Assembly (NCBI GenBank): GCA_944386775.1
Contig: CALXCJ010000014.1
Coordinates: 1 to 33,536 of the forward strand
Length of the DNA stretch: 33,536 bases
Source of the DNA: an uncultured Clostridia bacterium
Lineage (GTDB): Bacteria > Bacillota > Clostridia > TANB77 > CAG-508
Direction: 5' to 3'
Under the pieces are notes generated by a model, which saw only the letters and a program-made list of their open reading frames with translations, made no database searches and was not told the DNA's origin. The position numbers and the translations under genes are program-made. This document shows positions 1 to 33,536 of the stretch, in pieces. Positions within the stretch are counted from its first letter, which is position 1. Every line of letters starts with the position of its first letter.

Positions 1-134
1 AATTCTTTTGTTATCCTCTCATTCCCTACTTCTCCAAATAAAGCTTGAAATACGACATCAAGTTTTGGTGATAGGAGTTTTACTTTATTTTTTTCATCTT
101 TAGTATTATTTTTAATTTTTTCTTCATTGCTCAT
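1..134 (-). CDS. Rpn family / PD-(D/E)XK nuclease-transposase-like protein, N-terminal fragment
   Basis: Only the first 44 codons lie in the window; the gene continues past the left edge. The start is an ATG at 132-134 preceded on the minus strand by an AGGAGG box with suitable spacing. The protein begins MSNEEKIKNN and then has LLSPKLDVVFQALFG followed by NERITKE. This opening resembles the conserved N-terminus of Rpn/PD-(D/E)XK nuclease family transposase-like proteins, which are abundant in gut Clostridia and often occur in many copies per genome. In that family the DVVFK/Q-LFG stretch opens the nuclease fold. The catalytic core is outside the window, so activity cannot be judged. The assignment rests on a short match by eye and is moderately secure. 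Confidence 0.6.
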   Translation of the reverse strand, partial: MSNEEKIKNNTKDEKNKVKLLSPKLDVVFQALFGEVGNERITKE

Positions 135-725
135 ATACAATACCTCCTGTTTTTTATTTAATTTTTACTGTAATTCTGGGAATAATTAGAATTAAAACTT
201 ATTTAGATTTAAAATACTTGATATGAAATTTTTAGACATTTTTTATATATTTTTCTGTAATATGAAAATATATTAGATTTAAATAATAATTTGAATATTG
301 AACGGCAAATATTCTTATCTTTTTTTCTATTATTTTTTATCTTGGATTTTAATTCGAATATAAATTTTAGATTTTAATTAATCTTGAATTTTAAATAAAA
401 ATTATGTTAATAACATATCATACTTACTAACATAATTCAAACTTAAATTATTAAATTTTTAATATTTTTTCTTATCTTTTCTCATTTTTACTCTATTTAT
501 TAGATTTTTTTACCATTTATATTTTTTATTGCTTTTTGTTTTATAAATCAATACCTTTAATTCTTCTAAAAAATCCCATTATTCAATTAAATCTTTCATC
601 TTGTGTTTTGTCTTGAGTTAATGTTAATTTCTGATGTTAAACTATCTAAAGTTATTGGTGTAACTTTTTGGAGTTAAGCAGTAATAAATTTTATATATTT
701 ATTTAATTATAGGCTTTTTTCTTTT
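135..725. other. AT-rich intergenic stretch, no gene seen
   Basis: About 590 bases of extremely AT-rich sequence. I see no reading frame with a ribosome binding site and no RNA gene. The only structure noted is a weak inverted repeat, AATTATGTTA at 400-409 against TAACATAATT at 428-437 with an 18-base loop. It has no clear T-run, so its role is unknown. Confidence 0.6.
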
Positions 726-1385
726 TTAATTTCTTTCTTCCGCATGTATAAATATTGCTTTCAAATAATCGTCTGGATATTTTTCATCCAAATATATATC
801 TATTTCATTTTTCGCTTGTATATTATTTCTTCTTTCAAATTGCCTATGCACTGCCCACATAGATATTAAAATATTGTATGCCATTAACAATATACATACT
901 GCACTTACTATTTTAATTGCCTTCTTTTTTTCTAAATATCTTAATTTTTTTACTATTGGTATTACTAATAAATAATATAAAACTCCTAAAATTCCCCAGC
1001 AAGTACTATGGAAAAGGCTTGTTCTTCCATCTAGATTAAATCTTCTTTCTGAATAGTTCCACGATATTATTCCAAATAGTTTTTCTTGCAGGAATGAACA
1101 TATATATTCTGTTATTCCTCCTAGAATGGCTGTTATTATAAATACTATGAATATTTTAGTAATTTTATTTAATTTTTCTAATTTTATATTTGATAATATT
1201 ATGTGGTATGCTAGCATCCCTATTCCATATACTGGAATGAATGGTCCATATATTAACCCTTTTCTTACTTCATAGTGTCCTTCATATATTACAAGTGCTG
1301 TTTCGATTATGAAGCCGGCAAAACAGCCTAGAGTGAATATCCAAAATAGCTCTATTATGTTTTCTAAAAGTTTTGTTTTTTTCAT
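726..1385 (-). CDS. Multi-pass membrane protein, putative ABC transporter permease family (PF06541-like)
   Basis: A 219-residue hydrophobic protein with about five predicted membrane segments, starting near residues 10-30, 45-65, 78-100, 128-148 and 160-178. The motif YGPFIPVYGIG near residue 46 and the stretch LDGRTSLFHSTCWG near residue 118 are typical of the Firmicute family annotated as putative ABC transporter permease (CmpB-like). No ABC ATPase partner is adjacent, so a transport role is only inherited from the family name. The start ATG at 1383-1385 follows a GGGAGA box. The last 40 residues are charged and probably cytoplasmic. The gene stands alone on the minus strand, downstream of the Ca2+ ATPase and separated from it by hairpins. 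Confidence 0.72.
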   Translation of the reverse strand: MKKTKLLENIIELFWIFTLGCFAGFIIETALVIYEGHYEVRKGLIYGPFIPVYGIGMLAYHIILSNIKLEKLNKITKIFIVFIITAILGGITEYICSFLQEKLFGIISWNYSERRFNLDGRTSLFHSTCWGILGVLYYLLVIPIVKKLRYLEKKKAIKIVSAVCILLMAYNILISMWAVHRQFERRNNIQAKNEIDIYLDEKYPDDYLKAIFIHAEERN

Positions 1386-1423
1386 ATTGTCTCCCTATTT
1401 TTTAACTTTTTTTATTATAAATA

Positions 1424-1444
1424 GCTTCTCTATTGTAGAGAAGC
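1424..1444 (+). terminator. Hairpin with T-run, intrinsic-terminator-like
   Basis: GCTTCTCTA (1424-1432) pairs perfectly with TAGAGAAGC (1436-1444) around a 3-base loop. A run of seven T begins a few bases later on the plus strand. The orientation is odd because no plus-strand gene ends here; on the minus strand it would lie in the leader of the 726-1385 gene. Confidence 0.45.
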
Positions 1445-1606
1445 CTAGTTTTTTTATATTATTTTATTTATTTCTTATATTATTTTTAGTGTTTTTTGAT
1501 ATTTTATACAAAACTTTATTATGAAATTTGTATGTAATTTTTAGTAATTTAGCACTTTTTGTTAATTCTTTTTTATTATTTTTACTTTTTTTTATTTTTT
1601 TAGAAG

Positions 1607-1660
1607 TCCGTCCCTAAAATCCCGTCTAACCGGGATTTTTAGGAACGTCCCTCAATCCCG
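1607..1660 (+). repeat. 54-bp palindromic dispersed repeat, copy A (REP-like)
   Basis: This 54-bp element begins TCCGTCCCTAAAATCCCG and ends AACGTCCCTCAATCCCG. It matches the reverse complement of 20617-20670 at 49 of 54 positions. Its core is a hairpin (AAATCCCG ... CGGGATTT), and the arm CCGTCCCTAAAATCCCG recurs in slightly altered form (CGTCCCTCAATCCCG) as a direct repeat. Read on the minus strand, the hairpin lies just after the stop codon of the Ca2+ ATPase and is followed by a T-rich arm, so it probably acts as that gene's terminator. The much higher GC content than its surroundings marks it as a mobile or amplified repeat. The REP-like label is an inference. Confidence 0.85.
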
Positions 1661-4284
1661 GTTTTGGCTATGTCTCCAAATTCAGTTTGATTTTTTTGCA
1701 ATTTTGGTTCGTTTATTCTTTTTTGTAGTTCCATTATTGGTATTGGTAGTAGTGAGATTATTATTGTTATGGTCCATTGAATGCTATTTAGTGGTACTAG
1801 CTTGAATATTTCTGCAAGTGTTGGGATTATTACTACTATTATTTGTACAAATATTCCAAGTATGATGCTTCCTATTAGATATTTGTTTTCTAATAAGCCT
1901 GTTTCGAATATTGATTTTTCGCTTTTTATGTTTAGGCTGTGTATTAGTTCTAGGAATCCTATTGATAAAAATGCCATGGTTCTTCCTACTTCTAGTCCGA
2001 AGTATTTGTTGCCTATGTTGAAGCTGACTAGAGTTAGTGCTCCTATCATTATTCCTTCTATTATTATTTTGCTCCATAGGCCGTCTGAGAAGATTCCTTT
2101 TTTACTTGATATTGGTTTCCTTTTCATTATGTCTTTTTCTGGTTCTTCTAGTCCTAGTGCTATTGCAGGCAAAGAGTCTGTTACTAGGTTTATCCATAGT
2201 AGCTGTATTGCAAGTAGTGGTGATTTTAAGCCGAATATTAGTCCCATAAATATTGTTACTATTTCTCCTATGTTTGTTGCGAGTAAAAAGTGGATTGCTT
2301 TTTTTATGTTGCTATATATGTTTCTTCCTTGTTTTACCGCTTCTACTATTGTTACGAAATTGTCGTCTGCAAGTATCATGTCTGCTGCATTTTTTGCGAC
2401 GTCTGTTCCTGTTTTTCCCATTGCTATTCCTATGTCTGCATTTTTTAGTGCTGGGCTGTCGTTTACTCCGTCTCCTGTCATTGCTACTACTTCTCCTCTT
2501 TTTTGAAATGCTTTTACTATTCTTACTTTATGTTCTGGTGTTACTCTTGCAAATACTGAGTATTCTTTTATGTGTTTTTCTAGTTTTTCTTGTGGTATTT
2601 TTTCTAGTTCTTGACCTGTTATTGCTTTTTCGTTATTTCCTAGTATTTGCAGTTCCTTTGCTATTGCTTTTGCTGTTTCTAGGTGGTCTCCTGTTATCAT
2701 TACTGTTTTTATTCCTGCTCTTTTGCATGTTTTTATTGCTTCTTTTACTCCTTCTCTTGGTGGGTCTATCATTCCAATTAGTCCACAAAATGTTAGGTCT
2801 TTTTCTATTGTTTTACTTTCTATTTTACTTGACAAAGCTTCTACATCTTTGTAACTTACTGCTATTACTCTTAGTGCTTTTTCTGCCATTTTTTTGTTTT
2901 GCAAGAGTATTTTTTCTTTTTGGTATGCTCCTAAAGGTTCTCCTGTTTCTAGTTTGATACATTTTTCAAGTAATATGTCTGGTGCTCCTTTTGTTATTAT
3001 TCTATATTTTGTACCTATTTTATGGATTGTTGTCATCATTTTTCTTTTTGAGTCAAATGGTATTTCATTTATTCTTGGCATTTTGGATTCTTGTTCTTTT
3101 TTGTTTATTCCAAGTTCAAGTGCTTTTTCTACTATTGCTTTTTCTGTTGCTTCTCCTGTTACTTTGCTTTTGTTTTTTTCCACATTTATTTCACAATTTG
3201 TGCATAAACTTGCAAGTTCTATGGCTTTTTGCGGGTTACGTGCATTTATTTCTACTACTGTCATTTGGTTTTTGGTTAGTGTTCCTGTTTTGTCTGAACA
3301 TATTACTGTGCTACTTCCTAGTGTTTCTACTGCTGGGAGTTTTCTTATGATGCTATTTTTCTTTGCCATTTTTGTTACACCTATTGATAGCATAATTGTT
3401 ACTATTGCAGGTAAACCTTCTGGTATTGCTGCAACTGCAAGTCCTACTGATGTCATAAACATTTCTACTGGTTCTATTTTTTTAATTAGTCCTATTATAA
3501 ATATTATTACGCAAATTGCAAGACAAGCTACTCCAAGTACTTTTCCAACTTGGCCAAGCTTTTTTTGTATTGGTGTTTCTGGAGATTCTTCATCTATTAT
3601 CATATTTGCAATTTTTCCAACTTGAGTGTCCATTCCTGTTTCTGTAACTATTGCTTTTGCTGTTCCTTCTTCTGCTATGCTTGCCATAAATGCTAGGTTT
3701 TTCATGTCTCCTAGTGGTATGTCTTTTTTACATATTATATTTGCTTGTTTTTCTGATGCTACTGTTTCTCCTGTTAAGCTTGATTCTTCTACTTTAAAGT
3801 TATGGCTTTCTATTATTCTACAGTCTGCTGGTACATAGTTTCCTGCTTCTATTATTATTAAGTCTCCTTTTACTAACTCTTCAGAATTTATTTCTTTTGT
3901 TTTTCCATCTCTTATTACTTTTGCTTTTTGAGGTGTTAATTTTTTTAAACTTTCTATTGATTTTTCTGCTTTTGCTTCTTGCACTACTCCCATTATTGCA
4001 TTTAATATTACTATTGCAATTATTATAATTGAGTCTATGTAGTCATTTTCTCCTTGCATTTTTGAGACTATTGCTGATATTATTGATGCTATTATTAAAA
4101 TTATTATCATAAAGTCATTAAATTGTTTTAAGAATTTAATTATCAAGCTTTCTTTTTTCTTGTCTGCTAAGGTGTTTGGTCCATATTTGTTTCTTCTTTT
4201 TATTACCTCTTCTTCTGTAAGTCCTTCTTTTTCATTTGTTTTTAGTTTTTCTAAAACTTCTTCTTTTTTTAGTGTTTGCCACAT
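1639..4284 (-). CDS. Calcium-translocating P-type ATPase, PMCA/SERCA type
   Basis: An 881-residue P-type (P2) ATPase that would export Ca2+ across the cytoplasmic membrane using ATP. Visible motifs in order: actuator loop SLTGET at 169-174, the ion-binding helix PEGLPA at 288-293, the phosphorylation site DKTGTLT with Asp331, KGAPD at 432-436, TGDH at 531-534, and the hinge TGDGVNDSPALKNADIG from 603. Membrane segments flank residues 50-100 and 250-300, with a C-terminal cluster after about residue 670. The length is normal for bacterial Ca2+ pumps. The start is supported by an AAAGGAGAG box. The C-terminal residues TGIEGRS and the stop codon are encoded inside the 54-bp repeat at 1607-1660, so the original C-terminus was probably replaced. 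The pump is likely functional, since all catalytic motifs are intact. Ca2+ rather than Mn2+ specificity is inferred from the family. Confidence 0.93.
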   Translation of the reverse strand: MWQTLKKEEVLEKLKTNEKEGLTEEEVIKRRNKYGPNTLADKKKESLIIKFLKQFNDFMIIILIIASIISAIVSKMQGENDYIDSIIIIAIVILNAIMGVVQEAKAEKSIESLKKLTPQKAKVIRDGKTKEINSEELVKGDLIIIEAGNYVPADCRIIESHNFKVEESSLTGETVASEKQANIICKKDIPLGDMKNLAFMASIAEEGTAKAIVTETGMDTQVGKIANMIIDEESPETPIQKKLGQVGKVLGVACLAICVIIFIIGLIKKIEPVEMFMTSVGLAVAAIPEGLPAIVTIMLSIGVTKMAKKNSIIRKLPAVETLGSSTVICSDKTGTLTKNQMTVVEINARNPQKAIELASLCTNCEINVEKNKSKVTGEATEKAIVEKALELGINKKEQESKMPRINEIPFDSKRKMMTTIHKIGTKYRIITKGAPDILLEKCIKLETGEPLGAYQKEKILLQNKKMAEKALRVIAVSYKDVEALSSKIESKTIEKDLTFCGLIGMIDPPREGVKEAIKTCKRAGIKTVMITGDHLETAKAIAKELQILGNNEKAITGQELEKIPQEKLEKHIKEYSVFARVTPEHKVRIVKAFQKRGEVVAMTGDGVNDSPALKNADIGIAMGKTGTDVAKNAADMILADDNFVTIVEAVKQGRNIYSNIKKAIHFLLATNIGEIVTIFMGLIFGLKSPLLAIQLLWINLVTDSLPAIALGLEEPEKDIMKRKPISSKKGIFSDGLWSKIIIEGIMIGALTLVSFNIGNKYFGLEVGRTMAFLSIGFLELIHSLNIKSEKSIFETGLLENKYLIGSIILGIFVQIIVVIIPTLAEIFKLVPLNSIQWTITIIISLLPIPIMELQKRINEPKLQKNQTEFGDIAKTGIEGRS

Positions 4285-4523
4285 ATTTACACTCTCCTTT
4301 GTTATTTTTTATTACTTTTGTTTGACTTTATTTAAGTATATGTGGCTTGTCTTGTTTTATGACTTTAGATTTATATTACTTTTTATTCGTATTTTTTAAA
4401 TTTGCAATCGTAGCTTTTTTGTTTTCTTTTATAGTTTATACTTTGCTTTTTAATAATTTGTTTTTTACTTTATGTCAATTTTGTTTATTTATTCATACAA
4501 TATTTTAAGGAGGTATTTTTCTC

Positions 4524-5201
4524 ATGTTTCTGAATTCTCTATTTTTAGCTATTTCTAGTAGTATTGATTCTCTTGGGATTGGTATTACATATGGTATAAA
4601 AAATACTAGGATTTCTAATATTGCAAAAATTGTTTTATTTCTTATTTCTTTTTTTGTTAGCATTATTTCACTTTGGTTTGGTAATGTTTTAAAGAAATTT
4701 TTGCCTGATTATATTTTAGATTTTCTAGGTAGTTGTATTTTAATTTTTATGGGTATATTTTTTTGTTTTCAAGCATTAAGAAAAAATCATAAAACTCAAA
4801 GGGAAGATCTATCTGATAATTTGAATAATATTTATAAGACTAAAACTACATCTAATGATGCTAAAATCTATTCTTTTTTTATAAAATTCCTTGGTATTAC
4901 TATACAAATTATAAAAAATCCAAATTCTTCTGATTTTGATAAATCAAATTGTATAGATGCAAAAGAGGCTCTATTTTTGGGTCTTGCTTTATCTTTAGAT
5001 ACTTTTTGCATAGGAATAGGATTTAGTATGATGAATATTTCGTCTATTTTATTTCCTATATTGGCTTGCTCTTTTCAGTTGATATTTTTAAGTTTGGGGA
5101 TTTTTTTTGGAAAAAAATTGTATAATTTTAGTAAGTTACCTGATAATGTATGGTCAATTATTTCTGGATTATTACTTATTATTATAGGTATTTTGAAATG
5201 A
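4524..5201 (+). CDS. ytaF: Sporulation membrane protein YtaF (MntP-related)
   Basis: A 225-residue integral membrane protein of the MntP/YtaF family. The N-terminal half contains SSSIDSLGIGITYGIKN and the second half repeats the theme with LGLALSLDTFCIGIGFSM. This gives two pseudo-symmetric three-helix bundles, each with a conserved Asp in a membrane helix. Between them lies the typical YtaF signature IIKNPNSSDFDKSNCIDAKE near residues 130-150. YtaF belongs to the sporulation gene set in Bacillus and Clostridia, although its molecular role is not settled; relatives export Mn2+. An AAGGAGG box stands ahead of ATG 4524. It is transcribed divergently from the Ca2+ ATPase, and codons are T-rich in third positions like other plus-strand genes here. 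The stretch around its stop codon has been tandemly duplicated (5189-5263). Confidence 0.86.
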   Translation: MFLNSLFLAISSSIDSLGIGITYGIKNTRISNIAKIVLFLISFFVSIISLWFGNVLKKFLPDYILDFLGSCILIFMGIFFCFQALRKNHKTQREDLSDNLNNIYKTKTTSNDAKIYSFFIKFLGITIQIIKNPNSSDFDKSNCIDAKEALFLGLALSLDTFCIGIGFSMMNISSILFPILACSFQLIFLSLGIFFGKKLYNFSKLPDNVWSIISGLLLIIIGILK

Positions 5202-5263
5202 TGTATAAATTTTTTACTTATTTTTTTATGTATTTTGAAATGATATATAATTTCTTTACTCAT
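5189..5263 (+). repeat. Imperfect direct duplication of the ytaF 3' end
   Basis: The 33 bases at 5189-5221, which include the ytaF stop codon, recur at 5231-5263 with 29 of 33 identical (both begin TATTTTGAAATGAT). The offset is 42 bp, suggesting a small tandem duplication that later diverged. Confidence 0.8.
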
Positions 5264-5314
5264 TATTATATAAATAGACATAGAAAATAAAAAGTTTATT
5301 CTTTTTTGCTACTT

Positions 5315-5347
5315 AATATTCATATTTTATAATAAAATATGAATATT
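5315..5347. terminator. Perfect AT-only 15-bp palindrome after ytaF
   Basis: AATATTCATATTTTA (5315-5329) is perfectly complementary to 5333-5347 around a TAA loop. It lies between ytaF and the XRE gene. It could end the ytaF transcript or serve as an operator for the XRE regulator downstream. The following T-run is interrupted, so terminator function is uncertain. Confidence 0.5.
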
Positions 5348-5471
5348 TATTATGTTATAATTTTATATTTAGGATGTATCATTGTTAGTGTTGTTTTATC
5401 ATTTTACATTTATTGATTTTTTTCTCCTAAAATTAGACAATATATTATATATTTTGATTATGGAGGTTGTT

Positions 5472-5747
5472 ATGTCTAATTTAGATTCTAATCAATTATT
5501 TAAAATTATTGGTAGTAATATAAAATACTATAGAAGATTGTATTGTTTAAGAAAAGATAAAATGACACAAGCCAAACTTGCCGAGCTTGCTGATGTTTCA
5601 ACTGCCTTAATTGGTAATATTGAAAGTCAAAAAATCGACCAAGGTATTAGTGTTTATACTTTATGGAAAATTAGTCAAGCTTTAGAGATTCCTATTGAAA
5701 AATTATTTGATACAACTGATTTTTCAGAGCGTTCCTTGGATACTTAA
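5472..5747 (+). CDS. Small XRE-family helix-turn-helix regulator
   Basis: A 91-residue DNA-binding protein (MSNLDSNQLFK start) made up almost entirely of one HTH_3/Cro-C1 domain. The stretch MTQAKLAELADVSTALIGNIE is the helix-turn-helix (scaffold helix, turn, recognition helix), followed by ISVYTLWKISQALEIPIEKLF. I chose ATG 5472 because GGAGG at 5462-5466 sits 5 bases before it. A longer frame opening at 5382 has no ribosome site and encodes an unlikely hydrophobic leader. The target is unknown; the palindrome at 5315-5347 is a plausible operator. It is followed by a terminator hairpin and so appears to be monocistronic. Confidence 0.82.
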   Translation: MSNLDSNQLFKIIGSNIKYYRRLYCLRKDKMTQAKLAELADVSTALIGNIESQKIDQGISVYTLWKISQALEIPIEKLFDTTDFSERSLDT

Positions 5748-5762
5748 ATTTTTTTAACTTGG

Positions 5763-5790
5763 AAAAAGCTCGAAAATTTCGAGCCTTTTT
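5763..5790 (+). terminator. Rho-independent terminator of the XRE gene
   Basis: AAAAAGCTCGAAA pairs with TTTCGAGC followed by CTTTTT, only 15 bases after the XRE stop codon. The stem is short but GC-containing, with T-run on the plus strand. Confidence 0.75.
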
Positions 5791-5822
5791 CTAGACCGCT
5801 TTGCACATTACATCATTTATAG

Positions 5823-5853
5823 TGGTCAATTGTGACCAGGGCACGATTGACCA
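5823..5853. terminator. Hairpin between convergent XRE and trmL genes
   Basis: TGGTCAAT (5823-5830) pairs with ATTGACCA (5846-5853), followed by TTTTTATTT on the plus strand. A nested palindrome, TGGTCAATTGTGACCA, is an alternative fold. It lies 8 bases beyond the trmL stop and may serve both directions. Confidence 0.55.
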
Positions 5854-5860
5854 TTTTTAT

Positions 5861-6373
5861 TTAACTAAGTTTATTATCAAAATATGTACATGTTTCTTGT
5901 AATTCTTCAAAATTATGTTGTCTTAATATTTCATATGTAATTATTGCTACTGAATTTGATAGGTTTAGTGATCTTAGCGTTTTAAGCATTGGGATCCTGA
6001 TGGTTTTTGTGTCTAGATATTTTTCTAAAAGCCATTCTGGCAAACCTTTTGTTTCTTTTCCATATAATACATAAACTTCATTCATTTTTGAATAATCTAT
6101 ATCTGTATATTTTGTTTTTCCTTTTGTTGTTGCGAAAAACATATTATTTTGTTCTGGATTATATTTTTCTAAAAATTCATTTAAGCTATCATGTTCTTCT
6201 ATTTCAAGTTTGTCCCAATAATCTAAACCTGCTCTTTTTAATGTTTTTTCATTTATTTTAAATCCTAATGGATGAACCAAATGTAATTTTGCTCCTGTGA
6301 TTGCACAAGTTCTTGCGATATTTCCGGTATTTTGTGGGATCTCCGGTTCAACTAATACTATGTTTAATTTCAA
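5861..6373 (-). CDS. trmL: tRNA (cytidine/uridine-2'-O)-methyltransferase TrmL
   Basis: A 170-residue SPOUT-class methyltransferase that would 2'-O-methylate the wobble base (position 34) of tRNA-Leu isoacceptors using S-adenosylmethionine. Family marks are PEIPQNTGNIARTC at about 10-23, RAGLDYWD near 67, YGKETKGLPEWLL near 124 and the trefoil-knot segment IPMLKTLRSLNLSNSVAI near 147. The length is right for the minimal SPOUT family. The start codon is TTG at 6371-6373, supported by a strong AGGAGG box five bases upstream; no ATG is available nearby. It is the last gene of a minus-strand run with the AAA ATPase (52 bases upstream) and a TrmH-family enzyme, so two RNA 2'-O-methyltransferases may share a transcript. 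Confidence 0.92.
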   Translation of the reverse strand: MKLNIVLVEPEIPQNTGNIARTCAITGAKLHLVHPLGFKINEKTLKRAGLDYWDKLEIEEHDSLNEFLEKYNPEQNNMFFATTKGKTKYTDIDYSKMNEVYVLYGKETKGLPEWLLEKYLDTKTIRIPMLKTLRSLNLSNSVAIITYEILRQHNFEELQETCTYFDNKLS

Positions 6374-6425
6374 TTTTTCCTCCTTGTATATGTTCTTTTA
6401 TAGTTTAAATATCATATAATTATAT

Positions 6426-7799
6426 TTAGATTAAATATAAAGGTGAAATTATATTCCAACCTTTTTCTTCAAATTGTGATATTGTTATTCGAAAGCAATT
6501 ATATAGTTTGTATTTATAATGATATATCCATAAATCTTTATCATTTTCTTTATTTATTGTATCCATTTTAAATGAATATATTTTTCCTTGGTTTTGTATT
6601 ATAAAATCAATATTATATAAATATTTTTCTTCTTGCCAATAATATATTGTTGTTGTTATTTTGTTTGTTAATTCTTGGTAAATAAATTGGTTTGATAGTT
6701 GCATATTATTTATATTAAAAATTTCATTACTTTCTAAAATGATTTTTAAATCTAATTTTATCATTGCACTGAGTATGCCTATGTCTAGTAAAAACAATCT
6801 ATAATGTGTACTCTCTTGGTATACTGCTATAGGTATTTCTGGTTTTGTTATTTTAGGTACTTTGTAAATAATTCCTGTATCTATTAACCAATTTATTGCA
6901 GATTCATATTGCCAATCTTGAGCAAATTTTTCTATTTCTTTACATACAAATCTTTTGTCTTCTTTTTTTAATTGTATTGGTATATTTTTTAATGTAGATT
7001 TTATTTCTCCTAATATTAGTGAAGGTGCTTTTTTTTCTAGTTGTTTTTTGTATTCATTGATAATTTTTTCTTGAATACTTCTCACTTCTAAATAGTTTTT
7101 ATTTTTACAAAAGTTTAATACTACTTCAGGCATTCCGCCAATATATATATATTTTTTTAAGTTGTTTATATATTTTGATTTTAATTCTTGTATTTCTTCT
7201 ATTTCTTTAGTTTCTTTTATTTCTTGTATTTTTATTTTTTTTAATCTATTTGCTAATTCTTCTTCTCCTATAGCATTTAAAAATTCGGTATAATTTAATG
7301 GTTTTAGTGTTATACTTTCAATATTTTTACTTTCTAAAGATGTTTCTTTTAGTGTTATTCCCCAGCTTGATGTAATAATTATTAGGTCTATGTTTTCTTC
7401 TTGGCAGTTTATATTTTTTAGCTGTTCTATAAATTCTGTGTTTTCTTGTATATCATCTATTATTACTAGTATTTTATTTTCACTTTCATTTACTATTTTT
7501 TTTATAAAATCAATTATATTTTCTTTTTTAGTAAGTTTAGCTTTTTTTAGTTGTTGTTTTAGGCTTTTTTCATCATTTTCTGTATTGTCTTTTTTAGAAT
7601 TTTCTATGTTTAAAAATTCGTATTCTATCGAATCTTTTTCTTGTGTGCATTTAATATATAGTGATTTGGGGTAATCTTGTATTGCAAATTTTTTTATTAA
7701 ATATGTTTTTCCCACAAATTTTGCACCTTTTACTAGTAAAATTTTTTTATTTTTTTTTTCTTTCCATTCTTTTAATTTTTCTATTTTTTCTCTATACAT
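6426..7799 (-). CDS. AAA ATPase of the DUF4143 family with a degenerate nuclease-like C-terminus
   Basis: A 457-residue protein with an N-terminal P-loop ATPase (AAA_14-like). Walker A is GAKFVGKT at about 25-32 and Walker B is ILVIIDDIQE near 110-120. The middle contains GGMPEVV near residue 220, and the C-terminal half contains FLLDIGILSAMI, typical of DUF4143 proteins. In this family the C-terminus usually carries a PD-(D/E)XK motif with an E-x-K. Here the equivalent region reads IDFII ... YSFKMD (about 397-413), so the E-x-K appears to be lost. The role of these proteins is not established; links to mobile DNA and defence have been suggested. Many long K/E-rich runs are present. The nearest ribosome box (AGGAG) is 13 bases from the ATG, rather far. 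Confidence 0.78.
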   Translation of the reverse strand: MYREKIEKLKEWKEKKNKKILLVKGAKFVGKTYLIKKFAIQDYPKSLYIKCTQEKDSIEYEFLNIENSKKDNTENDEKSLKQQLKKAKLTKKENIIDFIKKIVNESENKILVIIDDIQENTEFIEQLKNINCQEENIDLIIITSSWGITLKETSLESKNIESITLKPLNYTEFLNAIGEEELANRLKKIKIQEIKETKEIEEIQELKSKYINNLKKYIYIGGMPEVVLNFCKNKNYLEVRSIQEKIINEYKKQLEKKAPSLILGEIKSTLKNIPIQLKKEDKRFVCKEIEKFAQDWQYESAINWLIDTGIIYKVPKITKPEIPIAVYQESTHYRLFLLDIGILSAMIKLDLKIILESNEIFNINNMQLSNQFIYQELTNKITTTIYYWQEEKYLYNIDFIIQNQGKIYSFKMDTINKENDKDLWIYHYKYKLYNCFRITISQFEEKGWNIISPLYLI

Positions 7800-7835
7800 A
7801 ATAAGTTTTTTTCTCCTGAATTTTAGTTATTATTG

Positions 7836-8633
7836 CTACCGAATTGTATTTAATTTTTGCCTTACATATTCATATAAAATTATTCCAGTTGCAACTGATG
7901 CATTAAGGCTTTCTGTTTTACCAAGCATTGGTATTTTTATTTTTTTATCTGCTATTTTTACTATTTTGGGTTCAACCCCGTTTGCTTCATTTCCAATGAC
8001 TATTACTTTATTTTTATAATTAATATTATATATATCATTTTTTGTTTGTAATGATGATACAACTATTTCAAATTTATGTTTTTTTAAATCTTCAAGTACT
8101 TTTTCTAAATCTTCACATTGAATTATATTTACTCTGAATATTGCTCCCATAGTTGAACGTACTACTTTTGGGTTATAACAATCTACTGTGTTTTTTGATA
8201 CTAATACTTGTTTTAGCCCTATACTATCTATTGTTCTTAATATTGTTCCTAGGTTTCCTGGGTCTTGTATGTCATCTAGTGCTACTATTATTTCTTCTTT
8301 ATAATTTATCTCTATTTTTTTTGTTTGTTTTTCTACTATTGCCAATATTCCTTGTGGGTTTGTTACTTCTGTTAAATTTTCAAATATTTTTTTAGTTACA
8401 TATATACAATTGTATTTTGCTATATCATACATTTCCTCTTTTGTTATAGCTAAATTTTTTTCACAATCATCACATATTATTATTTGTTTTATATTTTGTT
8501 TTTCATTAATTGCTTCTTTTACTAATTTTATTCCTTCTATTATATATTCATTTGATTGGTCTCTAAATTTTTTTTCTTTTAATTTTCTTATATGTTTTAC
8601 CTGTTCATTTTCTTTGCTTGTAATTATTTGCAT
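7836..8633 (-). CDS. TrmH/SpoU-family RNA 2'-O-methyltransferase
   Basis: A 265-residue SpoU-class enzyme. The N-terminal substrate-binding domain (about 1-105, with KLKEKKFRDQSNEYIIEGIK) matches SpoU_sub_bind. The SPOUT catalytic domain has motif 1 LDDIQDPGNLGTILRT near 118-133, motif 2 VIGNEANGVE near 212 and motif 3 IPMLGKTESLNASVATGI near 233. It would methylate a ribose 2'-OH in rRNA or tRNA. Relatives such as YsgA, RlmB and TrmH differ in target, and the exact RNA cannot be told from sequence. In many Firmicutes a homologue sits ahead of pheST, but not here. The AAGGGTGAT box supports the ATG start. It is first in the run with the AAA ATPase (36-base gap) and trmL. Confidence 0.88.
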   Translation of the reverse strand: MQIITSKENEQVKHIRKLKEKKFRDQSNEYIIEGIKLVKEAINEKQNIKQIIICDDCEKNLAITKEEMYDIAKYNCIYVTKKIFENLTEVTNPQGILAIVEKQTKKIEINYKEEIIVALDDIQDPGNLGTILRTIDSIGLKQVLVSKNTVDCYNPKVVRSTMGAIFRVNIIQCEDLEKVLEDLKKHKFEIVVSSLQTKNDIYNINYKNKVIVIGNEANGVEPKIVKIADKKIKIPMLGKTESLNASVATGIILYEYVRQKLNTIR

Positions 8634-8717
8634 TTTTCTATCACCCTTTTTATATTATTACTGTTTTAACTAGCAGATTATTTAATCATACTACTATAAG
8701 CTAAAACAATAATTTTT

Positions 8718-8791
8718 GTTACAATTCATGGGGCCTTAGTTTATATAAATAATAGTTTGAAAACTGTGTATTTTAAGCCATGAATAGTAAC
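8718..8791. repeat. 74-bp element with 14-bp terminal inverted repeats
   Basis: GTTACAATTCATGG (8718-8731) is an inverted copy of CCATGAATAGTAAC (8778-8791), 13 of 14 matching, and the pairing can continue inward (TAAGGCC with GGCTTA, one bulge). The loop contains a small AGTTT/AAACT hairpin. A run of seven T follows on the plus strand. It lies between the WG-repeat gene and the trmH-like gene. It could be a terminator, a leader structure or a miniature inverted-repeat element. Confidence 0.6.
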
Positions 8792-8858
8792 GTTTTTTTG
8801 CCCTAATTATATTGATTTTTATTGTTTTTTATTTTAATTTTGCAATAGCTAAAAATTA

Positions 8859-10589
8859 TTATTTAGTATAATAAAATTCTCCATATCCATATACTATTCT
8901 GTAGTAATCACCTATAAAATCTACATTTTCTATGTTTTGAATTTCATATTGTGGTTCTACTATTATTTTTCCTGTTTCGTCAATACTTCCCCATTTTCCG
9001 TCTAGTTTAATTCCTGCATATCCATATTCATTAAATTCTGTTACTTGCTCATATTTACATTCTACTACTATGTTTGAATCTTTATCTGTGAATCCCCATT
9101 TTCCATTTTCTTGTTTGGCAAATAGTTTATTATTTGGGAATATTTGTTTATTTGTTTTTTCATTTCCGTTTAAATCAAAATATCTTCTTTCATTATTATT
9201 GTATATTACTATATAATTTTCTTTTTTAGATATTGTTGCATTTGTCATTTCTGCTATTTTTTCCATTTTATTTGAATATAAAATAGTTGTTGCTGTTGAT
9301 GTTTCATTCGCTTGTATTATATTGCTTCCTTGAATTTCTTGTATTGAATCATATTTTAATTCTACTATTTCTTGACCATCTTTATCTATTACTCCAAGCT
9401 TTCCTTCTTGGTTTGCTGCTATAAAAAATGTTTCATTTACGTATTCTATATAACTATATTTGTCTTCTGTTTTTTTGTTTTCTCCTTCATATATGTTATA
9501 TATAGTTTTTCCATCTATACTTTCTATATATATTTTATATTTTCCCTCTTCATCTGCGTTTAATATTATTGTGTTTTCACCTATTTCAGTTTTGTTTCCT
9601 TTGCTGTCATATACATTTACTACAGAATTTTCGTCTGTTGCATATATATAGTTTCCTGTTACATCTATTTGTATAAATCTTACTTTTAAAATCATGTTTC
9701 CATCTAGTGTTATAACACCATATTTTTTTCCTTTTTGTACTATGCAAAAGTCAGTTCCATTCATGTATGTTATTTCTTGGTATTCATTTCCTATTATTTG
9801 TTTATTTTCTTCATATAATCCATATTTTCCGTTTTCTGCACATATTATATATTTTTTGTTTTCATCACTATAGCTTATTCTATTTAGTTCATTATATTTT
9901 GGTTCTAGTATTTCTTTTCCTTCATCATCTATATAGCCATATCTATATCCTTCTTCTGTTGTAATGCTTACTATATATCCATCTTTTTTATACCCATTTT
10001 CGCTTGAATAGTATTCATCTGCTTTTATAGTGTCGTATTTTGGTTCAATTATTGTGTATCCGTTCATATTAATTATTCCATATTTTCCGTCTTTTTTTAC
10101 TAGTAATTCTCCTTCTTTGTATTGAAGTGTTTGTATCTCTTCATATATTGGGTTTGTTATTTTTTTGCCTTCTAAGCTTAAAATTCCATATTTTCCATCT
10201 TCTTCATATTTTAAAATGCTTTTTTCATATATAAGGTTTGTTGATACATTTTTTAATTCGAGTGTTTCTATATTATTAAATTCTGTATATATTTCTTCAT
10301 TTTTTTCATTTAATACTTTTGTATTTTCTCCTTCATAGCATATAAATACTGCTTTTTCTGGGTTTGGTATTTGTATTGTATCATAGTTTGCTTCTATTAT
10401 TGTGTTTGCTTTATTGTCAATTACCCCATATTTGTCTCCTTGTTTTAATACAAAATATTTATATTCTGTTATTTCTTCTATTTCATAGTTTTTTGCTTTT
10501 TCTACCATTTTTGTGTATAAAATATATCCTGCAATTATTACTATTAACATTATTATTATAATTATTGATATTATTGTTTTCTTTTTCAT
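8859..10589 (-). CDS. WG-repeat protein with N-terminal membrane anchor
   Basis: A 576-residue protein. Residues about 5-27 form a single hydrophobic membrane segment after MKKK, so the rest is probably exported and anchored. The body consists of about nine WG/KWG beta-repeats of roughly 45-60 residues, e.g. DKYGVID, DGKYGILS, DGKYGIIN, RYGYIDDEG, NGKYGLYE, KKYGVITLDG, GKLGVIDKDG, NGKWGFTDKD and DGKWGSIDETG, each followed by II-EPKYD-like strands. Such repeats form beta-propeller-like scaffolds with no known catalytic role; in Clostridia they occur in cell-surface proteins. The start is supported by an AGAGG box. It is downstream of the CNNM-type gene and separated from it by low-complexity sequence. 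Confidence 0.87.
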   Translation of the reverse strand: MKKKTIISIIIIIMLIVIIAGYILYTKMVEKAKNYEIEEITEYKYFVLKQGDKYGVIDNKANTIIEANYDTIQIPNPEKAVFICYEGENTKVLNEKNEEIYTEFNNIETLELKNVSTNLIYEKSILKYEEDGKYGILSLEGKKITNPIYEEIQTLQYKEGELLVKKDGKYGIINMNGYTIIEPKYDTIKADEYYSSENGYKKDGYIVSITTEEGYRYGYIDDEGKEILEPKYNELNRISYSDENKKYIICAENGKYGLYEENKQIIGNEYQEITYMNGTDFCIVQKGKKYGVITLDGNMILKVRFIQIDVTGNYIYATDENSVVNVYDSKGNKTEIGENTIILNADEEGKYKIYIESIDGKTIYNIYEGENKKTEDKYSYIEYVNETFFIAANQEGKLGVIDKDGQEIVELKYDSIQEIQGSNIIQANETSTATTILYSNKMEKIAEMTNATISKKENYIVIYNNNERRYFDLNGNEKTNKQIFPNNKLFAKQENGKWGFTDKDSNIVVECKYEQVTEFNEYGYAGIKLDGKWGSIDETGKIIVEPQYEIQNIENVDFIGDYYRIVYGYGEFYYTK

Positions 10590-10613
10590 ATATTAACCTC
10601 TTTTTTTATTTTC

Positions 10614-10748
10614 TCTTCTTTACTTTTTTGTTCATTTTTATTTTTATATTTTTTGTTTTTGATTTTTTTGTTTTTGTACATTTTTGATTTTTTTGTTTTT
10701 GGATTTTTTTGCTTTTTTGCCTTTTGCTTTTTTTAATTTTTGGCTTTT
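10614..10748. repeat. T-rich low-complexity spacer with short repeats
   Basis: On the plus strand this stretch is almost pure T punctuated by G, with the unit GTTTTTGATTTTTTTG occurring twice and shorter variants afterwards. In the mRNA of the minus-strand genes it would be an unstructured A-rich linker between the CNNM-type gene and the WG-repeat gene. Confidence 0.6.
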
Positions 10749-12074
10749 TTATTTTTGATCTTCACTATGTTTTTGTTCTTCATTATTATTTTTGCACACT
10801 TTTACTTTTACTATTCTTTTATCTTCATATTCTTCTATTTTATATGTTACATTTTTTGTTTCTATTATTGGTTTTTCTTCTTCTTGTGGTATTCTTCCCA
10901 TTTCTTCTTGCAAGAATCCTGATAATGTGTCATAGTCTCCTTCTGGTATATCTGCATCTATTAGTTTGTTTACATCATATATTGTCATACTTCCACTTAA
11001 AATATATGTGTTTTCGTCTATTTTTTTATATTCTTCTTCTACTTCATCATATTCGTCATATATATCTCCTACTAGTTCTTCTAGTATGTCTTCCATTGTG
11101 ATTAAACCTGCTGTTCCTCCATATTCATCTAGTACTATTGCCATTTGCATTTTATTTTTTTGCATTTCTTTGAATAGCTCATCTATCATTTTGTTTTGTG
11201 GTACGAAATATGCTTTTTTCATTATATTTTTTACTTTGAGTGTTTTTTTGTTTATGTTTTTTAATACGTCTTTTATATATATAATTCCTTGAATTTCATC
11301 TATTGTTTCATCATATACTGGTATTCTACTATATTTATAGTCTTCACTAGATATTTCTTCTAGTAGTTCTGCGAGGCTCGTGTTTTGATCTATTGCAAAA
11401 ATGTCTGTTCTGTGTGTCATTATTTCTGAAACAACTATATCATTGAATTCAAATACATTATTTAATAATTCTTTTTCATCTTCTTCTATTGTTCCTTTTT
11501 CTTTTCCTTGGTCTATCATCATTTTTATTTCTTCTTCTGTTACTGTTTCTTCTTCGTTTTCTCCTATTCCTAGAAGTTTTGATATTGAGTTAGTTACAAA
11601 TGTTAGAAATTTTACAAATGGTGCTGCTATAATTGAAATTGCCCTTATTATTCCTATTGAAAAAAAAGATACCTTTTCTGCATTTTTCATTCCTATCCTT
11701 TTTGGAACTAATTCACCAAATATTAGTGTGAAGAATGATAGTATTATTGTTATTATTATTATTGATATTGCTTTCCAAGTTTCTACACTTAAAATTGGCA
11801 TTATGTTGTTTAGTACTGGTGCTAAAATGTTTGCAAATGCATCTGATGCAAATGCACTTGATAAAAACCCTGCAAGTGTTATGCCTATTTGTATTGTTGC
11901 TAAGAATTTGCTTGGTGTTTTTAACATTTTTTCTATTTGTTTTGCTTTTTTATTTCCTTCTTTTGCTTGTTTTTCTATCTTTGCATCATTTAGTGATATA
12001 TATGCAATTTCTGTTGCTGCAAAAAAAGCGTTTATAAGTATCAATATTACTAGTATAAATATTTGTCCTAACAT
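10749..12074 (-). CDS. CNNM/CorC (HlyC) family transporter-associated protein
   Basis: A 441-residue hemolysin-family protein. Residues 1-180 hold the CNNM/DUF21 membrane domain (four hydrophobic segments; INAFFAATEIAYISLN near 15 is its signature). Two CBS domains follow at about 215-335, where FEFNDIVVSEIMTHR marks the entry, with DEYGGTAGLITMEDILEELVG near the end. A CorC_HlyC domain (about 355-430) closes the protein. The family is linked to Mg2+ or Co2+ efflux and metal homeostasis; haemolytic activity is a historical label. Conserved residues look intact and the length is normal. The start is supported by GGAGGAA nine bases upstream of ATG. The last dozen residues are polar and probably unstructured. 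Confidence 0.92.
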   Translation of the reverse strand: MLGQIFILVILILINAFFAATEIAYISLNDAKIEKQAKEGNKKAKQIEKMLKTPSKFLATIQIGITLAGFLSSAFASDAFANILAPVLNNIMPILSVETWKAISIIIITIILSFFTLIFGELVPKRIGMKNAEKVSFFSIGIIRAISIIAAPFVKFLTFVTNSISKLLGIGENEEETVTEEEIKMMIDQGKEKGTIEEDEKELLNNVFEFNDIVVSEIMTHRTDIFAIDQNTSLAELLEEISSEDYKYSRIPVYDETIDEIQGIIYIKDVLKNINKKTLKVKNIMKKAYFVPQNKMIDELFKEMQKNKMQMAIVLDEYGGTAGLITMEDILEELVGDIYDEYDEVEEEYKKIDENTYILSGSMTIYDVNKLIDADIPEGDYDTLSGFLQEEMGRIPQEEEKPIIETKNVTYKIEEYEDKRIVKVKVCKNNNEEQKHSEDQK

Positions 12075-12192
12075 TAAAAATATTCCTCCAATTTTCTTTT
12101 TTATATATTTAGTATTATATCCGTTTTTATGCTTTTTTTCAATTCTTTTTATAAATTATTTGATTTTATATAAATTTTGATTACATATTTTA

Positions 12193-12230
12193 AAAGAGAA
12201 TATTTGCTAAAAAAGCAATATATTCTCTTT
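12193..12230. terminator. Terminator after the sortase gene
   Basis: AAAGAGAATA (12193-12202) pairs with TATTCTCTTT (12221-12230), with an inner TTGCT/AGCAA stem. The hairpin is flanked by A and T runs on both sides, so it can terminate in either direction. It lies about 90 bases beyond the sortase stop. Confidence 0.75.
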
Positions 12231-12322
12231 ATTACTTTTAAATTTTTGTTACTTTTATTTGTCTTTTTTTATTTTTTATATTGTTGCATTTTTATTTTAA
12301 ATGTTTTAATGTTTTAAATATT

Positions 12323-13006
12323 TTAAATGTTTTCAATTTTTTCAATACCATATATGCATCTTCTATAATTTGGTTCATCTTCTACACATGTTATTAGTGT
12401 TATTGTATTTTCTTTTGTTTCTTTTAGATAACTCCAGTCTGTGTCTTTTATTATTTTGTTTTCTGTTACTATGTATTTTCTTTTAGTATTTTGATATTTA
12501 TATATTATTTCATCTCCTGTTTTTAGGTGTTTTAGATTCTGGAAATAGTTTACTTTGTATCCTCTATTGTGTGCTGCAAGTCCTATATTTCCTTTGTTTT
12601 TGCTTGTTTTTTCAAAGTGTCCTATTGAGCTATCCATTATTTCTTTTGTTGTTCCTTCTGCTATTGGGGCATTTAAAGATATTTTTGGTATTATTAAAAT
12701 CCAGTTTGTTTCTTTATTTTGGGTTTTTAGGTTAAGATCATTTTGGTTATTTTGATTATTATTTTGGATATCTTGATTTTGATTTTTTTCTTTTGCTAAA
12801 GAACTTTCAGTATTTTGCACTGATTCTTTTGTTTCTTTTTTAATGCTTCCGGCATTCATTTCTATTTCGATTATATTGTTGTTTAATAGTTTTGAGATAG
12901 AGGTATTTTTTAAATTAATTTTAATTAATATGGTTACTACAATAATAATTGGAATTGATATGACTGTTGTGATAGCATTTATGTTTCTTTTGGTGTAATT
13001 AATCAT
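12323..13006 (-). CDS. Sortase (class D-like)
   Basis: A 227-residue membrane-anchored transpeptidase that would attach LPXTG-type proteins to the cell wall. One hydrophobic segment spans about 12-31. A polar, Gln/Asn-rich linker (about 55-100) separates it from the catalytic sortase barrel (about 100-227). Catalytic residues are visible: His146 in GLAAHNRG, Cys207 in TLITC, and Arg215 or Arg216 in NYRRCIYG. The TLxTC motif and overall size fit class D or a related small class. No candidate substrate with an LPXTG tail is seen in this window. It lies 181 bases downstream of a sensor kinase/response regulator pair, with a terminator between, so co-regulation is possible but unproven. An AGAAGGTGA box supports the start. 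Confidence 0.88.
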   Translation of the reverse strand: MINYTKRNINAITTVISIPIIIVVTILIKINLKNTSISKLLNNNIIEIEMNAGSIKKETKESVQNTESSLAKEKNQNQDIQNNNQNNQNDLNLKTQNKETNWILIIPKISLNAPIAEGTTKEIMDSSIGHFEKTSKNKGNIGLAAHNRGYKVNYFQNLKHLKTGDEIIYKYQNTKRKYIVTENKIIKDTDWSYLKETKENTITLITCVEDEPNYRRCIYGIEKIENI

Positions 13007-13098
13007 GCATAAGCTTCACCTTCTTTTTTTAATTTGTTTTTTGGGTAATTTTTTTAGAAAAAAACCTTTGATATAGTTTGATATAAATTTTAAAGATT

Positions 13099-13132
13099 AA
13101 AATCTTATGTTAATAATATAACATAAGATTTT
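13099..13132. terminator. Terminator of the two-component operon
   Basis: A perfect 14-bp stem (AAAATCTTATGTTA, 13099-13112, with 13119-13132) around a six-base loop lies about 55 bases after the histidine kinase stop codon. A and T runs flank both sides, so it may be bidirectional. Confidence 0.8.
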
Positions 13133-13187
13133 TTCTTTGTAAAGAGTTTTTGATCGCAATATTCGACATTTATTTTATGTGTTGTTT

Positions 13188-14723
13188 CTATTTTTCCAAT
13201 TCAAAGTAAAATTCCACTCCATCTTCTCTATTAATTACGCCATAATCGTTTTCGTAGTTTACCATAATTGCTTTTACAAATGCTAACCCTATACCTGTTC
13301 CACCTGATTCTCTATTTCTAGATTGGTCTGCTTTGTAAAAACGATTCCATATCCTATTTAGGTCTTCTTCTTTTATATTGTCTCCTGTATTAAATACTGT
13401 TATTCTTGATTTATTGTTTGTTTTGTTTATTTCATTTGTTATTCTTATAATTTTTTTACCATTTACTTCTTTTACATTTTTTATTGCATTTGTTAAATAA
13501 TTTGTGATTACTTGTTCTATATAGAAATCATCTGCAAATACTTGCATTGTTTCTTCTCCTGCAAATTCTACTTTTACATTTTTTTCTTCTAACATTACTT
13601 TAGATTTTCTTACAACTTCTTGTTCCAGCTCTACAATATCAAACTGAACATTGTTAAATTCTCTTTTTCCATATTCTAGTTTCATTAGCTCTAATAGTTG
13701 TTTAACTAATCTGTTCATTTTATTTGCTTCGTCTTGAATTACTTCTGCATAAAATTTTCGACTTTCATCATCAGTATTTACATTTTCTATTAATCCTTCA
13801 CTATATCCTTGAATTAGTGCTATTGGTGTTTTTAGTTCATGTGATACATCTGATATAAAAGATTTTCTCATTTCTTCAATTTTTGATTTTTTCTCTATGT
13901 CTTTTTCTAGTTCAATGTTTGAATTTCTTAGTTGTTTTATAGTTTTCTCTAATTTGTCTGACATTACATTTATGCTTTTTCCTAGATTATTTATCTCATC
14001 ATCTACATCTTTTATTCTATATTTGTGACTAAAGTCTAAGTTTGCCATATTTTTTGCAATTTTGTTCAGCTCTAAAATTGGCTCTGTAAATTTTTTGGAT
14101 ATGAATGATACCATTACTGCTGCAATTAATATTGTAAAACCTGCAATTAGTAGTAAAAAGTTATTTGATATTGTAACACTATCTTGTATTGATGTTATTG
14201 GTACTCTTATATAAACATAATATCCATTATCAAGTTGTCCTGATAATAGTATATATTTTAGGCCATTTTTGAAGTCTTGTTGTTGTGTTATTTCAAATTT
14301 ATCATTTTTTTCTAGTGTTGCTTTGTTTTTTAAGCTATTTCCTTCATTTGTAGCAGCTCCTGTTATGTCTTGTATTGTATTTAAAACATAGTTAAAGTCT
14401 TTATTCGATGTATATATACTAAAATTTTCTTCGTCTTTTATTAGTATGTCAAAATTGTTTTTTATTGATATTTTATCCATTTCTGATTCTAAGTCCAAGT
14501 CGTGATCATTTCCATTATAGTATTCATTTAATTGTGTGTATACATCTTCTAATGTTTGCTGTTTACTATATAAATAAAATTTTTCAAGTAGGAAACTGTT
14601 TACCATTATTAGGAATATTATAATTAGCATGACTGTTAGGCTTAGTGTTAAAAATAACTTTATTTTTACTGAGCTGAATATTTTTCTTATATTTTCTATG
14701 TGTTTTTTTATTTTTGCATTCAT
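13188..14723 (-). CDS. Membrane sensor histidine kinase
   Basis: A 511-residue class I kinase. Membrane segments at about 22-45 and 187-208 enclose an extracellular sensor region of about 140 residues. A HAMP linker follows at about 209-262. The HisKA domain carries His295 in SDVSHELKTPIALIQGYSEG. The ATPase domain shows the N box (NYLTNAIK, 408-415), the G1 box (FNTGDN), an F box (IWNRFYKAD) and the G2 box GGTGIGLAFVK (474-484). All catalytic motifs are present. The start has an AAAAGGATG box. Its partner response regulator ends 41 bases upstream on the same strand, so they form one operon. The signal is not evident; a sortase gene lies just downstream. Confidence 0.93.
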   Translation of the reverse strand: MNAKIKKHIENIRKIFSSVKIKLFLTLSLTVMLIIIFLIMVNSFLLEKFYLYSKQQTLEDVYTQLNEYYNGNDHDLDLESEMDKISIKNNFDILIKDEENFSIYTSNKDFNYVLNTIQDITGAATNEGNSLKNKATLEKNDKFEITQQQDFKNGLKYILLSGQLDNGYYVYIRVPITSIQDSVTISNNFLLLIAGFTILIAAVMVSFISKKFTEPILELNKIAKNMANLDFSHKYRIKDVDDEINNLGKSINVMSDKLEKTIKQLRNSNIELEKDIEKKSKIEEMRKSFISDVSHELKTPIALIQGYSEGLIENVNTDDESRKFYAEVIQDEANKMNRLVKQLLELMKLEYGKREFNNVQFDIVELEQEVVRKSKVMLEEKNVKVEFAGEETMQVFADDFYIEQVITNYLTNAIKNVKEVNGKKIIRITNEINKTNNKSRITVFNTGDNIKEEDLNRIWNRFYKADQSRNRESGGTGIGLAFVKAIMVNYENDYGVINREDGVEFYFELEK

Positions 14724-14764
14724 TTTTTATCATCCTTTTCTTCATATAAATTAGAATGATGCTT

Positions 14765-15442
14765 TTATTTCACTTCAAATTTATACCCTACACCTCTAAT
14801 TGTTTTTACATATTTTCCTTTTTTGCCTAATTTGTGTCTTATCTTTTTTATGTGGCTATCTATTGTTCTTGAATCTCCATAGTAGTCATAGTTCCATACA
14901 TTATTTAATATTTTATCTCTTGATAGTGCTATGTTTTCGTTTTCTACTAAGTATACTAGTAGTTCATATTCTCTTAGGCTTAATTCAATTTGTTTTCCGT
15001 CTACACTTACTGTTCTTCCTTCTTTGTCTATTTCTATTCCACCATAGTCTTTTACTTCTTTTGTTTCTTCTCCTGTTCTTTTTAATATTGCTTCTACTCT
15101 TGCTGCTAGTATTTTTGGGCTGAATGGTTTTGATATGTATTCATCTACTCCTAGCTCAAATCCAAATAGCTCATCTTGTTCTTCTCCTCTTGCTGTTAGC
15201 ATTATTATTGGAACTTTTGATGTTTGTCTTATTTGCCTTAAAACAGACCATCCGTCTAGTTTTGGCATCATTACATCTAGTAAAATTAGGCATATTTTTG
15301 ATGAGTTTTGTTCAAATACTTCTAGTGCTTTTTCTCCGTCTTCCGCTTCTAATATGCTATATCCTTTTGCTACTAAAAAGTCTTTTATTAATTTCCTCAT
15401 TCTAGCTTCATCGTCTACAACTAATATACTTTTGGTTACCAT
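14765..15442 (-). CDS. OmpR/PhoB-family response regulator
   Basis: A 225-residue DNA-binding regulator. The receiver domain (about 1-122) has the acidic pair Asp10-Asp11 in VVDDE, the phosphoacceptor Asp56 in LILLDVMMP, the LTARG switch and the conserved Lys in YISKPFSP. The winged-helix domain (about 130-225) contains LSLREYELLVYLVEN, SRTIDSHIKKIRHKLG and TIRGVGYKF. I start it at ATG 15442, which has an AAGGAAG box; a GTG 30 bases upstream lengthens the frame but has no ribosome site and adds residues outside the domain. It is first in the operon with the histidine kinase. Confidence 0.94.
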   Translation of the reverse strand: MVTKSILVVDDEARMRKLIKDFLVAKGYSILEAEDGEKALEVFEQNSSKICLILLDVMMPKLDGWSVLRQIRQTSKVPIIMLTARGEEQDELFGFELGVDEYISKPFSPKILAARVEAILKRTGEETKEVKDYGGIEIDKEGRTVSVDGKQIELSLREYELLVYLVENENIALSRDKILNNVWNYDYYGDSRTIDSHIKKIRHKLGKKGKYVKTIRGVGYKFEVK

Positions 15443-15617
15443 TTTTCTCTTCCTTTCTATTGGTTTATTCACGAATTACTTTTTATTTATACTGTATTAT
15501 ATATTATTTTTTTGTGTTTGTATAGATTATTTTTTCGTTTACGTAATTATTATATATTGTTTTTGTGTCTTTTAAGTGAATTTTTTCTGTTTTTTTATTT
15601 TGGTTATTCTTTTTATT

Positions 15618-15741
15618 TTATTTATGTTTTTATTTTAGTTGCGTTTTTTATTTTAGTTTTGTTTTTTATTCTAGTTTTGTTTTTTTATTCTAGTTTTGTT
15701 TTTTTATTCTAGTTTTGTTTTTTTATTCTAGTTTTGTTTTT
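15618..15741. repeat. 18-19 bp T-rich tandem repeat
   Basis: The unit is roughly TCTAGTTTTGTTTTTTTAT. CTAG landmarks fall at 15671, 15690, 15709 and 15728, exactly 19 bases apart, with two more degenerate 18-base copies (TTTTAG instead of TTCTAG) to the left. About six copies in all. Confidence 0.85.
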
Positions 15742-15843
15742 TATAAATTCGATTATATGTGGTTTATGAATTTTTTAGATTTTTTGTTTTATAAAATGTT
15801 TTTTAGGTAATTACACATGTTAATTTTTTTTGCAAAAAGACGA

Positions 15844-15903
15844 GGGGCCTAAAATAGGAACCCCCAAACCAGAAGAGGGTGTCCTAAAATAGGAACCCTC
15901 TTC
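15844..15903. repeat. Doublet of hairpins sharing CCTAAAATAGGAACCC
   Basis: Hairpin 1 (15844-15864) is GGGG-CCTA-AAA-TAGG-AA-CCCC. Hairpin 2 (15872-15903) is GAAGAGGGT-g-TCCTA-AAA-TAGGA-ACCCTCTTC, followed by seven T on the plus strand. The two share the 16-mer CCTAAAATAGGAACCC. They lie 19 bases from the MscS stop codon (15922), and may insulate or terminate transcription. Confidence 0.8.
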
Positions 15904-15921
15904 TTTTTTTATTTTATTTTT

Positions 15922-16983
15922 TTAATTATTTATAATAACTGTTTTTGTATCATATGCCATTTTTACATTTTCTTCATTTAAAATTTGCATTATTTTATAA
16001 TTTATTCTTTCTTTTTCTTCTAGATAGCTCATATAATCTACGGAATTTGTGTAACTACATATATATAAGTTTAGTCCATTTTGTGTTATTCCGTCAAATC
16101 TAACTACTATGCTGTCATCTATTACATCATCTTTGTTTACAAGCATTGTTCTTATTCTTTCTTCGACTTTTTTTAATTTTTCTAGTGGTGTGTTTGTTTC
16201 TATACATATATTTAGCTTATATCTTCTTTTTTCTAGCCTGCTCCAGTTTATTACAGATGATTCAGATATTACTGAGTTTGGCACATTTACTATTGAGTTT
16301 TCTGATGTTCTTATTCTTGTGGTTCTAAATGTTATGTCTTCGACTGTTCCTTCATATGTGTCCATTTGTATCCAGTCTCCTACTGCGAATGGTTTGTCAA
16401 AAAATATTGTTGCTCCTCCAAATAGATTTTTAGCAGTGTCTTGTGCGGCAAGTGTTATAATTACTCCTCCAATTCCAAGTCCTGTTATTATTCCATTTAT
16501 GTTGAATCCTAGTTCTGTTATAACTAGTATTATTGCTGCAAGATATATTAATACTCTTAATATTTTTAGTATAAAATTTAAACTTGTGTCTTCTATTTCT
16601 TTTTTGGCTTTTTGTTTGTATCTTTTTACTAGTGTAGAATCTAGTGTAAAGCTTTTTGCAAGGCCTTTTGCAAATGCAAGTATGCTTATTATTTTAAATA
16701 GCTTTGTAAATATAAGCATTATTTCGTCTGATATTTCAAGTGGTACTTTTAAAAATATGATAGCTATATATACTCCAAGTATGTTTATAAATATTCTTAT
16801 TGGGTCATAAAATGCACTTTCTCTTATTTCTCTTTTTTTGGCTTTGAATTTGAATAGTTTTACTATCATATATGATATGCTGTTACTTAGCATAATAAAT
16901 AATATCATTATTGCAATTGCTATTATTATGTCTATTATATCTTGACTATCTATTCTATTTATAAAATCTGTTATTTGTTGCAT
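15922..16983 (-). CDS. MscS-family small-conductance mechanosensitive channel
   Basis: A 353-residue channel protein that would release solutes during osmotic downshock. N-terminal membrane helices lie at about 14-38, 60-80 and 85-105. The pore-lining helix and beta domain contain GLGIGGVIITLAAQDTAKN and LFGGATIFFDKPFAVGDWI at about 168-210, the MscS signature, followed by EGTVEDITFRTTRIRT. The C-terminal alpha/beta vestibule extends to residue 353. The length suits a three- to five-helix MscS-like protein. An AAAAGGAGAAG box supports ATG 16983. It lies downstream of rpoD but separated by about 200 bases of T-rich low-complexity sequence, so it may be transcribed independently. Confidence 0.9.
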   Translation of the reverse strand: MQQITDFINRIDSQDIIDIIIAIAIMILFIMLSNSISYMIVKLFKFKAKKREIRESAFYDPIRIFINILGVYIAIIFLKVPLEISDEIMLIFTKLFKIISILAFAKGLAKSFTLDSTLVKRYKQKAKKEIEDTSLNFILKILRVLIYLAAIILVITELGFNINGIITGLGIGGVIITLAAQDTAKNLFGGATIFFDKPFAVGDWIQMDTYEGTVEDITFRTTRIRTSENSIVNVPNSVISESSVINWSRLEKRRYKLNICIETNTPLEKLKKVEERIRTMLVNKDDVIDDSIVVRFDGITQNGLNLYICSYTNSVDYMSYLEEKERINYKIMQILNEENVKMAYDTKTVIINN

Positions 16984-16995
16984 TTCTTCTCCTTT

Positions 16996-17181
16996 TGCTT
17001 TTTTGTTTTTTTGCTTTTATGTTTTTGGATTTTTTTGATTTTGTTTTTTTATTTATGTTTTTGTGTTTTTTGATTTTGCTTTTTTTAATTTTTTTTTTTT
17101 TAATTTATGTTTTTGCATTTATGGATTTTGCTTTTTTCTAATTTATGTTTTGGGGTTCTGTTTTTTTTATTTCTTTTTGTT
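16996..17181. repeat. T-rich low-complexity spacer between rpoD and mscS
   Basis: The plus strand is T-rich with recurring TTTATGTTTTTG and GATTTTGCTTTTTT motifs, including a run of more than 12 T. The mRNA of the minus-strand genes would carry an A-rich, unstructured linker here. Its style resembles the spacers at 10614-10748 and 15618-15741. Confidence 0.6.
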
Positions 17182-18621
17182 TTATCCCATATAATCTCTT
17201 AATTTTTTACTTCTGCTTGGATGTCTTAGTTTTCTTAGTGCTTTTGCTTCTATTTGTCTTATTCTTTCTCTTGTAACATTAAATTGGCTTCCTACTTCTT
17301 CTAGTGTTCTTGATTTTCCATCTTCTAAGCCAAATCTTAGTTTTAAGACTTTTGCTTCCCTTGGTGTTAGTGTACTCATTACTTCTTCTAGTTGTTCTCT
17401 AAGTAATGTGTATGATGCTGCATCATGTGGTGCTGGGCTGTCTTCGTCTTGTATAAAGTCTCCTAGGTGGCTGTCATCTTCTTCACCTATTGGTGTTTCT
17501 AGTGAGACTGGGTCTTGTGCTATTTTTTGTATTTCTGCAACTTTTTCTACTGGTATTTCCATTTCTTTTGCTATTTCTTCTGGGGTTGGCTCTCTTCCTA
17601 ATTGTTGAAGTAAGTGTCTTGATGTACGTATTAGTTTGTTGATTGTTTCTACCATATGAACTGGTATTCTTATTGTTCTTGCTTGGTCTGCTATTGCTCT
17701 TGTTATTGCTTGTCTTATCCACCATGTTGCATATGTGCTGAATTTAAATCCTTTGGTGTAGTCAAATTTTTCTACTGCTTTTATTAACCCCATGTTTCCT
17801 TCTTGGATTAGGTCTAAAAATAGCATTCCTCTTCCTACATATTTTTTTGCTATACTTACAACTAGTCTTAGGTTTGATTCTGCAAGTTTTTGCTTTGCTT
17901 CTTCGTCTCCTTTTAGTATTCTTTTTGCTAAGTCTAGTTCTTCGTCAAATGTTAGTAGCGGAATTTTTCCTATTTCTCTTAAGTACATTCTTACTGGGTC
18001 GTCTACATTTATACCATCATATGTGTTTTCTGTTATTTCGTCTAGTTTTAAATTTTCTACTTCTTTTAGGTCTTCTATGTCTGGTTCTTCATCAAAATCA
18101 TCTGGTAGTAAATCTACACCTATTTCTTCAAATGCGTCGAATACTGAGTCTATTTGTTCTGGTGAGACATCATTTAATTGATTTGCTAAGTCTCCATATG
18201 TTATTTTTCCTTTTTCTTTTGCTTGTTTTAGTAGGTTTTGTACTTTTTCTTGTTTTATTTTTTCACTTTCTGGGTCTTCTTCTTTTTCGTTATTTGCTTG
18301 CTCTATTTCTGCAACTTCTTTTATTTCTTCTTTTAGTTCTTCTATTGTTTCTTGCTTTTTATGTTTTGATTTTGTATTTGTTTTTTGGTTTTGTTCGTTG
18401 TTTGTTTTGTTTTCTTCTAATTTATTTTCTTCTTTGTTTATTTTTTTGTTTTCTTTTTTGCTTTCTTCTTTGTTTGTTTCTTTGTTTTTTTCTTTGTTTT
18501 CTTTTTTGCTTTTTTCTTTATTATTTGTTTCTGCTTTTTCGTCTATTTTTGTTTTTACTTTTTTATCTTCTGCCTCTTTAATTTTTTTGTCTTTGCTTAA
18601 TTCTTCTTTCTTTTCTGCCAT
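17182..18621 (-). CDS. rpoD: Primary RNA polymerase sigma factor RpoD (SigA)
   Basis: A 479-residue housekeeping sigma factor. Region 1.1 lies at about 126-172 ([20 protein letters not shown]). Region 1.2 starts at [12 protein letters not shown] (207-218). Region 2 includes [16 protein letters not shown] and the -10-binding segment [14 protein letters not shown] (293-306). Region 3 is at about 320-385. Region 4 is [17 protein letters not shown] to [17 protein letters not shown] (about 419-466), which binds the -35 element. The N-terminal 110-120 residues form a Lys/Glu/Asn low-complexity tail absent from B. subtilis SigA (371 residues). The start has an AAAGGAATG box. It follows dnaG by 112 bases, the usual dnaG-rpoD order. 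Confidence 0.97.
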
Positions 18622-18733
18622 TAAAATACATTCCTTTCTCTTATAAGATATTTATTAATTTATAAGATTTACAAACAAAATCTTACAGTTCTATCTATTT
18701 GATAAATTGTACTCTGCTTATAAGTATACTTTT

Positions 18734-20521
18734 TTATTTTATTTTGGCTAAACTTATAATTATATCATTTAGCTCTTTTTCTAATTTTTTCTTTTCTTCT
18801 GGTTCTTTAGTTTCTTCTAGTAATTCTAAAATTTCATATTTTCTGTCTGTTAGCTTGTCTTTTTGATATCCTTGCATTAGGTCATCTATTGCTTTTTCTA
18901 TGTCTTGTATTTCATAGTCTATTGCCATTATTTCTGTTATTCTGTTTTGCTCTTCATCTGTTAAATTATTTAATATGCTATTTATATTACTATTTCCTTT
19001 TTCGAATTCTTCATACAGTTTTTTTGCTATTTTATTATTTATTTCATCTTTAAAGTCGTCTTGGCTTAGGTTTTGTTTTATTATGCTATAATAATTTTGG
19101 TTTCCTGTGAGTAATATTGATAGTATTGTGTTTTCTCTTTTTAGCAATGCGTCTGATATTTTTCTTTTTTTGGTTTCTGTTTTTTCGGCATGTACTATTT
19201 TTGGTTTTGGGGCATTTTTTTCATTATTTAAGTTTGAATATATAAGTTTGTTTACTTCTGCATAGATTGCTTCTTTGGATATATCATATTCTTTTGCTAT
19301 TTTTTCTATGTAGATTTCTCTTTCTATACTGCTTTCTATTTTTGAGATTATTTTTGCTGTTTCATTTAAGAATTTTATTTTGTCATTTACATTTTCTAGA
19401 TTTAAGTTTTGTTTTAGGATTTTTACTTTAAATTCTATTACTGAAATTGCTTTATCTACTAAATTTGTGAATCTTGCGTTTCCATATTTGATTACATATT
19501 CGTCTGGGTCTTTTGCTCCTTCCATTTGAAGTACTCTTATGTCACACCCCATGTTCATAAGTATTTCCATTGCTCTTACTTTTGCTGCTTGTCCGGCTTC
19601 GTCTGAATCGTAACTTAGTATTATCTGTTCTGTATTGTTTCTTAGTAAATATCCTTGTTGCTGTGTAAGTGCTGTTCCAAGTGATGCTACTACATTATGG
19701 ATTCCTCTTTGGTGCAAAGATATTACATCCATATATCCTTCTACTATTAATAGTCTTTTTTTTATGTCATATTTTTTTGCTACATTTAGCCCAAATAGGT
19801 GTCTTCCTTTGCTGTATACTACATTTTCTGGGGAATTTATATATTTTGGTTTTGAGTCGTCTAGTACTCTTCCTCCAAATGCAATAACTTTTCCTCTTAC
19901 ATCACATATTGGGAACATTAACCTATTTCTGTATCTGTCTATGTATTTTCCGTTTTCATTTTTGTTTACTAAGCCAGATTCTAGTATTTCTCTTTCTTCA
20001 AAACCTTGTTTTTTTAGTTCATTATATAGCTCGTCAAATTTGCCTGAAAAGCCTATTTTAAATGATTTTAATGTTTCGTTTGAAAGCTTTCTCTTTTTTA
20101 CATATTCTTGTGCCATTTTTGCTTGAGGTTTATATAGGTTTTGATGATAGAATTCAGCTGCAAATTCATTTACTTTATATACTTTTGCCTTTAACTCTTC
20201 TTTTGTAGAATCTTGATTATTGCTAAGTTCTGGTAATTGTATATTTGCTCTTTCTGCTAGAGTTTGTACAGCTTCTACAAAGCTTATTCCTTCTATTTTC
20301 ATTAAAAACGTAAAAACATTTCCTCCAACTCCACATCCAAAGCAGTGAAAAATTTGTTTATCTGGTGAGACAGAAAAAGAGGGAGACTTTTCATTATGAA
20401 ATGGACATAACCCAAAATAATTTCTTCCGCTTCTTTTTAATTGCACATATTGTGATACAATATCTACTATATCACTGTTTTGCCTAACTTCTTCGATGAT
20501 TTCATCACTATATCTTGCCAT
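18734..20521 (-). CDS. dnaG: DNA primase DnaG
   Basis: A 595-residue primase that makes RNA primers for DNA replication. The N-terminal CHC2 zinc finger uses Cys39, His42, Cys60 and Cys63 (LCPFHNEKSPSFS ... HCFGCGVGG). The catalytic TOPRIM domain shows EGYMD at 261-265 and SYDSDEAGQAA near 303-313, the metal-binding acidic residues. The C-terminal part (about 440-595) should contact the DnaB helicase and is diverged and K/E-rich. The length is normal for Firmicutes. It is followed by rpoD in the classical macromolecular synthesis arrangement; rpsU is not adjacent. The 54-bp repeat copy B lies about 95 bases upstream of its start. Confidence 0.97.
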   Translation of the reverse strand: MARYSDEIIEEVRQNSDIVDIVSQYVQLKRSGRNYFGLCPFHNEKSPSFSVSPDKQIFHCFGCGVGGNVFTFLMKIEGISFVEAVQTLAERANIQLPELSNNQDSTKEELKAKVYKVNEFAAEFYHQNLYKPQAKMAQEYVKKRKLSNETLKSFKIGFSGKFDELYNELKKQGFEEREILESGLVNKNENGKYIDRYRNRLMFPICDVRGKVIAFGGRVLDDSKPKYINSPENVVYSKGRHLFGLNVAKKYDIKKRLLIVEGYMDVISLHQRGIHNVVASLGTALTQQQGYLLRNNTEQIILSYDSDEAGQAAKVRAMEILMNMGCDIRVLQMEGAKDPDEYVIKYGNARFTNLVDKAISVIEFKVKILKQNLNLENVNDKIKFLNETAKIISKIESSIEREIYIEKIAKEYDISKEAIYAEVNKLIYSNLNNEKNAPKPKIVHAEKTETKKRKISDALLKRENTILSILLTGNQNYYSIIKQNLSQDDFKDEINNKIAKKLYEEFEKGNSNINSILNNLTDEEQNRITEIMAIDYEIQDIEKAIDDLMQGYQKDKLTDRKYEILELLEETKEPEEKKKLEKELNDIIISLAKIK

Positions 20522-20616
20522 TTTTCCTCACTTTCTTTAAAAATGTTTTTACTTTTTATCCATAATTATATTATTCGACGTATTTTACATAAATCCTTCC
20601 TTTTTTTCATTTTTTT

Positions 20617-20670
20617 CGGGATTGAGGGACGGTCCTTGAAATCCCGGCTAGCCGGGATTTTAGGGACGGA
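20617..20670 (-). repeat. 54-bp palindromic dispersed repeat, copy B (REP-like)
   Basis: The reverse complement of this stretch matches 1607-1660 at 49 of 54 positions. Its core is the perfect palindrome AAATCCCGGCTAGCCGGGATTT. It lies in the gap upstream of dnaG, in opposite orientation to copy A. It is far more GC-rich than its surroundings. Confidence 0.85.
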
Positions 20671-20784
20671 GCTTTAAATTTTGAAAAAGTTTTTTTTCAA
20701 AAAAAATAGCAATTTTTCATTGCTTTTGATATTTTTTAGATTTATCTTTTTTTATTATTTATTAATGATTATTCAAAATTGTAT

Positions 20785-20812
20785 TTGACATTTTTTAATA
20801 TCTGTGTATAAT
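20785..20812 (+). promoter_or_regulatory. Consensus sigma-A promoter of the candidate small RNA
   Basis: A perfect -35 box TTGACA (20785-20790) and perfect -10 box TATAAT (20807-20812), 16 bases apart, with a TGTG directly ahead of the -10. The predicted start is about 20819-20821. This is the best promoter I found in the window and it points at no protein gene. Confidence 0.82.
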
Positions 20813-20819
20813 AAGTATA

Positions 20820-20915
20820 GGAAATGAATAACCGCAGTGAATGCGGTTACCACTACATATAGTTATAACAACACATTCGCAATATTGGCATAGTGGAATG
20901 TGTTGTTATTTTATT
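20820..20915 (+). ncRNA. Candidate structured small RNA, family not recognised
   Basis: About 95 nucleotides between a consensus promoter and a terminator. Hairpin P1 pairs AACCGCA (20830-20836) with TGCGGTT (20842-20848) around GTGAA. Hairpin P2 is a perfect 14-bp stem, ATAACAACACATTC (20865-20878) with 20896-20909, followed by a T-rich tail, so it doubles as terminator. CACTA at 20851-20855 can pair with TAGTG at 20891-20895 in the P2 loop, a possible pseudoknot. It does not look like tmRNA, 6S, SRP RNA, RNase P RNA or a riboswitch that I know. Its 3' end faces the 3' end of the alarmone synthetase gene, so it could also act as an antisense RNA to that transcript. Expression is inferred, not shown. 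Confidence 0.6.
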
Positions 20916-20923
20916 TTAAGCAT

Positions 20924-21583
20924 TTATTTAAGTGCCATTATCTTATTATCCAACTTATTTATTATTTTCGCATAAGACACCAATTCCTTAGATGCTTGTT
21001 TACTTAATTCTTGTTTTGGTTTATATTTCATAGTATGTTCTAAGCTTGCCCAAAAATCCATTGCCATTGTTCTTATTTGCATTTCTAACTTTACATACAT
21101 TAAGTTTTTTGAAAGTGATATTGGCACATTTAATATCATATGATAGCTTGAATACCCGCTCTTTTTGGGGTTTACTACATAGTCCTTTTCTTTTTGAATT
21201 TCAATTCCTGGCAGGTCTTCTACCATATTTCTTATTGAATAAATGTCTTTTTTTAGTGGGCATATTACTCTTATTCCTGCTATGTCATTTATGTTTTTTA
21301 TCATGTTATTATAGGTAAATTCTAGGTCTTTTGATTGCATTTTTTTCTTTATACTTTCAGGTGATTTTATTCGTGTATTTATATGATCTATTAAATCATA
21401 TTCATAAAAAATTTTGGATTCTTTTTGTATTATTTCTAACTTGGTTTGCATTTCTTTTATTCCAACTGAATATATAAACATTATTTTTTTAAATGTTTTA
21501 CTATTTACATCGACATTTTCATTTGTTGATAATAAATTTTCAATTTTTATTAATTGATTACCTTTTGGTTTTTTTCTTTCCAT
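20924..21583 (-). CDS. Small alarmone synthetase, RelQ/YjbM-like GTP pyrophosphokinase
   Basis: A 219-residue single-domain (p)ppGpp synthetase that would transfer pyrophosphate from ATP to GDP or GTP. Family marks are HINTRIKSPESIKKKM, INDIAGIRVICP with the conserved Asp, NPKKSGYSSYHMIL and VKLEMQIRTMAMDFWASLEH. There is no HD hydrolase or regulatory TGS/ACT domain, so it is a small alarmone synthetase rather than a long RelA/Rel protein. I start it at ATG 21583 (MERKKPKG), which has an AAGGAG box; the frame extends 14 codons further without a ribosome site. An unlinked HD-type hydrolase candidate lies 3 kb upstream at 24477-25037. Confidence 0.9.
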   Translation of the reverse strand: MERKKPKGNQLIKIENLLSTNENVDVNSKTFKKIMFIYSVGIKEMQTKLEIIQKESKIFYEYDLIDHINTRIKSPESIKKKMQSKDLEFTYNNMIKNINDIAGIRVICPLKKDIYSIRNMVEDLPGIEIQKEKDYVVNPKKSGYSSYHMILNVPISLSKNLMYVKLEMQIRTMAMDFWASLEHTMKYKPKQELSKQASKELVSYAKIINKLDNKIMALK

Positions 21584-21692
21584 ATATACACTCCTTATTT
21601 TCCCCTCAATCTTTAGTATATGCATATATTACCCTTTATTTGTTATCAAAGTTTATTTTGTTTGTGTTTTTTGTGTGAAAATTTTAAAAGAA

Positions 21693-21764
21693 ATTGCCAA
21701 AAAGGATTGGCAAAGTTGCAACCTTTAGGAAAAGTTGCTATTTTACTCAGTCCCTTTTGGCAAT
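21693..21764 (-). terminator. Long structured terminator of adhE
   Basis: The outer stem pairs TTGCCAAAAAGGA (21694-21706) with TCCCTTTTGGCAA (21751-21763), 12 of 13 matched. An inner stem uses GCAAC/GTTGC around CTTTAGGAAAA. On the minus strand it is followed by TTTCTTTT. It lies 60 bases beyond the adhE stop. Confidence 0.75.
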
Positions 21765-21823
21765 ATTCATTTCTGCATAAATTCCAGCATTTTATTTTAG
21801 TCCGCAAAGTGCAATGTAACTCA

Positions 21824-23056
21824 TTATTTGCCATAATAACTATCTAGCATAATTTCTTTTATCTCAGATACTAGTGGAAGTCTTGGGTTTGCTGTCGTGC
21901 ATTGGTCTTCAAAACTTCTGTCTGCAAGCATATCTACTTTTGATAGAAATTCTTGTTCATTTATTCCTGCTTCTTTGAATGATTTTGGTATACCCATATG
22001 TTCATTCATTTCTTTTATTTTTTGAATTAGACTGTTTATTCCTTCTTCTTTTGTGTCTGCTTTTAGTCCTAGTTTTTTTGCTAATTCATAATATTTTTGG
22101 TCTGCTATATAGTATTCGTATTTTGGGAAAGATACGAATTTTGTAGGTTTTGAACTATTGTATTTTATTACATATGGAAGTAATATTGCATTTATTCTTC
22201 CGTGTGGCATATGGAATTCTGCTCCTATTTTGTGTGCTATTGAGTGGTTAATTCCTAAGAATGCATTTGTAAATGCCATTCCTGCTATTGTGCTTGCATT
22301 GTGCATTTTTTCTCTTGCTTCTTTATTGCTTCCATCATCATATGCTTTTTCTAGATATTTAAATACTAGTTCTACTGCCTTTTCTGCTAAGCCATCTGTA
22401 TAGTCTGATGCCATATTTGATACATATGCCTCTAGGCTATGTGTTAATACATCCATTCCTGTGTCTGCTGTGACACTTTTTGGAAGGCTCATAACTAAGT
22501 CTGGATCTACTATTGCAACATCTGGTGTTAATTCATAGTCTGCTAGTGGATATTTTTTATTTTTTTCTTTATCTGTTATTACTGCAAATGATGTTACCTC
22601 TGACCCTGTTCCTGATGTTGTTGGTATTGCTACCATTTGGCATTTTGTTCCAAGTTTTGGGAATTTATAGGTACGTTTTCTTATATCCATAAATTTTAGT
22701 TTTAGTCCTTCTATATCTGCTTCTGGGTGTTCGTAAAATAGCCACATACCTTTTGCAGCATCAATTGGGCTTCCTCCTCCAAGTGCTATTATTACATCTG
22801 GATTGAAACCTTTCATAGCTTCTACACCTTTTTTTATTGTGTCAAATGATGGGTCTGATTCTACATTGCTAAAAATTTCTGAATGTACATATTCTTGCCT
22901 TTTTCTTAAATGATATAAAATTTTATCTACATATCCTAATTTTACCATTCCTTCATCTGTTACTATAAATGCCCTATGAATGTTTGGCATTTTTTCTAGA
23001 TATTCTATTGATCCTGCTTCAAAATATATTTTTTCTGGAACTTTAAACCATTGCAT
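21824..23056 (-). CDS. adhE: AdhE C-terminal part: iron-dependent alcohol dehydrogenase domain
   Basis: A 410-residue open frame covering the whole Fe-dependent alcohol dehydrogenase domain, which reduces acetaldehyde to ethanol with NADH. The opening MQWFKVPEKIYFEAGS is the usual start of this domain inside AdhE. The NAD loop GGGSPIDAAKGMW is near residue 95. Metal-binding and active-site segments are TADTGMDVLTHSLEAYVS near 196-213 and GINHSIAHKIGAEFHMPHGR near 272, carrying the Asp and His ligands. The frame opens with ATG 23056, preceded by GGAGG six bases away. That box is also coding sequence for the AdhE linker (AKRRVN), so this domain could be translated alone. It would otherwise be joined to the aldehyde dehydrogenase domain but for a one-base insertion near 23150. 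Confidence 0.9.
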   Translation of the reverse strand: MQWFKVPEKIYFEAGSIEYLEKMPNIHRAFIVTDEGMVKLGYVDKILYHLRKRQEYVHSEIFSNVESDPSFDTIKKGVEAMKGFNPDVIIALGGGSPIDAAKGMWLFYEHPEADIEGLKLKFMDIRKRTYKFPKLGTKCQMVAIPTTSGTGSEVTSFAVITDKEKNKKYPLADYELTPDVAIVDPDLVMSLPKSVTADTGMDVLTHSLEAYVSNMASDYTDGLAEKAVELVFKYLEKAYDDGSNKEAREKMHNASTIAGMAFTNAFLGINHSIAHKIGAEFHMPHGRINAILLPYVIKYNSSKPTKFVSFPKYEYYIADQKYYELAKKLGLKADTKEEGINSLIQKIKEMNEHMGIPKSFKEAGINEQEFLSKVDMLADRSFEDQCTTANPRLPLVSEIKEIMLDSYYGK

Positions 23057-23057
23057 A

Positions 23058-23681
23058 TTAACCCTCCTTTTTGCAACTCTTTTTATATTTATTAAGTTTA
23101 CTGATGATACATTTGCTGTTGTTGAGTTTCCTCCAAATGAGCCACATCCGGAGTGTTAGTGATGGCATATTTGTATTGTATATGTCACCTATTGCCCCAT
23201 GAGTTGATGGAGAGTTTACTATTATTCTTCCAGCTTTCATTATTTCAGAAAATTTTAGTATTGTTTCTCTGTTTTCTGAATGGATTACTGCAGAGTGCCC
23301 CATTCCTCCAAATTCAATCAATTTTTCTGATTTTTCTATTCCTTCAGTTTCATTTTCTACAATGTAATATGTTAGTACTGGGCTTAGCTTTTCTTTTGAA
23401 AATGGAAAATCTCTTCCTATTCCTTCTTCATATACTACAAGTACTTTTGTATCTTCTGGGACTGTAAATCCTGCATCTTTTGCTATTTTATATGGTGATT
23501 GTCCTGGAACGTGTGATTTTAGTTTGTATCCATTTTCTTCTGTATAGTCAAACATGCTAAATTTTAATTTTTCTTTTTCTTCTTCATTTACAAAATAGCA
23601 TCCTGCTTCTTTCATAAGTTTTTCGAATTCTTGGTATATGTCCCTATCTACTAATACTGCTTGTTCTGATGCACATATCAT
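23058..23681 (-). CDS. adhE: AdhE middle fragment: end of the aldehyde dehydrogenase domain
   Basis: This frame encodes the second half of the CoA-acylating aldehyde dehydrogenase domain. MICASEQAVLVD holds the catalytic Cys (residue 3 here). The same frame runs further upstream to the first insertion at 23769, encoding NVPCYIEKSAKLKTS and SKSFDNG. After SPSTHGAIGDIYNTNMPSLT the frame is lost near 23150 and the tail becomes an unrelated Arg/Lys-rich stretch. In the shifted frame the expected linker GCGSFGGNSTTANVSS and INIKRVAKRRVN is still intact. It has no ribosome site of its own and would not be made as a separate protein. Confidence 0.82.
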   Translation of the reverse strand: MICASEQAVLVDRDIYQEFEKLMKEAGCYFVNEEEKEKLKFSMFDYTEENGYKLKSHVPGQSPYKIAKDAGFTVPEDTKVLVVYEEGIGRDFPFSKEKLSPVLTYYIVENETEGIEKSEKLIEFGGMGHSAVIHSENRETILKFSEIMKAGRIIVNSPSTHGAIGDIYNTNMPSLTLRMWLIWRKLNNSKCIISKLNKYKKSCKKEG

Positions 23682-23688
23682 TCCATTA

Positions 23689-24423
23689 TCAAATGATTTT
23701 GATAGTACTAAATCGTTTACTGATGTTTTTAGTTTTGCACTTTTTTCTATATAGCAAGGTACATTCCCGAGGTCCCACCCCTAAGGCTGGTTTTCCACAA
23801 GAATATGCTGATTTTACCATGCCTGTTCCACCTGTTGCTAAAATTAAATTTACATCTGGATGATTCATTAATGCTCTTGTTGCTTGGATTGATGGTTCTT
23901 CTATCCATAATATACAATCTTCTGGTGCTCCTGCTTTTATTGCTGCGTCTCTTAGAATTTTAGCAGCTGTAGTGCTACATTTTTGTGCTGATGGATGGAA
24001 TCCAAATATTATTACATTTCTTGTTTTTGCAGATATTATTGATTTGAACATGGTTGTTGATGTTGGGTTTGTAACTGGTGTTACTCCTGCAATTATTCCT
24101 ACTGGTTCTGCTATTTCTACATAACCTTCTTCTTCGTTTTCATTTATTATTCCTACTGTTTTTTCGTATTTTATACTATGATATATATATTCTGTTGCGA
24201 ACATGTTCTTTGTTATTTTGTCTTCGTATATTCCTCTTTTTGTTTCTTCTACTGCCATTTTTGCAAGTTCCATGTGGTGTTCTAAGCCTGCCATTGCCAT
24301 TGCTTTTACTATTTTGTCTATTTGGGTTTGGTCAAGCTCTAAGTATTTTTGAGATGCAATTTTGGCTCTTTTGACTAAATCATCAATCATACTTTTTACT
24401 TTTTCCTCATTTTGCTCTTCCAT
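23689..24423 (-). CDS. adhE: AdhE N-terminal fragment: first half of the aldehyde dehydrogenase domain
   Basis: The true start of adhE: ATG 24423 with an AAAGGAGGA box. The protein begins MEEQNEEKVKSMIDDLVKRA and includes the NAD-binding and substrate segments EPVGIIAGVTPVTNPTSTTM near 110-129 and KAGAPEDCILWIEEPS near 175. Reading is normal up to GKPALGVGP, after which one extra base (plus-strand G at 23769, C in the coding strand) shifts it into an unrelated tail. In the other frame the family sequence continues as GNVPCYIEKSAK. The ALDH domain makes acetaldehyde from acetyl-CoA. Confidence 0.85.
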   Translation of the reverse strand: MEEQNEEKVKSMIDDLVKRAKIASQKYLELDQTQIDKIVKAMAMAGLEHHMELAKMAVEETKRGIYEDKITKNMFATEYIYHSIKYEKTVGIINENEEEGYVEIAEPVGIIAGVTPVTNPTSTTMFKSIISAKTRNVIIFGFHPSAQKCSTTAAKILRDAAIKAGAPEDCILWIEEPSIQATRALMNHPDVNLILATGGTGMVKSAYSCGKPALGVGPRECTLLYRKKCKTKNISKRFSTIKII

Positions 24424-24476
24424 AATATTCCTCCTTTGTTTTTATTTTACCCTATTTTATTTTATATAACCGTACT

Positions 24477-25037
24477 TTAATAATTAAAAAGATTTTTAAG
24501 CACTTTTTTATATCTTTTAAAAATAGGAAGATTTTCATCTACACCATTTATACAACTTTCATATACACTTGTATAATACCATCTTTGTTTATCTTTGTTT
24601 CTTTTTAAAGATCCCCAAGCTTTTTCCTCTCCATATAACTCTATACAATCTTCTAAATCTTCTAGATTACTAATTTTATCACATGCAACAATTAATTTTG
24701 AACCTAATGGTGCATTTTTTATTTGTTCTATGGTGTGTTTTTTTCTATCTTCCCATTCTAGAGACTTGTCTGGTTCAGATGCATCATATACATAATCTCT
24801 AACTTTTTTGCCAAATTCTTTTTCGATATCTTCAAATTCATATGGTGTATCTTCTACTACATCATGCAAAATTCCTGCTGCTACAACATCTTCATCACAT
24901 CCATTTCTTTGTAGAATCATTCCAACTGTGAATGGATGAAATATCATATTAATATCTTCTGTTTTTCTTTTTTGATTTTTATGTGCTTTGGTTGCATAGT
25001 ATATTGCATATTCTATTTTATCTTTTTTTCTATTCAT
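24477..25037 (-). CDS. HD-domain protein, Mesh1-like putative (p)ppGpp hydrolase
   Basis: A 186-residue single HD-domain protein. Metal and catalytic marks match the RelA/SpoT hydrolase domain: AIYYATKAHKNQKRKT (HKNQ-type opening), His34 in FHPFTVG, His58-Asp59 in ILHDVVEDTP with Glu62-Asp63, and Asp120 in ACDKISNLED. Proteins of this size are small alarmone hydrolases, though some relatives act on other nucleotides. I start at ATG 25037, which has an AGGAGG box; the longer frame opening with TTG at 25091 begins inside a promoter. It lies 53 bases upstream of adhE on the same strand, so the two could be co-transcribed. Confidence 0.82.
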   Translation of the reverse strand: MNRKKDKIEYAIYYATKAHKNQKRKTEDINMIFHPFTVGMILQRNGCDEDVVAAGILHDVVEDTPYEFEDIEKEFGKKVRDYVYDASEPDKSLEWEDRKKHTIEQIKNAPLGSKLIVACDKISNLEDLEDCIELYGEEKAWGSLKRNKDKQRWYYTSVYESCINGVDENLPIFKRYKKVLKNLFNY

Positions 25038-25062
25038 GATGTTCCTCCTATTTATTTTTTTA

Positions 25063-25091
25063 ATTATATTACAACATATATTATTTTTCAA
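25063..25091 (-). promoter_or_regulatory. Sigma-A promoter of the HD-domain gene (and perhaps adhE)
   Basis: On the minus strand, TTGAAA (25086-25091) and TATAAT (25063-25068) are separated by 17 bases. The -10 box is about 26 bases before the chosen ATG. This argues against the longer frame, whose TTG would be the -35 box itself. Confidence 0.7.
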
Positions 25092-25111
25092 TAATATTTT
25101 TTTAAAATCTA

Positions 25112-25140
25112 TTTACATTCTGTGTAAGTAATGATACTAT
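25112..25140 (+). promoter_or_regulatory. Sigma-A promoter of the P-loop kinase-like gene
   Basis: TTTACA (25112-25117) and TACTAT (25135-25140) are 17 bases apart, ending about 36 bases before ATG 25177. It is back-to-back with the minus-strand promoter at 25063-25091. Confidence 0.6.
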
Positions 25141-25176
25141 TTATTAAACTTGTTAATTTTAAAAGGGGGTTTTTGT

Positions 25177-25764
25177 ATGACTATACAGAATTCTAAAAAT
25201 ATGATGATTGAGTTTTTGGGAACTCCAGAAGCTGGAAAAACTACAACAATTCATCGGTTGCAAAAAGAATTATCCAAAAAATATACAATTTCTATTATGC
25301 AAGAAGCCGCTGAAATTGTTCCGTCTTATTTTCCAAAAGGTAGTATAGCGGCTCATTTTTGGATGAGACTTAATACTGCAAAAAATATTTTAGAGTATCA
25401 GTTCTCAACTGATTCTGAAGTTCTTTTAATTGATCGTGGACTTTTTGATACACTTTTTTGGAATTATTATTACAGTTCTATTTCACAATTATCTACTGAA
25501 GTAGCGCAACTTGCTAATAAGTTTTTTCAAAATATTGGTATCAAAAATCCTGATTTAGTAGTATATTTATCTACTAAACCAGATGAAGCTATTAATCGTC
25601 GTGGTGGTGAAGGTCGAATTGTTACTTTGGACTTTTTGAAAAATTTTAATTCTCTTCTTGATGAATTTATTAAAACTATTCCTGTTCCTGTTTTTCATTT
25701 AGATACTACAGGACTTTCAAAAGATGATGTTTTTAAAGAAGTTCTTCACAATTTACCTTTGTAA
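25177..25764 (+). CDS. P-loop nucleoside/thymidylate kinase-like ATPase
   Basis: A 195-residue P-loop protein. Walker A is GTPEAGKTTT near residues 15-24, and LLIDRGLFDTLFW near 83 resembles the DR(G/S)-type segment of deoxynucleoside and thymidylate kinases. VYLSTKPDEAINRRGGEGR near 127-145 looks like the lid region with arginines. It therefore probably phosphorylates a nucleotide or other small molecule; the substrate is unknown. I start at ATG 25177, with AAAAGGGGG upstream, rather than at an ATG 27 bases earlier. CAT-CGG codes an in-frame Arg here, one of very few CGG codons seen in the window. It stands alone between divergent promoters and a strong terminator. Confidence 0.72.
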   Translation: MTIQNSKNMMIEFLGTPEAGKTTTIHRLQKELSKKYTISIMQEAAEIVPSYFPKGSIAAHFWMRLNTAKNILEYQFSTDSEVLLIDRGLFDTLFWNYYYSSISQLSTEVAQLANKFFQNIGIKNPDLVVYLSTKPDEAINRRGGEGRIVTLDFLKNFNSLLDEFIKTIPVPVFHLDTTGLSKDDVFKEVLHNLPL

Positions 25765-25812
25765 TTAAACTTTTTTGGTTTATTGAACTTTAGAAAAAAA
25801 TTAAGTTCATGC

Positions 25813-25846
25813 AAAAAATCCAACTTTTATTGAAGTTGGATTTTTT
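25813..25846. terminator. Terminator between the kinase-like gene and the M23 gene
   Basis: AAATCCAACTT (25816-25826) pairs with AAGTTGGATTT (25833-25843), flanked by A and T runs. It serves the plus-strand kinase gene and, being symmetric, the convergent M23 peptidase gene. Confidence 0.85.
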
Positions 25847-25876
25847 ACTTTACATTTTATTTTTTGTAAACATTTT

Positions 25877-26854
25877 CTATTTATATATATAATTTTGTGG
25901 ATTCACAGTTTCTCCATCAATTCTTATCTCAAAATGCAAATGTGGTCCTGTAGAATTTCCTGTAGATCCAACTAACGCTATTTTCTCGCCTGCTGTTACT
26001 TCTTGGCCTTTTGAAACAAGCATTTTACTTGTATGTGCATACCAAGTTTCAACATTATTTCCGTGGTCTACTTTAACAATATATCCATATGAGCCTGACC
26101 AACCTGCAAATGTAACTACTCCATCTGATACTACTTTTATAGGTGTTCCTTTTGCTGCTGCAATATCTAACCCTGTATGTGTAGATACTCTTAATCTACT
26201 AACTGATGCATATCTTGATGTTATAGTTCCTGTAACTGGTAAGTTTGCAATTTTTATACCATTTACATCTGCTATTCCTTTTTCTTTTTCTTCTATTTCT
26301 TTCTTTTCTACTAGTTTATTTGCAATATTTTCTTTTGCAACTTCTAGTGTGTTTGTTTCTACTTCAAAAATATCATCTGTTGTTTGCTCAGCAATTTCAA
26401 AATTTAGCTCTTCGTTTTCTTCTTTCATAGAATTTACTATTTGCTCTGCATCTTCTTTTGTATCTACTGAGTCTATTTTTTCTCCGTCTAATAAAATATC
26501 ATAATATTTATAAGTAATTTTTAATTCTTTTTGAAGTGCAATTAATACTGTACTTTCGTTTGTTTCTTCTGATTTATTTACTAATTTTAATTCATATTCT
26601 GGATTTGCTTCTAATTCTACTTGGTCTACGTTTTTACTATCATAATTTATTATATTTTCTTCTACTAGTTTATTAAATTCTTGTTCATTTTGAATATAAC
26701 CTACTTCTTCTCCAGAAATACTTACTGCATAAACTGGTTTGTATTTTATAAAAATAATCGCGACTATAAAACCAAATGCAATTATTGTAATGTTAAAAAA
26801 CTTTAAAATCTCTTTTGTATAGAATTTTAGTTTTTTCTTTAAAATATACTTCAC
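25877..26854 (-). CDS. Membrane-anchored M23 family peptidoglycan endopeptidase
   Basis: A protein of roughly 325 residues with one membrane segment near its N-terminus (about residues 22-38 from the GTG), a charged coiled middle, and a C-terminal LytM/M23 zinc peptidase domain. Zinc ligands and catalytic residues are visible in STHTGLDIAAAKGTPI (His, Asp), ETWYAHTSKM and GPHLHFEIR (His). It would cleave peptide cross-links in the cell wall. The start is unsettled. There is no ATG near the N-terminus; the open frame could begin at a TTG at 26920, but that TTG is part of a promoter -35 box. The AAAAGGAG box at about 26856-26863 favours the GTG at 26852-26854 or an ATT at 26843-26845. Confidence 0.85.
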   Translation of the reverse strand: MKYILKKKLKFYTKEILKFFNITIIAFGFIVAIIFIKYKPVYAVSISGEEVGYIQNEQEFNKLVEENIINYDSKNVDQVELEANPEYELKLVNKSEETNESTVLIALQKELKITYKYYDILLDGEKIDSVDTKEDAEQIVNSMKEENEELNFEIAEQTTDDIFEVETNTLEVAKENIANKLVEKKEIEEKEKGIADVNGIKIANLPVTGTITSRYASVSRLRVSTHTGLDIAAAKGTPIKVVSDGVVTFAGWSGSYGYIVKVDHGNNVETWYAHTSKMLVSKGQEVTAGEKIALVGSTGNSTGPHLHFEIRIDGETVNPQNYIYK

Positions 26855-26891
26855 TCTCCTTTTGCTTGTTTTTTGAGCGCGACTAAATATT

Positions 26892-26920
26892 ATTATACTA
26901 TATATTCTATGCAATTTCAA
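26892..26920 (-). promoter_or_regulatory. Sigma-A promoter of the M23 peptidase gene
   Basis: On the minus strand TTGAAA (26915-26920) and TATAAT (26892-26897) are exactly 17 bases apart. Transcription would start near 26885, about 30 bases before the proposed start codon. Confidence 0.72.
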
Positions 26921-27097
26921 ATTATGTATACATATTTATACTTTTTTTCTGTCCTTTTCCAAGGAAATTATTTTATTTTTTATCAATTTTATGTATATTT
27001 CTTATTATTTCTCTTATTTTCTTAAATTTACTTGTTTTTTTGTTGGTTGACATTTCCTAATTTGCCTACATTAACATTTTTTTGTTTTACTTGTAGC

Positions 27098-27156
27098 TTG
27101 ACTTTTTTAACTAATAAGTGTATTTTAAATAATAAGTTACTTCAAAACATATAAGT
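27098..27156 (+). promoter_or_regulatory. Promoter with three phased AATAAGT repeats upstream of the XRE gene
   Basis: TTGACT (27098-27103) is 17 bases from TATTTT (27121-27126), a plausible promoter. AATAAGT occurs at 27113-27119 and 27131-27137, and TATAAGT at 27150-27156, spaced 18-19 bases. These could be operator sites for the XRE protein encoded 40 bases downstream. Confidence 0.4.
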
Positions 27157-27196
27157 AAAATGATATATTGTAGTAAAAAATAGGAAGGTGATAAAA

Positions 27197-27532
27197 ATGG
27201 CTTTAGATTATGGAGTAATAGGTTCTAGAATAAAACAAGCTAGAATCGCAAAAAATATGACTCAAGAAGAACTTGCAGATCAAATAGATATTTCAGTAGC
27301 TTTTTTAAGTAGAGTAGAACGTGGAAATTCTCATATTAATTTAAAAAGATTAAATCAAATTTGTGGTTTATTAGATATTTCAGAGGGTTATGTGTTAAAT
27401 GGTGCATCTAGTAATTCTGATGATTATCTTGACCAAGAATTTGCCCTTTTACTTAAAAGAGTTTCTCCAAAAAAGCAGAAACTTATATATAATATTGTAA
27501 AAGCTATAGTGGAAGCTGATATAGATGACTAG
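27197..27532 (+). CDS. XRE-family transcriptional regulator of the AAA/nuclease module
   Basis: A 111-residue protein. The N-terminal Cro/C1-type HTH (about 8-62) reads GSRIKQARIAKNMTQEELAD, then ISVAFLSRVERGNSHINLKR, with a clear recognition helix. The C-terminal third (FALLLKRVSPKKQKLIYNIVKA) is a helical, probably dimerising tail common in Clostridia regulators. I chose ATG 27197, five bases after AGGAAGGTGA; a GTG at 27188 overlaps that ribosome box. It precedes the leader ORF and AAA/nuclease gene on the same strand, without a terminator between them, so they are probably one operon with autoregulation. Third-codon positions favour A, unlike neighbouring plus-strand genes. Confidence 0.84.
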   Translation: MALDYGVIGSRIKQARIAKNMTQEELADQIDISVAFLSRVERGNSHINLKRLNQICGLLDISEGYVLNGASSNSDDYLDQEFALLLKRVSPKKQKLIYNIVKAIVEADIDD

Positions 27533-27554
27533 AAAACATAATTAGAAAGGAGGA

Positions 27555-27602
27555 ATGGCACTTTCTTCCACATTTAAAAGTAGTGGATTTCTAAGTGCCT
27601 AA
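27555..27602 (+). CDS. Possible 15-residue leader peptide
   Basis: An ATG at 27555 encodes MALSSTFKSSGFLSA and stops 8 bases before the start of the AAA/nuclease gene. AAAGGAGG lies immediately upstream, but its spacing to the ATG is very short. The same stretch forms a hairpin (27557-27599). It is either a real upstream ORF for translational coupling or an incidental frame within a structured leader. Confidence 0.3.
   Translation: MALSSTFKSSGFLSA
27557..27599 (+). promoter_or_regulatory. Hairpin separating an AGGAGG box from the AAA/nuclease start codon
   Basis: GGCACTT (27557-27563) pairs with AAGTGCC (27593-27599), with an inner CCAC/GTGG stem (27568-27571 and 27583-27586). The only good ribosome box (27549-27553) is about 58 bases from ATG 27611; folding would bring them to roughly 15 bases. 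No T-run follows, so it is not a terminator. Confidence 0.45.
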
Positions 27603-27610
27603 ATAAATTT

Positions 27611-29290
27611 ATGAAAAAACTTCCTTATGGTATAAGTGATTATGAAAGAATAGTTGAGAATAATTATTACTATGTAGATAAAACAAAATATATAGAAAAA
27701 TTAGAAAATCTAGCAGAACCATATATAATGTTTCTAAGACCCAGAAAGTTTGGTAAAACATTGTTTACTAGTGTTTTAGAGGACTATTATGATGTAAAAA
27801 AAGCAAATAAATTTGAAAAATTATTTGGAGAAACATATATAGGAAAAAATCCTACAAAACTAAAAAATAGTTATTACATATTAAGATTTAACTTTTCAGG
27901 AGTAGATACCTCAAATTCTGAAACAACAATACAGGGATTTAAAGAAAAAGTAACAGCATCAATATCAGATTTTGTAAAAAATTATGAATTAAATTTTTAT
28001 ATAAATCCAGAAATGACAGCCGAAGGATTACTAAACAATTTAATAATAGCTTTTAAAAATCAGAAACAAGGAGAAAAACTATATATCATTATAGACGAAT
28101 ATGATCATTTTGCTAATGAATTATTAGGATTCAATACAGATAATTTTAAAAGTTTAGTTTCTAAAAATAGTAAAGTAAGAAAATGGTACGAAGTACTAAA
28201 AGAAGGAACTGAAAGTGTAGTAGATAGAATATTTATAACAGGAGTCGCACCAATTACTCTAGATAGTATGACATCAGGATTTAATATAGGTTCAGATATA
28301 ACAAGAGATGAACAATTTAATGAAATGATGGGATTTACAGAAGAAGAATTAAATCTATTAATGAAAGAACAAGAAATACCTGAAGAAGAACAAAAAAAAT
28401 TACTTCCAATAATGAAAGAAAACTATGATGGATATAAATTTTCATTAAATGCAAATGAAAGAATATATAACTCAAATATGTGTTTATATTTCTTAAAGGA
28501 TTATATAAGATTAGGTAGAATACCAGAAGAATTAGTAGATATAAATATAGCGACTGATTATAGCAAAATAGGAAGCATGCTAAGACTTTGTAGAGGAGAA
28601 AATAGACTAGATATAATAGAAAAAACAATATCAGGAGAAGGCATAATAACAGAAATAACACAAAAGTTCAATCCAGAAATAGCTTTTGGAGAAAAAGAAA
28701 TGGTATCAATGCTTTATTATTTAGGATATTTAACAATAGAAGATGAAATTGTAGGCTATCCAAAATTAAATATACCAAATAAAGTTATGAAAGAAATATA
28801 CTCTGACTATTTCCTTAAAATATTAGATGAAGAAGAAAATTTAAATATAGATAGTAGTTATTATTCTCAAATAGGAATAGAAATAGCATTAGAAGGAAAA
28901 ATAGATAAAGCAACAAGTTTGTTACAAAAATATTTAAGCAATTTATCAAACAGAGATTATCAAAGATTTGATGAAAAGTATGTAAAACTAATATTTTATT
29001 GTATAATGATGAATTTAAAAATATATAATGTAAAATCAGAAATGGAAGTAGGAAGGGAATATCCAGACATAGTATTATTACCAAAAGATAGTACAAAAGG
29101 CTATTATTCAATAATGATAGAATTTAAATATTTAAAGAAAACAGAAGAAAATAAATTATCTGAAAAACAAGAAGAAGCAAAAAAACAAATAGAAAAATAT
29201 AGCGTTGTAGAAGAAATGAGAACATTAAAGAACTTAAATAAATATACAGTTGTGGTAATAAATGATAAGGCATATATTCAAAAAATATAA
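27611..29290 (+). CDS. AAA-ATPase-like protein with C-terminal PD-(D/E)XK nuclease domain (DUF1703 type)
   Basis: A 559-residue protein opening MKKLPYGISDYERIVENNYY, the hallmark of this family. The N-terminal AAA part has a modified Walker A, RPRKFGKT (43-50), and Walker B IIIDEYDHF with Asp162 and Glu163. A middle helical region (about 225-420) includes MGFTEEELNLLM and ENYDGYKFS. The C-terminal nuclease fold shows PDIVLLPKD (Asp486) and MIEFKYLKK with the E-x-K (Glu504, Lys506) intact. These proteins are numerous in gut Firmicutes and Bacteroidetes, but their role is unproven; defence, mobile-element or toxin functions have been proposed. It has A-ending codons (GGA, ATA, GTA), unlike neighbouring pflB. 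No good ribosome site lies directly before its ATG. Confidence 0.87.
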   Translation: MKKLPYGISDYERIVENNYYYVDKTKYIEKLENLAEPYIMFLRPRKFGKTLFTSVLEDYYDVKKANKFEKLFGETYIGKNPTKLKNSYYILRFNFSGVDTSNSETTIQGFKEKVTASISDFVKNYELNFYINPEMTAEGLLNNLIIAFKNQKQGEKLYIIIDEYDHFANELLGFNTDNFKSLVSKNSKVRKWYEVLKEGTESVVDRIFITGVAPITLDSMTSGFNIGSDITRDEQFNEMMGFTEEELNLLMKEQEIPEEEQKKLLPIMKENYDGYKFSLNANERIYNSNMCLYFLKDYIRLGRIPEELVDINIATDYSKIGSMLRLCRGENRLDIIEKTISGEGIITEITQKFNPEIAFGEKEMVSMLYYLGYLTIEDEIVGYPKLNIPNKVMKEIYSDYFLKILDEEENLNIDSSYYSQIGIEIALEGKIDKATSLLQKYLSNLSNRDYQRFDEKYVKLIFYCIMMNLKIYNVKSEMEVGREYPDIVLLPKDSTKGYYSIMIEFKYLKKTEENKLSEKQEEAKKQIEKYSVVEEMRTLKNLNKYTVVVINDKAYIQKI

Positions 29291-29628
29291 TTAAAAAATA
29301 ATCTAAGTTGTAGTTAGAAATGTAAAGCATACATTAAGTGATGTTGCTGTTATTTACTCATTTTCTTCTTTATGCCTATTTATTAAAATTAACTGAGAGT
29401 AAAAAAATTAGAGATTTACCGAAGTTTAAGGGAAATCTCTAATTTTTTTTACGTCTCTCTTTCCCGCTTTTTCCCAATTTTTCTCTTGCCAATATTTTTT
29501 ATATATGTTATTATAATATATGGTAAAATTGTAAATACTATTAAAAATGTTATTAATTTAATTAATACAAAATAAATGAAGATATTAATTGAAAAATCAT
29601 TTATTTATAAAGTAAGGAGGTTTGAATT
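29291..29628. other. Intergenic stretch between the AAA/nuclease gene and pflB
   Basis: It holds one strong terminator (29401-29450) and the pflB leader. A TATAAT at 29512-29517 has only a poorly spaced TTGCCA (20 bases away) upstream, so the pflB promoter is not certain. Nothing else is seen. Confidence 0.6.
29401..29450. terminator. Strong terminator after the AAA/nuclease gene
   Basis: The left arm 29401-29420 (AAAAAAATTAGAGATTTACC) pairs with 29431-29450 (GGAAATCTCTAATTTTTTTT), one base bulged, around a ten-base loop. It is symmetric and followed by T on the plus strand. Confidence 0.88.
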
Positions 29629-31866
29629 ATGAATTTTAAACAATGGGAAGGTTTTGAAAAAGGTGATTGGACTCAAGAGATAAATGTAAGAGATTTTATA
29701 CAAAGAAATTATACTCCATATACAGGAGATGAAAGTTTTTTAACTGGTCCTACTGAAAAGACAAAAAAATTGTGGGATGAAGTTTTAGAATTATATAAGA
29801 GGGAGCATGATGCACCTGGTGGTGTTTTAGATATAGACACAAAGACAATTTCTACTGTTTCAGCTCATGATGCAGGGTATATTGATAAAGATTTGGAAGA
29901 TATTGTTGGTCTTCAAACAGACAAGCCTTTAAAAAGAGCTATTATGCCTTTTGGTGGTATTAGAATTGTTGAGCAATCTTGCGAGGCTTATGGAAGAAAG
30001 GTTGACCCTGAGGTTGATGAGATTTTCCATAAATATAGAAAAACTCATAATGATGGTGTTTTTAGTGTGTATACTCCAGATATTAGGGCTGCTCGTTCTA
30101 ATCATTTGCTTACAGGTCTTCCAGATGGATATGGTCGTGGTAGAATAATTGGAGATTATAGAAGAGTTGCATTATATGGTGTAGATGCATTAATTGATGC
30201 TAAAAAGGTTGATTTAGATACTTTAGATGTTGATGATTTAACAGAAGATGTTATAAGAGAAAGAGAAGAAATTAAGGAACAAATAGATGCTTTAGGTGAG
30301 TTAAAAGTTATGGCATCTAAATATGGTTTTGATATTTCAGAACCTGCAAAAAATGCTAAAGAAGCTGTTCAATGGTTATATTTTGGATATTTAGGTGCTA
30401 TTAAAGATCAAAATGGAGCTGCTATGAGTTTGGGTAGAACTTCTACTTTCCTTGATATATATTTTGAAAAAGATATAAATTCTGGTATTTTAACAGAACA
30501 AGAAGCTCAAGAGATTATGGATCATTTTATAATGAAATTGAGATTAGTTAGATTTTTAAGAACACCTGAATATAATGAATTATTTAGTGGAGACCCTGTT
30601 TGGGTAACAGAAAGTATTGGAGGTATGGGAATTGATGGAAGAACTTTAGTTACTAAAAATTCTTTCAGATTATTACATTCTTTAGAAAACCTAGGACCTG
30701 CTCCTGAACCAAATATGACAGTTCTTTGGTCTAATCGTTTACCTGATGGATTTAAAAAGTATACAACTAAACTTTCTATAAAAACATCATCTATTCAATA
30801 TGAAAATGATGATTTAATGAGAATTACTTTAGGGGACGATTATGGTATTGCTTGCTGTGTATCTCCTATGAAAATTGGAAAACAAATGCAATTTTTCGGT
30901 GCTAGAGCAAACCTTGCTAAAACACTTCTTTATGCAATTAATGGTGGTAGAGATGAAAAAACAGGAAAACAAGTTACACCAAAATTTGAACCAATTACTT
31001 CTGATTATTTAAATTATGATGAAGTTATAGAAAAATTTGATCAAATGATGGATTATGTTGCAAAAATATATATTAAAGCTTTAAATGCTATACATTATAT
31101 GCATGATAAATATTCTTATGAAGCTATTGAAATGGCACTTCACGATAAAGATATTATTAGAACAATGGCTTGTGGAATTGCTGGTCTTTCAGTAGTTGCT
31201 GATTCTTTATCTGCTATAAAATATGCTAAAGTTAAAGTTATTCGTGATGAAACAGGTATGGCAGTAGATTATGAAGTTGAAGGAGATTTTCCAAAGTTTG
31301 GTAATGATGATGATAGAGTAGATGAGATTGCAGTTTCTGTAGTTAGAACTTTTATGCATAAACTTCAAAAACATCATACTTATAGAAATTCAAAACATAC
31401 ATTATCAATACTTACAATTACTTCTAATGTTGTATATGGTAAAGCAACAGGAAATACTCCTGATGGTAGAAGAGCAGGTGCTCCATTTGGACCAGGTGCA
31501 AACCCATTACACGGAAGAGATACTAATGGTGCACTTGCAGTTATGAATTCAATTGCAAAATTACCTTTTGAACAAGCTGAAGATGGAATTAGTTATACAT
31601 TTTCTATTACACCAGGTACTCTTGGAAAAAGTGAAGATGAACGAATTACAAATTTAGTAAATATGTTAGATGGATATTTTAAACAAACAGGTCACCATAT
31701 AAATGTTAATGTATTTGATAGAAGCTTATTGATAGACGCTATGGATCATCCTGAAAAATACCCTCAACTTACAATTAGAGTTTCAGGCTATGCTGTTAAC
31801 TTTACTAAACTAACTCGTGAACAACAATTAGATGTTATTAATAGAACAATTCATGAAAGAATTTAA
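29629..31866 (+). CDS. pflB: Formate C-acetyltransferase (pyruvate formate-lyase) PflB
   Basis: A 745-residue glycyl-radical enzyme that splits pyruvate plus CoA into acetyl-CoA and formate under anaerobic conditions. The catalytic pair Cys409-Cys410 is in [14 protein letters not shown], and the radical site is Gly720 in [17 protein letters not shown], 25 residues from the C-terminus, as expected. Length and N-terminus ([20 protein letters not shown]) fit true PflB rather than other glycyl-radical enzymes. AAGGAGG stands eight bases before ATG 29629. Its activase gene pflA follows on the same strand, 152 bases on, with a terminator hairpin between. Third positions are often T (GGT, ATT, GTT), like other resident plus-strand genes. 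Confidence 0.98.
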
Positions 31867-31887
31867 CTTTCTTGATTTTAGGTTTAC

Positions 31888-31948
31888 AAAAGCTTTTGAT
31901 TTTTATAGATTTATCTTTTAAATTTTCTCTTTTAAATCAAAAGCTTTT
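31888..31948 (+). terminator. Hairpin between pflB and pflA
   Basis: AAAAGCTTTTGATTT (31888-31902) is perfectly complementary to AAATCAAAAGCTTTT (31934-31948), followed by ATTTTG. The long AT-rich loop suggests it may act as an attenuating terminator that lowers pflA relative to pflB. Confidence 0.65.
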
Positions 31949-32018
31949 ATTTTGAAAATTAAACTTAAACTTATTTTGAAATTCAAAACTTATACTTATT
32001 ATGAAAGAGGTATTAAAT

Positions 32019-32786
32019 ATGCAAAACAATGATAAAGAAAACACAGAAAACACTGATAAAGATTTAAAATATTTTGCCAAAGTTCATTCTTATGAATCTT
32101 TTGGAACTGTTGATGGCCCTGGAATTAGATTTGTTCTTTTTCTTCAAGGCTGTAATTTGAAATGTAAATATTGCCATAATCGTGATACTTGGGATATATC
32201 TGGTGGTAACTATGTTTCTTTAGATGAAATTGAAGCTAAAGTATTAAAGTATAAAAATTATATCTCTCCTAGAGGTGGAGTAACTGTTACTGGTGGCGAG
32301 CCTTTGCTTCAAGTTAAATTTTTAATTGAATTTTTTAAACGTCTAAAAAAGCATGATATTCATACTTGTATAGATACTGCTGGAATGGTTGCTATAACAG
32401 ATGATATAAAAGAACTTATGAAATACACGGATTTAGTTTTATTGGATATAAAACATATTGACCCTGAAAAATGTAAAAAGCTTGTGGGTCTTTCAAATAA
32501 ATTAGAGCTAAATTTTGCGAAATTCTTAAGTGATTCTGGAATTAGTATGTGGATTAGGCAAGTGTATATTCCGGGGTTTACTGATGATGAAAATGATTTA
32601 TTGAAGTTAAAATATTTTGTTCTTTCTTTAAAAACTGTTAAAAAATTTGAATTTCTTCCATATCATAGTATGGGGAAATTTAAGTGGGAAAAATTAGGCT
32701 TGAATTATGAATTGGCAAATGTTAAGAAACCTTCAAATGAAGAAATTAGTAATGCTTATAAGATTATGGGTATAAATAGGCTATAG
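32019..32786 (+). CDS. pflA: Pyruvate formate-lyase-activating enzyme PflA
   Basis: A 255-residue radical SAM protein that installs the glycyl radical on PflB. The iron-sulfur motif CNLKCKYC (CxxxCxxC) follows GPGIRFVLFLQG near residues 36-54. GGEPLLQ, a SAM-binding motif, is near 94-100, and IRQVYIPGFTDDEND near 178 is typical of pyruvate formate-lyase activases. There is no extra ferredoxin domain, so it fits the short PflA type. I use ATG 32019 (MQNNDKENTEN), which has AAAGAGG seven bases upstream, rather than the ATG at 32001 that overlaps that box. The N-terminal 17 residues are polar and variable. It lies behind pflB. Confidence 0.95.
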   Translation: MQNNDKENTENTDKDLKYFAKVHSYESFGTVDGPGIRFVLFLQGCNLKCKYCHNRDTWDISGGNYVSLDEIEAKVLKYKNYISPRGGVTVTGGEPLLQVKFLIEFFKRLKKHDIHTCIDTAGMVAITDDIKELMKYTDLVLLDIKHIDPEKCKKLVGLSNKLELNFAKFLSDSGISMWIRQVYIPGFTDDENDLLKLKYFVLSLKTVKKFEFLPYHSMGKFKWEKLGLNYELANVKKPSNEEISNAYKIMGINRL

Positions 32787-32793
32787 TTTTCAA

Positions 32794-32834
32794 AAAAATA
32801 GTTAATGTGACTTATTTACATTAACTATTTTTAT
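32794..32834. terminator. Bidirectional terminator between pflA and the last gene
   Basis: AAAATAGTTAATGT (32795-32808) pairs perfectly with ACATTAACTATTTT (32818-32831) around a nine-base loop, with A and T runs on each side, between two convergent genes. Confidence 0.85.
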
Positions 32835-32843
32835 ACTATAAAA

Positions 32844-33536
32844 CTACATTCCTAACAATTTAAGTTCAACATTTTCCATTTTATATTTTCCATCAACTAA
32901 TTTAAATTCTACTAAAGTATCTTCTAATGTTTCTTTATTTTGTCTTAAATCAGTTGTGAAATATAGTTTTATATGTGGTATTTCTATTTGATTTTTTACA
33001 ATTTCTTTAAATGTTTCTGCCATGTGTTTTTCATCTTCACATACAAATATTAGTTGTGGCAGACTAGAAAATCCAGAGTCTCCTGGCACAAAGTTTTCGT
33101 AGAAGTCTTTGTACAATTTTGCTTTGTCTACGAATTTCTTTTGCCAGTCAGGTTCTCTTCTTATTACTTCGAATAAGAATTGTATAGATTTATTGTTTTT
33201 TGTTAGTTTTATTGCTCCACCTGATGCTTTGAATAGTTTTCCTGAAACTTTTGCTGTTATGCTTGGTTTTACAATATAGCTGTCAAATGCTTTTACTTTT
33301 CTTAAATATGCTATTATTACTTGGTTACCTGCTAGTCTCTTTTTTATCATTGGAACTGGTTTTGTGTTGTCTGATGGTTGCCATTTGCATTCTACTTCTT
33401 TTGAGTTTAGTAAGTATTTTCCCATTTTTTCTAGACAATATATTCTATATATTCCTTTTCCTTCATCAGATGTGAAGTAATATCTAGTTAATATTTTTGA
33501 TTTTACTAAAGCTTCTAATTTGTTGTTTAGTTTGTC
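32844..33536 (-). CDS. Unknown protein with winged-helix-like N-terminal part, truncated at the window edge
   Basis: The frame is open for all 230 codons from its stop to the right edge, so the 5' end is missing. The internal ATG at 33425 is not a credible start: in-frame coding continues upstream with LEALVKSKILTRYYFTSDEG and has no ribosome site. That stretch plus RIYCLEKMGKYLL looks like the second half of a winged helix. Further along is PQLIFVCEDEKHMAETFKEI. The overall look recalls replication-relaxation-type proteins of Firmicute plasmids and conjugative elements, but I do not recognise it securely. Its transcript would end at the 32794-32834 terminator. Confidence 0.6.
   Translation of the reverse strand, partial: DKLNNKLEALVKSKILTRYYFTSDEGKGIYRIYCLEKMGKYLLNSKEVECKWQPSDNTKPVPMIKKRLAGNQVIIAYLRKVKAFDSYIVKPSITAKVSGKLFKASGGAIKLTKNNKSIQFLFEVIRREPDWQKKFVDKAKLYKDFYENFVPGDSGFSSLPQLIFVCEDEKHMAETFKEIVKNQIEIPHIKLYFTTDLRQNKETLEDTLVEFKLVDGKYKMENVELKLLGM

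Follow-up and report, generated by a model that had tools for sequence, protein, structure and literature searches.

What kind of RNA lies between dnaG and the small alarmone synthetase gene relQ in this stretch of DNA (33,536 nt, hereafter the window), and does it act on its neighbor? The original prediction described a structured small RNA gene belonging to no nameable class, with a possible loop pseudoknot and a possible action in trans or as antisense to relQ. We found that the structured RNA gene absent from Rfam stood, while the pseudoknot as a family feature and the tie to relQ did not. Most likely, the RNA served as antisense antitoxin in a type I cassette whose toxin half is absent here, and it is likely still made because its sequence and promoter are both intact. 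The features discussed below are as follows.

18734..20521, minus strand: dnaG, the neighbor on the other side, with DnaG domains
20624..20676, no strand assigned: REP-like GGGACGG palindrome in the relQ-dnaG spacer, probably a separate insertion
20782..20915, plus strand: stretch common to intact cassettes, 99.3% identical over 135 columns to L083, L103, L116, L077 and others
20785..20812, plus strand: antitoxin RNA promoter, TTGACA-16-TATAAT, with 12 of 12 consensus matches
20819..20918, plus strand: antitoxin-type small RNA of about 100 nt, with predicted start and end
20830..20848, plus strand: helix 1, 7 bp (20830-20836 with 20842-20848), paired in 97.6% of cells
20849..20853, plus strand: conserved unpaired ACCAC motif, the complement of GTGGT in the toxin Shine-Dalgarno region
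20865..20919, plus strand: terminator, a perfect 14-bp stem (20865-20878 with 20896-20909) followed by a T-rich tail
20924..21625, minus strand: small alarmone synthetase (relQ/yjbM-like; PF04607, 6.7e-32), convergent and in the place of the toxin

The predicted promoter was confirmed at all 12 positions, with the -35 box TTGACA at 20785-20790, the -10 box TATAAT at 20807-20812 and a spacer of 16. The window RNA (20818-20919) folded at -32.1 kcal/mol, compared with -17.2 ± 3.3 kcal/mol for shuffled sequences (n = 200), which corresponds to a z-score of -4.5 with none of the 200 shuffles as low. An Rfam search at the gathering score revealed no matches anywhere in the window, in agreement with the claim that no RNA class could be named; when E values up to 10 were allowed, the highest-scoring family on the RNA was DapZ at 17.8 bits (E 1.2, cut-off 56), which is at chance level. 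An ATG frame of 12 codons runs through the window RNA, but aligned relatives carry indels within it whose lengths are not divisible by three. The RNA gene, with its own promoter and terminator, is conserved in relatives.

The RNA sequence was used to search its own genome and 93 relatives, and 19 of the 93 relatives gave matches with E < 0.001. A DNA pattern for the terminator stem led to 98 loci in named genome records; 94 of these lie in records titled Clostridia, Clostridium, Clostridiaceae, Lachnospiraceae or Eubacteriales, with animal guts mentioned in several of the titles. Running a covariance model on the window and the 98 pattern loci yielded 133 matches, of which 96 were examined; 28 at about 40 bits or less (most being the reverse strand of an already listed place), 8 truncated at a contig end and 1 that overlapped another match were left out. 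These 96 matches are loci rather than independent events, and several share one assembly. Three pattern loci from unrelated organisms (L065, L082 and L104) gave no match to the covariance model, and the match of model R1 in the window spanned 20817-20912 with 105.3 bits, the window being one of the ten model rows.

The fold was examined in two alignments, namely A4, which comprises ten rows selected for aligning well and not fitted to the model, and A7, which comprises 70 matches fitted to the model (72 source loci given; 59 distinct sequences) and leans towards structure because of this fitting. In an initial curated MAFFT alignment, several rows were misaligned at helix 1, and RNAalifold did not recover this helix from it. 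Across the 59 distinct sequences, helix 1 was paired in 97.6% of cells with changes on both sides in four of its seven pairs, and the terminator stem was paired in 93.6% of cells with such changes in 4 of 14 pairs. The covariation score in the model-fitted alignment was 0.209 against 0.111 in shuffles, none of 500 being as high, and slid partners used as a control scored 0.028-0.053. The unfitted A4 gave 0.185 against 0.113 (0 of 500). Additionally, 72 cells were changed on both sides in the 59 sequences, compared with 20 in shuffles. Two weaker measures were less pronounced: pairs with changes on both sides numbered 8 versus 6.3 in shuffles (54 of 500 as high), and for further pair types the figure was 24 of 500 shuffles. 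The predicted 7-bp hairpin and perfect 14-bp terminator stem are both supported by compensatory changes in the aligned relatives. The hexamer TACCAC was present in 41 of the 59 distinct sequences. The predicted pseudoknot, 20851-20855 (CACTA) with 20891-20895 (TAGTG), is complementary in the window but was rejected as a family feature because its outer pairs are broken in most rows: 56.6% of cells pair in relatives, and the outer two pairs fail in 49 and 43 of the 59 sequences. Its covariation score of 0.110 against 0.074 in shuffles (2 of 500 as high) is carried by the inner pairs.

At E 0.01, the model matched 82 of 97 genomes of the genus; at E 1e-4, it matched 117 of the 238 genomes sampled across the order, in 24 of 40 genera. 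RNA copies were found in tandem on one strand at L130 (four copies) and at L073, L133, L136 and L069 (two or more). With queries from one subfamily, nothing was found in phage and plasmid records (DNA and protein) or, by pattern, in viral contigs. Among the papers listed by literature searches, we saw no title or abstract describing this cassette family.

In most loci whose flanks were read, a hydrophobic open reading frame (ORF) of about 37 codons lies on the opposite strand and ends at the RNA tail. The search for such toxin-type ORFs covered the opposite strand downstream of the 96 RNA matches, and the script classified the loci as 77 with a full ORF, 9 with a partial one, 9 with none and 1 at a contig end. 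On reading the nine partials, we found one to be nearly full (L130_272), five to be remnants (L092, L105, L151, L149 and L124) and three to be chance scores (L137, L147 and L120); the totals over the 96 loci are about 78 pairs, 5 remnants, about 12 solo RNAs including the window, and 1 undecided. In 73 of the 77 full ORFs, the stop codon falls in the terminator tail, 82-97 nt from where the RNA match begins. The 77 ORFs located by an ATG start were 29-40 amino acids long (37 in 52 of them), with a best 19-residue hydropathy mean of 1.9-3.3. GGTGG was found at most 20 nt upstream in 71 of these 77, a count made from ATG-start ORFs only and not from an earlier toxin pattern that required GGTGG; two of the remaining six have no upstream sequence. 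This Shine-Dalgarno region was mostly paired in all 11 leaders folded (mean unpaired 0.01-0.27), and its partner, as judged by eye, was a leader CCAC segment in 10 leaders and another segment in L002. A protein search revealed 86 homologues of the peptide, the single named one being a 'hypothetical protein'.

With E values of up to 1 admitted, a toxin profile gave 23 matches across eight genomes, and 19 of these matches were examined as loci. The RNA adjoined 18 of these 19, the exception being a remnant, in a sample that is biased because the profile was built from RNA-anchored loci; a stop codon lies inside the toxin match in 2 of the 18. Because its relatives are convergent with, and antisense to, a small hydrophobic ORF, the RNA is of antitoxin type, and the anatomy is that of a predicted convergent type I toxin-antitoxin pair: the 77 ORFs encode small hydrophobic proteins under about 60 amino acids, and the RNA gene faces a convergent ORF in about 78 of the 96 loci, with the stop codon reaching into the RNA's terminator tail in 73 of 77.

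We compared the family cassettes with known type I systems. The par/Fst system of pAD1 (RNA I/RNA II) is described as having convergent promoters, a toxin of about 33 amino acids, a terminator hairpin between the genes and a toxin Shine-Dalgarno site within a leader stem-loop (PMC7472228), and the family cassettes are similar in their convergent genes, toxin size, shared hairpin and buried toxin Shine-Dalgarno site. In contrast to par/Fst, direct repeats of at least 12 nt were absent from all four family cassettes tested, the two 5' ends held inverted copies in three of the four, the family RNA measures about 100 nt rather than about 40 nt, and the six family peptides tested had no Pfam match. 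Because of the missing Fst match and direct repeats, we did not file the family under par/Fst despite its layout. The toxin leader and the antitoxin RNA begin alike (ATAG-AAATG) in L011, L018 and L174, so these cassettes have inverted-repeat ends; L028 showed no such similarity at 12 nt or more. No U-run follows the shared hairpin in the direction of the toxin, and helix 1 scores as a terminator when reversed.

The txpA/RatA and bsrG/SR4 pairs overlap at their 3' ends. Both are type I pairs of Bacillus subtilis with a small toxin and an antisense RNA (PMC6563280), from which the family differs, by description, in that the window RNA has no Rfam match and the six peptides have no Pfam match. 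The Clostridioides difficile pairs CD2517.1-RCd8, CD2907.1-RCd9 and CD0956.2-RCd10 are described with a small hydrophobic toxin and a convergent overlapping antisense RNA (PMC6563280), an arrangement shared by the family. These pairs are tied to prophages and CRISPR arrays and have toxins of 34-59 amino acids in the portrayal given there, whereas the queried subfamily was not found in the phage, plasmid and viral data, so the two are set apart by description. Non-cognate action is reported there to be rare among the C. difficile pairs (PMC6563280).

What the sequences show directly is the existence and fold of the family, the ORF convergent with the RNA, and the lack of a toxin in the window copy. 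The window copy agreed with intact cassettes in 134 of 135 columns, beginning at the -35 box and ending two bases beyond where the toxin stop codon would lie, and neither its RNA nor its promoter showed decay. Its 96-nt RNA was identical in 12 of the 98 pattern loci, which come from 10 assemblies and mostly different sites, and similarity among these loci starts at about the -35 box. On the opposite strand, no toxin-type ORF was present in the 360 nt downstream, where relQ is found instead. The toxin profile identified same-type toxins in G034, G036, G049, G023 and G051 and none in the own genome, G000 (a draft of 111 contigs, 94% complete). The latter carries two related pairs of another subfamily, one on contig C1 (toxin E 1.7e-12) and one on C4 (toxin E 0.96; the pair was identified by eye), together with a remnant on C2. 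None of the relQ-dnaG spacers seen in relatives held an intact cassette. We infer that the window copy arose by toxin loss. The zor/orz system is not known to be related in sequence to the window RNA. It offers a parallel in E. coli strains that carry only orz, a type I antitoxin without its toxin, just as the window antitoxin is left without one; the orphan orz of MG1655 has the same sequence as a paired copy, and a northern blot showed its expression (PMC11264685).

Transcription, toxicity and the mechanism of silencing are predicted as follows. In intact cassettes, the toxin mRNA would sequester its ribosome-binding site within a hairpin of the leader and run into the antitoxin gene, and the antitoxin RNA would pair with the 3' part of this mRNA, leading to its block or destruction. 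The pairing energy of the window RNA with a same-type toxin mRNA was -166 kcal/mol versus -38 kcal/mol for 20 shuffles, a duplex that presupposes read-through of the antitoxin gene by the toxin transcript. When only the toxin leader and ORF were offered as target, the energy was -35.1 versus -35.2 kcal/mol in shuffles (11 of 20 as low). A trans anti-Shine-Dalgarno role for ACCAC was accordingly rejected, as the motif is there but pairs no better than shuffles. Pairing with the resident C1 and C4 toxin mRNAs reached -50.6 and -47.7 kcal/mol (none of 20 shuffles being as low in either case), which is expected because these are family members. Since no same-type toxin was found in its own genome, the window RNA would act only in trans, on the toxin mRNA of an incoming identical cassette; the two related resident pairs might serve as alternative targets, weakly.

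Solo antitoxins were present elsewhere in the family, with an asymmetry: about 12 of 96 RNAs lacked a toxin, versus 18 of 19 toxin loci with the RNA. L060 and L123 share one site, with 82% identity over 2486 bp on one side and 80% over 383 bp in another piece that includes the RNA. L060 contains the toxin and L123 does not, and their RNAs are identical at 96 of 96 positions. This comparison points to loss of the toxin with the antitoxin kept, although the identity of the RNAs may predate the loss. Because the family offers pairs, remnants and solo RNAs together, and even a single site in both states, with the toxin and lacking it, the fate of an antitoxin after toxin loss is directly testable.

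The present role of the window copy has two readings, which agree that it derives from a cassette. It stands at even chances that the copy is an inert relic, its toxin gone and its RNA without a target and merely not yet decayed. Consistent with this, promoters with at least two mismatches were found in 5 of 12 solo copies versus 8 of 79 paired ones, and those with at most one mismatch in 7 of 12 versus 71 of 79 (Fisher p 0.012; solo L147, near a contig end, left out, remnant L124 counted as solo and L138, at a contig end, as paired). Most solo copies therefore look like relics; decay is visible in L124, L143 and L081, and the search of G000 gave no same-type toxin. Against this, the RNA and promoter of the window are intact, and the RNA of L123 is unchanged while its surroundings differ by 18-20%, a divergence that includes the time before toxin loss. 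Anti-addiction modules have been described for other toxin-antitoxin systems. A tentative and rather unlikely extension is that solo antitoxins are kept as RNA immunity against a selfish type I cassette circulating among uncultured Clostridia. If true, carrier cells could gain or lose the cassette without harm, and the solo RNA would be an RNA counterpart of such modules.

The identification as a type I antitoxin was further weighed against three other explanations. It is improbable that the convergent ORF encodes an ordinary small membrane peptide with the RNA as its cis-antisense regulator. The database results would allow it, with no match in Pfam at E up to 10 (six peptides), NCBIfam (five) or PADLOC (four) and only weak matches of unknown function in PHROGs (four), but the size, hydrophobicity, buried Shine-Dalgarno site and convergent antisense RNA are typical of type I pairs, as are tandem copies and RNAs without the ORF, the reverse being hardly seen. 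With a covariance model at hand, and with the window RNA unmatched in Rfam and the tested peptides unmatched in Pfam and NCBIfam, the family is ready for naming. Regulation of relQ or relQ-dnaG by an antisense RNA is highly unlikely. As predicted, the RNA ends face to face with the 3' end of the alarmone synthetase gene, and a relQ-dnaG read-through transcript would carry its complement. The RNA was nevertheless missing from all 29 other relQ loci (best 30 of 47 matches fetched, own included), in which the only matches were four of 13-31 nt (E 0.44) and dnaG lay within the fetched flank in 22. Its sequence is that of toxin-bearing cassettes, and its pairing with the last 290 nt or so of the relQ reading frame was unremarkable (4 of 20 shuffles as low). 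The link to relQ is therefore incidental, and antisense action on relQ was rejected as the main function. There is just as little to recommend a chimeric contig that joined the RNA to the relQ-dnaG spacer. The assembly is a 111-contig draft, there are several family copies per genome, and the RNA was not seen at a relQ-dnaG site elsewhere; on the other hand, a single contig carries both relQ and dnaG, with intact ends and in the same order as in relatives, and solo copies are present in other genomes. In particular, relatives align to residue 232 of 233 of relQ, leaving its C-terminus intact; its match to NF053588 (YjbM) is below the cut-off.

The relQ-dnaG spacer measured about 110 to 560 bp in 20 relatives (L030-L056), and several contained palindromic insertions as judged by eye. 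A query with 20615-20700, which covers the GGGACGG palindrome of the window spacer, gave 73 matches within this genome, a count that includes the query stretch and both strands. A SAM-riboswitch match in the window (26.4 bits, cut-off 44.4) was rejected, as it falls on this GGGACGG palindrome, which is also present at 1599-1660. The AdhE-type bifunctional gene at 21824-24423 (minus strand) is split into three ORFs in three frames, and is either a pseudogene or an assembly error. We also observed T-rich tandem arrays at 10601-10757, 15588-15742 and 16993-17151.
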